A stretch of 64,000 nucleotides of DNA from Pseudomonas argentinensis. GTDB lineage: Bacteria; Pseudomonadota; Gammaproteobacteria; Pseudomonadales; Pseudomonadaceae. Shown here piece by piece: positions 1 through 64,000 of the stretch (its first letter is position 1; each line of letters starts with the position of its first letter). The notes beneath the pieces were generated by a model. It was not told the DNA's origin and made no database searches. It saw only the letters and a program-made list of their open reading frames with translations. The DNA is taken from positions 558,001-622,000 of the forward strand of contig NZ_CP056087.1 in NCBI RefSeq assembly GCF_001839655.2, given 5' to 3'. A program made the position numbers and the translations under genes.

Positions 1-8
1 TGCCTCCG

Positions 9-1766
9 ATGATTGAAGCTCGCTCCAGTACCTTCACGACCCACGACGGTGTCAGTCTGTTCTATCGCCATTGGCCGGCTGCCGATGGGCAGCCCGGGGC
101 AGCCCGTCGCGCCATCGTGATGTTTCACCGCGGTCACGAGCATGGCGGGCGCATGGCCCATCTGGTCGACGAGCTGGGCCTGCAGGGTTTCGATTTCTTC
201 GCCTGGGACGCCCGCGGCCACGGCGAGTCGCCGGGGGAGCGGGGCGACAGCCCGAGCTTCGCCACCAGCGTGCGCGACGTGCAGACCTTTATCGACCATA
301 TCGCCGCTAGGTATGGCATCGATACCGGGGACATGGTGGTGCTGGCGCAAAGCGTTGGCGCCGTGGTGGTTTCCACCTGGGCCCACGATTACGCGCCGAA
401 GATCCGCGCCCTGGTGCTCGCCTCGCCGGCATTCAAGGTCAAGCTGTATGTGCCGTTCGCCCGCCCGGGCCTGAAGCTGATGCGCGCCTGGCGCGGCAAC
501 TTCTTCGTCAACAGCTACGTGAAAGCCAGGTTTCTCAGCCACGATCCGCAGCGCATCGCCTCCTTCGAGGCCGATCCGCTGATCAGCCGGCCAATATCGG
601 TGAACATGCTGCTGGGCCTCTATGACGCCGCCGAGCGCGTAGTGGCCGATGCCCAGGCGATTCAGATTCCCACCCAGCTGCTGATCTCCGGCAGCGATTT
701 CGTGGTGCACCGCAAACCCCAGGAGCAGTTCTTCCAGCGCCTGGGCAGCCTGGACAAGGAAATGCACATCCTGCCCGGCTTCTTCCACGACACCCTGGGC
801 GAGCGTGACCGCGCCCACGCACTGAGCCGCATTCGCCGCTTCGTGCTGAAAGCCTTCGAGCAGCCGTTGCAGCGCCCGTCACTGCTGGACGCCGATCGCC
901 TGGGCTGGAGCTGCGCCGAAGCCGAAGAGCTGGCGGCGCCGCTGCCGAAAAACTCGCCGCGTGATCTCTACTGGCGCGCCACCCGTGGCAGCATGCGGTT
1001 CGGCAGCAGCCTGTCCGCCGGCGTGAAGCTGGGTTTCGAGACCGGTTTCGACTCGGGCAGCACCCTGGATTACGTGTACCGCAACACCCCCACCGGCAGT
1101 TCGCCGATTGGCCGACTGATCGACCGCAACTACCTGAACTCCATCGGCTGGCGGGGCATCCGCCAGCGCAAGGTGCACGCCGAAGAGCTGCTGCGCCTGG
1201 CCATGGGCAAACTGCGCGAGCAGAGCCGCCCAGTGCGTATCGTCGATATCGCCGCCGGCCATGGCCGTTACATTCTCGAAGCGCTGGAGCAGGGCAGCGA
1301 CAAACCGGATTCGATCCTGCTGCGTGATTACAGCGACATCAACGTGCGCGACGGTGCGGCACTGATCGAGCAGAAAGGCCTGGGCAGCATCGCCCGCTTC
1401 GTCAAGGGTGATGCCTTCGACAAGGCCGACCTGGCCGCGCTCGACCCGCAACCTACCCTGGCGGTGGTCTCCGGCCTCTATGAACTGTTCGCCAGCAACG
1501 CCATGGTCGGCGACTCCCTGGCAGGCCTCGCGGCAGCGGTGGAAGAGGGTGGTTACCTGATCTACACCGGTCAACCCTGGCACCCACAGCTGGAACTGAT
1601 CGCCCGAGCGCTGACCAGCCACAGGGGCGGCGAGGCCTGGGTGATGCGCCGGCGCAGCCAGGCGGAGATGGATCAGCTGGTGGAGGCGGCGGGCTTTCGC
1701 AAGCTGACCCAGCGCGTCGATGAGTGGGGCATCTTCAGCGTGTCCCTGGCGCAGCGGGTGTCCTGA
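9..1766 (+). CDS. ynbC: Fused alpha/beta hydrolase and SAM-dependent methyltransferase (YnbC-like)
   Basis: A 585-residue two-domain protein. The first half is a serine hydrolase of the monoacylglycerol-lipase type, with a GHGES loop near residue 73 and a nucleophile elbow AQSVGA near residue 115. The second half is a class I methyltransferase with the SAM-binding motif DIAAGHGRY near residue 412. E. coli YnbC has the same fusion and the same length, as I recall it. The stop overlaps the next start (TGATG), so the two genes are translationally coupled. The substrate is unknown; the neighbours suggest a glycerolipid. Start at ATG 9; the ribosome binding site cannot be judged at the window edge. 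Confidence 0.85.
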   Translation: MIEARSSTFTTHDGVSLFYRHWPAADGQPGAARRAIVMFHRGHEHGGRMAHLVDELGLQGFDFFAWDARGHGESPGERGDSPSFATSVRDVQTFIDHIAARYGIDTGDMVVLAQSVGAVVVSTWAHDYAPKIRALVLASPAFKVKLYVPFARPGLKLMRAWRGNFFVNSYVKARFLSHDPQRIASFEADPLISRPISVNMLLGLYDAAERVVADAQAIQIPTQLLISGSDFVVHRKPQEQFFQRLGSLDKEMHILPGFFHDTLGERDRAHALSRIRRFVLKAFEQPLQRPSLLDADRLGWSCAEAEELAAPLPKNSPRDLYWRATRGSMRFGSSLSAGVKLGFETGFDSGSTLDYVYRNTPTGSSPIGRLIDRNYLNSIGWRGIRQRKVHAEELLRLAMGKLREQSRPVRIVDIAAGHGRYILEALEQGSDKPDSILLRDYSDINVRDGAALIEQKGLGSIARFVKGDAFDKADLAALDPQPTLAVVSGLYELFASNAMVGDSLAGLAAAVEEGGYLIYTGQPWHPQLELIARALTSHRGGEAWVMRRRSQAEMDQLVEAAGFRKLTQRVDEWGIFSVSLAQRVS

Positions 1767-3115
1767 TGACGCCCGCCGCGGTCGTCCGCGAAAGCGGATT
1801 ATGGAAGCGCGGCGTACTCTGGCTGCTGCTGCTCGCGCCGCTGTTCTTCGGCACCTATGGCTTCGCCAATGGTTACACCGCGCAACGTGACGACGTCGGC
1901 AGCCTGGTGTTCGGTTGGGAGCGACAGATTCCCCTGTGGCCGTGGACGATCATTCCCTACTGGTCGATCGACCTGCTCTACGGCCTGGCCTTCCTGCTAC
2001 CGGCCTCCCGTGCCGCGGTGGATCGCCTCGGTCTGCGACTGCTCACCGCCCAGGTGATCTGCATCACCTGCTTCCTACTCTGGCCGCTACGTTTCACCTT
2101 CGACCGGCCAGCGCTGGATGGACTATTCGGCATGATGTTCGACGTGCTGATGGGTTTCGACAAGCCCTTCAACCAGGCGCCATCGCTGCATATCACCCTG
2201 CTGGTAGTGCTCTGGGCCTGCTTTGCCCAGCACGCCAGCGGCCTGTGGCGTGCAGTCGTGCATATCTGGTTTCTGCTGATCGGCCTGTCAGTGCTGACCA
2301 CCTGGCAACATCATTTCATCGACGTACCGACCGGCATGCTCGCCGGTTTCCTGTGCCTGTGGCTGTGGCCCAGCGAAGGGCGCAGCCCGTTGTTTGCCTG
2401 GTGCCTGGCCCGCGACCCGCGGCGCTGGCGGTTGGCCCTGCGCTACGCCTTTGGCGCAGCCCTGTGCAGCGCCGTGGCGATTCATTTCGGCGGCTTCGCC
2501 TTGTGGCTGCTGTGGCCGGCACTGTCGCTGCTGATGGTCGCGTTGAACTATGCACTGTTCGGAGCCAAGGGTTTTCAGAAGCGCGCGGACGGCCGCCTCA
2601 GCGCTGCCAGCAGCTGGTTGCTGGCACCCTATCTGATGGGTGCCTGGATCAATTCCCGGGCCTGGACCCGCAAGCATCCGCAGCCCGATGAAGTGATCGA
2701 CGGCGTTTGGCTCGGACGCATTCCCGGAAACGGAGAAGGGCAGGCGTTCGCCGCCATCGCCGACCTCTGTGCCGAGCTGCCGTGCCGGGTGGAAGGCAAG
2801 GTCTACCGCGAACTGGCCAGTCTCGATCTGATCACGCCGAGCAGTGAACATTGCCTGCAGGCGGCAGTGGCCATTGAGAATCTACGCAGCCACGGGCCGG
2901 TACTGGTGTGCTGTGCCCTGGGCTATTCACGCAGTGCCACCGCCATCGCTGCCTGGCTACTGCACAGCGGCCGCTGCAGGAGCGTCGCAGAGGCGGTTTC
3001 AAGGCTGCGCCAGGCTCGCCCACAGGTTGTGCTGGGAGACGCGCATCTACAGGCCCTGGAAAGCGTTTTAAGCCACTCGGTATCCACCCTGGGAGGGACA
3101 TTACATGGGCAGTGA
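1766..3115 (+). CDS. ynbD: PAP2 / dual-specificity phosphatase fusion membrane protein (YnbD-like)
   Basis: A 449-residue protein with a multi-spanning N-terminal membrane part carrying PAP2-type lipid phosphatase motifs (QAPSLHIT near residue 150, then HHFIDVPTG near 190). It ends in a dual-specificity phosphatase domain with the Cys-x5-Arg loop CALGYSRSAT near residue 386. The same combination occurs in E. coli YnbD. It probably dephosphorylates a lipid phosphate in the inner membrane. The start is ATG 1766, which overlaps the previous stop; an upstream GTG/ATG start in this frame would lie inside ynbC. The 3' end overlaps the next gene by 11 bases. Confidence 0.85.
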   Translation: MTPAAVVRESGLWKRGVLWLLLLAPLFFGTYGFANGYTAQRDDVGSLVFGWERQIPLWPWTIIPYWSIDLLYGLAFLLPASRAAVDRLGLRLLTAQVICITCFLLWPLRFTFDRPALDGLFGMMFDVLMGFDKPFNQAPSLHITLLVVLWACFAQHASGLWRAVVHIWFLLIGLSVLTTWQHHFIDVPTGMLAGFLCLWLWPSEGRSPLFAWCLARDPRRWRLALRYAFGAALCSAVAIHFGGFALWLLWPALSLLMVALNYALFGAKGFQKRADGRLSAASSWLLAPYLMGAWINSRAWTRKHPQPDEVIDGVWLGRIPGNGEGQAFAAIADLCAELPCRVEGKVYRELASLDLITPSSEHCLQAAVAIENLRSHGPVLVCCALGYSRSATAIAAWLLHSGRCRSVAEAVSRLRQARPQVVLGDAHLQALESVLSHSVSTLGGTLHGQ

Positions 3116-3560
3116 AATGCAGCTGCAGCTGGTCGCCGGGCTGCTGCGCCGCGGCAAGTCCCTAGATCGCTTGTCGGGCGCGCTGACTTTGCTCGCACTG
3201 CTCATCGGCCTGGGGCCACTGCTCGGTTTCATGGCGCTCAGCACGGGGGCGGCCGTGTGCATCGCCTTGCTGGTGTGTGGCCTGGCCCAGAAGTACTACG
3301 CGCTGCGCGTTGCCCTCGATGCCGAGCTGTTCGCCACCCTGGCTGCCGCGCCCGAACAGCTAGAGCGGCGCACCACGGAGCTCGATCAGGCCTTGGCCTG
3401 GCTGGGTCGCAAAGCCGGGCCAGCGCGTTCCTGGCAACAACGCAGCCAGGGCGCCCTGCGCCTGCTGCGTCTGCAGGCCCTCTGGCTGGCCCTGCAGTTG
3501 TTGGTCGCCCTGGCGGCCATCGTGCTGATGCCGTGGCTTTCACACATTCGATTCGGATAA
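3105..3560 (+). CDS. Small membrane protein of the lipid operon, function unknown
   Basis: A 151-residue protein with hydrophobic segments near residues 25-45, 46-62 and 125-147, and a charged middle region that begins LDAELFATLAAAPEQLERR. I do not recognise a family. A strong GGAGG ribosome binding site about eight bases before ATG 3105 supports this start, although a second ATG lies at 3117. It overlaps ynbD by 11 bases and precedes an acyltransferase, so it is probably co-translated as a partner subunit or scaffold of the lipid enzymes. That role is inference from position only. Confidence 0.75.
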   Translation: MGSEMQLQLVAGLLRRGKSLDRLSGALTLLALLIGLGPLLGFMALSTGAAVCIALLVCGLAQKYYALRVALDAELFATLAAAPEQLERRTTELDQALAWLGRKAGPARSWQQRSQGALRLLRLQALWLALQLLVALAAIVLMPWLSHIRFG

Positions 3561-3570
3561 GGACGCTGAC

Positions 3571-4191
3571 ATGCTCGCCTCGCTGGTCGCCTTTTTCATC
3601 ACCTCCGGTGCGCGGCTGCTCACCGGTGCCCGGGCCTTGTGGCTCGGCAGCACCGCGCAGCCGGTACAACGCATCTATTACGCCAACCACAGCAGCCACG
3701 GCGACTTCGTGCTGCTCTGGGCATCGCTGCCGGCGGAGCTGCGCAAACGCACCCGCCCGGTAGCCGGCTCCGATTACTGGATGAAGGGCGCGCTGCGCAG
3801 CTTCCTGATCCAGCGGGTGTTCAACGGGGTGCTGGTCGACCGCCAGCGCAGCGACCCCAACGCCAACCCGCTGCAGGCGATGCTCGATGCGCTGGGCGAA
3901 GGTGATTCGCTGATCGTCTTCCCCGAGGGCACCCGCAACCTGGAAGACGGCTTGCTGCCGTTCAAGGCAGGCCTCTATCACCTGGCCAAGGCGCGCCCGG
4001 ATGTGGAGGTGATCCCGGTGTGGATCGCCAACCTCAACCGGGTCATGCCCAAGGGTCGAGCCTTGCCGCTGCCGCTGCTGTGCACCCTGAATTTCGGCGC
4101 GCCGCTGGGCATGGGCGAGGAGGAGGGCAAAGAGGCCTTCCTCGAACGCGCCCGCGATGCCTTGCTGGCCCTGGCTCCCGAGGAGGTTTGA
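3571..4191 (+). CDS. 1-acyl-glycerol-3-phosphate acyltransferase family protein
   Basis: A 206-residue PlsC-type acyltransferase. The catalytic H-x4-D box is visible as NHSSHGD near residue 39, and the phosphate-binding block as FPEGTRN near residue 117. It would transfer an acyl chain to a lysophospholipid-like acceptor at the inner membrane. It is shorter than typical PlsC and lies in an operon with a CdsA homologue, so it is probably a paralogue dedicated to a special lipid. Only one base separates its stop from the next ATG. Confidence 0.85.
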   Translation: MLASLVAFFITSGARLLTGARALWLGSTAQPVQRIYYANHSSHGDFVLLWASLPAELRKRTRPVAGSDYWMKGALRSFLIQRVFNGVLVDRQRSDPNANPLQAMLDALGEGDSLIVFPEGTRNLEDGLLPFKAGLYHLAKARPDVEVIPVWIANLNRVMPKGRALPLPLLCTLNFGAPLGMGEEEGKEAFLERARDALLALAPEEV

Positions 4192-4192
4192 G

Positions 4193-5125
4193 ATGGATCG
4201 CAATACCTTGCTGTTATTCGCCGGCATTGGCGGCATTCTGCTCCTCGCCAGCCTGATCGGCTGGCTGCTGAAACTGCGCGCCGGCCCCGGCCAGCATTCG
4301 GTCATCGACAACCTCAATGCGCGCATCAACGCCTGGTGGGTGATGGTGGCGGTGATCGGCTTCGCCTTCCTGTTCGGCAATACCGGCGTGGTGGTGCTGT
4401 TCTATTGCGTGTCGTTCTATGCGCTGCGCGAGTTCATGACGCTCACGCCCACCCGGCGCAGCGACTACCCGGCACTGGTCGCCGCCTTCTATTTCGCGCT
4501 GCCGATGCAGTACCTACTGATCGGTATCGACTGGTACGGTCTGTTCGCCATCTTCATTCCGGTCTACGTGTTCCTGCTGCTGCCGATCCTGTCGTCACTG
4601 GGCGGCGACACCACGCGCTTCCTCGAACGTACCTCCAAGGTGCAGTGGGGCCTGATGATCGCGGTGTACTGCATCTCCACCGTACCGGCGCTGCTGACCC
4701 TGGACATCGCCGGCTTTGAGGGCCGCAACCTGCTGCTGATCGCCTGGCTGGTGATCGTCGTGCAGATCTCCGACGTGCTGCAGTACGTGTGCGGCAAGCT
4801 GGCCGGCAAACGCAAGATCGCACCCAACCTGTCGCCGTCGAAAACCGTCGAGGGTTTCTTCGGTGGCGTGGCCCTGGCAACCCTGATCGGCGCCTCGCTG
4901 TACTGGATCACCCCCTTCGCCTTCTGGCAGGCCGGCCTGTTCGCCTTGCTGGTATGCCTGCTCGGTTTCGCTGGAGGCCTGGTGATGTCGGCGATCAAGC
5001 GCGACCGCGGGGTTAAGGACTGGGGCCATATGATCGAAGGCCACGGCGGCATGCTCGACCGCCTCGACTCGGTGTGCTTCGCCGCCCCGGTGTTCTTCCA
5101 TATGGTGCGCTACTGGTGGGGCTGA
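4193..5125 (+). CDS. ynbB: Phosphatidate cytidylyltransferase (CdsA/YnbB-like)
   Basis: A 310-residue polytopic membrane protein that would make CDP-diacylglycerol from CTP and phosphatidate. The CdsA signature is intact near residues 270-290 (SAIKRDRGVKDWGHM, then EGHGGMLDRLD), and SPSKTVEGFFGG is near residue 214. E. coli YnbB is a CdsA paralogue in the equivalent operon, so this is likely a second, non-housekeeping copy. Start at ATG 4193, one base after the acyltransferase stop. It is the last gene before the convergent terminator shared with gyrB. Confidence 0.85.
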   Translation: MDRNTLLLFAGIGGILLLASLIGWLLKLRAGPGQHSVIDNLNARINAWWVMVAVIGFAFLFGNTGVVVLFYCVSFYALREFMTLTPTRRSDYPALVAAFYFALPMQYLLIGIDWYGLFAIFIPVYVFLLLPILSSLGGDTTRFLERTSKVQWGLMIAVYCISTVPALLTLDIAGFEGRNLLLIAWLVIVVQISDVLQYVCGKLAGKRKIAPNLSPSKTVEGFFGGVALATLIGASLYWITPFAFWQAGLFALLVCLLGFAGGLVMSAIKRDRGVKDWGHMIEGHGGMLDRLDSVCFAAPVFFHMVRYWWG

Positions 5126-5149
5126 GCTGCTAAGCGATCGACAGGCAAG

Positions 5150-5178
5150 AAAAAACCCGGCGCCAGGCCGGGTTTTTT
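5150..5178. terminator. Bidirectional rho-independent terminator between cdsA-like gene and gyrB
   Basis: An 11-base perfect inverted repeat, AAAAAACCCGG and CCGGGTTTTTT, with a 7-base loop. It has an A-run on one side and a T-run on the other, so it can stop transcription from both converging operons. Confidence 0.9.
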
Positions 5179-5196
5179 ATGCACGGTAAACGGCGA

Positions 5197-7617
<2,421 letters not shown>

Positions 7618-8721
7618 TTACTCCCGGTGGTCGTGGGTCTGGGTGATACGCCCATGTTCCACGTGGAACATGGATACCGGCGTATCCGTTTGCCAGCCAT
7701 CGCTCAACAATTCATGGTCTACACAGGTGATGAATACCTGGCAGTTCAAATCTTCCAACAAGCGGCACAAGGCACGGCGATGCTGCTCATCCAGTTCTGA
7801 CGGCAGGTCATCCACCAGATAGATGCATTGGCCGCGCTTGGCCTGATCAACCAAATGCCCCTGGGCAATTCGCAAGGCGCACACCACCAGCTTCTGCTGG
7901 CCACGGGAGAGGATATCTGCCGCGTTGTGCGCGCCCAGTCGCAACCTGAGGTCGGCGCGCTGCGGTCCGGATTGGGTATGCCCAATCTGTTGGTCACGCA
8001 CTAGCGACGACGTCAGCACCTCGCTCAGGGGGCGCTCTTTATCCCATCCCCGGTAATAGCTCAGCGTGAGCCCCTGCAGCTCGACCAGCTCGCTGAGGGT
8101 ACGCTCGAAGACGGGCTTCAATTGCTGTATGTAGGATCGCCGATAACTGTCGATCTCATCGCTGGCCAGACACAACTCGCGATCCCAGGCCGCTTGAGAA
8201 ACGGGGTCAAGTGTACCACGGCGAAGCCAGGAATTACGCTGCTTGAGGGCCTTCTGCAGGCGCTGCCAGGCGGGCAGGAATCGGTGTTCCACGTGGAACA
8301 CACCCCAGTCGAGGAACTGCCGACGGATCTTCGGCGAGCCTTCCAGCAGGCGGAAGCTGTCCGGGTTGATCAGCTGCAACGGCAACGTCTCGGCAAGCTG
8401 CGCTGCGCTGCGCGCATTTTGTCCGTCGATGCGAATCTGGAACTCGCCCTGGCGATCCCGCGAGACACCCAGATTGCTCAGCCGGCCATCACTGAGTTGC
8501 ACCTGACCAAACAGGGTGCAGACCTGCTGCTCGTACTGAATTACCGGCAACAGGCGAGCGCTGCGAAAGGAGCGCGCCAGACCGAGCAGGTGAATACCTT
8601 CGAGCACGCTGGTCTTGCCGCTGCCATTGTCGCCATACAGGATGTTGATGCGCGGCGAGGGCAGCAGGGTCGACGGCTCCAGATTACGAACGGCAGTAAA
8701 ATTGATACGGGTCAGGGACAT
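7618..8721 (-). CDS. recF: DNA replication and repair protein RecF
   Basis: A 367-residue SMC-like ATPase that helps load RecA at gaps. The Walker A motif is [10 protein letters not shown] near residue 30, and an ABC-type signature SRGQQK and DDLPSELDE follow in the C-terminal half. The start is ATG 8721 (MSLTRINF), matching the family; an upstream in-frame ATG at 8754 would add eleven unconserved residues. The gene body carries two perfect 16-bp parS sites, at 7655 and 8285. Confidence 0.96.
7655..7670. other. parS: parS centromere site inside recF
   Basis: Perfect 16-bp palindrome TGTTCCACGTGGAACA, the known bacterial ParB binding site. It lies near the 3' end of recF and about 12 kb from parAB. 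ParB would load here for origin segregation. Confidence 0.95.
8285..8300. other. parS: Second parS centromere site inside recF
   Basis: A second perfect copy of TGTTCCACGTGGAACA, 630 bp from the first and inside the same gene. Paired parS sites near the origin are usual in Pseudomonas. Confidence 0.95.
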
Positions 8722-8859
8722 GAACAGACCGGATGAGAAGGGCAGCGATCGCACCGCCTGAAACGAAATCAGCCCGGGATGTCACGGATCAGAACTGCAT
8801 CCGGACATTCCAAGGCTGATTATCTGACGCTGGGTAGCTGCCTTATTCAGCAGCTGGAA

Positions 8860-9963
8860 TTACAGGCGCATCGGCATGACGACATAAGCGGAATCGTCAT
8901 TGTCGGCTTCCTGTACCAGGGCACTGCTGTTGGAGTCGGAAAGGATCAGGCGCACCTGCTCGGTGGTCATCACGCCCAGCACGTCGAGCAGGTAGCTGAC
9001 GTTGAAGCCGATTTCCAGCGCACTGCCGTTGTAGTCGACCGCGATCTCTTCTTCGGCTTCTTCCTGCTCCGGGTTGTTGGCCTGGATTTTCAGCAGGCCG
9101 GCGGCCAGTTGCAGGCGAATACCGCGGTACTTTTCATTCGACAGAATGGCCGTACGGCTGAAGGCTTCGCGCAGGCCCTGACGATCAGCGACCACCAGCT
9201 TGTCGCCGCCACGGGGCAGCACGCGCTCGTAATCTGGAAACTTGCCGTCGACCAGCTTGGAGGTGAAGGTGAACTCGCCGGTAGTGGCGCGAATGTGGTG
9301 CTGGCCCAGCACGATGGACACTTCGCCATCCTGCTCGGTCAGCAGGCGAGCCAGTTCGAGGATACCTTTGCGCGGCACGATGACCTGGTGCTTGCCGTCC
9401 TGCTGGATGGTGGCTTCCATGGAACACATGGCCAGGCGGTGGCCGTCGGTGGCCACAGCTCGCAGGATGCCGGTCTGCACTTCCAGCAGCATGCCGTTGA
9501 GGTAATAACGCACGTCCTGCTGGGCCATGGCGAAGCTGGTGCGCTCGATCAGGCGACGCAGTTTGCTCTGCACCAGGCTGAAGGTCAGCGAACCCGGCCC
9601 TTCCTCGACGGTGGGGAAGTCATTGGCAGGCAGCGTGGACAGGGTGAAACGGCTACGACCGGCCTTGACCAGCAGCTTCTGCTCGTCGACTCGGATGTCG
9701 ATCAGTGCGTCGGCCGGCAGGCTCTTGCAGATATCCATCAGCTTGCGGGCCGGTACGGTAATCTCGCCCGGCTCGGCGGCATCTTCCAGGGCCACGCGAC
9801 CGACCAGCTCGACCTCCAGGTCGGTGCCGGTCAGCGACAGTTGCTGGCCTTCGACGACCAGCAGAACGTTGGACAGAACCGGCAAGGTCTGGCGGCGTTC
9901 CACGACGCCGGCGACCAGTTGCAGGGGTTTCAACAGGGCTTCGCGTTGAATGGTGAAGTGCAT
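8860..9963 (-). CDS. dnaN: DNA polymerase III beta sliding clamp
   Basis: A 367-residue protein with the three-fold beta-clamp architecture. It forms the ring that tethers DNA polymerase III. The N-terminus MHFTIQREALLKPLQLVAG and the C-terminus ending SAYVVMPMRL are typical, and length matches the family exactly. It sits 35 bases downstream of dnaA and 138 bases upstream of recF, as in other Pseudomonas. Confidence 0.98.
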   Translation of the reverse strand: MHFTIQREALLKPLQLVAGVVERRQTLPVLSNVLLVVEGQQLSLTGTDLEVELVGRVALEDAAEPGEITVPARKLMDICKSLPADALIDIRVDEQKLLVKAGRSRFTLSTLPANDFPTVEEGPGSLTFSLVQSKLRRLIERTSFAMAQQDVRYYLNGMLLEVQTGILRAVATDGHRLAMCSMEATIQQDGKHQVIVPRKGILELARLLTEQDGEVSIVLGQHHIRATTGEFTFTSKLVDGKFPDYERVLPRGGDKLVVADRQGLREAFSRTAILSNEKYRGIRLQLAAGLLKIQANNPEQEEAEEEIAVDYNGSALEIGFNVSYLLDVLGVMTTEQVRLILSDSNSSALVQEADNDDSAYVVMPMRL

Positions 9964-9998
9964 GGTCTAGTCCCTTGCCTCGTGCATGGAGTTGCGTA

Positions 9999-11507
9999 TC
10001 AAGTGGTCAGTGTACGCAGCAGGTTCTTGTAATCCTCGCGGATGTCCGCATCGGATCCCCTAAGTTCAGCAATCTTACGACAGGCGTGCAACACCGTGGT
10101 GTGATCACGACCGCCGAACGCCACGCCGATTTCCGGCAGGCTGTGGTTGGTCAATTCCTTGGACAACGCCATGGCCACCTGACGGGGTCTGGCGATGGAA
10201 CGCGAACGACGTTTGGACAACAGATCGGTAATCTTGATCTTGTAGTACTCGGCCGTGGTGCGCTGGATATTGTCGATGCTGACCAGCTTGTCCTGCAGGG
10301 CCAGCAGATCCTTCAGCGACTCGCGGATCAGCTCGATGGTGATGTCGCGGCCCATGAAGTGCGAGTGGGCGATGACCCGCTTCAAGGCACCCTCCAGCTC
10401 ACGTACGTTGGAGCGAATGCGCTGGGCGATGAAGAACGCCGCATCGTGGGGCAGGTCGACCTTGGCCTGGTCGGCCTTCTTCATCAGGATCGCCACGCGG
10501 GTTTCCAGCTCGGGCGGCTCGACCGCCACGGTCAGGCCCCAGCCGAAGCGCGACTTCAGGCGCTCTTCCAGGCCTTCGATTTCCTTCGGGTAGCGGTCAC
10601 TGGTGAGAATCACCTGCTGGCCGCCCTCGAGCAGGGCGTTGAAGGTGTGGAAGAACTCCTCCTGGGAGCGCTCCTTCTTGGCGAAGAACTGGATGTCATC
10701 GATCAGCAGCGCATCCACCGAGCGGTAGAAGCGCTTGAACTCGTTGATGGCATTGAGCTGCAGGGCCTTGACCATGTCGGCCACGAAACGCTCGGAGTGC
10801 AGGTACACGACCTTGGCATTCGGGTTCTTGGCCAACAGGTGGTTACCTACCGCATGCATCAGGTGGGTCTTGCCGAGGCCGACGCCCCCATAAAGGAACA
10901 GCGGGTTATAACCGTGCTTAGGATTGTCCGCCACCTGCCAGGCGGCGGCGCGGGCCAGCTGGTTCGACTTGCCCTCGACGAAGTTGTCGAAGGTGAAGGT
11001 ACGGTTCAGGTAGCTGGTGTGCTTGAGGCCACCTTCCACCTGCACGTTGCGCTCGCTACGCGCCGGCGCCACGCTGGGCGTTGCTCCGGCCATGGAATCG
11101 AAGCTGGCACGCGAAGGCTCGGTCTGCACCGGCAACTTGGGCGGCGGTGCGCTGACCTGAGGCGTGGGGACGGCAGGGGCAGGCGCGGAGGGCGCCGGGC
11201 TGTTATAGCTGGAAGCCGATGGCGAAGGCGTCAGCACGGCCCGCGGTGCCGAGCTGCGGCGGCTGCCGATCAGCAGCGAAATGGCCGGCACCAGGCCGGT
11301 CGCCCGCTCACCGAGCAGCTCGAGCATACGGCCCATGTACTTTTCGTTGACCCAGTCGAGTACGAAACGATTCGGTGCGTAGACACGCAGCTCATCGCCT
11401 TCGGCTTCTACCTGTAGTGGACGGATCCAGGTGTTGAATTGCTGGGCAGGCAGTTCATCGCGCAGGAGTTCCACGCACTGCTGCCAAAGTTCCACGGACA
11501 CGGACAT
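9999..11507 (-). CDS. dnaA: Chromosomal replication initiator DnaA
   Basis: A 502-residue AAA+ initiator that binds TTATCCACA boxes and melts the origin. Domain I is residues 1-90. A Pro/Ala/Ser-rich linker covers about 90-165. The Walker A motif [10 protein letters not shown] is near residue 200, Walker B LLIDDIQF near 260, and the DnaA signature [15 protein letters not shown] is at the C-terminus. The gene reads away from oriC. The long variable linker accounts for its length. Confidence 0.98.
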
Positions 11508-12023
11508 CCCCTGATTAAAAGCGCTGAGGCAAAAACAGCCTCTATTGTAGCTTCAAGAGATGGAGTTATCCACATAGGAAGGTCAGTCAGTACATGTTAA
11601 ATCAAGGTGTTAGGCAATTTGCGACACGTCGAGAAGGGTCTGACTGTACTCTGTGGATAACGCGCCATAAGCACCGTTGAAAAGCGGGCGGAAAACTCTC
11701 TGGATATCCGTCCTGTGGGTAAAAGTCCATTCCATCCCCAGGCGATACCCAGCACGCGAACAGGCGCAGCACCGCTTTCTGACAGACTTTTGAATCGGCG
11801 CAAACCCTGGGCTGTCTAGGCTGCAGGAACTTATCCACAGAAGCGATCAAGCTAAGCTATAAACACTAAAACAAGCCTTCCTAAAAAGATTCTTTCCTTT
11901 ATATTTCTCTTTCCGCAAAACAACTGGTTGGAAATTGACCTGGCCCGCGGCTTTCTCTAGAATCGCCGGTCTCTTAAAACGGGGACCATTCCGGTCCGTT
12001 GTCGACAACCAGGTAACCGCATC
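11508..12023. other. oriC: Chromosomal replication origin oriC (dnaA-rpmH intergenic region)
   Basis: A 516-bp non-coding region. Perfect DnaA boxes lie at 11566-11574 (+), 11652-11660 (-) and 11831-11839 (+); a one-mismatch box TGTGGGTAA lies at 11714-11722. From 11858 an AT-rich stretch (TATAAACACTAAAACAAG followed by T- and A-rich tracts to about 11910) is the likely unwinding element, starting 27 bases from the start of the last box. The rpmH promoter fills the right end. Position between dnaA and rpmH matches known Pseudomonas origins. Confidence 0.92.
11935..11963 (+). promoter_or_regulatory. Sigma-70 promoter of rpmH
   Basis: TTGACC, a 17-base spacer and TAGAAT: a near-consensus sigma-70 promoter about 60 bases before the rpmH start. 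Confidence 0.85.
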
Positions 12024-12158
12024 ATGAAACGCACTTTCCAACCCAGCACCATCAAACGCGCTCGTACCCACGGCTTCCGTGCTCGCATGGCTACCAAGAA
12101 CGGCCGTGCCGTCCTGTCGCGTCGTCGCGCCAAGGGCCGTGCTCGCCTGACTGTCTGA
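12024..12158 (+). CDS. rpmH: 50S ribosomal protein L34
   Basis: A 44-residue, very basic protein beginning [18 protein letters not shown] and ending [10 protein letters not shown], the full L34 sequence pattern. It is a structural protein of the large ribosomal subunit. It is followed 13 bases later by rnpA, the universal rpmH-rnpA pair. Confidence 0.98.
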
Positions 12159-12171
12159 TTTTTCCAGTCTT

Positions 12172-12576
12172 GTGGTGAGTCGAGGCTTCGGCCGGGAGAA
12201 GCGCCTGCTCACTCCCCGGCAATTCAAGGCAGTCTTCGACTCTCCAAGCGGCAAAGCGCCGGGCAAGAGTGTCCTGCTGCTTGCGCGCAACAATGAGCTT
12301 GATCATTCACGCCTCGGTCTGGTGATCGGCAAGAAGAGCGTCAAGCTCTCCGTTGAGCGCAACCGCCTGAAACGCCAAATCCGCGAATCGTTCCGCCTCA
12401 ACCAGGACAACCTGGTGGGCTGGGACATCGTGGTGGTCGCGCGTAAGGGCCTGGGTGATCTGCAGAACGCCGAGCTGGCTCAACAGTTCGGCAAGCTGTG
12501 GAAGCGCCTGGCGCGCAGCAAACCTACCCAACAGGCCAATGCCCAGACCGGGGTGAACGACGATCCCCATGCGTAA
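12172..12576 (+). CDS. rnpA: Ribonuclease P protein component
   Basis: A 134-residue basic protein that assists the RNase P RNA in maturing tRNA 5' ends. The RNR signature is visible as [16 protein letters not shown] near residue 60. The start is GTG 12172, giving [14 protein letters not shown], matching other Pseudomonas RnpA. Its end overlaps yidD by eight bases, so translation is coupled. Confidence 0.95.
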
Positions 12577-12814
12577 ACTGGTTCAAGCTCCAATCCGGTT
12601 TTACCAGTACGCCATCAGTCCGATGATGGCCAGTCATTGTCGTTTCTACCCCTCTTGTTCCTGCTACGCGCTTGAAGCCATCGAAACCCATGGCGTCCTG
12701 CGTGGTGGCTGGCTGACCGTTCGTCGGCTGGGACGCTGCCACCCCTGGCATCCCGGAGGCTACGATCCGGTGCCCCTCGCGAAACACTCCCGTTCCTCTT
12801 CGATGGCCGAATAA
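12569..12814 (+). CDS. yidD: Membrane protein insertion efficiency factor YidD
   Basis: An 81-residue protein with the family pattern: an N-terminal amphipathic helix ([15 protein letters not shown]), then conserved cysteines in [15 protein letters not shown] and a [15 protein letters not shown] end. It aids YidC-dependent membrane insertion. The start overlaps rnpA, and yidC begins two bases after its stop. Confidence 0.95.
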
Positions 12815-12816
12815 TC

Positions 12817-14556
12817 ATGGATATCAAACGTTCGATCCTGATCGTCGCCCTGGCAGTCGTGTCCTACATGATGGTTCTTCAATGGAACCAGGACTACGGC
12901 CAGGCCGCTCTGCCGAATCAGGCCGCTTCGACCAGCAAACCCGCACCGAGTCTGCCGGAAACCGCTTCGGTGGCCAGCAATGACGATGTCCCGACGGCCA
13001 ATGCCGGCGGCACCGAGCCAAGCCCGGTGGAAACCGTTGCGGTCAGCGACGAGCTGATTCAGGTCAAGACCGACGTACTGGATCTGGCCATCGACCCGCG
13101 TGGCGGTGACGTGGTTCGCCTGAGCCTGCCGCACTACCCGCGCCGCCAGGACCGCCCGGACGTTCCCTTCCAGCTGTTCGACAACGGCAACGAGCACCTG
13201 TACCTGGCCCAGAGCGGCCTGACCGGCGCCAACGGTCCGGACGCCCGCGCCAATGGCCGCCCGCTGTACAACAGCGAGCAGCGCGTCTATCAGCTGGCCG
13301 ATGGCCAGGATCAGCTGGTGGTCGACCTGAGCTTCAGCGAAGCCGGCGTCAACTACACCAAGCGCTTCACCTTCAACCGCGGCCTGGACACCAGCTGCTC
13401 GGCCAAGGAAGTGGAGCAGAAGAAAACCGGTTGCATCACCGGCAACGGTTACCAGATCGGCGTCACCTACCTGATCGACAACCAGAGCGCCAATGCCTGG
13501 ACCGGTAACCTGTTCGCCCAGCTCAAGCGCGACAACAGCGGTGACCCATCCTCCAGTACCGCCACCGGTACCGCCACCTACCTGGGCGCGGCCCTGTGGA
13601 CCCCGGAAAAGCCCTACACCAAGGTGTCGATGAAAGATATCGACAAGCAGGGCCTCAAGGAAACCGTGCAGGGCGGCTGGGTCGCCTGGTTGCAGCACTA
13701 CTTCGTGACCGCCTGGATTCCGGCCAAGGACGACACCAACCTGGTGCAGACCCGCAAGGACAGCCAGGGCAATTACATCATCGGTTACACCGGCCCTGCG
13801 CTGAACGTGCCGGCAGGTGCCGAAGGCCAGACCAGTACCACCCTGTATGCCGGTCCGAAGATCCAGAAGGATCTGGCCGCGCTGTCGCCTGGCCTGGACA
13901 AGACCGTCGACTACGGCATCCTGTGGTTCCTCGCCGAGCCGATCTTCTGGCTGCTGGAACATATCCACAACCTGTTGGGTAACTGGGGCTTCTCGATCAT
14001 CGTGCTGACGCTGATCATCAAGCTGGCCTTCTTCCCGCTGTCGGCTGCCAGCTACCGCTCCATGGCGCGCATGCGTGCCGTGTCGCCGCGCCTGCAGGCG
14101 CTGAAGGAACAGTTCGGCGACGATCGCCAGAAGATGTCCCAGGCGATGATGGAGCTGTACAAGAAAGAGAAGATCAACCCGCTCGGCGGCTGCCTGCCGA
14201 TCCTGGTGCAGATGCCGGTGTTCCTGGCCCTGTACTGGGTGCTGCTGGAATCCGTGGAGATGCGTCAGGCGCCGTGGATCCTGTGGATAACCGACCTGTC
14301 GATCAAGGACCCGTACTTCATCCTGCCGATCATCATGGGCGCTACCATGTTCATCCAGCAGCAGCTCAACCCGACGCCGCCGGACCCCATGCAGGCCCGC
14401 GTGATGAAGATGATGCCGATCATCTTCACCTTCTTCTTCCTGTGGTTCCCGGCAGGTCTGGTGCTGTACTGGGTGGTCAACAACGTCCTGTCCATCGCCC
14501 AGCAGTGGTACATTACCCGCAAGATCGAAGCCGCGAGCAAGCCTTCCGAGGCCTGA
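12817..14556 (+). CDS. yidC: Membrane protein insertase YidC
   Basis: A 579-residue inner-membrane insertase. An N-terminal transmembrane segment (residues 5-20) is followed by a variable linker, a periplasmic beta-rich domain to about residue 350, and the conserved 60KD insertase core with five membrane segments (NWGFSIIVLTLIIKLAFFPL onwards). The cytoplasmic loop KEKINPLGGCLPILVQMPVF is intact. Length is typical for Gram-negative YidC. Confidence 0.97.
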   Translation: MDIKRSILIVALAVVSYMMVLQWNQDYGQAALPNQAASTSKPAPSLPETASVASNDDVPTANAGGTEPSPVETVAVSDELIQVKTDVLDLAIDPRGGDVVRLSLPHYPRRQDRPDVPFQLFDNGNEHLYLAQSGLTGANGPDARANGRPLYNSEQRVYQLADGQDQLVVDLSFSEAGVNYTKRFTFNRGLDTSCSAKEVEQKKTGCITGNGYQIGVTYLIDNQSANAWTGNLFAQLKRDNSGDPSSSTATGTATYLGAALWTPEKPYTKVSMKDIDKQGLKETVQGGWVAWLQHYFVTAWIPAKDDTNLVQTRKDSQGNYIIGYTGPALNVPAGAEGQTSTTLYAGPKIQKDLAALSPGLDKTVDYGILWFLAEPIFWLLEHIHNLLGNWGFSIIVLTLIIKLAFFPLSAASYRSMARMRAVSPRLQALKEQFGDDRQKMSQAMMELYKKEKINPLGGCLPILVQMPVFLALYWVLLESVEMRQAPWILWITDLSIKDPYFILPIIMGATMFIQQQLNPTPPDPMQARVMKMMPIIFTFFFLWFPAGLVLYWVVNNVLSIAQQWYITRKIEAASKPSEA

Positions 14557-14585
14557 GCCTTCGCGCTTCACCCGCTACATGACAG

Positions 14586-14610
14586 ACGCCCCCTCGTGGG
14601 GCGTTCTGCT
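14586..14610 (+). terminator. Likely terminator after yidC
   Basis: A 7-bp stem, ACGCCCC and GGGGCGT, with a 5-base loop, followed by a short T-rich tract. It lies between yidC and mnmE and probably only attenuates, as the T-run is weak. Confidence 0.55.
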
Positions 14611-14631
14611 ATCCAGCGTCTGGAGAACCTT

Positions 14632-15999
14632 ATGTCCGCTCCCCGTGAAACCATCGTCGCCGTCGCCACCGCCCAGGGTCGTGGCGGGGTCGGCATCGTC
14701 CGCGTCTCCGGCCCCCGTGCACGGATGATCGCCATTACCCTGAGCGGCATCGAGCCCAAGCCACGCCATGCCCACCATGGTGCCTGGCATGACGATGCTG
14801 GCGAGGTGATCGACGAGGGCCTGCTGCTGTTCTTCCCGGGCCCCCATTCGTTCACCGGTGAGGACGTGCTCGAACTGCAGGGCCACGGTGGCCCTGTGGT
14901 GCTGGACATGCTCCTGCAGCGCTGCCTGGAGCTCGGTGCCCGGCAGGCGCGCCCAGGGGAGTTCAGCGAGCGCGCATTTCTCAACGACAAGCTCGACCTG
15001 GCCCAGGCCGAGGCGATCGCCGACCTGATCGAGGCCAGCTCGGCCGAGGCAGCGCGCAATGCCGTGCGCTCGCTGCAGGGCGAATTCTCGCGACGTGTGC
15101 ACGAGCTGACCGAACGGCTGATCGCCCTGCGCATCTATGTCGAGGCGGCCATCGACTTCCCGGAAGAGGAAATCGACTTTCTCGCCGATGGCCACGTGCT
15201 GAGCTTGCTCGAAGGCGTACGCGAGCAGTTATCCACAGTGTTGCGCGAAGCGGGGCAGGGCGCCTTGCTGCGCGATGGCATGACCGTGGTGATCGCCGGC
15301 CGCCCCAATGCCGGCAAATCCAGCCTGCTCAATGCCCTGGCGGGTCGCGAGGCGGCCATCGTCACCGATATCGCCGGCACTACCCGTGACGTGTTGCGTG
15401 AACATATCCACATCGATGGCATGCCGCTGCACGTGGTCGATACCGCCGGGCTGCGCGATACCGATGATCAGGTCGAGCGGATTGGCGTGGAGCGCGCGCT
15501 GAAAGCGATCGGCGAGGCGGATCGCGTGCTGCTGGTCGTCGATTCGACGGCACCGGAAGCCGCCGACCCCTTCGCCTTGTGGCCCGAATTCCTGCAGCAA
15601 CGGCCGGATACGGCCCGGGTCACGCTGATTCGCAACAAGGCCGATCTGTCCGGCGAACCGGTGGCCCTCTACAACGCCAACGATGGGCAGGCCACCCTGG
15701 CGCTTTCCGCCAGATCCAGCGAGGGCCTGGAGCTGCTACGTGAGCACCTGAAGGCCTGCATGGGCTTCCAGCAGACCGCAGAAAGCGGTTTCAGCGCCCG
15801 CCGCCGCCATCTCGACGCCCTGCATCAGGCACAACGTCACCTCGACCATGGACACGCCCAATTGACCCTGACCGGCGCCGGCGAACTGCTCGCCGAAGAC
15901 CTGCGCCAGGCTCAGCAAGCCCTGGGCGAGATCACCGGTGCATTCAGCTCCGATGACCTGCTGGGGCGGATCTTCTCCAGCTTCTGCATCGGCAAGTAA
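14632..15999 (+). CDS. mnmE: tRNA uridine-5-carboxymethylaminomethyl modification GTPase MnmE
   Basis: A 455-residue GTPase that works with MnmG to modify the wobble uridine of several tRNAs. The folate-binding N-terminal domain runs to about residue 118. The G domain has [12 protein letters not shown] near residue 223 and VDTAGLRDT near 269. The C-terminal CIGK holds the catalytic cysteine. Start at ATG 14632 ([10 protein letters not shown]). Confidence 0.97.
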
Positions 16000-16713
16000 T
16001 CTTCGCCATTGGCTGTGGAAAACCTCTTCGCTAGTGGCATGGCCCGCCGCTGGCGAAAAATCCTACCACTGAACACCTGTAGCGTCCTGAGATTCAGGGG
16101 CTATTTCTCACCATGCGGCAGGCAAGCAGAAGAGCTTTCTGCGGACGGCTATCTCCAAGTTCCTCATATCAGCGGTCTCTCGCTCATTTTATGCACAGAG
16201 ACGGTTGCTTTTAGGCATCCGAACGTACGTCTGCGCGGGAAACGGTGCCTCGCTCGGCAAGAGATCCACAGCAGAAATAAACCCTGTGGAAAAGCAGGCC
16301 TGAGCCCTGCCCATAAGCCGGTGACTAAGCGAGGGATAAACCCTCCTGTGAATAACCCATGCTTTTACACACAGGGTAATCACGGCCGTCGCACATGAGC
16401 CACCCAGGATAGTCGCGCTTTCATACATCGCTGTACATGCCGTGGATAAAGGGCTGTGGGAATCTATCCACAGATATGCCGGAGGCCATTTATAAACATA
16501 AAAACAAGCCTTTTAAAAAAATCATTCTTTTTTCTTTATTTACCTCATGGCACCGAGTGACGTTCTGGAAAGTCACAGTCGAGCGAGCGCCTTTTCTAAG
16601 AGGCAGGCCAATTGGCTATTTTTTGTGCAAAAGGCTTCTTTCAGCCGGGCTAAATCCCTATACTTGCCGCCCTTTCCTAGAAGCTCCCTTTCTCAACAGG
16701 CACGAGGTGCGTG
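16000..16713. other. Second origin-like region upstream of mnmG: DnaA-box variants and AT-rich element
   Basis: A 714-bp non-coding region. Near-consensus DnaA boxes are at 16014 (TGTGGAAAA), 16285 (TGTGGAAAA), 16347 (TGTGAATAA), 16441 (CGTGGATAA) and 16464 (CTATCCACA). An AT-rich element from 16491 (TATAAACATAAAAACAAG) starts exactly 27 bases after the start of the last box, the same geometry as in oriC at 11831/11858. E. coli oriC also lies beside mnmG. A weak -10 TATACT at 16659 probably serves mnmG. Confidence 0.75.
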
Positions 16714-18606
16714 GTGGATTTCCCTTCCCGTTTTCAAGTGATCGTCATCGGCGGCGGTCATGCCGGTACCGAGGCTGCGCTTGCAGCGGCGCGCATGGGG
16801 GTGAAGACCCTGTTGCTGACCCACAACGTGGAAACCCTCGGGCAGATGAGCTGCAACCCGGCCATCGGCGGAATCGGCAAGAGCCACCTGGTCAAGGAAA
16901 TCGACGCCCTGGGCGGCGCCATGGCCACCGCTACCGATCTGGGCGGCATCCAGTTCCGCGTGCTCAACAGCCGCAAGGGCCCGGCGGTACGTGCGACCCG
17001 CGCCCAGGCTGACCGCATTCTGTACAAGGCGGCGGTGCGCGAGATCCTGGAAAACCAGCCCAACCTGTGGATATTCCAGCAGGCCGCCGATGACCTGATC
17101 GTCGAGCAGGATCAGGTCAAGGGCGTGGTTACCCAGATGGGTCTGCGCTTCTTCGCCGACTCCGTGGTACTGACCACCGGCACCTTCCTCGGTGGACTTA
17201 TCCACATCGGTCTGCAGAACTACTCCGGTGGCCGCGCAGGGGATCCGCCTTCGATCGCCCTGGCCAAACGCTTGCGCGAATTGCCGCTGCGCGTCGGTCG
17301 CCTGAAGACCGGCACGCCGCCACGCATCGACGGCCGTTCGGTGGACTTCACCCAGATGACCGAACAGCCTGGCGATACGCCGATCCCGGTGATGTCGTTC
17401 ATGGGCAACAAGGAACAGCACCCCCGCCAGGTCAGCTGCTGGATCACCCACACCAATGCGCGCACCCACGAGATCATCGCCGCCAACCTCGACCGTTCGC
17501 CGATGTATTCCGGGGTGATCGAGGGCGTGGGTCCGCGGTACTGTCCGTCCATCGAGGACAAGATCCACCGCTTTGCCGACAAGGACAGCCACCAGGTGTT
17601 CATCGAGCCGGAAGGCCTGACCACCCATGAGCTGTACCCCAACGGGATTTCCACCTCCCTGCCGTTCGACGTGCAGCTGCAGATCGTGCAGAGCATTCGC
17701 GGCATGGAGAACGCCCATATCGTGCGCCCGGGTTACGCCATCGAGTACGACTACTTCGACCCGCGTGACCTCAAGTACAGCCTGGAGACCAAGGTCATTG
17801 GCGGGCTGTTCTTCGCTGGCCAGATCAACGGCACCACCGGTTACGAAGAAGCCGGCGCCCAGGGCCTGCTCGCCGGTGCCAACGCCGCGCTGCGCGCCCA
17901 GGGCAAGGACGCCTGGTGCCCTCGCCGCGACGAGGCCTACATCGGCGTGCTGGTCGACGACCTGATCACCCTGGGCACCCAGGAGCCGTATCGCATGTTC
18001 ACCTCGCGGGCCGAATACCGGTTGATCCTGCGTGAGGACAACGCCGATCTGCGTCTGACCGAAAAGGGTCGCGAGCTGGGCCTGGTCGACGACCAGCGCT
18101 GGGCTGCCTTCGAGGCCAAGCGCGAGGGTATCGCCCGCGAAGAGCAGCGCCTGAAAAGCACCTGGGTGCGACCGAACACGCCCCAGGGCGAGGCCATCGT
18201 CGAGCGCTTCGGCACACCGCTGACCCACGAGTACAACCTGCTCAACCTGTTGTCGCGCCCGGAAATCGATTACGCCGGCCTGGTCGAAGTGACCGGCGAA
18301 GGCGCTATCGACCCACAGGTCGCGGAGCAGGTCGAGATCAAGACCAAGTACGCTGGCTACATCGAGCGTCAGCAGGACGAGATCGCTCGTCTGCGTGCCA
18401 GTGAGGAAACCGCGCTGCCTGTGGATATCGACTATGCGACCATTTCCGGGCTGTCCAAGGAGATCCAGCACAAGCTCGGCAACGCACGGCCGCAGACCCT
18501 GGGGCAGGCTTCGCGCATTCCGGGTGTCACGCCGGCGGCCATCTCCCTGCTGCTGATCCACCTGAAAAAGCGCGGCGCCGGCCGCCAGCTGGAGCAGAGC
18601 GCCTGA
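16714..18606 (+). CDS. mnmG: tRNA uridine-5-carboxymethylaminomethyl modification enzyme MnmG
   Basis: A 630-residue FAD-dependent partner of MnmE. The FAD-binding motif [14 protein letters not shown] is at the N-terminus, and the MnmG signatures GPKYCPS-like ([14 protein letters not shown]) and [12 protein letters not shown] are intact. Two adjacent GTG codons (16711, 16714) could start translation; 16714 fits the GAGG ribosome binding site spacing better and gives the usual DFPSRF start. It overlaps rsmG at the stop. Confidence 0.96.
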
Positions 18607-19250
18607 TGTCCGTTACCGCTCGCCATGCCGAAGAACTGCAGCAAGGCGCCCATGATCTGGGCGTCGAGTTGACCGAACAGCAGCAGACCCAGCTGCTGGG
18701 TTACCTGGCGCTGCTGATCAAGTGGAACAAGGCCTACAACCTGACGGCCGTGCGCGACCCTGACGAGATGGTGTCGCGCCATCTGCTGGACAGCCTCAGC
18801 GTGGTGCCCTTCGTGGCCGAGGCTGGGGATAACTGGCTGGACGTCGGCAGCGGCGGCGGTATGCCGGGCATTCCGTTGGCTATCCTGTTTCCCGAGCGGC
18901 GCTTCACCCTGCTTGACTCCAACGGCAAGAAGACCCGCTTTCTCACCCAGGTGAAGCTCGAGCTGAAGCTGGCCAACCTGGAAGTTATCCACAGTCGGGT
19001 GGAAGCGTTCACGCCCGAGCGGCCGTTCAACGGCATCTGCTCGCGGGCGTTCAGCTCCCTGGACGATTTCGCCAACTGGACGCGCCACCTGGGCGATGGC
19101 CACACCCGGTGGCTGGCCATGAAGGGCGTGCACCCGGATGACGAGCTGCAGGCACTGCCGGCGGACTTCAGTCTCACCGCCACCCAGGTGCTCAAGGTTC
19201 CCGGTTGCCAAGGCCAGCGCCATCTGTTGATACTGCGTCGCTCGGTTTAG
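18606..19250 (+). CDS. rsmG: 16S rRNA (guanine-527-N7)-methyltransferase RsmG
   Basis: A 214-residue SAM-dependent methyltransferase that modifies G527 of 16S rRNA. The SAM motif [14 protein letters not shown] is near residue 78, and the substrate motif [13 protein letters not shown] near residue 38 is diagnostic. Its ATG overlaps the mnmG stop by one base. It contains a perfect DnaA box at 18985. Confidence 0.97.
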
Positions 19251-19263
19251 GGGGAACGGCAAC

Positions 19264-20052
19264 ATGGCTAAAGTATTCGCAATCGCCAACCAGAAAGGCG
19301 GCGTGGGCAAGACCACGACCTGCATCAACCTGGCGGCGTCTCTGGTTGCGACCAAACGCCGTGTGCTGCTCATCGACCTCGACCCCCAGGGCAACGCCAC
19401 CACGGGCAGCGGCGTCGACAAGCAGACCCTGGAGCACTCCATCTACGACGTGCTGGTCGGCGACTGCAACCTGGTCGAGGCCATGCAGTTCTCCGAGCAT
19501 GGCGGCTACCAGCTGCTGCCGGCCAACCGCGACCTGACCGCCGCGGAAGTGTCCCTGCTGGAAATGAAGATGAAGGAGAGCCGCCTGCGTTACGCACTGG
19601 CGCCGATCCGCGAGAACTACGACTACATCCTCATCGACTGCCCGCCGGCGCTGTCGATGCTGACGATCAACGCCCTGGTCGCCGCCGACGGGGTGATCAT
19701 CCCCATGCAGTGCGAGTACTACGCCCTCGAGGGGCTGAGCGATCTGGTCAACAGCATCCAGCGCATCGGCAAGCTGCTCAACCCGGCGCTGAAGATCGAA
19801 GGCCTGCTGCGCACCATGTACGATCCGCGCATCAGCCTGACCAGTGACGTGTCTGCCCAGCTCAAGGAACATTTCCCCGACACGCTCTATCAAACCGTGA
19901 TCCCGCGCAACGTGCGACTGGCCGAAGCCCCCAGCTTCGGCATGCCGGCGCTGGTCTATGACAAGCAATCCCGTGGTGCGATCGCCTATCTGGCACTGGC
20001 TGGCGAGCTGGTTCGTCGCCAGCGCGCGAACGCCCACACCGCAACCGTATAA
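19264..20052 (+). CDS. parA: Chromosome partitioning ATPase ParA
   Basis: A 262-residue ParA/Soj/MinD-type ATPase. The deviant Walker A motif KGGVGKTT is at residues 11-18, and Walker B is DYILIDCPP near residue 120. With ParB and parS it positions and separates newly copied origins. It begins 13 bases after rsmG and is followed 11 bases later by parB. Confidence 0.97.
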   Translation: MAKVFAIANQKGGVGKTTTCINLAASLVATKRRVLLIDLDPQGNATTGSGVDKQTLEHSIYDVLVGDCNLVEAMQFSEHGGYQLLPANRDLTAAEVSLLEMKMKESRLRYALAPIRENYDYILIDCPPALSMLTINALVAADGVIIPMQCEYYALEGLSDLVNSIQRIGKLLNPALKIEGLLRTMYDPRISLTSDVSAQLKEHFPDTLYQTVIPRNVRLAEAPSFGMPALVYDKQSRGAIAYLALAGELVRRQRANAHTATV

Positions 20053-20063
20053 GGAAACTGTGC

Positions 20064-20936
20064 ATGGCTGCCAAGAAACGTGGGCTCGGACGAGGCCTGG
20101 ACGCCCTGCTGGGAGGCACCAGCGTCGATACCCTCGAGCAGGAAGCGGTCAAGGCCGATACCCGTGAGTTGCAGCACCTGCCTCTGGACCTGATTCAGCG
20201 CGGCAAGTACCAGCCGCGTCGCGATATGGACGTCACCGCCCTCGAGGAGCTGAGCCAGTCGATCAAGACCCACGGCGTAATGCAGCCGATCGTGGTGCGC
20301 CCGGTGGGCGAAGGACGCTTCGAGATCGTCGCCGGCGAACGCCGCTGGCGGGCCACCCAGCAGGCCGGGCTGGATCGCATCCCGGCCCTGGTGCGCGAAC
20401 TGCCGGACGAAGCCGCCATCGCCATGGCGCTGATCGAGAACATCCAGCGCGAAGACCTCAACCCCATCGAGGAAGCCATGGCCCTGCAGCGTCTGCAGCA
20501 GGAGTTCCAGCTGACCCAGCAACAGGTCGCCGAAGCCGTCGGCAAGTCGCGGGTGACCATCACCAACCTGCTGCGCCTGATCGCCCTGCCCGAGGAAGTG
20601 AAAACCCTGCTCTCCCATGGCGACCTGGAAATGGGCCATGCCCGCGCCTTGCTCGGCCTGCCGGTGGAGCAGCAGACCGAAGGTGCGCGACACGTTGTCG
20701 CACGGGGCCTGACCGTGCGTCAGACCGAGGCACTGGTGCGCCAGTGGCTCAATACCCAGGAGCGGCCAGCTGCCACCACCAAGGTCGATCCGGATATCAG
20801 CCGGCTCGAACAGCGCCTGGCTGAGCGGCTGGGCTCTCCGGTGCAGATCAAGCACGGGCAGAAGGGCAAAGGCCAACTGGTCATCCGCTACAATTCCCTC
20901 GACGAACTCCAGGGCGTTCTAGCCCACATTCGCTGA
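20064..20936 (+). CDS. parB: Chromosome partitioning protein ParB
   Basis: A 290-residue ParB/Spo0J protein and CTP-dependent clamp on parS. The N-terminal ParB box includes the arginine motif GERRWRATQQAG near residue 92. The central helix-turn-helix is QQVAEAVGKSRVTITNLL near residue 155. A C-terminal dimerisation domain follows. Its sites in this window are the two perfect parS copies in recF and a 14-bp core in cobW. Confidence 0.97.
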   Translation: MAAKKRGLGRGLDALLGGTSVDTLEQEAVKADTRELQHLPLDLIQRGKYQPRRDMDVTALEELSQSIKTHGVMQPIVVRPVGEGRFEIVAGERRWRATQQAGLDRIPALVRELPDEAAIAMALIENIQREDLNPIEEAMALQRLQQEFQLTQQQVAEAVGKSRVTITNLLRLIALPEEVKTLLSHGDLEMGHARALLGLPVEQQTEGARHVVARGLTVRQTEALVRQWLNTQERPAATTKVDPDISRLEQRLAERLGSPVQIKHGQKGKGQLVIRYNSLDELQGVLAHIR

Positions 20937-20980
20937 AACAATTGCTCCCGGGGCACTACGGCGAAAAGACTTTCGGGCAG

Positions 20981-21009
20981 TTGAACGGGGTGGGAACCGC
21001 CCCTATACT
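20981..21009 (+). promoter_or_regulatory. Sigma-70 promoter of the atp operon
   Basis: TTGAAC, a 17-base spacer and TATACT, a strong sigma-70 promoter 83 bases before atpI. No other promoter of this quality was seen before atpC. Confidence 0.85.
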
Positions 21010-21092
21010 CTGCGCGCATTTCGGCGGCACAAACTATGCCAAGGCATTGATTCTCCTGGCGCCGATACCATGAGGGCCATTCAGGTAATTCG

Positions 21093-21485
21093 ATGGATAT
21101 CCGCACGCCAAAACGCTTGCCCTTCCATCGCCTGCCGGTTTTTCCGGTGCTCCTGGCCCAGTTGATTGCATTGGTTCTGTTCGCCGCTGTGTTCTGGCAA
21201 TGGCGAGGTGATGTCGCCGGTTATTCCGGCTTGTGCGGCGGGCTGATTGCCTGGCTGCCGAATCTGTACTTTGCCCACAAGGCATTCCGGTTTTCCGGAG
21301 CGCGGGCTGCCCAGGCCATCGTCCGGTCGTTCTACGCCGGCGAAGCAGGGAAACTGGTTTTGACAGCGGTGCTTTTCGCACTGGTGTTCGCAGGTGTGAA
21401 GCCTTTGGATGCGGCGGCCTTATTCGGCGTATTCCTGCTGACCCAATTGGTCAACTGGATCGCACCCTTGCTGATGAAGAGATGA
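21093..21485 (+). CDS. atpI: ATP synthase subunit I (AtpI)
   Basis: A 130-residue protein with four membrane segments and the usual GLCGGLIAWLPNLYFAHKAF core. It acts as an assembly factor for the c-ring and leads the atp operon. Start at ATG 21093; sequence conservation is low, as is typical for this subunit. The gene ends 31 bases before atpB. Confidence 0.9.
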   Translation: MDIRTPKRLPFHRLPVFPVLLAQLIALVLFAAVFWQWRGDVAGYSGLCGGLIAWLPNLYFAHKAFRFSGARAAQAIVRSFYAGEAGKLVLTAVLFALVFAGVKPLDAAALFGVFLLTQLVNWIAPLLMKR

Positions 21486-21492
21486 TTTTTAG

Positions 21493-22386
<894 letters not shown>

Positions 22387-22508
22387 TGGGCGTGTCGCGC
22401 GTCAACGATGCGCGGCGTTCACGATGGATCCGGCCTTGGCTGGAACGCCCGCAAGGGCACTGGAAGTAACGGTTTTGCTTTACCGCTTTACCCTTAGAAA
22501 AACCTTAA

Positions 22509-22796
<288 letters not shown>

Positions 22797-22854
22797 TCAC
22801 TCGAATTTTTCGAGTTGATTGGTGTGATGGACAACGAACGAGCGAGGTGTTGGC

Positions 22855-23325
22855 GTGAACATTAATGCAACCCTGATTGGCCAGTCCGTTGCCTTCTTCA
22901 TCTTCGTGCTGTTCTGCATGAAGTTCGTGTGGCCTCCGGTCATTGCGGCTTTGCAAGAGCGTCAGAAGAAGATTGCTGAAGGTCTGGACGCTGCCAGTCG
23001 TGCGGCTCGTGACCTGGAGTTGGCCCAAGAGAAAGTGGGTCAGCAACTGCGCGAAGCCAAGACACAGGCTGCTGAAATCATCGAGCAAGCCAAGAAACGC
23101 GCGAACCAGATCGTCGATGAAGCCCGTGATCAGGCTCGCGTCGAGGCGGATCGCGTGAAGGCTCAGGCTCAGGCCGAGATCGAACAGGAAATCAACAGCG
23201 TCAAAGACGCCCTGCGTGCCCAAGTGGGTGCTCTGGCCGTCGGCGGTGCCGAGAAGATCCTGGGCGCATCCATCGACCAAAACGCGCATGCGGAGCTGGT
23301 TTCCAAACTGGCCGCCGAAATTTAA
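22855..23325 (+). CDS. atpF: ATP synthase F0 subunit b
   Basis: A 156-residue stator subunit with one N-terminal membrane helix (residues 5-25) followed by a long charged coiled coil. It starts at GTG 22855, giving [17 protein letters not shown] as in other Pseudomonas. A 58-base gap separates it from atpE, and 14 bases from atpH. Confidence 0.97.
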
Positions 23326-23339
23326 GCGAGGGCGCGATC

Positions 23340-23876
23340 ATGGCAGAACTGACCACGTTGGCCCGACCTTATGCCAAGGCGGCTTTCGAATACGCCCAGG
23401 CCCACCAGCAGCTGGCCTCTTGGTCAGCCATGCTCGGCCTGGCAGCGGCGGTGTCGCAAGACGCCACCCTGCAGAGTGTGTTCAAGGCCCCGCGTTTGAC
23501 GAGTACAGACAAGGCCACCACCTTCGTCGAGGTGTGTGGTGACAAGTTCGACGCCCAGGTACGCAATTTCATCCACGTTGTCGCAGAGAACGATCGTCTG
23601 GCCCTGTTGCCGGAAATCTTCGCCCTGTTCGAGCTGTACAAGGCCGAGCAGGAGAAGTCGATCGACGTGGACGTTACCAGTGCCTTCGCATTGAGCGATG
23701 AACAGCAAGACAAACTCGCCAAGGTTCTCAGTGCACGGCTCGGCCGGGAAGTGCGCCTGCACGCTGCGGAGGATGCCACCTTGATTGGTGGTGTCGTGAT
23801 CCGCGCCGGCGACCTGGTTATCGATGGCTCAGTTCGCGGCAAGATCGCGAAGCTGGCCGAAGCATTGAAATCTTGA
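23340..23876 (+). CDS. atpH: ATP synthase F1 subunit delta
   Basis: A 178-residue stator subunit linking b to the top of F1. The N-terminal [12 protein letters not shown] pattern and C-terminal [18 protein letters not shown] signature are diagnostic. Normal length and spacing within the operon. Confidence 0.97.
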
Positions 23877-23897
23877 GTTTGAAGGGGCAGCAGAGCT

Positions 23898-25442
23898 ATG
23901 CAGCAACTCAATCCTTCCGAAATTAGTGAAATCATCAAGGGGCGTATCGAGAAACTCGACGTCTCTTCCCAAGCCCGTAACGAAGGCACCATCGTCAGCG
24001 TATCCGACGGTATCGTGCGCATTCACGGTCTCGCCGACGTCATGTACGGCGAAATGATCGAGTTTCCGGGCAGCGTCTACGGTATGGCACTGAACCTGGA
24101 GCAGGACTCCGTCGGTGCCGTTGTCCTGGGTGCGTACACCACCCTGGCCGAAGGCATGAGCGCCAAGTGCACCGGTCGCATCCTGGAAGTTCCGGTTGGT
24201 CCGGAACTGCTGGGCCGCGTGGTCGATGCCCTGGGCAACCCGATCGATGGCAAGGGCCCGGTCAACACCGCCGCTACCGACGCCGTCGAGAAAGTGGCTC
24301 CGGGTGTGATCTGGCGTAAGTCGGTCGACCAGCCGGTACAGACTGGCTACAAGTCGGTCGATGCCATGATTCCGGTAGGCCGTGGCCAGCGCGAGCTGAT
24401 CATCGGTGACCGCCAGATCGGCAAGACCGCCCTGGCCGTCGACGCCATCATCAACCAGAAGAACAGCGGCATCTTCTGCGTCTACGTCGCCGTTGGTCAG
24501 AAACAATCGACCATCGCCAACGTGGTGCGCAAGCTGGAAGAGTCCGGTGCCCTGGCCAACACCATCGTGGTCGCCGCTTCGGCTTCCGAGTCCGCTGCGC
24601 TGCAGTTCCTGGCTCCTTACGCCGGCTGCACCATGGGCGAATACTTCCGCGACCGCGGTGAAGACGCGCTGATCGTTTATGACGATCTGTCCAAGCAAGC
24701 AGTGGCTTACCGCCAGATTTCCCTGCTGCTGCGCCGTCCGCCAGGCCGTGAAGCCTACCCGGGCGACGTGTTCTATCTCCACAGCCGTCTGCTGGAGCGT
24801 GCATCGCGCGTTTCCGAAGAGTACGTCGAGAAGTTCACCAATGGCGCCGTGACCGGCAAGACCGGTTCCCTGACCGCGCTGCCGATCATCGAAACCCAGG
24901 CTGGCGACGTTTCCGCGTTCGTTCCGACCAACGTGATTTCCATCACCGACGGTCAGATCTTCCTGGAATCGGCCATGTTCAACTCGGGTATCCGTCCGGC
25001 CGTCAACGCCGGTATCTCGGTATCCCGTGTGGGTGGTGCTGCGCAGACCAAGATCATCAAGAAGCTCTCCGGTGGTATCCGTACCGCTCTGGCTCAGTAC
25101 CGTGAACTGGCGGCATTCGCCCAGTTCGCGTCCGACCTGGACGAAGCCACCCGCAAGCAGCTCGAGCATGGTCAGCGCGTTACCGAGCTGATGAAGCAGA
25201 AGCAATACGCTCCGATGTCCATCGCGGACATGGCGCTGTCGCTGTATGCCGCCGAGCGTGGTTTCCTGACCGACATCGAAGTCGCCAAGATCATCAGCTT
25301 CGAGCAGGCTCTGATCGCCTTCTTCAACCGTGATCACGCCGACCTGATGGCGAAGATCAACGAGAAGGGTGACTTCAACGACGATATCGATGGCCAGCTC
25401 AAAGCCGGTATCGAGAAGTTCAAAGCCACCCAAACCTGGTAA
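23898..25442 (+). CDS. atpA: ATP synthase F1 subunit alpha
   Basis: A 514-residue regulatory nucleotide-binding subunit. The P-loop GDRQIGKTA is near residue 170 and the signature [13 protein letters not shown] lies near residue 365. Length matches the family. It is followed by a 50-base gap and atpG. Confidence 0.98.
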
Positions 25443-25492
25443 GCCGCAGCGGGCGTCGCGAGACGCCCGCCTGCTAACCCGATAGGTGTGAA

Positions 25493-26353
25493 ATGGCAGG
25501 CGCAAAAGAGATTCGCAGCAAGATTGCGAGCATCAAAAGCACGCAGAAGATCACCAGCGCCATGGAAAAGGTGGCGGTCAGCAAGATGCGCAAGGCACAA
25601 CAGCGCATGGCAGCTAGCCGTCCCTACGCGGAGCGTATCCGCCAGGTAATTGGTCACCTGGCCAACGCCAACCCGGAGTACCGTCACCCCTTCATGATCG
25701 AACGCGAAGTCAAGCGCGTCGGTTACGTGGTGGTGAGTTCGGACCGTGGTCTGTGCGGTGGCTTGAATACCAACCTGTTCAAGGCCCTGGTCAAGGACAT
25801 GTCGGCAAACCGCGAGCGCGGCGTGGAGATCGATCTCTGCGTAGTTGGCAGCAAGGGTGCGGCATTCTTCCGCAACTTTGGTGGCAACGTGGTCGCTGCG
25901 ATCAGCCACCTCGGCGAAGAGCCGTCGATCAACGATCTGATCGGCAGCGTCAAGGTGATGCTCGATGCTTACCTGGAAGGGCGCATCGACCGTTTGTCCG
26001 TGGTTTCCAACAAGTTCATCAATACCATGACCCAGAAGCCGACCGTGGAGCAGTTGATTCCACTGGTGGCCGATCCGGATCAGGAACTGAAGCACCACTG
26101 GGACTACCTGTACGAACCCGACGCCAAGCAGCTGCTTGACGGGCTGATGGTGCGCTACGTGGAGTCGCAGGTGTACCAGGCAGTGGTCGAGAACAATGCA
26201 GCCGAACAGGCCGCACGGATGATCGCGATGAAGAACGCCACCGATAACGCGGGCGACCTCATCAAAGACCTGCAGTTGATCTACAACAAGGCGCGTCAGG
26301 CAGCGATCACCCAGGAAATTTCGGAAATCGTCGGCGGCGCTGCCGCGGTTTAA
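25493..26353 (+). CDS. atpG: ATP synthase F1 subunit gamma
   Basis: A 286-residue central stalk subunit. The N-terminal helix ([20 protein letters not shown]) and C-terminal helix with the gamma signature ([20 protein letters not shown]) form the rotating coiled coil. Start at ATG 25493 and normal length. Confidence 0.97.
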
Positions 26354-27757
<1,404 letters not shown>

Positions 27758-27799
27758 TCACCCGTGCGCCCGGCAACGGGCGCTTACGTGAGGCTAGAT

Positions 27800-28228
27800 A
27801 TGGCTATGACAGTCCATTGCGACATCGTCAGCGCAGAAGGCGAGATCTTCTCCGGTCTGGTCGAAATGGTGATCGCCCACGGCAACCTGGGTGATCTGGG
27901 GATTTCCCCAGGCCACGCACCGTTGATCACCGACCTCAAGCCGGGCCCGATTCGTCTGGTCAAGCAGGGTGGCGATACCGAGGTGTTCTACATCTCCGGT
28001 GGCTTCCTGGAAGTGCAGCCAAGCATGGTCAAGGTTCTTGCCGACACCGTGCAGCGCGCTGCCGACCTGGATGAAGCCTCCGCTCAGGAAGCCGTCAAGG
28101 CTGCCGAGAAAGCGCTGAGCGAGCAGGGAGCCGAGTTCGACTACGGTTCCGCCGCGGCTCGTCTGGCCGAGGCCGCAGCCCAGCTGCGCACCGTCCAGCA
28201 AATGCGCAAGAAGTTCGGCGGTAGCTGA
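27800..28228 (+). CDS. atpC: ATP synthase F1 subunit epsilon
   Basis: A 142-residue subunit with an N-terminal beta-sandwich ([16 protein letters not shown]) and a C-terminal helical hairpin that can inhibit hydrolysis. Start at ATG 27800, preceded by a GTGAGG site; an in-frame start at 27764 would lie in the spacer after atpD. Last gene of the operon. Confidence 0.96.
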
Positions 28229-28255
28229 TACCGACGCTCTTCATCGTTGCTTGGT

Positions 28256-28281
28256 AAAAGGGTAGCCTTGGCTACCCTTTT
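28256..28281 (+). terminator. Terminator of the atp operon
   Basis: A perfect 12-bp inverted repeat, AAAAGGGTAGCC and GGCTACCCTTTT, with a 2-base loop, ending in a T-rich tract. It lies 28 bases after atpC. Confidence 0.9.
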
Positions 28282-28346
28282 GCTTTTCTGCCGTTTACAT
28301 TTCCCTGCCGACCCGCGCGGCCAGGGTCGCCAAGGAACCGCCTCCC

Positions 28347-29711
28347 ATGTCCCTCGATATCGTCATTCTCGCCGCCGGCCAGGGCACCCGCATGCGTTCG
28401 GCCCTGCCCAAGGTGCTGCACCCGGTGGCTCACAAGCCCATGCTCGGTCATGTCATCGACACCGCCCGCAGCCTGCAGCCGCAGAGCATCCAGGTGGTGA
28501 TTGGCCATGGCGCCGAGAAGGTACGCGAGCGCCTGGCGGCCGACGACCTGAATTTCGTCATCCAGGCCGAGCAGCTGGGTACCGGTCATGCGGTGGCCCA
28601 GGCGCAGCCGGCGCTGAGTGCCGATACGGTATTGATCCTCTACGGCGACGTGCCGCTGATCGAGCCGGCGACCCTGCAGCGCCTGCTGGAGCTGGTCAAC
28701 CACAATCAGCTGGGCCTGCTCACCGTCGAACTGGCCGACCCGACCGGCTACGGCCGCATCGTGCGTAACGAGCAGGGCGCGGTGCAGGCCATCGTCGAGC
28801 ACAAGGATGCCAGCGAGGCGCAGCGGCAGATCCGCGAAGGCAACACCGGCATTCTCGCCGTGCCGGGCAAACGCCTGGGCGACTGGCTCGGGCGGCTGTC
28901 GAACAGCAACGCCCAGGGCGAGTACTACCTGACCGACGTGATCGCCATGGCGGTGGCCGACGGCCTGGTGGTGGCCACCGCCACCGCCGCTGACGAGATG
29001 GAAGTACTCGGTGCCAACGACCGCATCCAGCTGTCGCAGCTCGAATGCCATTACCAGGAGCGCATGGCGCGCCGCCTGATGGCCCAGGGCGTGACGCTGC
29101 GCGATCCCCATCGTTTCGACGTGCGCGGTGAAGTGACCGTGGGCCGCGACGTGACCATCGATATCAACGTGATCCTCGAAGGCCGCGTGGTCATCGAGGA
29201 TGACGTACAGATCGGCCCCAACTGCGTGATCAAAGACAGCACCCTGCGCAGGGGCGCCATCGTCAAGGCCAGCAGCCATCTCGAAGGTGCCGAAGTCGGC
29301 CAGGGTGCCGACTGCGGCCCCTTCGCCCGCCTGCGCCCGGGTAGCGTGCTGGGCGCCAGGGCCCATGTGGGTAACTTCGTGGAGTTGAAGAATGCCGTGC
29401 TGGGCGAGGGTGCCAAGGCCGGCCACCTGAGCTACCTGGGCGACGCCGAGATCGGCGCGCGCACCAACATCGGCGCCGGCACCATCACCTGCAACTACGA
29501 TGGCGCCAACAAGCATCGCACCGTCATGGGTGAGGATGTGTTCGTCGGCTCCAACAGCGCACTGGTTGCGCCCGTTACCCTTGGCGATGGCGTTACCACC
29601 GCCGCCGGTTCGGTGGTCACCTCGGATGTACCGGCCAACAACCTGGCCGTAGCTCGCGGTCGCCAGCGCAATATCGAAGGCTGGCAGCGCCCCACCAAAA
29701 AACAGAAGTAA
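28347..29711 (+). CDS. glmU: Bifunctional N-acetylglucosamine-1-phosphate uridyltransferase / glucosamine-1-phosphate acetyltransferase
   Basis: A 454-residue enzyme making UDP-N-acetylglucosamine for peptidoglycan and LPS. The N-terminal pyrophosphorylase domain starts [18 protein letters not shown]. The C-terminal left-handed beta-helix (hexapeptide repeats from about residue 255) is the acetyltransferase. Normal length. It is separated from glmR by 135 bases that hold a hairpin built from two DnaA boxes. Confidence 0.97.
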
Positions 29712-29719
29712 GGTCTCTT

Positions 29720-29773
29720 CTGTGGATAACCTGGCTATCGGCGCAATGCGGTCGCCGATGGGGTTATCCACAG
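29720..29773. repeat. Long inverted repeat made of two convergent DnaA boxes
   Basis: Arms CTGTGGATAACC (29720-29731) and GGTTATCCACAG (29762-29773) are a perfect 12-bp inverted repeat and each contains a perfect DnaA box. A second inner pair, ATCGGCG (29737) and CGCCGAT (29753), extends the stem. No T-run follows, so it is not a standard terminator. It could be a DnaA binding site, a rho-dependent end for glmU, or both. Confidence 0.7.
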
Positions 29774-29846
29774 CCTTGAGCGGCTTGACAGCAAAGCTCC
29801 GTTAGGTTTTGATTCGCGCCATTATCTTTCGAATCGAAACTTAAGC

Positions 29847-30620
29847 ATGTCCAAACGCAACACGCCGCAACGTCGCCATACCATTCTTGCCCTGCTCGCC
29901 GAGCTGGGCGAGGTGAGCGTCGATGCCCTGGCCAAGCGTTTCGCCACTTCCGAAGTGACCATCCGCAAGGACCTCGCCGCGCTGGAAGCCAATGGCCTGC
30001 TGTTGCGCCGCTATGGCGGTGCGGTACCGCTGCCCCAGGAAATGATGGTCGAAAGCAGCCAGCCGGTGTCCCGCTACAAGCAGGCCATTGCCCGGGCGGG
30101 CGTGGCGCGCATCCGTGAGCACGCGCGGATAATCATCGACAGCGGCACCACCACCGCGGCAATGATCCCCGAACTGGGCCACAAGCCCGGGCTGGTGGTG
30201 ATGACCAATTCCCTGAACGTGGCCAATGCCCTGCGCGATATCGAGCACGAGCCGGTGCTGCTGATGACCGGCGGCACCTGGGATCCGCATTCGGAATCCT
30301 TCCAGGGCCAGGTCGCCGAGCAGGTGCTGCGCTCCTATGATTTCGACCAGCTTTTCATCGGTGCCGACGGCATCGACCTGCAGCGCGGCACCACCACCTT
30401 CAACGAACTGCTGGGCCTGTCGCGAGTGATGGCCGAGGTGGCTCGCGAGGTGATCGTCATGGTCGAGAGCGACAAGATCGGCCGGCGCATTCCCAATCTC
30501 GAGCTGCCCTGGGGCAGCGTGCACACCCTGATTACCGACGAGCGCCTCGCCAGCGAGGCGCGCGAACAACTCTTGGCCCGCGGGATCCAGCTGATCTGCG
30601 CGGCCATCGACCCATCCTGA
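29847..30620 (+). CDS. glmR: DeoR-family regulator of glucosamine synthesis (GlmR)
   Basis: A 257-residue regulator with an N-terminal DeoR helix-turn-helix ([20 protein letters not shown] near residue 23) and a C-terminal sugar-phosphate sensor domain ([24 protein letters not shown]). Location directly before glmS, 10 bases away, matches the Pseudomonas glmR gene. It likely senses an amino-sugar phosphate and controls glmS and cell-wall precursor supply; the ligand is inferred. Confidence 0.88.
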
Positions 30621-30630
30621 GGAGAACGCT

Positions 30631-32469
30631 ATGTGTGGCATCGTAGGCGCCATCGCCGAACGCAATATTACCGCCGTGCTGGTCGAGGGCCTCAAGCGCC
30701 TCGAGTACCGCGGCTATGACAGCGCCGGTGTGGCGCTGATCGATGACCTGGGCAGCCTGCAGCGCCGCCGCCGGGTGGGCAAGGTCAGCGAGTTGGAAGC
30801 GGCGCTGGACAGCGAACCGCTGCCGGGCCGCCTGGGCATCGCCCACACCCGCTGGGCCACCCATGGCGTGCCCACCGAAAACAATGCCCACCCGCATTTC
30901 TCGGGGGATCAACTGGCGGTGGTGCACAACGGCATCATCGAAAACCATGGCCCGCTGCGCGAGCAGCTGCAGGGCCTGGGTTACCACTTCAGTTCGGATA
31001 CCGACACCGAAGTCATCGTCCACCTGCTCGATCACATCCTGAAGAGCCACGCCGACTTGGCCGACGCCCTCAAGGCAGTGGTCAAGCAGCTGCGCGGCGC
31101 CTATGGCCTGGCGGTGGTCAGCGCAGCCAATCCGGATCGCCTGCTGGCCGCGCGCAGTGGCAGCCCGCTGGTGATCGGCCTGGGCCTGGGCGAGAACTTC
31201 CTGGCCTCCGACCAGTTGGCCCTGCGCCAGGTCACCGACCGTTTCATGTACCTGGAGGAGGGCGATATCGCCGAGATCCGCCGCGACAGCGTGCAGATCT
31301 GGGACACCCACGGCAACCCGGTGCAACGCGAAGCGGTGCAGTACCACGAAGGCGCCGATGCCGCCGACAAGGGCGCGTTCCGCCACTTCATGCTCAAGGA
31401 AATCCACGAACAGCCCACCGTCGTGCAGCGCACCCTGGAAGGCCGCCTGGGCACTGACCACGTGCTGGTACAGGCCTTCGGGCCACAGGCTGCCGAGCTG
31501 TTCGCCAAGGTGCGCAACGTGCAGATCGTCGCCTGCGGCACCAGCTACCACGCCGGCATGGTCGCCCGTTACTGGCTCGAAGAGCTGGCCGGCATTCCCT
31601 GCCAGGTCGAAGTGGCCAGCGAGTTCCGCTATCGGCGTGTCGCGGTGCAGCCGGACACCCTGTTCGTCAGCATCTCCCAGTCCGGTGAAACCGCCGATAC
31701 CCTGGCTGCCCTGCGCAATGCCAAGGCCGATGGTGGCTACCTGGCCAGCCTGGCGATCTGCAACGTCGGCATCAGCTCGCTGGTGCGCGAGTCCGATCTG
31801 ACCCTGCTGACCCATGCCGGCCCCGAGATTGGCGTCGCTTCCACCAAGGCCTTCACCACTCAACTGGTCGGCCTGATGCTGCTGACCCTGGCCCTCGGCC
31901 AGGTCAAAGGTACGCTGCAGGATGTCGTTGCCGCCGAGCTGGTCGAGGAGCTGCGCCGCCTGCCGGCGCGGCTGGACGAAGCCCTGGCGATGGACAAGAT
32001 CGTCGAGAAGGTTTCCGAGCTGTTCGCCGAGAAGCACCACACCCTGTTCCTCGGCCGTGGCGCCCAGTACCCGGTGGCGATGGAAGGCGCCCTGAAGCTC
32101 AAGGAAATCTCCTATATCCACGCCGAGGCCTACCCGGCTGGTGAGCTCAAGCATGGTCCGCTGGCCCTGGTCGACGCCGATATGCCAGTGGTCACCGTGG
32201 CGCCCAACAACGACCTGCTCGACAAGCTCAAGTCCAACCTGCAGGTGGTTCGCGCTCGTGGCGGCGAGCTGATCGTGTTTGCCGATGCCAGCGCTGCCAT
32301 GAGCAATGGCGAGGGTACCCATGTGGTGAACATGCCGCATATCCACGATGCGCTGGCACCGATTCTCTATACCCTGCCGCTGCAACTGCTGTCGTACCAC
32401 GTGGCGGTGCTGCGCGGCACCGATGTGGATCAGCCGCGCAACCTGGCCAAGTCGGTCACGGTGGAGTGA
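30631..32469 (+). CDS. glmS: Glutamine-fructose-6-phosphate aminotransferase (isomerizing)
   Basis: A 612-residue enzyme that makes glucosamine-6-phosphate from fructose-6-phosphate and glutamine. Cys2 (MCGIVGAIA) is the N-terminal glutaminase nucleophile. Two SIS domains follow ([10 protein letters not shown] near residue 303; [19 protein letters not shown] near 473), and the C-terminus ends NLAKSVTVE. No glmS ribozyme is seen or expected. Its stop overlaps the next gene. Confidence 0.97.
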
Positions 32470-33116
32470 TGCGCAATAAGCCCGTGCTGGCCCAGCTCGG
32501 GCCACTGGCGCAACTGCGTGCCGGCAAACTGCCGCTACGGCTGCTGCAGCTGTTCGTCGGCCTGGCCTTCTTCGGCATGTCCATGGCGATGATGATTCGC
32601 GGCAACCTGGGGCTATCGCCCTGGGATGCGCTGCATGTCGGCCTGGCCAAGTTGTTGCCGTTGAGCTTCGGCTGGATCGTGGTCGGTGTGTCCTTCCTGG
32701 TGCTGCTGTTGTGGATTCCGCTGCGTGAAATCCCCGGCCTCGGCACCCTCGCCAACGCGGTGGTGATCGGCCTGGTGGCGGACCTCAGCCTGCAGCTGCT
32801 GGTGGCGCCGGAAGGCTTCATCTGGCGCCTGCTACTGACCCTGGGCGGCGTGCTGCTGTGCGGTTTAGGCTCGGCGCTGTACATCGGCGCCCAGCTGGGT
32901 CGTGGCCCGCGTGATGGCCTGATGACCGGCCTGCATCGGGTGACCGGTTACTCGCTGCGCTCGATGCGCACCGCCATCGAGTTGAGCGTGTTGTTGGTCG
33001 GCACCCTGCTTGCCGGCTACAAGGTGCTGGGCATCGGCACCCTGCTGTTCGCCTTCGGCATCGGCCCGCTGACCCAGCTGATGCTGCCGTGGGTGTTGGT
33101 GAAGTTGGATACCTGA
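32469..33116 (+). CDS. YczE/YyaS/YitT-family membrane protein
   Basis: A 215-residue protein with five or six membrane segments and the family pattern FFGMSMAMMIRGNLGLSPWD near residue 35. A second diagnostic block, ALYIGAQLGRGPRDGLM, is near residue 137. Function is unknown across the family. Start at ATG 32469, sharing one base with the glmS stop, so it is likely translated from the glmS message. A GTG just before it is also possible. Confidence 0.85.
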   Translation: MRNKPVLAQLGPLAQLRAGKLPLRLLQLFVGLAFFGMSMAMMIRGNLGLSPWDALHVGLAKLLPLSFGWIVVGVSFLVLLLWIPLREIPGLGTLANAVVIGLVADLSLQLLVAPEGFIWRLLLTLGGVLLCGLGSALYIGAQLGRGPRDGLMTGLHRVTGYSLRSMRTAIELSVLLVGTLLAGYKVLGIGTLLFAFGIGPLTQLMLPWVLVKLDT

Positions 33117-33188
33117 CTGGGCAGAAGCGGCCACGGGCTGAATACGCAGGCCAGCGATTTACGGCTTGCTTCGAACGCTTGCAGCGTA

Positions 33189-33956
33189 TCAGCGCAGCGG
33201 CGTTTCATCCGCTCCCAGGGTCAGCACCCGAACACCGTCAGCCGTGACCGCCACGGTGTGCTCGAACTGCGCGGACAACAGGCCGTCAGTGGTCACTACC
33301 GTCCAGCCGTCGCCCAGGGTTCTGGTGGCGGGTTTGCCCTGGTTGATCATCGGTTCGATGGTGAAGGTCATGCCCTCGCGCAGGGTCAGGCCGGTTCCAG
33401 CCTTGCCCCAATGCAACACTTCCGGTGCTTCGTGCATCTGCTTGCCGATGCCGTGGCCGCAGTATTCGCGCACCACCGAATAGCCGTGGGCGCGGGCATG
33501 GCGTTCGATGGCGTGGCCAATGTCGCCCAAGCGGCCGCCCGGGCGCACCGCAGCGATGCCTTTCCAAAGCGCTTCGTAGGTCACGCGGGTAAGACGCTGG
33601 GCTTCAGGCGAAACGCTGCCGATCAGGTAGGTCTTGCTGGAGTCGGCGATATAGCCGTTCTTTTCCAGGGTGATATCGAAATTCACCAGGTCGCCGTCTT
33701 GCAGTATCTCGGCAGGACTGGGTACGCCGTGGCAGACCACTTGGTTGCGCGAGGCATTCAGTGCATAGGCATAGCCGTACTGCCCCTTGCTCGCCGGGCG
33801 CGCCTGAAGGTTGTGGACAATGAAGTTATCCACAAGGTCATTGACCTGCATGGTCGACATGCCGTGCAGATCCAGCTGGTCGAGATGGTCAAATACCAGG
33901 GCCAGCAGCCTGCCGGACTCGGCCATCAAGGCGATTTCGGCCGGTGTCTTGATCAT
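33189..33956 (-). CDS. map: Type I methionine aminopeptidase, second copy
   Basis: A 255-residue M24A peptidase that removes N-terminal methionine. All five metal ligands are visible: the aspartates in NFDITLEKNGYIADSSKTY, His in CGHGIG, Glu in TIEPMIN and Glu in QFEHTVAV. It is an accessory copy rather than the housekeeping map, which in Pseudomonas normally sits beside rpsB. Its ATG overlaps the stop of the ParD-like gene by four bases, so the two are co-translated. A perfect DnaA box lies inside it at 33826. Confidence 0.9.
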   Translation of the reverse strand: MIKTPAEIALMAESGRLLALVFDHLDQLDLHGMSTMQVNDLVDNFIVHNLQARPASKGQYGYAYALNASRNQVVCHGVPSPAEILQDGDLVNFDITLEKNGYIADSSKTYLIGSVSPEAQRLTRVTYEALWKGIAAVRPGGRLGDIGHAIERHARAHGYSVVREYCGHGIGKQMHEAPEVLHWGKAGTGLTLREGMTFTIEPMINQGKPATRTLGDGWTVVTTDGLLSAQFEHTVAVTADGVRVLTLGADETPLR

Positions 33957-34162
33957 GACGCATTCGCCAGACCAGGCGCCGATACACCGGCAGCGCGCAG
34001 TTCGGCAGCCATCAGCTCGTTGAAGCTCAGAGTCGGATTCATTTCGCAGAGCATGCCAATACGGATCCAGAAGCCGGCCTGGGCGTTGATGGAGCGATGC
34101 GAAACGCTGCTCGCCCGGCGAATCTGATCGTGCAGCTCGTCTTCGATATTGACGATACCCAT
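33953..34162 (-). CDS. ParD-like antitoxin-family small protein
   Basis: A 69-residue protein (MGIVNIEDELHDQIRRASS...) resembling the ParD_like family (Pfam PF11903, by recall). The N-terminal half resembles a ribbon-helix-helix DNA binder and the middle contains AQAGFWIRIGMLCE. A GAGGAACC ribosome binding site supports ATG 34162. It is the first gene of a two-gene operon with an accessory methionine aminopeptidase. It likely binds the palindrome at 34173-34200 and represses itself; this is inference. No classic ParE toxin is present. Confidence 0.8.
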   Translation of the reverse strand: MGIVNIEDELHDQIRRASSVSHRSINAQAGFWIRIGMLCEMNPTLSFNELMAAELRAAGVSAPGLANAS

Positions 34163-34172
34163 GGTGGTTCCT

Positions 34173-34200
34173 CTATACGGTTCATATATGAATCATATAG
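34173..34200. promoter_or_regulatory. 28-bp palindromic operator candidate of the ParD-like/map operon
   Basis: The core TTCATATATGAA (34181-34192) is a perfect 12-bp palindrome. The outer arms CTATA (34173-34177) and TATAG (34196-34200) are symmetric about the same centre. It lies 11 bases upstream of the ParD-like start, where a self-repressing ribbon-helix-helix protein would be expected to bind. Confidence 0.65.
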
Positions 34201-34509
34201 AAGTTTCGGGGCGACGCCTATGTAGTCTATCGGGCAATGGCTGGGTACGCTGTTCAAGGATTGAACAGCCTGCTTGAAAGCACCGTGGTTACTGGCCTGT
34301 GTAACTATATCCACAGGTGATGAAAGATCTTATCCAAGGCATCTGTGCATAACCGACGGAGGATGCTCAAATCCTGATCAACGCTATGCTTTCCGCGTGG
34401 CACTAAGCGTGTAAGCGACGGCTACCAGCTTATCCACAGCTTCGACCACGATAAATGTGACTAGCCAAGTTGAGTCGTGTGCTCGCTCTGGAAAAGGCCA
34501 TTCACCGAA

Positions 34510-34527
34510 GCGTCATCCAATCGTCAT
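34510..34527 (+). promoter_or_regulatory. Candidate Pho box before phoX
   Basis: Two 7-base direct repeats, GCGTCAT and TCGTCAT, separated by four bases. This is the 7-4-7 geometry of PhoB sites (consensus repeat CTGTCAT); each half matches five of seven positions. It lies about 50 bases before phoX. Confidence 0.6.
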
Positions 34528-34576
34528 CTTCTTTGCCTAGCGTGCCTGCGCATCAGAAGAACGCAGGAGCGCCGTG

Positions 34577-36469
34577 ATGCATGATGACCAATTGACCGAC
34601 CTCGAACGCCTGACCCTTTCCCGCCGCCGTTTCATCGGTGCCGGGGCGCTGACCGGCGCGGCGCTGTTTCTTGGCGGCGGTTTGCTGAGCCGTAGCGTAC
34701 TGGCCGATTCGATCAGTGCCACCGTCCCAAGCCCGCTGCTGGGTTTCGGCAACCTGGCTGCCTCCACGGCCGACACCATCACCTTGCCGCCTGGCTATTC
34801 GTTCCGCCCGCTGATCAGCTGGGGCCAGCCATTGCAGGCCGGTGGCCCGGCGTTCAAGGGCGACGGCAGCAACAGCGCGGCCGAGCAGTTGCTGCAGTTC
34901 GGTGACAACACCGATGGCATGAGTTTCTTTCCCTGGCCGGGCGACCCCGACCGCGCGCTGATGGCCATCAACAACGAATACGTGAATTACCGCTATCTGC
35001 TGGCCCATGGCGGCCTGCCGAAATCCGCCGAGGACGTGCGCAAGGCACAGAACGCCGAGGGGGTGACGGTGATCGAGGTGCGTCGCGGTGAGGGTGGCTG
35101 GGCCTTCGTGCAGGGCTCGCCCTACAATCGCCGGGTGCACGGCAACCTGCCGATCGAAGTGAGCGGCCCGGCCCGCGGCCATGACCTGCTCAAGACCGAG
35201 GCCGATCCGCTCGGTATCGAGGTGCTGGGCACCTTCCAGAACTGCTCCAGTGGCCAGACGCCCTGGGGTACCTACCTGACCTGTGAAGAGAACTTCAGCG
35301 ACTGCTTTGGCAGCAGCGATGCCAATCTGCAGTTCACCCCCGACCAGAAGCGCTTCAGCGTACTGCATGCCAGTGCCGAGAACGATTGGCACCGCTTCGA
35401 CCCACGCTTCGATATCGCCCGGAACCCCAACGAGCTGAACCGCCATGGCTGGATCGTCGAGATCGACCCCTTCGACCCCCAAGCCAAGCCGATCAAGCGC
35501 ACTGCCCTGGGCCGCTTCAAGCACGAGAACGCGGCGCTGACCACCACCCGCGATGGTCGCGTGGTGGTGTACATGGGCGATGACGAGCGCGGCGAGTTCA
35601 TCTACAAGTTCATCACCCGCGATCGTCTGGATCGCGACAATGCCAAGGCCAACCGTCATATTCTCGACCAGGGCACGCTTTACGTGGCGCGTTTCGACGA
35701 GGGCAACGGCGACGCCGATCATCCGAAAGGCCAGGGTCGCTGGATCGAGCTCACCGCCGGCAAGCATGGCCTGACCGCCGAGCACGGCTTTGCCAACCAG
35801 GCCGAGGTGGTGATTCGCGCGCGGCAGGCCGGCACCCATGTAGGCGCTACGCGCATGGACCGCCCCGAGTGGATCACCGTCAGCCCCAAGGACGGTCAGG
35901 TCTATTGCACCCTCACCAACAACAGCAAGCGCGGCGAGCCCGGACAACCGGTCGGCGGCCCGAACCCGCGGGCCAACAACCTGTACGGGCAGATCCTGCG
36001 CTGGCGCGAGCAGGGTGACGATGCCGCCGCCATGGATTTCCAATGGGACCTGTTCGTGGTCGCCGGCAACCCGGTGGTGCACGCTGGCACGCCCCAGGCA
36101 GGTAGCCACGCTATCAATGCCGACAACATGTTCAACAGCCCGGACGGCGTCGGCTTCGACGGTGGCGGCCGGCTGTGGATCCAGACCGACGGCAAGTACA
36201 GCAACAAGGGCGACTATGCCGGTATGGGCAACAACCAGATGCTCTGCGCTGACCCGCACACCGGCGAGATCCGCCGTTTCATGGTCGGGCCGGTGGGCTG
36301 CGAGGTCACCGGGCTGGCCTTCTCGCCGGACTACAGGAGCATGTTCGTGGGCATTCAGCACCCGGGCGAAGAGGGCGGCTCGAGCTTCCCAGACCACCAG
36401 GCCGGCGTGCATCCGCGCTCGACGGTGGTGGTCATCAGCCGCGACGACGGCGGCGTGATCGGCGCCTGA
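34577..36469 (+). CDS. phoX: PhoX-family alkaline phosphatase (Tat-exported)
   Basis: A 630-residue protein with a twin-arginine signal: SRRRFIGAG near residue 15, then a hydrophobic stretch to LGGGLLSRSVLA. The rest matches the PhoX/DUF839 beta-propeller phosphatases (NNEYVNYRY, TCEENFSDCFG, GRFKHENAA, YMGDDERGEF). PhoX is a calcium/iron enzyme that releases phosphate from esters outside the cytoplasm. Start ATG 34577, seven bases after CAGGAG; the preceding GTG is in frame. The upstream Pho box suggests PhoB control. Confidence 0.88.
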   Translation: MHDDQLTDLERLTLSRRRFIGAGALTGAALFLGGGLLSRSVLADSISATVPSPLLGFGNLAASTADTITLPPGYSFRPLISWGQPLQAGGPAFKGDGSNSAAEQLLQFGDNTDGMSFFPWPGDPDRALMAINNEYVNYRYLLAHGGLPKSAEDVRKAQNAEGVTVIEVRRGEGGWAFVQGSPYNRRVHGNLPIEVSGPARGHDLLKTEADPLGIEVLGTFQNCSSGQTPWGTYLTCEENFSDCFGSSDANLQFTPDQKRFSVLHASAENDWHRFDPRFDIARNPNELNRHGWIVEIDPFDPQAKPIKRTALGRFKHENAALTTTRDGRVVVYMGDDERGEFIYKFITRDRLDRDNAKANRHILDQGTLYVARFDEGNGDADHPKGQGRWIELTAGKHGLTAEHGFANQAEVVIRARQAGTHVGATRMDRPEWITVSPKDGQVYCTLTNNSKRGEPGQPVGGPNPRANNLYGQILRWREQGDDAAAMDFQWDLFVVAGNPVVHAGTPQAGSHAINADNMFNSPDGVGFDGGGRLWIQTDGKYSNKGDYAGMGNNQMLCADPHTGEIRRFMVGPVGCEVTGLAFSPDYRSMFVGIQHPGEEGGSSFPDHQAGVHPRSTVVVISRDDGGVIGA

Positions 36470-36569
36470 TCCAGGGCGTGCTCAGAGGGACGGCGGGTGG
36501 TGTTAGCTGACTACCCTGCCGTCTTCCCTGCAGGCTGTTGATGCCGGCGCGCCCTCGTACCGCTGCAGT
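36470..36569. other. Convergent gap between phoX and zwf
   Basis: It contains an imperfect hairpin, GACGGCGGGT (36489-36498) and ACCCTGCCGTC (36513-36523), without a T-run. It may act as a weak shared transcription end. Confidence 0.4.
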
Positions 36570-38021
36570 TTATTCGCTGTCTTCACTCCACTGCCGTCCA
36601 TGACGCTCCAGCAGGTGCTGGAGCTGTTCCGGCCCATTGCTGCCTGCCGCATAGGGGCGCGGGCTCTGGTAGTGCTGTTGCCAGCCCTTGATGATCGGGT
36701 CGACCCACTGCCAGGCCGCTTCGACTTCATCGCGGCGCATGAACAGCGTCGAGTCACCCTCGATCACGTCCAGCAGCAGCCGCTCGTAGGCGTCCCAGCG
36801 GCGTTGCTTGTTGAAGGCATCGGCCAGGTTCAGGTCCAGTTCGACCGGTTGCAGGCGCATGCCCTTGCCGGGGTTCTTGGCCATCAGCTGCAGGCTGATG
36901 CGTTCCTCGGGCTGCAGGCGGATCAGCAACTGGTTGGCCTGGCCGTTGCCGAACAGCTGGTGGGGCACCGGCTTGAACTGGATGAGGATTTCCGAGGTCT
37001 TGCGGGCCAGGCGCTTGCCGGTGCGCAGGTAGAAGGGCACGCCGGCCCAACGCCAGTTGTTGATCTCGGCCTGCACGGCGACGAAGGTTTCGGTATCGCT
37101 GTCGTTGTCGACGTGTTTTTCGAAATAGTAGGCCGGCACCTCCTGGCCGCCAATCTTGCCGGCGGTGTACTGGCCGCGCACGGTCTTGTCGCGCACATCC
37201 TGGCCGGTGATGGGTTTGAGGGCTTCGAGAATCTTCACCTTCTCGTTGCGCACCGACTCGGCATCGAAGCGCACCGGCGCCTCCATGGCCACCAGGCAGA
37301 GCAGCTGCAGCAGGTGGTTCTGGATCATGTCGCGCATGGCGCCGGCGTTGTCGTAGTAGGCGCCGCGGTTTTCCACACCCAGGGTCTCGCACACGCTGAT
37401 CTGCACGTGGTCGATGTGCCCGGCCCGCCACACCGGCTCGAACAGCGCATTGGCGAAGCGCAGCGCCATCAGGTTCTGCACGGTTTCCTTGCCCAGGTAA
37501 TGGTCGATGCGAAACACCTGGGATTCATCGAACACCGCGCCGATGCCGGCGTTGATCGCCTGGGCGGACTGCAGCGAATGGCCGATGGGTTTTTCCAGCA
37601 CGATGCGCGCACCCGCGCCGGCCAGGCCGGCGACCTTGAGGTGGGTGGCGATGGCTTCGAACAGATCCGGTGCGGTGGCCAGGTAATAGACCCTGACGCG
37701 ATCCCGGTCGCTGCCCAGGGTCTTGCCCAGGCGGCCGAAGTCGGCGCTTTGCGAGGCGTCCATGGGGAAGTAGTCCAGGCGCTCGGCGAAGCTGCGCCAG
37801 GTGTCATCGTCGAAATCGGCGCGGGCCACCTGGGCGCGGCAATGGCGCTCGGCGAGGGCCTGGTAGGCAGCCCGGCTGTGGGGACTACGGGCCAGGGCGA
37901 GAATGCGCGTACCGCGGTGCAGGCGGCCGCCGCGATGCAGGTAATAGAGGGCCGGTAGCAGCTTGTGCAGGGCGAGGTCGCCTGTGCCGCCGAATACCAG
38001 CATGTCGCAATTGCTCTGCAT
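36570..38021 (-). CDS. zwf: Glucose-6-phosphate 1-dehydrogenase
   Basis: A 483-residue NADP-dependent enzyme that feeds the Entner-Doudoroff and pentose phosphate routes. The coenzyme loop GGTGDLALHK is near residue 10, and the active-site block RIDHYLGKETVQN is near residue 172. It is divergent from an RpiR-family regulator, not beside edd/pgl, so it is likely one of several zwf copies that Pseudomonas carry. A palindrome at 38061 lies 40 bases upstream of the start. Confidence 0.93.
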   Translation of the reverse strand: MQSNCDMLVFGGTGDLALHKLLPALYYLHRGGRLHRGTRILALARSPHSRAAYQALAERHCRAQVARADFDDDTWRSFAERLDYFPMDASQSADFGRLGKTLGSDRDRVRVYYLATAPDLFEAIATHLKVAGLAGAGARIVLEKPIGHSLQSAQAINAGIGAVFDESQVFRIDHYLGKETVQNLMALRFANALFEPVWRAGHIDHVQISVCETLGVENRGAYYDNAGAMRDMIQNHLLQLLCLVAMEAPVRFDAESVRNEKVKILEALKPITGQDVRDKTVRGQYTAGKIGGQEVPAYYFEKHVDNDSDTETFVAVQAEINNWRWAGVPFYLRTGKRLARKTSEILIQFKPVPHQLFGNGQANQLLIRLQPEERISLQLMAKNPGKGMRLQPVELDLNLADAFNKQRRWDAYERLLLDVIEGDSTLFMRRDEVEAAWQWVDPIIKGWQQHYQSPRPYAAGSNGPEQLQHLLERHGRQWSEDSE

Positions 38022-38060
38022 GGGAACTCCGATTCGGTTAGTCCGTGCGAGGTCGCCAGG

Positions 38061-38079
38061 CTTGTAGTATAACTACAAG
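38061..38079. promoter_or_regulatory. Palindromic operator candidate between zwf and the RpiR-type regulator
   Basis: A 19-bp palindrome, CTTGTAGTATAACTACAAG, with perfect 8-bp arms and a 3-base centre. It resembles the TGTA/TACA inverted sites of HexR-type regulators. Position between the divergent genes suggests that one protein controls both. Confidence 0.65.
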
Positions 38080-38176
38080 ATCACTACAGCCCGGCGGCGT
38101 CCCTCGATCATAACCGAGTCGTGACGCTCGAATAGCCAGCCGGCGTAACCATCCTTTGCCAGTCGAGTCCCTGCCC

Positions 38177-39049
38177 GTGAATTTGTTGCAGCACATCGCC
38201 CAGTCACGCCACCTCCTGCGCAAGTCGGAACTCAAGGTGGCCGATCATGTGCTCCTCGATCCTGCGGCGGTCATGCACAGCTCCATGGCCGAGCTGGCGC
38301 ACCTGGTGGGCATCAGCGAGCCGACCATCGTGCGCTTCTGTCGCGCCATCGGCTGCAGCGGCTTTCAGGATCTCAAGCTCAAGCTGGCGCAGAGCCTGGC
38401 CGCCGGCGCGAGCTTCGGCCAGTTCGCGATCCGCGAGGACGACTCGGTCGCCGATTTCAGCATGAAGATCTTCGACACCACCCTGCATACCCTGATCGAG
38501 GTGCGCGAGAAGCTCGACCCGGTAGCACTGGAAAAGGCCATTGGCCTTTGCTCCCAGGCGCAGCGTATCGAGTTCTATGGTTTCGGGGCGTCTGGCGCGG
38601 TCGCCGCCGATGCCCAGCACAAGTTCTTCCGCCTGCTGCTCAATGCCGCGGCCTATTCCGACCCGCACATGCAGGCGATGTCGGCCATTACCCTCAAGCC
38701 TTCCGATGTGGCGGTGTGCATCTCCCAGTCCGGTCGCTCCAAGGACCTGCTGATCACCGCCAACGTGGTGCGTGAAGCCGGTGCCTCGCTGATCGCCCTG
38801 TGCCCCGGGCAGACGCCGCTGGCCGAGCTGGCCACGGTGAACCTGGCCATCGACGTGCAGGAAGATACCGAGATCTACACGCCGCTGGCCTCGCGTATCG
38901 CCCACCTGGTGGTCATCGACGTACTGGCCATGGGCGTGGCCATGGCCCGCGGCCCCAGCCTGGTCAACCACCTCAAGAGCGTCAAACGCAGCTTGCGCAG
39001 CCTGCGCTTGTCGGCCAAGTCGGTGAAAGCCCACGAAGAAGGTGCCTGA
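38177..39049 (+). CDS. MurR/RpiR-family transcriptional regulator
   Basis: A 290-residue regulator with an N-terminal helix-turn-helix of the RpiR type (LAHLVGISEPTIVRFCRAIG near residue 41) and a C-terminal SIS sugar-phosphate domain (RIEFYGFGASGAVAADAQHK, ISQSGRSKDLL). It resembles HexR in layout but differs in sequence, so I do not call it HexR. It is divergent from zwf and probably senses a sugar phosphate. GTG 38177 is chosen because NLLQHIAQ is the conserved start; a TTG at 38156 is in frame. Confidence 0.85.
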   Translation: MNLLQHIAQSRHLLRKSELKVADHVLLDPAAVMHSSMAELAHLVGISEPTIVRFCRAIGCSGFQDLKLKLAQSLAAGASFGQFAIREDDSVADFSMKIFDTTLHTLIEVREKLDPVALEKAIGLCSQAQRIEFYGFGASGAVAADAQHKFFRLLLNAAAYSDPHMQAMSAITLKPSDVAVCISQSGRSKDLLITANVVREAGASLIALCPGQTPLAELATVNLAIDVQEDTEIYTPLASRIAHLVVIDVLAMGVAMARGPSLVNHLKSVKRSLRSLRLSAKSVKAHEEGA

Positions 39050-39142
39050 ACGCGGTCGTCACCCAGGCGTCACGCCTGCTTCCTCAAACTGTCATGGCAT
39101 TCGCTGAAGCTGGTCTCCCGTAATTCAACCTGGAGACCTGCC

Positions 39143-39331
39143 ATGGCTCGCCATGTGGATGAAGCGTTGCACCCGGATCAGAGCGTGGTGAAAGCCCGCC
39201 GCAAGCTGCTCGACGAACAGCGCATGCGTTACCGTCGCGCCATCGAGGCCTATGGCGAGAATCGTCGCCTGCAATCGGAAATCTCCAGTTTCCACGACCC
39301 ACTGGTTGGCGAGTTCCGCCGCCTGCACTGA
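39143..39331 (+). CDS. Small conserved-looking protein of unknown function
   Basis: A 62-residue, charged, helix-prone protein (MARHVDEALHPDQSVVKARR, ending HDPLVGEFRRLH), with no signal peptide or membrane segment. Codon use is typical of the genome, and a GGAG lies about nine bases before the ATG. I do not recognise the family. GTCAC/GTCAT repeats with an 11-base period lie upstream at 39056-39095 and could mean phosphate control, but this is weak. Confidence 0.6.
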   Translation: MARHVDEALHPDQSVVKARRKLLDEQRMRYRRAIEAYGENRRLQSEISSFHDPLVGEFRRLH

Positions 39332-39416
39332 TTGCAACCGAGTATTCGCACGGCGCGCACCCCGGGCGAGGAGGCTCCTATAATGGCGCTTCTTCGCCCA
39401 ACGCCAGGGATGTGCC

Positions 39417-41600
39417 ATGCGTCGTCTGCTCGTTCTCCTGCTCCTGTTGTTTCCCCTCCTCGGTGTTGCCCAAGAGGCCCAGCCCAAGGTCGGCCTGGTA
39501 CTGTCCGGCGGCGCAGCGCGGGGCCTGGCCCATATCGGCGTACTCAAGGCGCTGGAGGAGCAGGGCGTGCGCATCGACGCCATTGCCGGCACCAGCATGG
39601 GCGCGGTGATCGGTGGCCTGTATGCCTCAGGCTACAGCATCGCCGAGCTCGAGGAGGTGGCGCTGACCATGGATTGGCGGCAGGTGCTCTCCGACGATCC
39701 GCCGCGCACCGACGTGCCGTTCCGGCGCAAGCAGGATGACCGCGATTTCCTGATCAAGCAGCGCCTGAGCTTTCGCGACGACGGCAGCCTCGGCCTGCCG
39801 CTGGGGGTGATCCAGGGCCAGAACCTGGCGCTGCTGCTCGAGCGCCTGCTGGTACGCAGCAGCGACGTGCGTGATTTCGACCGCCTGCCGATTCCCTTCC
39901 GCGCCGTGGCCACCGATATCGCCAACGATCAGAAAGTGGTGTTCCGCAGCGGCCACCTGCCCCAGGTGATCCGCGCCAGCATGTCGATCCCGGCGGTGTT
40001 CGCGCCGGTCGAGCTGGACGGTCGCCTGCTGGTCGATGGCGGCATGGTCGACAACATTCCCGTGGACGTGGCACGCGACATGGGCGTCGACCGGGTCATC
40101 GTGGTCGACATCGGCACGCCGCTGAAACCGCGCAAGGAACTGCTCACCGTGGTCGACGTGCTCAACCAGTCGATCACCATGATGACCCGGCGCAATTCCG
40201 AGGAGCAGCTGGCCACCCTGCGCGACGGCGACGTGCTGGTGCAGCCGGACATGGCGCGCTTCGCCGTCACCGATTTCGGCCGCGGCGAGGAAATGATCGA
40301 GGCGGGCTACCAGGCCGCCAAGGTGCTGCAGCCGCGCCTCGCGGAGCTGGTGCGGCGCGGCGGCGGCAATCCCGCGCTGACCCTGGCACGCAGTGCCCAG
40401 CAGCGCGCCCCGGTGATCCACGCCATTCAGGTGGCCAACGACTCCAAGGTCGGCGACGAGGTGATCGGCAACTACATCCGCCAGCCCATCGGCGAGCCGC
40501 TGGACATGGCCAAGCTGCAGCGCGACATGGGCACCCTGTACGGCCTCGATTACTTCGAGCGCGTGCAGTACCGGGTGGTCAACAGCGATGAGCGCAACAC
40601 CCTGGTGATCGATGCCCGGGAAAAGCGCACCGGCACCGACTACCTGCGCCTGGGGCTGAACCTCTCCGACGATTTCAACGGCGACAGCGTCTTCAACCTG
40701 GGGGCGAGCTTTCGCAAGAACGGCATCAACCGGCTCGGTGCCGAGTGGCTCACCCGGGTACAACTGGGCGACCGCCAGGAGCTGTTCAGCGAGTTCTACC
40801 AGCCACTCGACGTCGGTTCGCGCTGGTTCGTGGCGCCGAATCTGCATGCCGAGGCCTGGAACCTGGAGTCCGTGCTGAACAACGACCCGATCGCCGAATA
40901 CCGGGTGCAGCGCTACGGCTACGGGTTCGACCTCGGCCGGCAGATCGCCAACAACGGCGAGCTGCGTTTCGGTGTCGGCCAGGCCTGGGGGGATGCCGAG
41001 GTACGTATCGGTGAACGCGATCAGCCGGAGTTCAGCTTTACCGAGGGCTACTACGAGCTGCAGTACGCCTTCGACACCCTGGACAACGTCGACTTTCCCC
41101 ACGAGGGCGAGGAGATCAGCCTTAACCTGCGTCAGTACGACGCCAGCCTCGGTGCCGACGATCGCTATCGGCAATGGCAGATCAAGCTCGACAAGGCCTT
41201 CAGCCAGGGACCGCACAGCCTGGTGATCGGCGGCCGCTACGGGCGCACCCTGGACGACGCGGAAATCGTCACCTCCAGCTTCCAGCTGGGCGGCGCGCAG
41301 CAGCTGTCGGGCTTCCGCCAGGACGCCCTGGCCGGGCAGAACGTCAGCCTCGGGCGGCTGGTGTACTACCGGCGCATGACGCCGCGCTCGTTCCTGCCGC
41401 TGGACTTCCCGCTCTACCTCGGCGCCTCCCTGGAACGCGGCCGGGTATGGAACAACGACAACGCCTTCGACAGCGGCTACATCAACGCGGCGAGCGTGTT
41501 CCTGGGTTACGAAACGCCGCTGGGACCACTGAATTTCAGCTATGGCCTCAATGACGACAACGAGAAGGCCTTGTATCTGAACCTGGGGCACAGCTTCTAG
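39417..41600 (+). CDS. plpD: Patatin-like phospholipase autotransporter PlpD (type Vd)
   Basis: A 727-residue protein with a signal peptide (residues 1-18), a patatin domain, one POTRA-like domain (about 340-410) and a 16-strand-type outer-membrane barrel ending in LYLNLGHSF with terminal Phe. The oxyanion loop SGGAARG is at residues 30-36, the nucleophile Ser60 is in GTSMG and the dyad Asp207 is in DGG. Both residue numbers match P. aeruginosa PlpD as I recall it. It secretes its own lipase to the cell surface. Confidence 0.92.
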   Translation: MRRLLVLLLLLFPLLGVAQEAQPKVGLVLSGGAARGLAHIGVLKALEEQGVRIDAIAGTSMGAVIGGLYASGYSIAELEEVALTMDWRQVLSDDPPRTDVPFRRKQDDRDFLIKQRLSFRDDGSLGLPLGVIQGQNLALLLERLLVRSSDVRDFDRLPIPFRAVATDIANDQKVVFRSGHLPQVIRASMSIPAVFAPVELDGRLLVDGGMVDNIPVDVARDMGVDRVIVVDIGTPLKPRKELLTVVDVLNQSITMMTRRNSEEQLATLRDGDVLVQPDMARFAVTDFGRGEEMIEAGYQAAKVLQPRLAELVRRGGGNPALTLARSAQQRAPVIHAIQVANDSKVGDEVIGNYIRQPIGEPLDMAKLQRDMGTLYGLDYFERVQYRVVNSDERNTLVIDAREKRTGTDYLRLGLNLSDDFNGDSVFNLGASFRKNGINRLGAEWLTRVQLGDRQELFSEFYQPLDVGSRWFVAPNLHAEAWNLESVLNNDPIAEYRVQRYGYGFDLGRQIANNGELRFGVGQAWGDAEVRIGERDQPEFSFTEGYYELQYAFDTLDNVDFPHEGEEISLNLRQYDASLGADDRYRQWQIKLDKAFSQGPHSLVIGGRYGRTLDDAEIVTSSFQLGGAQQLSGFRQDALAGQNVSLGRLVYYRRMTPRSFLPLDFPLYLGASLERGRVWNNDNAFDSGYINAASVFLGYETPLGPLNFSYGLNDDNEKALYLNLGHSF

Positions 41601-41909
41601 GCTGATGGTCATCGCCTTGCCAAGGCTTATGCAGAACTGGATCGTGCCTTGGGCTAGATGTCCTGGCGGCCTCTGGAGATCCAGGAAGTCGCTGATTGCA
41701 TGGCGATCCTTGAAAGGCTTATCGTCCTGATCTGCGCCGCCACGACCTCGATTTCGTGGTTCAAGGAGTGTTCGTCAATCATCGGTCACGGCGTTTGAGG
41801 CAGGGCAATCGGACTGTCCGGCAGCTGTGGTCATTAGGATGTTTTCAGGCGCTGGTGATTCTATGGCGGTGCGCGTAGTTGTCGCAGCGGTTGCGGTGGG
41901 GGAGTTGAG
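41601..41909. other. Gene-free region between plpD and a lipoprotein gene
   Basis: A 309-bp region with lower GC content than its neighbours and no convincing ORF, terminator or repeat. A purine-rich GGGGGAG just before 41910 is the ribosome binding site of the next gene. Nothing else was seen. Confidence 0.5.
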
Positions 41910-42362
41910 ATGAAGCGTGTAGTGGTAGTGGTAGGAGCACTGGGCCTGGTGGCCGGTTGCGCCAATGGTTCGGCCCAGTCACCCAGGTTGGCTGAGGCTG
42001 AACCGGTTGCGGTTAGCTCTCCTGTTACGGCCCCAGCCGTGCCAGCGCCGAGGCTGTCCAACTTCCGACCTGCGCCCGTGGTGCCTCTGTCACTGATCAG
42101 CTCGGGCGCCACGCCGCCGGCGCTCGTGAGAGAGCTGGGCCCGGCGACAGCCCAACCGTTACAGCCCCCCGCTGGCCAGGTGTCCGGCGCGCCAGCGGTT
42201 GCCGTGCTACCTGCTGCCGTAGAGCAGCCAGCATCTGGTGCCGCCGCGGCACAACGCGCACGAGCAGGCATCGAAATGCGTGCTGGGCGTCTGATCGTAC
42301 CCATTGACGGAGGTGTCGTGCGGGTGGCTCCCCTCGAGGAGACCTCTGCAAGCGCCGACTGA
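41910..42362 (+). CDS. Proline/alanine-rich putative lipoprotein
   Basis: A 150-residue protein with a lipoprotein signal: KR, a hydrophobic stretch and the lipobox LVAGC with Cys at residue 17. The mature part is low-complexity, rich in Ala, Pro and Val, with no recognisable domain. It ends in a short segment, GIEMRAGRLIVPIDGGVVRV, that may be the folded part. A good ribosome binding site supports ATG 41910. Function unknown. Confidence 0.65.
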   Translation: MKRVVVVVGALGLVAGCANGSAQSPRLAEAEPVAVSSPVTAPAVPAPRLSNFRPAPVVPLSLISSGATPPALVRELGPATAQPLQPPAGQVSGAPAVAVLPAAVEQPASGAAAAQRARAGIEMRAGRLIVPIDGGVVRVAPLEETSASAD

Positions 42363-42438
42363 GGCTCGGTCACGCGCAGATCGGGAGGGTTAAAAAGCAT
42401 AATGATGTTTAACCTGGCCTTGACAGACCTACACGGGT

Positions 42439-42863
42439 ATGAAAAAACAGTCCGGCGCACCGCCCTACCTCGCACTCACCACCGGCGGGATCGTATCGTT
42501 GCTGCTGGATCCGATGTTCGCCCCTGGCTTGGTCACCAAGCGGGGGGGTTGCCTGACCTGGCCGTCTGGGTCGATACCCTGCATGGCTGCTGCCAAGCGG
42601 TGCTGCAGGGTGATCAGCAATTGATCGTACGGCTGCGTGAGGCCGGTTTCGATTGCCAGGAGGGGGCGTGGAGCTTTCGTCTGCCCGCGCTGCATGCCTG
42701 GTTGTTCGGCCAGCATGGGGCGCTCGACTACCCGACCTTCCTCAAGCAGCTGTACGCCAGCGACCTCAACGAGCGCCTTGCCCGCCAGGGGGCGCAGATC
42801 GCCATTGCCGACAACTGCGGCAAGGTCAGCGAGAGCCTGTATCGTCTGCAGCGCCTGCCCTGA
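42439..42863 (+). pseudogene. Hypothetical gene, frameshifted at a seven-G run
   Basis: Two overlapping frames join into one plausible protein of about 141 residues. The first part (MKKQSGAPPYLALTTGGIVS...) reads from ATG 42439 to the G7 run at 42542-42548. The second part (LPDLAVWVDTLHGCCQ... to RLQRLP) continues in the -1 frame to 42863. Both parts have the high third-position GC of real genes, while the 42402-42540 stretch of the second frame does not. One missing G would explain it. Family unknown. The 3' end overlaps cobM by 38 bases in convergent orientation. Confidence 0.55.
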
Positions 42864-43599
42864 ACAGGTGGCGGTGGCCTTCGTTGTAGAGCGCCGAGTC
42901 GGCGAAATCCTCCGCGCCCAGTACCGGGCCGACGAGAATCAGCGCGGTACGTTTGAAGCCCTTGGCGCTGACCTTCGCCTCGATATCCGCCAGGGTGCCG
43001 ATCGCCCAGTCCTGATCCGGCCAACTGGCGCGATGCACCACCGCGATGGGGCAACTGGCGCCATAGTGCGGCAGCAGCTCGGCGACGATCTTCGCCAGGT
43101 GTGGTACGCCCAGGTGGATGGCCATGGTCGCGCCGTGGCGGGCGAGGTCTTGCAGCTGCTCGCCGGCCGGCATCGGCGACTTGCTGGCGTAGCGGGTGAG
43201 GATCACCGTCTGTGACACCCCGGGCAGCGTCAGTTCGCTTTCCAGCAGCGCAGCGCAGGCGGCCGTGGCCGTCACGCCGGGAATGATCTCGAAGGGTATG
43301 CCCAGCGCGCGCAGGTGACGAATCTGCTCGCCGATGGCGCCATACAGCGACGGGTCGCCGGAATGCACCCGCGCCACGTCCTCGCCACGGGCGTGGGCGG
43401 CGCGCAGCAGGGCGATGATTTCATCCAGGTGCAGCTCGGCGGTATTGACCACCTGATGGGCCTGATGGCCGTCGAGCACCGCGTCGGGCACCAGCGAGCC
43501 GGCGTAGAGGATCACCGGGCAGCTGCGGATCAGGCGCTGACCCTTGACGGTGATCAGCTCGGGGTCGCCGGGGCCGGCGCCAATGAAGTAGACGGTCAT
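42826..43599 (-). CDS. cobM: Precorrin-4 C(11)-methyltransferase
   Basis: A 257-residue SAM uroporphyrinogen-type methyltransferase of the aerobic cobalamin route. The N-terminal motif VYFIGAGPGDPELITVKG and the block VHSGDPSLYGAI near residue 98 are diagnostic of CobM/CbiF. It is the last gene of the cobE-cobM pair and is separated from cobE by 75 bases. Confidence 0.95.
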   Translation of the reverse strand: MTVYFIGAGPGDPELITVKGQRLIRSCPVILYAGSLVPDAVLDGHQAHQVVNTAELHLDEIIALLRAAHARGEDVARVHSGDPSLYGAIGEQIRHLRALGIPFEIIPGVTATAACAALLESELTLPGVSQTVILTRYASKSPMPAGEQLQDLARHGATMAIHLGVPHLAKIVAELLPHYGASCPIAVVHRASWPDQDWAIGTLADIEAKVSAKGFKRTALILVGPVLGAEDFADSALYNEGHRHLFRAGAADDTGSR

Positions 43600-43674
43600 G
43601 CGGTTCCTGAATATGGGGTGGCGGTGTCTTGTATCGACCGATGAAAATCCCGGCAGATCGATAGGGCTTGATCC

Positions 43675-44082
43675 CTACCCATCGACTCGGGCTACGGCCA
43701 GGGTGGCGGCGGCGCTCTTGCGCTTGGTTATCCACAGGCGAGCGGGTCGGCCGCTCAGCTGTTCGGCCAGGGCCAGGGCGCTGGCTTCGGCGATGCCTGG
43801 CATGCCGGTCACCCGCAACGCCTTGGCCGAGGTCTCGGTCAGGCGCCCATGGTAACCCGCCAGCACCTCGGCGGGCAGGAAGTGGATCGGCAGGTTCAGG
43901 TGCGCGGCCAACAGCTGGAGGCCAGGTTCAGCCGCCTTGTGGGCGCTGCTGGCCAGGGCCGTCAGCTCAGCCGTGCTCGAGCCCTGCTCGGCCAGGGTGC
44001 TGTCGAGCAAGGCCAGCAGCTCATCGCGCGAGCACTCGCGCCGGCAACCCAGGCCGGCGACGAGGATGGGCCGCTCATTCAC
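43675..44082 (-). CDS. cobE: Cobalamin biosynthesis protein CobE (CbiG C-terminal type)
   Basis: A 135-residue protein with the CbiG_C/CobE pattern: VAGLGCRRECSRDELLALL at the N-terminus and TSAKALRVTGMPGIAEASAL near residue 85. Its exact role in the aerobic cobalamin route is not settled. It overlaps cbtA by four bases, so translation is coupled. A perfect DnaA box lies inside it at 43728. Confidence 0.88.
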   Translation of the reverse strand: MNERPILVAGLGCRRECSRDELLALLDSTLAEQGSSTAELTALASSAHKAAEPGLQLLAAHLNLPIHFLPAEVLAGYHGRLTETSAKALRVTGMPGIAEASALALAEQLSGRPARLWITKRKSAAATLAVARVDG

Positions 44083-44798
44083 TGCGGCTGGCGCCCACGG
44101 CCATGGAACCAGGCGGCAGTCAGGCCCAGGGCGGCCCAGAAAACCGCGTTGGTCAGCAGCGAGGCGAGGATGAACTGATGCTCCAGCGCTTCGGGCGCCA
44201 GGCTTTCATGTGCTTCGGGCTGCGGCGCGCCAATCAGGTGGGGCAGGGCGAGAATCATCACGCCCGGAATGCGCAGCAGCCAGTTGCTGCCGAATGCCAG
44301 CAACGCCAGGCCGGCGGCGGTCGAGGCCGCGGTGCCGATCCACCAGTACTGGCGCAGCAGCAGGTCCGCCGCGGCAGTGCCTGGCAGTTCCGGCGGCAGG
44401 CCGCTGGAGGGTGCCAGTACGAAGGTGGCGAAACCCGCCAGGCCCCAGAGCAGGCCCTGCCAGGTTTTCTCGGGGGCACGCAGGGTGAACAGACCGGCGA
44501 GCATCAGCGCAAAGCCGACAGCCACCACCAGGTTGCTCAGGCCTGTGGATAACAGGCGCTGCCAGCCGTCCTCAGGGGCCCAGGCTTCACCGTCATGGCC
44601 GTGGCCATCGGCGCCGTCATGGTCGTGAGCGACGGTGCCAGTGTCATGGCCATGTTCCCTTGTGGCTGCAGGCTCCGCGACTTCGAAGGTCTCCGCGTGC
44701 TGAATCAACGGGGTTACCCACAGGCTCTGCAGCAGGGTCAGCACGATGGCGGCGAGCAGGCCGGCGAACCCGGCGGTCCGGGCGATACGCTTGATCAT
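44079..44798 (-). CDS. cbtA: CbtA-family cobalt transporter subunit
   Basis: A 239-residue membrane protein with about five membrane segments and a His/Asp-rich loop (HDHDGADGHGHDG near residue 58) likely to bind Co2+. The CbtA family is known from its association with cobalamin riboswitches and with CbtB. It follows cbtB by ten bases, downstream of the minus-strand cobalamin riboswitch. Uptake of cobalt for the cob genes is the inferred role. Confidence 0.9.
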   Translation of the reverse strand: MIKRIARTAGFAGLLAAIVLTLLQSLWVTPLIQHAETFEVAEPAATREHGHDTGTVAHDHDGADGHGHDGEAWAPEDGWQRLLSTGLSNLVVAVGFALMLAGLFTLRAPEKTWQGLLWGLAGFATFVLAPSSGLPPELPGTAAADLLLRQYWWIGTAASTAAGLALLAFGSNWLLRIPGVMILALPHLIGAPQPEAHESLAPEALEHQFILASLLTNAVFWAALGLTAAWFHGRGRQPQ

Positions 44799-44808
44799 TC
44801 TGGTGCCC

Positions 44809-44994
44809 TCAGTGGCAGGGGAACGCGGCGCTATGCCGGGTATCGTGGGCGGCGTTGTGCAGGGCTTCGACCTGGGAGAAGCCGGCGAAGAAGATCAGCA
44901 CGGCGCCCAGCACGCAGCTGCCAACGGCGAGCAGGATACGTTGCGACAGGGGGAGCGCAGAGGCGCTGGAATCGGAAAGGACACTGCTGGACAT
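44809..44994 (-). CDS. cbtB: CbtB-family cobalt transporter subunit
   Basis: A 61-residue protein with one membrane helix (ILLAVGSCVLGAVLIFFAGF) and a C-terminal metal motif containing HNAAHDTRHSAAFPCH. This matches the small CbtB subunit. The start is ATG 44994 (MSSSVLSD); longer in-frame starts would run into the riboswitch leader. First gene of the cbtB-cbtA-cobE-cobM operon. Confidence 0.88.
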   Translation of the reverse strand: MSSSVLSDSSASALPLSQRILLAVGSCVLGAVLIFFAGFSQVEALHNAAHDTRHSAAFPCH

Positions 44995-45103
44995 GATCGT
45001 AGACCTCAGGGGTAAACGGCACAGCAGGACACGGCGAGACAGCCCGCACGAGCAGGCAGCGATCGGCGCGTGCCCGCCCACCGCGGGTTGCCAAACAGAG
45101 GAT

Positions 45104-45280
45104 TCAGGCCGGTCTCCGGGCTCACGACGATCACCTTGCGGCGATAGGGATCGGCCTTCCCATGCGCGTGCACAGTGGCCAAAACGATCCTGGCATTCGC
45201 TTACCGTTGCGGGGGCAGCGCCGGACTCTAACCGGCTTCCCGTTTCACCTCACGCGCGGCGGCGTGAGACACCTGAAACA
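45104..45280 (-). ncRNA. Cobalamin riboswitch controlling cbtB-cbtA-cobE-cobM
   Basis: On the minus strand the core GCTGCCCCCGCAACGGTAAG (near 45200-45220) and the 3' B12 box GCCCGGAGACCGGCC (near 45107-45121) are both present, with a GGGAAGCCGG element between them and the 5' end. These are the defining conserved blocks of the AdoCbl riboswitch. It lies 110 bases before cbtB. End points are approximate. Confidence 0.92.
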
Positions 45281-45379
45281 ACCGGGCAAGAACACCACGA
45301 AGCGGCCAGAGCGTCAATATGCTGCAGGTCGCGCCGCGATTGACCGTTACCCAGGCTCTGCGTAGCCTTGCGGTCTTCG

Positions 45380-45566
45380 AGGTTCTCCATGGGTCGCCAT
45401 GGAGAGGAAACCTGTTCAGAAGGCTTCTAACAGGTTCAAGAGGGAACACGGATCGCCGTGGCTGCCCCCGCAACTGTAAGCAGCGAGTGCGTCGCCAATC
45501 GCCACTGGGAGACCGGGAAGGCCGGCCGCGTGCCATGACCTGCCAGCCAGGAGACCTGCCTCGATA
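45380..45566 (+). ncRNA. Cobalamin riboswitch controlling cobW-cobN
   Basis: The plus strand carries GGCTGCCCCCGCAACTGTAA (45460-45479), the AAGAGGGAA block (45438), CACTGGG and CCGGGAAGG, and the 3' B12 box AGCCAGGAGACCTGCC (45545-45560). These are the canonical AdoCbl riboswitch elements. It lies about 110 bases before cobW and only about 100 bases from the divergent minus-strand copy. The 5' end is approximate. Confidence 0.93.
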
Positions 45567-45675
45567 ACGCTTTCGACAACCGGGCGGGGTGATCCGGTGA
45601 TGCCTTGGCGCGAGCCCTGCTCGTGCCTGCCATCCTATTGCCCGCTCGCCGTTTCTGTAGACGCCAGGGGCCACC

Positions 45676-46725
45676 ATGAAAACGCTCGCCAAACTTCCCG
45701 TCACCATCGTCACCGGCTTTCTCGGTGCCGGTAAGACCACCCTGCTGCGGCACATGCTGGAAAACGCCGAAGGCCGGCGCATCGCGGTGATCGTCAACGA
45801 ATTCGGCGAGCTGGGCATCGACGGTGAGATTCTCAAGCAGTGCTCCATCGGCTGCAGCGAGGAAGAAGCCAATGGCCGGGTGTTCGAACTGGCCAACGGC
45901 TGCCTGTGCTGCACTGTGCAGGAAGAGTTCTTCCCGGTGATGCGCGAGCTGGTGGAGCGCCGCGGCGATCTCGACCATATCCTTATCGAAACCAGCGGCC
46001 TGGCCCTGCCCAAGCCCCTGGTGCAGGCCTTCAACTGGCCGGAAATCCGTAACGCCTGCACCGTCGATGCGGTGATCACCGTGGTCGATAGCCCGGCCGT
46101 GGCGGCCGGCACCTTTGCCGCCTTCCCCGATCAGGTCGATGCCCAGCGCAAGCTCGACCCCAACCTCGATCACGAATCGCCGCTGCACGAGCTGTTCGCC
46201 GACCAGCTGGCCAGCGCCGACCTGGTGATCCTCAACAAGGCCGACCTGCTCGATGCCGAGGCGCTGGCCGCGGTGCGCGCCGAAGTGGCCGAGGAGCTGC
46301 CGTCGGCGGTCAAGGTGGTCGAGGCCCATGGCGGCTCGCTGCCGCTGGAGGTGCTGCTGGGCCTGGACAGCGAGACCGAGCTGCATATCGAAGGCCGCCG
46401 TACCCACCATGACGATGAAGACGACGATCACGATCACGACGAATTCGACTCGTTCCACGTGGAACTACCCGAAGCGGACGAGGCGCGCCTGCTCGCTGCC
46501 CTGAGGGACGTGGTCGGCAAACACGGCATTCTGCGCGTGAAAGGTTTCGTCGCCGTGCCGAACAAGCCCATGCGTTTGTTGCTGCAGGGCGTCGGTCAGC
46601 GCTTCGACAAGCACTTCGACCGCGCCTGGAAGCCCGACGAAGCCCGGGTGACGCGCCTGATCGTGATCGGCCAGGAGCTCGACCACGCCGGCATCGCCAC
46701 CGAACTCAAGATGGCGTTGGCCTGA
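45676..46725 (+). CDS. cobW: CobW GTPase, cobalamin biosynthesis metallochaperone
   Basis: A 349-residue G3E GTPase, thought to supply Co2+ to the CobNST chelatase. The P-loop GFLGAGKTTLLRH is near residue 14, the metal motif GCLCC near residue 78, and NKAD near residue 193. A His/Asp-rich linker (HHDDEDDDHDHDEF) precedes the CobW C-terminal domain. A 14-bp parS core (GTTCCACGTGGAAC, 46452) is embedded just after the His-rich region. In related Pseudomonas cobN follows directly; here 398 bases of repeats intervene. Confidence 0.95.
   Translation: MKTLAKLPVTIVTGFLGAGKTTLLRHMLENAEGRRIAVIVNEFGELGIDGEILKQCSIGCSEEEANGRVFELANGCLCCTVQEEFFPVMRELVERRGDLDHILIETSGLALPKPLVQAFNWPEIRNACTVDAVITVVDSPAVAAGTFAAFPDQVDAQRKLDPNLDHESPLHELFADQLASADLVILNKADLLDAEALAAVRAEVAEELPSAVKVVEAHGGSLPLEVLLGLDSETELHIEGRRTHHDDEDDDHDHDEFDSFHVELPEADEARLLAALRDVVGKHGILRVKGFVAVPNKPMRLLLQGVGQRFDKHFDRAWKPDEARVTRLIVIGQELDHAGIATELKMALA
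46452..46465. other. parS-like core inside cobW
   Basis: GTTCCACGTGGAAC, the 14-bp palindromic core of parS, with both outermost bases of the 16-mer changed. It lies about 25 kb from parB. ParB probably binds it, perhaps weakly. Confidence 0.6.
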
Positions 46726-46740
46726 TGCGAAGCGCGCTCG

Positions 46741-47100
46741 CGCGTAGGGCGTGCTCGGCTTTGGCTTCCTGCGTCGCTCGACCTCCTGCATCCATGCAGT
46801 CGTCGCGAAGCAGTACGCCGCCGATCTTTCGATGGGGCGGCCTTGTGCAGAACTCCGCATGGCCTGGCGGACTGTTTGCTGCGCTCCTGAGTCCGCCCTA
46901 CGGCGGCTTCGAGTTTGCAGCGAGTAGGGCGTACTCGGCTTTGGCTTCCTGCGTCGCTCGACCTCCTGCATCCGTGCAGTCGTCGCGAAGCCGCATGCCG
47001 TCGATCTTTCGATGGGGCGTCGTGGTGAAGAACGCTGCAGGGCTTGGCGGACTGTTCGCTGCGCTCCTGAGTCCCCCCTACAGCAGCTTGCAGCCTGCGG
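46741..47100. repeat. Two tandem 180-bp direct repeats between cobW and cobN
   Basis: Copies at 46741-46920 and 46921-47100 align without gaps at a period of exactly 180 bp. Long identical blocks include TCGGCTTTGGCTTCCTGCGT, the following CGCTCGACCTCCTGCATCC, and GATCTTTCGATGGGGCG. The copies diverge mainly around their centres and ends. Because 180 is divisible by three the repeats stay open in some frames, but there is no ribosome binding site or sensible protein. Confidence 0.85.
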
Positions 47101-47118
47101 CTTGCAGCTTGCGGCTCG
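47084..47118. repeat. Heptamer repeats immediately before cobN
   Basis: Five consecutive 7-base units, CAGCTTG, CAGCCTG, CGGCTTG, CAGCTTG and CGGCTCG, ending six bases before the cobN ATG. They occupy the place where a ribosome binding site is expected. A related heptamer array is at 54501-54585. Confidence 0.75.
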
Positions 47119-47123
47119 CCTAA

Positions 47124-50100
47124 ATGCACCTGCTACGGACCCAGCCCGGCCAGGCGCTGCCGGCCGACAGCATCGCCGACCTCGGCCAGACCCCCGCCGA
47201 GCTGGTGGTGCTGTGCACCGGTGATTCGCACCTGTCGCTGCTGACCGAAGTCGCCCGCCATCTACCCGAGGATTACCCCAGCCTGCGCCTGGCCAGCCCG
47301 GCGCAGCTGGGCAACAACGCCTCGGTGGACTTCTACGTCGAGCAGGTGCTCCGGCACGCCAAGGTCATCATGATTTCCGTGCATGGCGGCGTCAGCTACT
47401 GGCGCTACGGCATCGAGCGGCTGGTGGAACTGGCCGGGCAGGGCAAGACGCTGATTCTGGTGCCGGGCTGCGATAATCCCGACCCCGCGCTCATGGCGCT
47501 GGGCAACGTGACCGCCGAGGATGCCGAGCGGCTCTGGCAGTACCTGCGCCAGGGCGGGGTGGATAACGCCCGGCAGTTCTTCAACTGCATCGCCGACCGC
47601 TATATGGGCCGTGATTACGGCTGGCAGCCGCCGCAGGCTCTGCCGCGGGTCGGCCTCTACCACCCACGCCTGGGCAATGCCTCGCTGCAGGCCTGGCGCG
47701 GCGACTGGCAGGCCGACGCACCAGTCGCCGCGCTGCTGTTCTATCGCACCCAGGTGCAGGCGGCCAATACCGCCTTCGTCGACACCTTCTGCCAGCGCCT
47801 GCAGGCCCAGGGCCTCAACCCGCTGCCCATCGCTGTGGCCAGCCTCAAGGAGGCGGCCTGCATGGCGCAGGTCGAGGACTGGCTCGACGAAGCGGGCGCC
47901 AGCGTGATCATCAACACCACCGGTTTCGCCCAGTCCAACCCCGAGTCGCCCCAGGGGCGGCCGTTCCGCCGTGACGTGCCGGTGCTGCAGGCGCTGTGTG
48001 CGCTGGACAGCGAAGAGCAATGGCAAGGCAACGCCCAGGGCCTTGGTCCCCGGGACCTGGCCATGCATATCGCGCTGCCGGAATTGGACGGCCGGCTGAT
48101 CACTCGGCCCATCAGCTTCAAGGGCCTGGCCTGGCGCAGCGAGCGCAGCCAGAGCGATGTGGTCTGCTACCGCGCGCACCTGCCGGGCATGGATTTCGTC
48201 GCCGAACTGGCGCGCCGCCAGGTCGATCTGCAACGCTTGCCGGCTGTGGATAAGCGCATCGCCCTGGTGCTCGCCAACTACCCGACCCGCGACGGCCGTA
48301 TCGGCAATGGCGTCGGCCTGGACACGCCGGCGGCGGCGCTGAATATCCTGCAGGCCCTGCAAGCCCAGGGCTATCCGGTCGAAGGCCTGCCGGTCAGCGG
48401 CACCGCACTGATCCACCAACTGCTCGGTGGCGTGACCAACGACCTCGACAGCCTCGACCTGCGGCCCTGCGCGCAAAGCCTGGCGCTGGGCGACTACCAG
48501 CGCTTCTTCGCCGGCCTGCCCGAAGTCAATCGTCAGGCAGTGCTGGAGCGTTGGGGCTCACCGGAGAGCGACCCGATGTTTCGCGCAGGCCGGCTGATGA
48601 TCGCCGGCCTGCGTTTCGGCCTGACCTTCGTCGGCATCCAGCCGGCCCGCGGTTATCAGGTGGACGCGGCGGCGGTCTACCACGACCCGGATCTGGTGCC
48701 GCCCCACGGCTACCTGGCCTTCTATTTCTGGATGCGCCACGTCTACGGGGCCAACGCGGTGATCCACGTCGGCAAGCACGGCAACCTGGAGTGGCTGCCG
48801 GGCAAGAGCGTCGGGCTTTCCGAAAGCTGCTGGCCAACGGCGATTCTCGGCGCGCTGCCGAATATCTATCCGTTTATCGTCAACGACCCCGGCGAAGGCG
48901 CCCAGGCCAAGCGCCGTACCCAGGCGGTGATCATCGACCACCTGATGCCGCCGCTGACCCGCGCCGAGAGCTATGGCCCGCTGCGCGATCTGGAGCGCCT
49001 GGCAGACGAATACTACGACGCCAGCCAGCTCGACCTGCGCCGCGCCGCCGAGCTGCGCGGCGAGATCCTGCACAAGGTGCGCGAGGCCAGCCTGGATCGC
49101 GAGCTGGGCCTGCAGGGTGACGATCCCGCCAGCTGGTTGCCGCAGCTCGACGCCTACCTGTGCGACCTCAAGGAATCGCAGATTCGCGACGGCCTGCATG
49201 TGTTCGGCGAGTCGCCGGCCGGCACGCTGCGCCGCGACACCTTGCTGGCGCTGCTGCGCATTCCACGAGGTGACGGGCAGGGGGGCAATGCCAGCCTGTT
49301 GCGTGCGCTGGCCCAGGATCTGGCACTCGACTTCGATCCCCTCGATTGCGATATGGCTGCGCCGTGGATGGGGCCGCGCCCGGAGATTTTGGCTGATCTG
49401 AGCGATGAGCCCTGGCGCAGTTTTGGGGACACTCGCGAGCGCCTTGAGCTGCTGGGCTTGCAGCTGGTCGAAGGTGGCGAATCAGTCGGCCCGCTCAGCG
49501 CCGCCGTGCTGCATAGCCTGCGCGGTCATATCGCCCCGCTGCTGGACGCCTGCGGCGACGCCGAAATGCACGGGCTGATCGATGCCCTCGATGGCCGCTT
49601 CGTGCCCTCCGGCCCCAGCGGCGCGCCGAGTCGTGGGCGCCTCGATGTACTGCCCACCGGGCGCAATTTCTATTCGGTGGATGTACGCAACCTGCCCACG
49701 CCCACCGCCTGGCGCCTTGGCGTGCAGGCCGCCGACCGCCTGCTGGAACGCCACCTGCAGGACGAAGGCGACCACCTGCGCCAGCTCGGCCTGTCGGTGT
49801 GGGGCACCGCGACCATGCGCACCGGCGGCGACGATATCGCCCAGGCCATGGCCCTGCTGGGCGTACGCCCGGTGTGGCAGGCCGGCAGCGGGCGGGTCGA
49901 GCGCTTCGAAGTGCTGCCCCTGGAGCAACTCGGCCGCCCGCGGGTCGACGTCACCCTGCGGGTGTCCGGCTTCTTCCGTGATGCCTTCGCCAACCTGATC
50001 CGCCTGTTCGACGACGCCGTGCAGGCGGTCGCCGATCTGGACGAGGCGCCGGACATGAACCCGCTGTCCGCGCGGGTCTGGCAGGAAGCCCTGGCCCTGC

Positions 50101-50849
50101 AGGACGGCGGGCTGGGCGAACTCGAGGCGCGGCGCCAGGCCGGCTGGCGGATCTTCGGCGCCAAGCCGGGTGCCTATGGCGCGGGCGTGCAGAACGCCGT
50201 CGAGGAGCGCCTGTGGGAAAACCGCGCGGACCTGGCCGAGGTGTACCTGAACTGGGGCGGCTACGCCTACGGCAAGGGCGCCGAGGGCACGCCGGCCCGC
50301 GAGCAGTTCGCCGAGCGCCTGGAGCGCATGCAGGCGGTGCTGCACAACCAGGACAATCGCGAACACGACATCCTCGATTCCAACGACTACTACCAGTTCC
50401 AGGGTGGCATGCTGGCGGCGGTGGAAACCCTGCGCGGTGGCAAGGTGGCCAGCTACTTCGGTGACAACAGCCAGCCCGACACTCCGCGCATTCGTACCCT
50501 CAAGCAGGAGTTGGGGCGGGTGGTGCGCGCCCGTGCGGCCAACCCGAAGTGGATCGAGGGCATGAAGCGCCACGGCTACAAGGGTGCCTTCGAACTGGCC
50601 GCGACCATCGACTACCTGTTCGCCTTCGACGCCACCAGCGAGCTGGTCGAAGACCATCAGTACGCCCTGCTCACCGACGCCTACCTGATGGACAAGGGCA
50701 CCCGCGACTTTATCCAGCAGCACAACCCCGGCGCCCTGCAGGACATCATCGAACGCCTGCTCGAAGCCCAGCAGCGCGGCCTGTGGCAGGAGCCGGGCGA
50801 CTACCGTGAAGCCCTGGAAAACCTGCTGCTCGATAGCGAAGAAAGCTGA
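47124..50849 (+). CDS. cobN: Cobaltochelatase subunit CobN
   Basis: A 1241-residue large subunit of the ATP-dependent CobNST chelatase that inserts Co2+ into hydrogenobyrinic acid diamide. It has the CobN/BchH architecture along its whole length (for example HVYGANAVIHVGKHGNLEWL near residue 540), and the N-terminus MHLLRTQPG is as in other Pseudomonas. No purine-rich ribosome binding site precedes ATG 47124; heptamer repeats lie there instead. Translation may be weak, leaderless-like or from a processed message. Confidence 0.95.
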   Translation: MHLLRTQPGQALPADSIADLGQTPAELVVLCTGDSHLSLLTEVARHLPEDYPSLRLASPAQLGNNASVDFYVEQVLRHAKVIMISVHGGVSYWRYGIERLVELAGQGKTLILVPGCDNPDPALMALGNVTAEDAERLWQYLRQGGVDNARQFFNCIADRYMGRDYGWQPPQALPRVGLYHPRLGNASLQAWRGDWQADAPVAALLFYRTQVQAANTAFVDTFCQRLQAQGLNPLPIAVASLKEAACMAQVEDWLDEAGASVIINTTGFAQSNPESPQGRPFRRDVPVLQALCALDSEEQWQGNAQGLGPRDLAMHIALPELDGRLITRPISFKGLAWRSERSQSDVVCYRAHLPGMDFVAELARRQVDLQRLPAVDKRIALVLANYPTRDGRIGNGVGLDTPAAALNILQALQAQGYPVEGLPVSGTALIHQLLGGVTNDLDSLDLRPCAQSLALGDYQRFFAGLPEVNRQAVLERWGSPESDPMFRAGRLMIAGLRFGLTFVGIQPARGYQVDAAAVYHDPDLVPPHGYLAFYFWMRHVYGANAVIHVGKHGNLEWLPGKSVGLSESCWPTAILGALPNIYPFIVNDPGEGAQAKRRTQAVIIDHLMPPLTRAESYGPLRDLERLADEYYDASQLDLRRAAELRGEILHKVREASLDRELGLQGDDPASWLPQLDAYLCDLKESQIRDGLHVFGESPAGTLRRDTLLALLRIPRGDGQGGNASLLRALAQDLALDFDPLDCDMAAPWMGPRPEILADLSDEPWRSFGDTRERLELLGLQLVEGGESVGPLSAAVLHSLRGHIAPLLDACGDAEMHGLIDALDGRFVPSGPSGAPSRGRLDVLPTGRNFYSVDVRNLPTPTAWRLGVQAADRLLERHLQDEGDHLRQLGLSVWGTATMRTGGDDIAQAMALLGVRPVWQAGSGRVERFEVLPLEQLGRPRVDVTLRVSGFFRDAFANLIRLFDDAVQAVADLDEAPDMNPLSARVWQEALALQDGGLGELEARRQAGWRIFGAKPGAYGAGVQNAVEERLWENRADLAEVYLNWGGYAYGKGAEGTPAREQFAERLERMQAVLHNQDNREHDILDSNDYYQFQGGMLAAVETLRGGKVASYFGDNSQPDTPRIRTLKQELGRVVRARAANPKWIEGMKRHGYKGAFELAATIDYLFAFDATSELVEDHQYALLTDAYLMDKGTRDFIQQHNPGALQDIIERLLEAQQRGLWQEPGDYREALENLLLDSEES

Positions 50850-50885
50850 GGTCTGTTGACGCGTTGGCCGCAAGGTTGCGGAAGC

Positions 50886-50928
50886 TTTAGCCCCGAGCGC
50901 GTTGTACTTCATAAAGCTCGGGGCTAAA
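50886..50928. repeat. REP-like hairpin after cobN
   Basis: Perfect arms TTTAGCCCCGAGC (50886-50898) and GCTCGGGGCTAAA (50916-50928) around a 17-base loop. The flank CCCCTCCTACAAAAG is common in Pseudomonas extragenic repeats. It may also end transcription of cobN. Confidence 0.7.
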
Positions 50929-51060
50929 ACCCCTCCTACAAAAGCAGCAGCGCCCGATATCCGCTTTTACCTTGAAGCTGCCTTCAGCGTTTTTTCCGGT
51001 TTTACAAATCGCCGGTTGCCCTGACCTGACCTTGGATTTAGCCTAACCACTCATTTCCCT

Positions 51061-51161
51061 CTGGAGTTTCGTCCAATGCGCCAGTAATGCCGTCGTGTCC
51101 GCACGACCTGTGATCGTCCGCCGTGGCCTTGTGCCCCGCGTTTTCACGGCATTGCCTGGAG
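51061..51161 (+). promoter_or_regulatory. Candidate translation-attenuation leader of the ABC-F gene
   Basis: A CTGGAG ribosome binding site precedes a 3-codon ORF, ATG CGC CAG TAA (51076-51087), encoding M-R-Q. Its stop overlaps the ATG of a second mini-ORF at 51087-51113, encoding MPSCPHDL. A hairpin GTCGTG/CACGAC (51092-51107) lies in the second ORF. AATGCCGT (51086-51093) can pair with ACGGCATT (51146-51153), just before the ABC-F ribosome binding site. This layout is suggestive only. Confidence 0.4.
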
Positions 51162-51167
51162 TCATTC

Positions 51168-52778
51168 ATGACGAACTCGTCTTTTATCGCGCTCGAGCGC
51201 CTGTCCTTTCATTTTGCCAATGGCCAGCCGCTGTTCGATGGGCTGAGCGAAACCTTCGATGCCCGGCATACCGGCCTGGTGGGGCGCAACGGCGCCGGCA
51301 AGAGCGTGCTCGGCCGTTTGCTCGCCGGGCGTTTGCGGCCTACGGCAGGGCGGATCACGGGGCAGGCCCAGGTCGCCTATCTGCCTCAGGATATCGAGGT
51401 GCGCGATGGGACGCGGGTGGTCGACCTGATGGGTTTTGCTGCGCCTTTCGATGCGCTGGGTCGGGTCTCTGCAGGCTGCATGGACGAGGACGATGTCGAG
51501 ACGCTCGAAGGCCGGTGGGATATCGCCGAGCGTCTGCACGCGGCGTTGCACGACGAGGGTCTTGGTCACCTCTCCCTGCAAACCCCGGCCGCCATGCTCA
51601 GCGGCGGCGAGCGCACGCGGGTGGCGCTGCTTGGCATGTTTCTCAGCGGTGCCGACCTGCTGATTCTCGATGAGCCCAGCAATCACCTGGATAGAGCCAG
51701 CCGCCAGCGTTTGTATCAGCGCTTGCAGCAATGGCCGGGTGGCCTGGTGGTGATCAGCCATGATCGCCAACTGCTCGATGGCATGCAGCGTATCGTCGAA
51801 CTGTCACCGGGCGGGCTGCGCGCCTATTGGGGCAATTACAGCGATTTTCGAGACTGCCTGGTGCGTGAGCGACAGGCCGCCCAGCATGCGCTGGAGCACG
51901 CCCGTACCGAGCGCAAACGGGGTGAGCGGGAGTTGCAGGCGCAGCAACAACGTCAGCAGCGGCGTGCTGCCAGCGGAGCGCGTGCAGCGCGGGACAGCAA
52001 TCAGGCGCAGATCCTTCTGGGCCGGCAGAAGAGTCGTAGCGAGATCAGCGCCGGATGCTTGCAGCAGCGCCTGCAGGAGGCCCGTAGCGGATTCGATGAA
52101 GCGGTGCGTGAAGCCGCCGCACGGGTCGACGAGAACCCTGAAATCCACCTGCATGGCGGTGCAGCCACTCTGCCCGAGGGCAAGCGGGTGTTGAGTCTGC
52201 GCGCTGTGCAGGCGCCGTTCTCGGGGGCCAGCCTGCCGGATATCGACCTGTTCGGCCCGCGCCGGCTGGCGGTCACCGGGCCCAACGGTTGTGGCAAATC
52301 GAACCTGCTGGCGATGCTTGCGGGGCGGTTGTCAGCGGTTGCCGGCGAGTGTCGTGTCGAGGTGCCGCTGGCCTATCTGGATCAGCAGCTGTCCTGCCTG
52401 CCGGCGGCGCAAAGCGCCCTCGAGCATCTGCGCCGATGCAATCCCGGATTGCCCGAAGCGCTTGCCCGTACTCGGCTGGTGCACCTGGGGCTGGATGCCT
52501 CTCGGGCGCTGTTGCCCTGTGCCCGGCTGAGCGGTGGTGAACGCCTGAAGCTGGCCCTTGCCGGAGTGATCGATGGTGAACCGACCACGCCCCTGCTGCT
52601 GCTCGACGAGCCCGACAACCATATCGATCTCGACTCGCTGCTGGCCGTCGAAGCCAGGTTGCGCGAATACCGCGGGGCGCTGATCCTGGTGTCTCACGAC
52701 GCCGCGTTTATCGAGGCATTGGCGATCACCGATCGCTTGCAGTGGACGGCGCAGGGTTGGCAGTACCAGAGCGCGTGA
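51168..52778 (+). CDS. ABC-F family ATPase
   Basis: A 536-residue soluble protein with two ABC domains and no membrane segment. Domain one has the Walker A GRNGAGKS near residue 38 and signature LSGGERTRVAL; domain two has GPNGCGKSN near residue 370 and LSGGERLKLAL. Both carry Walker B with LLILDEPSNHLD or LLLDEPDNHID. A charged linker rich in Arg and Gln joins them. ABC-F proteins act on the ribosome or protect it from antibiotics; which applies is unknown. The start is ATG 51168; a longer form from GTG 51123 is unlikely. Confidence 0.9.
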   Translation: MTNSSFIALERLSFHFANGQPLFDGLSETFDARHTGLVGRNGAGKSVLGRLLAGRLRPTAGRITGQAQVAYLPQDIEVRDGTRVVDLMGFAAPFDALGRVSAGCMDEDDVETLEGRWDIAERLHAALHDEGLGHLSLQTPAAMLSGGERTRVALLGMFLSGADLLILDEPSNHLDRASRQRLYQRLQQWPGGLVVISHDRQLLDGMQRIVELSPGGLRAYWGNYSDFRDCLVRERQAAQHALEHARTERKRGERELQAQQQRQQRRAASGARAARDSNQAQILLGRQKSRSEISAGCLQQRLQEARSGFDEAVREAAARVDENPEIHLHGGAATLPEGKRVLSLRAVQAPFSGASLPDIDLFGPRRLAVTGPNGCGKSNLLAMLAGRLSAVAGECRVEVPLAYLDQQLSCLPAAQSALEHLRRCNPGLPEALARTRLVHLGLDASRALLPCARLSGGERLKLALAGVIDGEPTTPLLLLDEPDNHIDLDSLLAVEARLREYRGALILVSHDAAFIEALAITDRLQWTAQGWQYQSA

Positions 52779-52792
52779 TCCGTGAGCCGTCT

Positions 52793-52863
52793 GTAGCCTG
52801 CGTCGAGCACAGCGACACCCGGGATGCTGACCCTGGGTATCGCTACGCTCAACGCCAGGCTGC
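52793..52863. repeat. REP-like imperfect hairpin between converging genes
   Basis: A left arm GTAGCCTGCGTCGAGCACAG onwards and a right arm ending CGCTCAACGCCAGGCTGC form an imperfect inverted repeat of about 30 bases per side, with ACCCGGG opposite CCTGGGT near the loop. It fills the gap between the ABC-F gene and the DAHP synthase gene and may stop transcription from both sides. Confidence 0.65.
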
Positions 52864-52869
52864 GGGCGG

Positions 52870-53958
52870 TCAGACCAAGTGGCGCATACGGATGGCGGCG
52901 TCCACCAGCATGCGTTCGGTGCCAGCCCAGCCCAGGCAACCGTCGGTGATGGATACGCCATAGCGAAGCTCGCCGCCGAGGCTCTGGGCACCGTCGAACA
53001 GGTGGCTTTCGATCATCACCGCACGCAGGGCGCCGTCGCCGGCCAGGCGCTGGTCGAGCACGCTGCTCAGCACCTCGGGCTGGCGCAACGGGTTCTTGCC
53101 GCTGTTGGCGTGGCTGCAGTCGACCATGATGCGTGGCGCGATGCCCTGGCGCTCCAGCTCGGCGCGGGCCGTGGCGACGCTGGCGGCGTCATGGTTCGGC
53201 CCGCCGTGGCCGCCGCGCAACACCAGGTGGGTGTCCGGGTTGCCGTGGGTCTGCACCAGCGCCGGGCGGCCATGCGCATCGACGCCGAAGTGCTGGTGAG
53301 CATGGGCCGCCGAGCGTATGGCGTCGCAGGCGATGCCGAGGCTGCCGTCGGTGCCGTTCTTGAAGCCCACCGGCATCTCCAGGCCACTGACCAGCTCGCG
53401 GTGCACCTGGGATTCACTGGTGCGCGCGCCAATCGCCGCCCAGCCGAGCAGGTCGTCGAAGTAACCGGCCACCAGGGGCTGCAGAATCTCACTGGCCAGT
53501 GGCACGCCCAGCTCGAGCATGCGCAGCATCAATTTCCGCGAGCGGCGCAGGCCTTCGGCCATGTCGCCGCTGCCGTCCAGCGCCGGGTCGTAGACCAGGC
53601 CCTTCCAGCCCACCGTGGTGCGCGGCTTCTCGACGTAGGCGCGCATCACCAGCAGCAGGCGATCACCCACCCGCTGGCTCAGCGCAGCCAGGCGCTCGGC
53701 GTATTCGAGTACCGCGGCATCGTCGTGCAGGGAGCAGGGGCCGACCACCACCAGCAGGCGCGGGTCGTGACCATCGAGAATGGCGCGGATCGACTGGCGC
53801 TGTTGCTGCACCTGACGCGCAAGGGTAGGGGACAGCGGCAGTTCTTCGCGCAACTGCACGGCGGTTGGCAGGGGCGAAGCGTGGCGGCGGGATGGCTGGG
53901 CGACCAGGTGCAGGTCGGCGGCTTTGGCGGTGGAGCGGGAATTGACGGCTACGGACAT
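52870..53958 (-). CDS. aroF: 3-deoxy-7-phosphoheptulonate (DAHP) synthase, class I
   Basis: A 362-residue enzyme that condenses phosphoenolpyruvate and erythrose-4-phosphate, the first step to all aromatic amino acids. The signature VVVGPCSLHD is near residue 71 and KPRTTVGWKGL near residue 112; the C-terminal RYGVSITDGCLGW is typical. It shows similarity to the Phe/Tyr-type isozymes; which amino acid inhibits it cannot be told. Upstream are two aromatic-rich leader ORFs and a terminator (54002-54369), pointing to attenuation control. The symbol is tentative among aroF/G/H. Confidence 0.9.
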   Translation of the reverse strand: MSVAVNSRSTAKAADLHLVAQPSRRHASPLPTAVQLREELPLSPTLARQVQQQRQSIRAILDGHDPRLLVVVGPCSLHDDAAVLEYAERLAALSQRVGDRLLLVMRAYVEKPRTTVGWKGLVYDPALDGSGDMAEGLRRSRKLMLRMLELGVPLASEILQPLVAGYFDDLLGWAAIGARTSESQVHRELVSGLEMPVGFKNGTDGSLGIACDAIRSAAHAHQHFGVDAHGRPALVQTHGNPDTHLVLRGGHGGPNHDAASVATARAELERQGIAPRIMVDCSHANSGKNPLRQPEVLSSVLDQRLAGDGALRAVMIESHLFDGAQSLGGELRYGVSITDGCLGWAGTERMLVDAAIRMRHLV

Positions 53959-54001
53959 GGTGATTTCCTCGGCCGGCGCGGACGTTACCGCGCGCGGCGC
54001 A

Positions 54002-54115
54002 CTATCGGGCTCGATGGGATGTTCGATTGAGTGGTTGAGCGGCGTGAGCGCCGGTAAATCGCCAGCTGTAGCGGTAATAGGTCTGGTAGGTGCTGCAGTT
54101 GATATAGGCGGTCAT
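54002..54115 (-). CDS. Aromatic-rich small ORF between attenuator and DAHP synthase gene
   Basis: A 37-codon ORF starting MTAYINCSTYQTYYRYSWRF: five Tyr, one Trp and one Phe lie in the first 20 codons. A GAGGA ribosome binding site is nine bases before ATG 54115. It lies after the terminator hairpin and ends 43 bases before the DAHP synthase start. It could be a second leader peptide controlling translation or rho access, or a small conserved protein. I do not recognise it as a known peptide. Confidence 0.6.
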   Translation of the reverse strand: MTAYINCSTYQTYYRYSWRFTGAHAAQPLNRTSHRAR

Positions 54116-54148
54116 GATGAAATCCTCGTTGGAAAATCTGTGTGCCGG

Positions 54149-54187
54149 AAAAACAAAACCCCCGGTCGGGAGGCCGACCGGGGGTTT
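54149..54187 (-). terminator. Attenuator terminator of the DAHP synthase gene
   Basis: A perfect 14-bp stem, AAACCCCCGGTCGG and CCGACCGGGGGTTT, with a 4-base loop, followed on the minus strand by TTTTGTTTTT. It lies 50 bases after the stop of the aromatic leader peptide and before the structural gene, the position of a transcription attenuator. Confidence 0.85.
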
Positions 54188-54237
54188 CGAGAAACTGTCT
54201 GGTGGCGACCCTGAGTTGCTAGGGCGCCTGTGGGGTA

Positions 54238-54369
54238 TCAGACGCGCCTGTGGCTAAACCAATACCCATAAAAATACGCGGCCGCCGCGACCACGGATGC
54301 CTGGGCACGCGCCATCACGATGCAGGCTGCATCGAGGCGGGTGGCGTTCAGGATCAGGGATGTGGACAT
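54238..54369 (-). CDS. Aromatic leader peptide of the DAHP synthase gene
   Basis: A 43-codon ORF starting MSTSLILNATRLDAA and ending YFYGYWFSHRRV. Codons 32-38 read Tyr-Phe-Tyr-Gly-Tyr-Trp-Phe, six aromatic codons out of seven, just before the end. A GGAG ribosome binding site is about seven bases before ATG 54369. GGGTAT, inside the aromatic codons, can pair with ATACCC just past the stop. This is the classic layout of ribosome-mediated attenuation that senses charged tRNA for Phe, Tyr and Trp. Confidence 0.75.
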   Translation of the reverse strand: MSTSLILNATRLDAACIVMARAQASVVAAAAYFYGYWFSHRRV

Positions 54370-54500
54370 GTGCGGCTCCGTTGAATGGGCTCGAAAGTAA
54401 TCCAGGGTGTGAGCGATTGCAAGCCTTGGAATCGCTTCACGATCTGCTGCGTGCCGCTTGCAGCCGTTTCATGTACGGCTGCAAAAAGGCGGAAGCGGCC

Positions 54501-54585
54501 GCAAGCTGCAAGCCCCAAGCTACAAGTTAAAAGCAGTCCGCAGTGCTCTAGCTTCTTCTTGCAGCTTGAGGCTTGAGGCTTGAAG
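54501..54585. repeat. Inverted arrays of degenerate heptamers
   Basis: Four 7-base units of the form CAAGCTG (54502-54529) face four units of the form CTTGAGG (54558-54585), giving a long imperfect hairpin. The rest of 54370-54642 holds no gene. A weak minus-strand promoter may lie at 54417-54422 (TTGCAA) before the leader. Confidence 0.6.
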
Positions 54586-54642
54586 CTCGATGTCCGCTTC
54601 TGCCTTGCATCGGCCAAGGCCTGGCTCTGGCCTGCCAGGTGC

Positions 54643-55221
54643 TCAGGTTTCCTGCCTGCCGATCCACTTGTCCACCTGGGGCGCCTCGTAGCCTTCGATG
54701 GCCGCCAACAGCGCCTCGATATCCTGCTCGACGATCAGCATCTGGCGGTGCGGTGCCTTGACGAAGGCTTCGCCGACCATATGATCGAGAAACCCGGCGA
54801 GGCGGTCGTAATAGCCGTTGATATTGAGCAGCGCGCAGGGCTTCTGGTGGTGGCCGAGCTGCGCCCAGGTCCACACCTCGAACAGCTCTTCCAGCGTACC
54901 GACGCCGCCAGGCAGGGCGATAAAGCCGTCCGACAGCTCGGCCATCAGCGCCTTGCGCTGGTGCATGGAGTCGACGATGCGCAGGTCGTCGAGGCCGGTG
55001 TGGGCCACCTCCTTCTCCCACAGCGAACGGGGGATCACGCCGATCACTTCGCCGCCGGCTTGCAGCGCTGCGTTGGCCACCGCGCCCATCAGGCCGACGG
55101 AGGCGCCGCCGTACACCAGGCCGACGCCCGCCTTGGCGAGTGCCTGGCCGAGGCGGGTAGCGGCCTCGAGATAGACGGGATTGGTGCCCGCATTGGAGCC
55201 ACAGAAAATGCACAGGCGCAT
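54643..55221 (-). CDS. LOG-family nucleotide phosphoribohydrolase (TIGR00730 type)
   Basis: A 192-residue Rossmann-like protein with the LOG motif PGGVGTLEE near residue 105 and MHQRKALM near residue 90. Family members split a nucleoside 5'-monophosphate into base and ribose-5-phosphate, including cytokinin precursors in some bacteria. Start ATG 55221 ([12 protein letters not shown]), preceded by GGGAG; an in-frame upstream start at 55287 would overlap the divergent promoter. Confidence 0.88.
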
Positions 55222-55333
55222 CGAAAAATCTCCCTGGTGATTAGGCATGCAAACCAGCGACCTTAGCAGACGAGCGGGGCAGCGCACGACCGCCCGCTGC
55301 TACAATGCCGGCTTTGCCCAGCCGGATTGCGCC

Positions 55334-56341
55334 ATGACCGACACCGTCCATTTCCCTCTCGCCGCCGTGGTCGGCGCCGACTCGCTGAAGTTGGCGCTGT
55401 GCCTGGTGGCGGTCGATCCGGCGATTGGCGGCGTGCTGATCGAAGGCCCGCGGGGCATGGCCAAATCGACCCTGGCCCGCGGCCTGGCCGCGCTGCTGGA
55501 GAGCGGCGTGTTCGTCACCCTGCCGCTGGGCGCCAGCGAGGAGCGCATCGTCGGCACCCTCGATCTTGACGCCGCACTGGGCGAGAGCCGTGCGCAGTTC
55601 TCGCCCGGTTTGCTGAGCAAGGCCGATGGCGGCGTGCTGTACGTCGATGAGGTCAATCTGCTGCCCGATCACCTGGTCGACCTGCTGCTCGATGCCGCGG
55701 CCAGCGGCATCAACCACGTCGAGCGCGATGGGATCTCCCATCGCCACGCGGCGCGCTTCATTCTGATCGGCACCATGAACGCCGAAGAGGGCGAGCTGCG
55801 CCCGCAGCTGCTCGACCGCTTCGGTCTCAACCTGGCGCTGGATGGCCAGCCGCAGCCGGGGGCGCGGGCCGAGATCGTCCGCCGTCGCCTGGCCTTCGAT
55901 GCCGACCCGAAGGCCTTTATCGCCAAGTGGGCCGAGCAACAGCAGGCGCTGGCCGAGCGTTGTGAACGGGCGCGCGGGCGCGTGGCGAGTATTCCGCTCG
56001 ATGACAGGGCGCTGGAGGCGATCACCGGGCGCTGCTTTGCGGCCGGCGTCGATGGGCTGCGTGCCGATCTGGTCTGGCTGCGTGCCGCCCGTGCCCATGC
56101 GGCCTGGCGCGGCGCCGACGCCATCATTGAGGAGGATATCGAGGCCGTGGCCGACTTCGTGCTGCGTCATCGCCGTCGCCACACGCCGCCCCAGCAGCAG
56201 GCGCAACCGCCGGCCAGCCCGCCGCCCCGGGCGCCGAGTGAGCAACCCGGTGCAGGCGAAGGCCAGTGGGGCGAGCTGCCAGCGCAGGCGCAAGTCACCG
56301 GTGAGCGACGTGAGCCGCCGCGCTGGTCAAAAAAGCCCTAG
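55334..56341 (+). CDS. ChlI-like AAA+ ATPase (magnesium/cobalt chelatase subunit type)
   Basis: A 335-residue AAA+ protein. Walker A is GPRGMAKST near residue 38 and Walker B is GVLYVDEVNLL near residue 100; arginine fingers lie in ELRPQLLDRFGL. The C-terminus is a Pro/Gln-rich linker, as in chelatase subunits that end before a VWA partner. It is the likely motor subunit serving CobN, since no CobS/CobT is seen here. Start ATG 55334. Confidence 0.87.
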   Translation: MTDTVHFPLAAVVGADSLKLALCLVAVDPAIGGVLIEGPRGMAKSTLARGLAALLESGVFVTLPLGASEERIVGTLDLDAALGESRAQFSPGLLSKADGGVLYVDEVNLLPDHLVDLLLDAAASGINHVERDGISHRHAARFILIGTMNAEEGELRPQLLDRFGLNLALDGQPQPGARAEIVRRRLAFDADPKAFIAKWAEQQQALAERCERARGRVASIPLDDRALEAITGRCFAAGVDGLRADLVWLRAARAHAAWRGADAIIEEDIEAVADFVLRHRRRHTPPQQQAQPPASPPPRAPSEQPGAGEGQWGELPAQAQVTGERREPPRWSKKP

Positions 56342-56460
56342 GCATTCCCCCGCGCGCCAAGGCGGGGACGGATGCCAGACCCACACCAGGCAAACATTCA
56401 GGCGGGCGCAGCGGTGCCAAGCGGCGCGGCGACAGCGGCGCCATCGACTGGCTCGCCACC

Positions 56461-57015
56461 TTGCTGCAAGGCAAGCCCACTCGCCGTACTGATCTGCAAC
56501 GCCGGCCGCGCGGCAAGGCACCCACCCAGCTATGGCTGATCGTCGTCGACGCCTCGGCCTCGACCCGACGCCATGGCGCGCTGAGCAAGGCCAAGGGCCT
56601 GCTCGCCGAAATGTTCGAGCGCGCCTATCGGGCGCGCGCGCGCATCGCCATGATCGACGCCCATGGCGCCCAGCCGCAGTGGCACTGGCAGGGCCAGAAA
56701 GCCTCTGCTGCCCTGCAGCAGTGGTTGAGCGAACTCGGCGCTGGCGGCGGCAGCCCGTTAATCCCCGCGCTGCAGCAGGCCCGCGACTGGCTGCAGCGTC
56801 GGCAACGCCTCAAACCCGGCGAGGCGCAACGCCTGCTGGTGATTACCGACGGGCGCCTGCGCGAATGGCCGGCGCTACCCGCCAGCCCGTGCCCGGCCAC
56901 CCTGGTGGATATCGAATGCGCGCCGATCCGTCTGGGGCGCGCGGTGCAACTGGCGGGTGAGCTGGGGGCGGACTATTGCCATATCGAGGCGCTGCCCCAG
57001 CTATCGCAGCTCTGA
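56461..57015 (+). CDS. VWA-domain chelatase subunit (ChlD-like), probably frameshifted at its 5' end
   Basis: The ORF from TTG 56461 encodes 184 residues with a von Willebrand A fold: the MIDAS motif DASAS near residue 30, GGSPLIPAL and TDGR. Coding in the same frame continues upstream to 56314 (GKHSGGRSGAKRRGDSG, then AIDWLATLLQ) without an ATG or GTG. A natural start, GTG 56301 or 56310 (SRRAGQKSPRHSP), is one base out of frame. One extra base near 56345-56375 would explain this. With the preceding ATPase it would partner CobN. Confidence 0.7.
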   Translation: MLQGKPTRRTDLQRRPRGKAPTQLWLIVVDASASTRRHGALSKAKGLLAEMFERAYRARARIAMIDAHGAQPQWHWQGQKASAALQQWLSELGAGGGSPLIPALQQARDWLQRRQRLKPGEAQRLLVITDGRLREWPALPASPCPATLVDIECAPIRLGRAVQLAGELGADYCHIEALPQLSQL

Positions 57016-57081
57016 GCGTCCCTGGCCGGCAAGGCGTTGGCGTAGACTGGCGCGCTCACTCAGCAACAGGTCCTCTCCTCG

Positions 57082-58398
57082 ATGCATACCCTCGACCAAT
57101 TGCGTTCCGGCCAGCTCAAGGGCATCAGCCGCCTGGATCTGTCCGCGTCGCTGGAACAGTTTCCCGAGGAAATCTTCGCCCTGGCCGACAGCCTGGAAGT
57201 GCTCAACCTGAGCGGCAACCGGCTGAGCGATCTGCCCAAGGACCTGCACCGGCTGCATCGCCTGCAGGTGCTGTTCTGCTCGAACAACCACTTCGAGCAT
57301 GTGCCGGAGTCGGTGGGCCGCTGCCCGTCGCTGCGTATGGTCGGCTTCAAGTCCAACCGTATTCGTGAGCTGCCTGCGGGGGCGCTGCCGCCGCGCCTGC
57401 GCTGGCTGATCCTGACCGACAACTGCCTGGAAACCCTGCCCGAGGCGCTCGGCGACTGCCGTGAGCTGCAGAAGCTGATGCTGGCCGGCAATCGCCTGCG
57501 GGCGCTGCCAGCGAGCCTGGCAAAGCTGCACAAGCTGGAGCTGCTGCGCATCGCGGCCAACCGGTTGCCTGCCTTGCCGGATTTCCTGCTGCAGCTGCCC
57601 AGCCTGGCGTGGCTGGCCTATGCGGGCAATCCCTTCGCCGAGGCTGGCGCACCCGAGTCGCGAGCGCCCGATGTGCGCTGGGCCGATCTGCAGTTGGGCG
57701 AGGTGCTGGGCCAGGGCGCATCCGGGATCATTCACCGCGCGGATTGGCAGCGGGCCGATGGCAGCAACGAGGCCGTGGCTCTTAAGCTGTTCAAGGGGCA
57801 GATGACCAGCGACGGCACGCCGCAGAGCGAAATGGCCGCGTGCCTGACCGTGGGGCAGCATGCGAATCTGATCGGCGCCATTGCTCGCCTCATTGAGCAC
57901 CCGCAGGGCGAACCGGGCTTGCTGTTGAGCCTGGTCGAGCCGCGCTTCAGCATCCTGGCCGGGCCGCCGAGCCTGGAAAGCTGCAGCCGCGATGTCTATC
58001 CGCGCGACTGGCGCCTGCCGTTCGCCCAGGCCCTGCGCGTAGCCAGCGGGATCGCCTCGGCCCTGCGCCACCTGCACGCCCGCGGCGTGACCCATGGCGA
58101 CCTGTACGGCCACAACATCCTGATCGACGAGGCCGGCAATGCGCTGCTTGGCGACTTCGGCGCTGCGTCCTCTCTACCTGCTGCTGCGCCGTCGCAGCAT
58201 GGGTTGCTGCAACGTATCGAGGTGCGGGCGTTCGGCATTCTGCTCGAGGAGCTGATGCAGCGCTGCGAGGTGCCGGCCGAGCATGCCGCGCAGTTGGCCG
58301 AGCTGGTGCGGCGTTGCCAGCAACCCCAGGTGAGCGAGCGCCCGGATTTCATCGGGCTCGACGGCGCCCTGGCAGCGCTGCGCGAGGGCCACGCCTAA
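57082..58398 (+). CDS. Leucine-rich-repeat protein with a C-terminal protein kinase domain
   Basis: A 438-residue protein. Residues 30-200 form about seven leucine-rich repeats of 22-24 residues (LEVLNLSGNRLSDLP and similar). Residues 215-435 are a eukaryotic-type kinase: glycine loop GQGASG, VALKLFKG with the lysine, catalytic loop THGDLYGHN and DFGAA. HGD replaces the usual HRD. No signal peptide or membrane segment is seen, so it is cytoplasmic. It follows the chelatase genes by 66 bases. Target unknown. Confidence 0.85.
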   Translation: MHTLDQLRSGQLKGISRLDLSASLEQFPEEIFALADSLEVLNLSGNRLSDLPKDLHRLHRLQVLFCSNNHFEHVPESVGRCPSLRMVGFKSNRIRELPAGALPPRLRWLILTDNCLETLPEALGDCRELQKLMLAGNRLRALPASLAKLHKLELLRIAANRLPALPDFLLQLPSLAWLAYAGNPFAEAGAPESRAPDVRWADLQLGEVLGQGASGIIHRADWQRADGSNEAVALKLFKGQMTSDGTPQSEMAACLTVGQHANLIGAIARLIEHPQGEPGLLLSLVEPRFSILAGPPSLESCSRDVYPRDWRLPFAQALRVASGIASALRHLHARGVTHGDLYGHNILIDEAGNALLGDFGAASSLPAAAPSQHGLLQRIEVRAFGILLEELMQRCEVPAEHAAQLAELVRRCQQPQVSERPDFIGLDGALAALREGHA

Positions 58399-58420
58399 GC
58401 GGCGGAGCCAAGTCCGACGG

Positions 58421-59737
58421 TCAGGTCATCGGCTCATCCAGCGAACGCTTCGACGACTCCGGCAGCGCCAGGCCGCCGGCCAGGGCCTGCAGGGCAATGG
58501 CGATCAGGTAGAAGGCCGGGGACATGCGGTTGCCGGTCGCCTCGATCAGCCAGGTAGCCACCAGCGGCGCGGTGCCGCCGAACACCGTGTAGGCCAGATT
58601 GTAGGTGAAGGCCGAGGCTGTGTAGCGCACCCGGGTGGGAAATTGCTCGGAGAGCAGCACGGCGGTCACCACACCGCAGATCACCGCACCAACGGCCAAT
58701 AGCATGGCGCCAACGGCCGAGGCCAGCAGGGTGCCGGAAGCGGCCAGGGTGAAGGCTGGGTACACCGCGACGATCAGCGCGATGCCGGCGGTGAGAATGG
58801 TGCGTCGGCGGCCGACGCGATCCGAGTAGCGGCCCACGAATGGGCACAGCAGGGCGGCGAAGAACAGCGCCATCAGGCTGGCGAGCAGGGCGGTCGGCCG
58901 TGCGGCACCGCCGACCACCTGCATGTAGGTGGTCAGGTAGGTGGTGAACATGTAGAACGACAGCGCCGTGGCGGAGATGAACGCCGACAGGCACAGCACG
59001 GTACCGCCGTGCTCGCGCAGGGTTTCGCGCAACGGCGAATGCTCGGGATGTGGTTGCGCCGCCAGGGCCTGGAAGGCTGGCGACTCGTCCAGACGCAGGC
59101 GCATGTACAGGCCGACCAGGCCCAGGGGTGCGGCGATCAGGAACGGCACGCGCCAGCCCCAGGCCTGCATCTGCGCTTCGTCCAGCCAGATGCCCATGCC
59201 GAACACCAGCGCGGCCGCGCAGGCGAAGGCGGCGAAGGTGGACACCGGCACGAAGCTGCCGTAGCGGGCCTTCTGCTCGGTGGGCGCATGTTCCATGACG
59301 AAGGCGCAGGCGCCGGCGTATTCGCCACCGGCGGAGAAGCCTTGCAGGCAGCGCGCCAGGGCCAGCAGCAGCGGCGCGACCAGGCCGATGCTGGCGTAGG
59401 TGGGCAGCAGGCCGATCAGGGTGGTGGCGCCGGCCATCAGCAGCACGGTGATCGACAGCACGCGCTTGCGGCCGATACGGTCGCCGAGAATGCCGAACAC
59501 GATGCCGCCCAGCGGGCGCAGTGCGAACGACACGGCGAATACCGCGAAGGTCTGCAGCAGCGCCAGGGTCGGGTTGCCCGGTGGGAAGAACAGCGAGGCG
59601 ATGGTCACGGCAAGAAAGCCGTAGACCGCGAAGTCGAACCATTCGACGAAGTTGCCGATGGCCGAGGCGGCGATCACCTTGCGCAAGGTGCGCAGATCGA
59701 CCGGCACAGCCGATTGTGGATAAGTCGTGACGCCCAT
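58421..59737 (-). CDS. MFS transporter, metabolite:H+ symporter (MHS/ProP) family
   Basis: A 438-residue protein with twelve predicted membrane segments. The family motifs are present: [18 protein letters not shown] near residue 24, [10 protein letters not shown] near residue 83 and [11 protein letters not shown] near residue 300. Substrates in this family include proline, betaine, ketoglutarate and citrate; this one cannot be assigned. It converges on the LRR-kinase gene with only 22 bases between stops and no visible terminator. Confidence 0.87.
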
Positions 59738-59952
59738 GGCGGCCTCCGCGCGATTACTCCAACGTGCGGACGCGCCTGGCTCGGGCCTTGGCGTCCATCT
59801 GTGGATAACTTACTTCGTGCGCTGAATGCGGCGGGCTGTGAGTACGACCTGAGGGTATTCGTGAGCGACAGCGAACCCTTGAGCGCCTTGCTATTGGCGA
59901 ATCATCGGTCTCGGCGTGTGAACAATGGTGGATAAGCGTCGCGTTAGCCACC

Positions 59953-60002
59953 CGTGGGAACGGGCCATGCCCGTGATTTCGCGCGCATGGCGCGCTCCCA
60001 CA
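59953..60002. repeat. Paired REP element
   Basis: Two facing GC-rich units: CGTGGGAACGGGCCATGCCC and GCATGGCGCGCTCCCACA, separated by ATTTCGC. This is the Pseudomonas REP pattern with GGGC-cat-GCCC stems. Confidence 0.75.
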
Positions 60003-60039
60003 TAGGGCGGCCCTGAGCACCCTAGCCCGATCCAGCGCA

Positions 60040-60150
60040 GCTCCTAGGGCGGACCGGGACGCCGGCCGCTCGTAGCGAAGCGAACAGTCCACCAGAGCAT
60101 GCCGATCCTGGCACAACGACACGGCGTACTGCTTCGCGAGTACGCCCCAC
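60040..60150 (-). repeat. Diverged relative of the 180-bp cobW-cobN repeat
   Basis: On the minus strand it shares GCGAAGCAGTACGCCG, TTGTGC, GCATG, GGACTGTT and GTCCGCCCTA with the 46741 repeat, in the same order. Spacing differs, so it is a diverged dispersed copy. Confidence 0.55.
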
Positions 60151-60168
60151 GGCGCTGGTACATCGGGT

Positions 60169-60197
60169 GTAGGAGCGGGCCATGCCCGCGAATCGCG
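60169..60197. repeat. Single REP element
   Basis: GTAGGAGCGGGCCATGCCCG followed by CGAATCGCG, matching the common Pseudomonas REP unit with a GCGGGC/GCCCGC stem. Confidence 0.75.
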
Positions 60198-60202
60198 CCC
60201 AC

Positions 60203-60229
60203 AAAAAAGCCGACCCAGAGGTCGGCTTT
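60203..60229 (-). terminator. Terminator of the aldehyde dehydrogenase gene
   Basis: A perfect 10-bp stem, AAAGCCGACC and GGTCGGCTTT, with a 4-base loop. On the minus strand it is followed by a T-run. It lies 22 bases after the dehydrogenase stop. Confidence 0.88.
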
Positions 60230-60251
60230 CTCGTTGCAGCGCAGCGGGTGC

Positions 60252-61832
60252 TTACAGGGCGTCGCGGCTGCTGGCGCCATCCACCAGGCGGGCGATCTGC
60301 AGCGGGTTGGCGTTCTTCAACGCGTCCGGCAGCAGGGCATCCGGGCAGTTCTGGTAGCACACCGGGCGCAGGAAGCGATCGATGGCCAGGGTGCCGACCG
60401 AAGTACCGCGAGCGTCGGAGGTCGCCGGGTACGGGCCGCCGTGGACCATGGAATCACAGACTTCCACGCCGGTCGGGTAACCGTTGAACAGCACGCGGCC
60501 AACCTTCTGCTCGAGCAGCGCGAACAGCTCTTCGCTACCGGCCAGATCGCCCGGCTCGGTAAGCAGCGTGGCGGTCAGCTGGCCGTGCAGGCCATCGATG
60601 GCTTTCAGCAGCTCGGCCTTGTCGGCCACTTCGACGACGATGGTGGTCGGGCCGAAGACTTCTTCCTGCAGCAGTTCGTCGCCGCCCAGCAGCAGGCTGA
60701 CGTCGGCCTTGAACAGTTGCGGTCGAGCCTGGTTGCCTTCCTGCTTGGCACCGGTCAGGTGAGTGATGCCGGAGTGGGCATTCAGCGCTTCCAGGCCTTT
60801 CACGTAGCTCTTCAGGGTGCCGGCGTTGAGCATGGTCTGCGGCTGCTGTTCGGCCATCTTGGCGGTGAAGCTTTCCAGGAAGGCGCTGAACTCCGGCGAA
60901 CGGATGCCGATCACCAAACCCGGGTTGGTGCAGAACTGACCACAGCCCATGACCACGGAACCGGCCAGCTCGCCGGCGATCTTCTCGCCACGGGCCTTGG
61001 CGGCTTCGGGCAGCAGGATGACCGGGTTGATGCTGCTCATCTCGGCGAACACCGGGATCGGCTGCGGGCGGGCCGCGGCCATGTCGCACAGGGCGCGACC
61101 GCCTTTCAGCGAGCCGGTGAAGCCGACCGCCTGGATTGCCGGGTGCTTGACCAGCGCCTCGCCAACGCCCGAGCCGTAGATCATGTTGAACACGCCTTTC
61201 GGCATGCCGGTTTTCTCGGCGGCGCGCAGGATGGCTTCACCCACGTGGGCGGCGGTGGTCATGTGGCCGCTGTGGGCCTTGAACACCACCGGGCAACCGG
61301 CGGCCAGGGCGGCGGCGGTATCGCCACCGGCGGTGGAGAAGGCCAGCGGAAAGTTGCTGGCGCCGAACACGGCGACCGGGCCCAGGCCGATGCGGTACTG
61401 GCGCAGGTCCGGGCGCGGCAGCGGCTGGCGATCCGGCAGGGCGCGGTCGATACGCGCGCCGTAGAAGTCACCGCGGCGCAACACCTTGGCGAACAGGCGC
61501 ATCTGGCCGCTGGTACGGCCGCGCTCGCCCTGGATACGGGCGGTCGGCAGGGCGGTTTCGCGGGTTACGGTGGCGACGAATTCGTCGCCCAGGGCGTCCA
61601 GCTCATCGGCGATGGCGTCGAGGAACTCGGCGCGCTTGGCGGCGGGCAGGCTGCGGTAAGTCGGGTAGGCAGCAGCGGCTGCTTTGGCGGCGGCGTCGAC
61701 TTCCTCAGGCGTGGCCTGGATGAAATCGAAGGGCAGGGCTTCGCCAGTGGTAGCGTCATGGCTCTTGTGAATGACGGAGCCGGCTGCGCTGAACGCGCCG
61801 CCGATGATGTTGTGGCCGATGGTAGCGGGCAT
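60252..61832 (-). CDS. Alpha-ketoglutaric semialdehyde dehydrogenase
   Basis: A 526-residue NAD(P)-dependent aldehyde dehydrogenase. The catalytic cysteine is in GCGQFCTNPG, the general-base glutamate in VFAEMSS and the coenzyme loop in GFTGSLKGG. It is closest by pattern to the ketoglutarate semialdehyde dehydrogenases. The two neighbouring genes for hydroxyproline breakdown place it at the last step, giving 2-oxoglutarate. Confidence 0.88.
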   Translation of the reverse strand: MPATIGHNIIGGAFSAAGSVIHKSHDATTGEALPFDFIQATPEEVDAAAKAAAAAYPTYRSLPAAKRAEFLDAIADELDALGDEFVATVTRETALPTARIQGERGRTSGQMRLFAKVLRRGDFYGARIDRALPDRQPLPRPDLRQYRIGLGPVAVFGASNFPLAFSTAGGDTAAALAAGCPVVFKAHSGHMTTAAHVGEAILRAAEKTGMPKGVFNMIYGSGVGEALVKHPAIQAVGFTGSLKGGRALCDMAAARPQPIPVFAEMSSINPVILLPEAAKARGEKIAGELAGSVVMGCGQFCTNPGLVIGIRSPEFSAFLESFTAKMAEQQPQTMLNAGTLKSYVKGLEALNAHSGITHLTGAKQEGNQARPQLFKADVSLLLGGDELLQEEVFGPTTIVVEVADKAELLKAIDGLHGQLTATLLTEPGDLAGSEELFALLEQKVGRVLFNGYPTGVEVCDSMVHGGPYPATSDARGTSVGTLAIDRFLRPVCYQNCPDALLPDALKNANPLQIARLVDGASSRDAL

Positions 61833-62143
61833 TGTTAGCTCCTGTTGAGGACGTTTACACGTACGGAAAAGACTTTGATTGTACGATGTCTGATCAGTTG
61901 CGCAAGTCTGCCATTTTTCTTGCCGGGTGCTCAGCGCTCCGGCCTCGATATCCCGCTCGGCAGGGCGTGGGGCGGCGAGGTGTCAAACGCGCAGCGCGAG
62001 GCTGGATCAGCACCGATGAGTTCCTGGGTAAACATCTCGGCAGCTGTGCTCAGGCAAGGCAATCAGCCCACGCAGGCAGGCTGTCATTCACTACGAGTCA
62101 GCTTGGCCGGATGCGTTGCAGGCAGCCGGCCAAGGTACAGGGA
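61833..62143. other. Gap between the dehydrogenase and deaminase genes
   Basis: 311 bp without a gene. A GATTGTACGATGTCTGATCA block near 61876 lies about 45 bases before the dehydrogenase and may hold its promoter or operator. No terminator hairpin was seen after the deaminase gene. Confidence 0.45.
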
Positions 62144-63091
62144 TCAGGCGGCGCTGTTTGCGGCCGACCAGTTGGCGTACCACTGGCGGAACAGCGTGTA
62201 TTGCGTCTCGGTGTAGTTACGCTGGGCGTCGCTGAGGGCATCGGTTTGGTTGAAGTGCAGGGCGTATTCCTGATCGCCGCCCAGCACCATCAGATACTTG
62301 TAATAGAGAACCAGGTCGCAGCCCTCGTCGAAGGACGACAGCACGTTCAGCGCTTCGGAAAGCTCCAGGGCGCGGCGGCGGGAAACGGCGTCGCCCTTGG
62401 CGGCCTGCTTGCTCAGCTCGACCAGTCGCAGCACTTCGCGTGGCAGGGCGTTACCGATACCGGTAATGGCACCAGTGGCGCCGCAATTGACGAAGCCATG
62501 CACCACCTGGGTGTCGACCCCGGCCATGAGGATCACCTGATCATCCTGTGAGGTGATGTGCTCGGCGGCGTAGCGCATGTCGGCGGCGCCACCGAATTCC
62601 TTGAAGCCGATCAGGTTGGGGTACTTGCGGCGCAGCTTGAAGAACAGCTCGGCGCGGGTCGCGAAGCCGTAGTACGGGCTGTTGTAGATCACCGCCGGAA
62701 GCGCTGGCGCCGCTTCGAGGATGGCCGCGAAGTGGGCTTCCTGAGCGGCTGGGGAAGCGCCACGGGACAATACGCGCGGGATGACCATCAGGCCACCGGC
62801 GCCGACCTTGGCAGCATGGGCGGCGTGGGAAACCGCTTCACGGCTGTTCACCGCACCGGTGCCGACGATGGTCGGAATCCCGGCAGCGACCAGGCGGGCC
62901 ACGCCTTCCTGGCGTTGGGCCTCGGTGAGCAACGGCCAGTCGCCCATGGAGCCGCAGTAGACCACCGCGCTCATGCCGGCCTGGATCAGCTCTTTGCCCT
63001 TGCGCACCAGGGCGTCGAAGTCCGGTTTGCGCTCGGCGGTGCAGGGGGTCATCAGGGCGGGGATGGTGCCGGTGAAAATATTGCTGCTCAT
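62144..63091 (-). CDS. lhpC: Delta1-pyrroline-4-hydroxy-2-carboxylate deaminase (dihydrodipicolinate synthase family)
   Basis: A 315-residue TIM-barrel lyase of the DapA/NanA superfamily. The Schiff-base lysine is in LIGFKEFGG near residue 168 and the catalytic tyrosine in YNSPYYGF near residue 140. Family and neighbours support the hydroxyproline-pathway deaminase that yields ketoglutarate semialdehyde. The start is ATG 63091 (MSSNIFTG). A palindrome at 63121 lies 30 bases upstream. Confidence 0.85.
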   Translation of the reverse strand: MSSNIFTGTIPALMTPCTAERKPDFDALVRKGKELIQAGMSAVVYCGSMGDWPLLTEAQRQEGVARLVAAGIPTIVGTGAVNSREAVSHAAHAAKVGAGGLMVIPRVLSRGASPAAQEAHFAAILEAAPALPAVIYNSPYYGFATRAELFFKLRRKYPNLIGFKEFGGAADMRYAAEHITSQDDQVILMAGVDTQVVHGFVNCGATGAITGIGNALPREVLRLVELSKQAAKGDAVSRRRALELSEALNVLSSFDEGCDLVLYYKYLMVLGGDQEYALHFNQTDALSDAQRNYTETQYTLFRQWYANWSAANSAA

Positions 63092-63120
63092 GGGTGTGCC
63101 TCCTGGGCGCATTAATATTA

Positions 63121-63134
63121 TTTCGTATACGAAA
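63121..63134. promoter_or_regulatory. Palindromic operator candidate before lhpC
   Basis: TTTCGTATACGAAA, a perfect 14-bp palindrome with a GTATAC centre, 30 bases before the deaminase start. GntR/FadR-type regulators often bind sites of this kind. No regulator gene is in the window. Confidence 0.6.
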
Positions 63135-63296
63135 GTGAGAGGCCGTGGTGGGCCGTCTGTTTTCCGTTGTTGGGCGTAACGCCCGGTTCATTGCGCCGGC
63201 GAACCGGCAGTTTCAAGTTTCAATCCGTCTTGGAGCCTGTTCACGATCTTTGTTTACCTGAAGCGGCAGCTACAAGGCAGAAGCGCCCGCTCCCAG

Positions 63297-63374
63297 CGTA
63301 GGGTGGACAACGCTCTTTTTGTCCACCATTGCGCTCGCAGAGCGGTGGACGGATGAAGCGTCGTCCACCCTACG
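63297..63374. repeat. 78-bp element with 12-bp terminal inverted repeats
   Basis: Ends CGTAGGGTGGAC (63297-63308) and GTCCACCCTACG (63363-63374) are perfect inverted repeats, with further GTCCACC/GGTGGAC pairs inside. This resembles the small GTAGGGTGGA-type dispersed repeats of Pseudomonas. Confidence 0.7.
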
Positions 63375-63455
63375 AAAGGCCGCTTTCGCCACTGCGCTGC
63401 CAAAATCGACGAGCCTGGGCTGAAAAATCATGAACAGGCTCTTATGAACGGGTCC

Positions 63456-64000
63456 TTACAGCTTCAGCTCCACCGGCCAGGTATCCGACAGGCGATAGCC
63501 CGTTGGCCAGGGGTCGCTCGGGTCGAGCAGGTGCTGGTGAGTACCGGTGATCCACGCCCGGCCGGATAGGCAGGGGTAGATCGCCGGACGACCGGCCACG
63601 TCGGTGAGTGAGTCGATGCGGCAGTGGAATTCGGAGCCGATGATCGAGCGGCCGATAAAGCGTTCGCCCACCGCCAGCTGACCTTTGGCGTGCATGACCG
63701 CCATGCGCGCCGAGCAACCAGTGCCGCAGGGCGAGCGGTCGATCTTGCCGGGGCGGATGACCACCGCGTTGGCGCCGGTGGCGATGCCGTTCTCGTGCAC
63801 CACTGGCGCGGCGATCTGGCAGAAGGAGATATGGCTCCAGTCCGGGTTCAGCGGATGCTGAAAACCGAGCTGCTCATTGGCGGCCTTGGTGATGCGCAGG
63901 CCTATGGCAACGAGATCGGCCGCTTCATCGGCCTGAATGGCGAAACCCAGGTGGCGTGCGTCAGCGATCACGAAGCTGTCGCCGCCGTAAGCGGTATCGA
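63456..64000 (-). CDS. lhpA: 4-hydroxyproline 2-epimerase / proline racemase family (partial)
   Basis: The C-terminal 180 residues of a proline-racemase-family enzyme; the N-terminus lies beyond the window. GGDSFVIAD and the catalytic block [14 protein letters not shown] are visible. A cysteine in SPCGTG fits a racemase/epimerase rather than the hydroxyproline dehydratase, which has Thr there. It would convert trans-4-L-hydroxyproline to cis-4-D-hydroxyproline, the first step of the pathway whose last steps are encoded next door. Confidence 0.88.

Follow-up and report, generated by a model that had tools for sequence, protein, structure and literature searches.

Two aromatic-rich leader reading frames around a terminator upstream of aroF: a candidate two-stage control by ribosome position

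Why would a gene that already has a candidate transcription attenuator carry a second aromatic-rich leader reading frame beyond the terminator? The question is raised by the class I DAHP synthase gene aroF in a 64-kb stretch of DNA, here called the window, that lies within one 5.08-Mb contig. An initial annotation of this region had noted two such frames on either side of a terminator, and had proposed that aroF is controlled in two stages, at transcription and then at translation.

Organization and conservation of the leader region

The series begins on the minus strand with a TIGR00730-family gene (54643-55287), followed by ORF1 (54238..54369), an intrinsic terminator hairpin with a T-rich tail (54154..54189), ORF2 (54002..54115) and aroF (52870..53958), all transcribed in the same direction; the coordinates, frames and order of the last four are correct as first given. 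The identification of aroF as a DAHP synthase gene holds, with a TIGR00034 match of 425.7 bits against a cut-off of 173.2. A second DAHP synthase gene, 52% identical, is located at G000:C1:2925546-2926529 (L002). ORF1 has 43 codons and the aromatic end attributed to it, closing with YFYGYWFSHRRV, and is the putative leader peptide of a first switch. ORF2, the candidate second leader peptide, has 37 codons, and its first 20 residues include the seven aromatics reported (5 Tyr, 1 Trp, 1 Phe); the ribosome binding site that it was said to own can be read from the sequence as a Shine-Dalgarno (SD)-like GAGG before the ATG (54124..54127, minus). The terminator hairpin and its T-run are likewise present, with a stem longer than the 14 bp initially proposed, as the terminator scan finds 16 pairs in the hairpin (54189-54154).

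The aromatic richness of the two ORFs is more than chance within the window. Among 59 ATG starts that have an SD-like string and open ORFs of 10-60 codons on either strand of the 64 kb (nested starts being counted apart), only those of ORF1 and ORF2 have six aromatics in twelve codons; five in twelve are found at three further starts, nested in one frame at 4985-5125 within a 322-codon ORF. This latter stretch (plus strand), which is the end of the 322-codon ORF (…APVFFHMVRYWWG), is aromatic-rich and leader-like, and a terminator-like sequence comes after it. Elsewhere in the window RF00174 matches one cobalamin riboswitch at 45090-45291 on the minus strand (114.4 bits) and another at 45388-45577 on the plus strand (98 bits), with about 100 nt between them.

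From 561 orthologous aroF loci found we kept 80, from named genomes, and with L063 dropped because it has no upstream DNA, 79 are left for upstream comparison; the genera represented include Pseudomonas, Stutzerimonas, Halopseudomonas, Denitrificimonas, Halotalea, Halomonas, Chromohalobacter and Cobetia. A permissive script finds ORF1 in 79/79 loci and ORF2 in 75/79, and the four lacking ORF2 (L060, L064, L065 and L066) are all Salinicola loci that keep ORF1. The last 19 codons of ORF1 hold 6.40 aromatics in frame versus 0.99 and 1.98 off-frame (79 loci and the window), and ORF2, from its ATG to the Phe of its Trp-Arg-Phe (WRF) motif, holds 6.28 aromatic codons in frame versus 0.26 and 0.91 (75 loci and the window). 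An SD-like string precedes ORF2 in 76/76 sequences and ORF1 in 72/80. The frames and aromatic codons of both ORFs, on whose conservation the initial annotation had staked its proposal, are thus kept in Pseudomonadaceae and Halomonas-type genomes, as are the SD-like strings.

A wider set of 213 classed loci includes 179 with the ORF2 core pattern described below, at least one of them false (L169), with 24 loci that have no anchor left unclassed and some large loci scored in part. Further loci agree in having ORF1-like ORFs without ORF2 (e.g. L122, L123, L127 and L128). ORF2 is frequent in the family of the window and in that of G365, and in the family of G408 it is present in only four loci (L125, L170-L172). 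The comparison of these sequences gives good support to ORF2 as a genuine, conserved second leader.

ORF1, the terminator and P15

The core of ORF1, TATTGGTTTAGC (Tyr-Trp-Phe-Ser; 54253..54264, minus), falls in near-invariant alignment columns and is written in rare TAT and TTT codons (TAT 179/198 and TTT 173/225 in ORF1; TAT 89/457 and TTT 21/339 in the aroF genes). Downstream of the core are three short regions on the minus strand with alternative partners: region 1 (GCGTCTG; 54239..54245), which pairs with region 2 when a ribosome is on the core, region 2 (CAGGCGCCCT; 54221..54230), which pairs with either region 1 or region 3, and region 3 (GGGTCGCC; 54204..54211), which pairs with either region 2 or the 5' arm of the terminator. 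These pairings come from folding the RNA that remains uncovered when a ribosome is held on the Tyr-Trp-Phe core or has arrived at the stop codon, the held state in the window being represented by masking ORF1 to 10 nt before its end. With the ribosome held, GCGUCUG in the window is predicted to pair with CAGGCGC, and the AGGGUC region with the 5' arm of the terminator; with the ribosome at the stop, GGCGCCCU is predicted to pair with AGGGUCGCC.

The search for competing structures that the initial annotation had suggested gives a similar picture over the 80 sequences. Regions 1 and 2 share a mean of 4.8 pairs in the held state versus 0 at the stop, where the value is zero by construction; regions 2 and 3 share 3.5 versus 6.7 pairs, and region 3 and the terminator 5.6 versus 3.8. 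Relative to the stop state, region 3 in the held state gains more than one pair with the terminator in 47/80 and loses pairing in 15/80, counts that include Halomonas types, to which the fixed masks are ill-suited because their stop sits farther from the core. A cruder folding test, restricted to the 5' arm of the terminator, gave means of 0.51 stalled and 0.47 at the stop; it was uninformative and was replaced.

Like the leaders of ribosome-mediated transcription attenuators, ORF1 is short, carries regulatory codons and is followed by an intrinsic terminator; folding predicts a mutually exclusive antiterminator set by ribosome position, both in the window and in the mean over the sequences. 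The proposal that ORF1 and the terminator form an attenuator sensing Tyr, Phe and Trp together is well supported, and in most loci the predicted foldings exclude one another. On arriving at the ORF1 stop, a ribosome would cover region 1, allowing region 2 to pair with region 3 and the terminator to form, while one held at TAT-TGG-TTT would leave regions 1 and 2 paired and region 3 free for the 5' arm of the terminator, giving read-through. The alternative foldings are predictions of the model, and it is from them that we infer how the ribosome behaves.

Rfam has an entry for this segment, RF00627 (P15), which matches from the end of ORF1 to the terminator (54159..54280, minus) with 101.9 bits against a gathering score of 70. 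The model is also strong on the aroF leaders of L031 and L011, and falls below the gathering score at L055, L078, L115 and L122. Because it matches ORF1 together with the terminator, the P15 'sRNA' is probably the terminated aroF leader. In the available portion of the Livny 2008 survey P15 is considered perhaps a riboswitch (PMC2527527), and a paper on 3' ends in P. aeruginosa mentions none of PA1750, aroF and P15 in the available portion of its main text (PMC8297930).

The ORF2 core and its surrounding RNA elements

ORF2 has a core of its own, TGGCGATTTACC (Trp-Arg-Phe-Thr; 54053..54064, minus), recognized by its invariance among loci. The constant part is TGG-CGA-TTT, near-invariant and written in rare codons: the Phe is TTT in 76/76 sequences versus 21/339 in aroF genes, and the Arg is CGA in 75/76 versus 76/2169. 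Among the 76 sequences TGGCGATTTAGC is present in 54, an ACC ending in 19, an AGT ending in two, and CGC in one; in the wider set TTT is also followed by AAC, AAT, ATC, TGC or TAT, and L248 has the variant TGGCGATATAGC. In the first part of ORF2, changes between close pairs are distributed 423:648:940 over codon positions 1:2:3. Inspection of the alignment by eye revealed no conserved partner for the core in cis, and for this reason we suggest that its constancy may reflect selection for slow decoding.

Several other interpretations of the core were considered and rejected. It does not fit a programmed frameshift, as it is not of the form X XXY YYZ and core-to-aroF distances are not constant modulo 3. 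It is not a general motif either: TGGCGATTTAGC is found 82 times in 274 class-wide genomes versus about 71 for a backward-pattern control (hand count), one of the 82 matches is located at aroF (G162), and none of the 30 read by eye lies inside an ATG-started aromatic ORF. Within the genome of the window, the sole exact match of TGGCGATTTASC is the ORF2 core. A hairpin directly after the core in short-type sequences is convincing by eye in some, with a shuffle z of only -0.19 (n=50). Rfam has no match over ORF2 in the window, and none at gathering score in five loci searched to E 5.

Some related sequences are noted here in their own right. In L100, TGGCGATTTAGC is found outside the aroF leaders within a stretch between stops, STRFSWRYWRFSL, that is aromatic-rich and has no ATG. 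The cores of L183-L185, L190, L191 and L194 have TTTTAT, TTTTAC or TTTTGC after TGGCGA. Shortly before the ORF2 stop, CGAACA is kept in Pseudomonas types (about 54025-54018 in the window), and both CGA and ACA are otherwise rare within aroF genes.

Sequences with a long-type ORF2, which comprise the fluorescens/putida and Halomonas types, have in common an H-type pseudoknot in fixed register after the core; the window belongs to the short type and has none. The pseudoknot was examined in a gapless 66-nt alignment (A1) of 52 distinct sequences, duplicates being removed and L070, L232, L237, L241 and L244 left out for longer loops or by choice. Stem S1 has seven pairs and begins 18 nt past the first base of TGG, stem S2 has six, and one nucleotide separates the S2 5' and S1 3' strands; given the size of a ribosome, one whose decoding sites hold the core would be positioned approximately against S1. 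Paired cells amount to 92.6% in S1 and 99.0% in S2, and to 21-51% with slid partners. Three S1 pairs have double-sided changes, in seven cells (L226, L234, L240, L251 and L061), a number reached by 0/500 column shuffles. Other measures are contrary to the pseudoknot. Shuffles within columns leave 94.3% of cells paired versus 95.6% observed, because most columns scarcely vary, and yield 10.3 further pair types versus 11 observed; a +3 slide has more double-change cells than the pseudoknot register (28 versus 7) and a covariation score of 0.106 versus 0.119 in the true register, with 50.6% of cells paired. Stops within the long-type sequences are found in 0/52 for frame 0, 6/52 for frame 1 and 48/52 for frame 2. 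A covariance model of the long-type element, built on S1 alone, gives a single place in each genome that it matches, in 49/59 for the genus of G534 and 35/61 for the family of G365. All 35 places in the latter are directly upstream of aroF, and the five checked in the former (G534 and four loci) are all just before aroF; in eight model loci that were fetched, S1 has 6-7 pairs and S2 has six.

A hairpin, which we refer to as the bridge, occupies the interval from the ORF2 stop to the aroF SD region (GAGGAAA, read from the sequence at 53964..53970, minus) in Pseudomonadaceae types. In the window it extends over 53970..54001 (minus) with a predicted energy of -20.9 kcal/mol, the spacer being identical to that of L003. 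Hairpins of -8 kcal/mol or lower are predicted in 50/54 short-type and 33/34 fluorescens-type distinct spacers, with a median stop-to-stem distance of 1 nt and -1 nt and a median stem-to-SD distance of 1 nt and 0 nt, respectively; comparison with shuffled sequences gives mean z values of -2.78 (n=49) and -2.77 (n=32). The arms of the bridge vary by lineage yet remain paired (e.g. L017, L020, L057, L114 and L188). Since there is no U-run downstream of it, the bridge is not a second intrinsic terminator. The Halomonas types, for which 14 distinct spacers from 33 loci were folded, have the ORF2 stop close to aroF itself, with a stop-to-ATG distance of -4 to 7 nt in 9/14 named loci. Bridge, overlap and pseudoknot are not universal: L067, L068, L070 and L076 have 16-28 nt or weak hairpins; in L183-L185 the bridge hairpin is absent and the stop is 3 nt before the SD; L028 is a further exception.

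The simplest way for the core to control aroF would be to mask its ribosome binding site, and in the window this pairing can form, with TGGCGATTT of the ORF2 core facing AAATCACCA over the aroF SD and start (53958..53966, minus) as UGGcGAUUU with AAAUCaCCA. Similar stems of about 8-10 pairs can be drawn in L014 and L020. Three tests speak against masking of the SD by the core as a general rule. In a comparison over 29 clusters, the core matches its own aroF site no more closely than it does other aroF sites (p 0.39), the window, L007 and L013 being first in their group. The shuffle z is similar with and without the core: -0.49 at 24 aroF sites scored as core-less, a set that includes L187 and L192, both of which have a degenerate ORF2, versus -0.68 at 108. 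Covering the core lowers the mean cost of opening the aroF site from 7.36 to 6.82 kcal/mol (9.8 to 9.4 in the window), which is a small change, and a ribosome at the ORF2 stop has a like effect (6.59). With respect to erm/cat-type translational attenuators, ORF2 has its own SD-like string (76/76), and an SD that is masked and then freed by a stalled ribosome is predicted for the window and some loci, not generally.

Readings of the tandem layout and relation to known systems

Of the two-stage control originally proposed, the part that makes ORF2 a real leader stands, and the simple version in which the core masks the SD is not general; control at the level of translation by ORF2 is likely, judging by the anatomy of the locus. 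Our own proposal, which we regard as evenly balanced between right and wrong, is that two serial switches, each read by ribosomes, govern aroF, and that stalling turns the gene on. Switch 1 would be ORF1 with the P15 terminator, acting as a classical transcription attenuator, and switch 2 would act on the read-through RNA, in which ORF2 would be translated. When charged aromatic tRNAs are scarce, the Tyr run and TGG-CGA-TTT would hold ribosomes, and with the ORF2 stop adjoining the aroF SD, the position of ribosomes in ORF2 would set how frequently aroF is initiated. With ribosomes held upstream, the SD would not be occupied by terminating ones; in the window and in some of its relatives, pairing between the core and the aroF site would also be prevented.

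This sign is favoured because of feedback logic. If finishing ribosomes feed aroF, starvation would lower aroF expression, contrary to feedback; if finishing ribosomes or a stem between core and SD hinder aroF, stalling would raise it, and this latter version fits the physiology. Against the proposal stand the masking tests and the exceptions given above, and also the overlap of stop and start in Halomonas types, a layout usual for positive coupling, from which the opposite sign would follow; moreover, ORF2 is missing from Salinicola and others where ORF1 stays. In its full form the scheme is a two-stage gate, in which RNA that has escaped the attenuator meets a translational leader whose stop is handed to the aroF ribosome binding site by bridge or overlap, and whose timing device is the slow Trp-Arg(CGA)-Phe(UUU) core, joined in many species by the pseudoknot about one ribosome front ahead. 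We hold this fuller form tentatively, at somewhat less than even confidence.

The same anatomy could serve positive coupling, a reading that we consider unlikely, in which ribosomes finishing ORF2 reinitiate at aroF by way of the bridge or the overlap, ORF2 acts as a gate or booster, and stalling lowers aroF. It would account for a stop beside the aroF SD or start in most types, with a four-nt overlap in several Halomonas types, and for a bridge that begins about 1 nt past the stop, so that a terminating ribosome would open it; but its sign is the reverse of what feedback by aromatic amino acids calls for, and it leaves the packing of ORF2 with aromatic codons unexplained. The sign would be restored if ORF2 encoded an arrest peptide that senses an excess of free aromatic amino acid and arrests at W-R-F, leaving the stop unreached and cutting the coupling to aroF. 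Such an arrest suits the coupling layout, giving negative feedback with positive coupling, and W-R-F is retained in most sequences despite varying flanks. The constraint on the core, however, is at the level of codons or nucleotides (CGA and TTT) and not of the peptide alone, and L187, L192 and L205 have lost the Trp or the whole core and kept the aromatic ORF, so that we think an arrest peptide very unlikely.

Two further readings dispense with translational control of aroF by ORF2. Leaders that work with Rho are known, and ORF2 could serve a second step in transcription, e.g. Rho-dependent termination before aroF governed by ribosome cover of the RNA. Such a step needs no second intrinsic terminator but gives the conserved adjacency of stop and SD no role, and we rate it as very unlikely too, if anything a little more so. 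That ORF2 is a decayed copy of ORF1 or a product of chance, with no function, is barely credible to us. Its absence from Salinicola and other lineages and the degenerate core of five loci in the family of the window (L186, L187, L192, L203 and L205) are what such a history could leave, but it does not sit well with the in-frame aromatic enrichment, near-invariant core, fixed-register pseudoknot and bridge hairpins found in two families.

If switch 2 works as proposed, one gene would be read twice by ribosome position, first in transcription and afterwards in translation, and how the two levels share the work could be tested directly. The hairpin filling the gap from stop to SD would be an element of translational coupling that is open to test. 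Independently of its mode of action, ORF2 is a conserved second leader ORF with RNA elements of its own, covered by none of the Rfam and NCBIfam models tested.

Among known systems, switch 1 resembles trpL/pheL-type attenuators in having regulatory codons at the end of ORF1 followed by exclusive hairpins and an intrinsic terminator, and differs from them in that Tyr, Trp and Phe codons are read jointly and a second leader ORF lies downstream of the terminator. Two short ORFs in one leader, as in the aroF tandem, are found in mgtM/mgtP and erm(A); in these, to our knowledge, there is no intrinsic terminator between two aromatic leaders. The P15 model (RF00627) covers the end of ORF1 to the terminator here and in the aroF leaders of other lineages but is filed as an sRNA gene, where we read a terminated aroF leader; this catalogued 'sRNA' thereby gains a likely identity as the aroF attenuator.

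Nearest in plan to the ORF2 switch, to judge by the available portion of its description, is the LEU element upstream of leuA in Actinobacteria, which has a leader ORF with regulatory codons, a conserved pseudoknot and no terminator, and for which a stem joining the codon run to the gene's SD has been proposed, its authors doubting classical leader translation there (PMC1262725). Shared features are the leader ORF and codon run and the lack of a terminator; a pseudoknot is seen in the long-type ORF2 and is absent from the window. The LEU element differs in phylum, gene and sequence, whereas aroF has a complete transcription attenuator ahead; the stem between codons and SD is present in the window but not conserved at aroF, and the available portion of the LEU description states no counterpart to the bridge hairpin between stop and SD. 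We did not file ORF2 as a LEU element, the codon:SD stem showing no preference for its own site (29 clusters, p 0.39).

Predicted leader control upstream of an aroF gene has precedents in a putative Phe-Tyr-Phe leader peptide in Corynebacterium glutamicum (PMC4046766) and a predicted RNA motif in Shewanella (PMC2659441); as far as the available text of these reports extends, the one describes a single putative leader peptide and the other an RNA motif, neither with a tandem layout. Our searches of an open-licence library turned up no description of tandem leaders at a Pseudomonas aroF, subscription papers lying outside their scope. We place the tandem layout within leader-peptide control, as a new variant of it.
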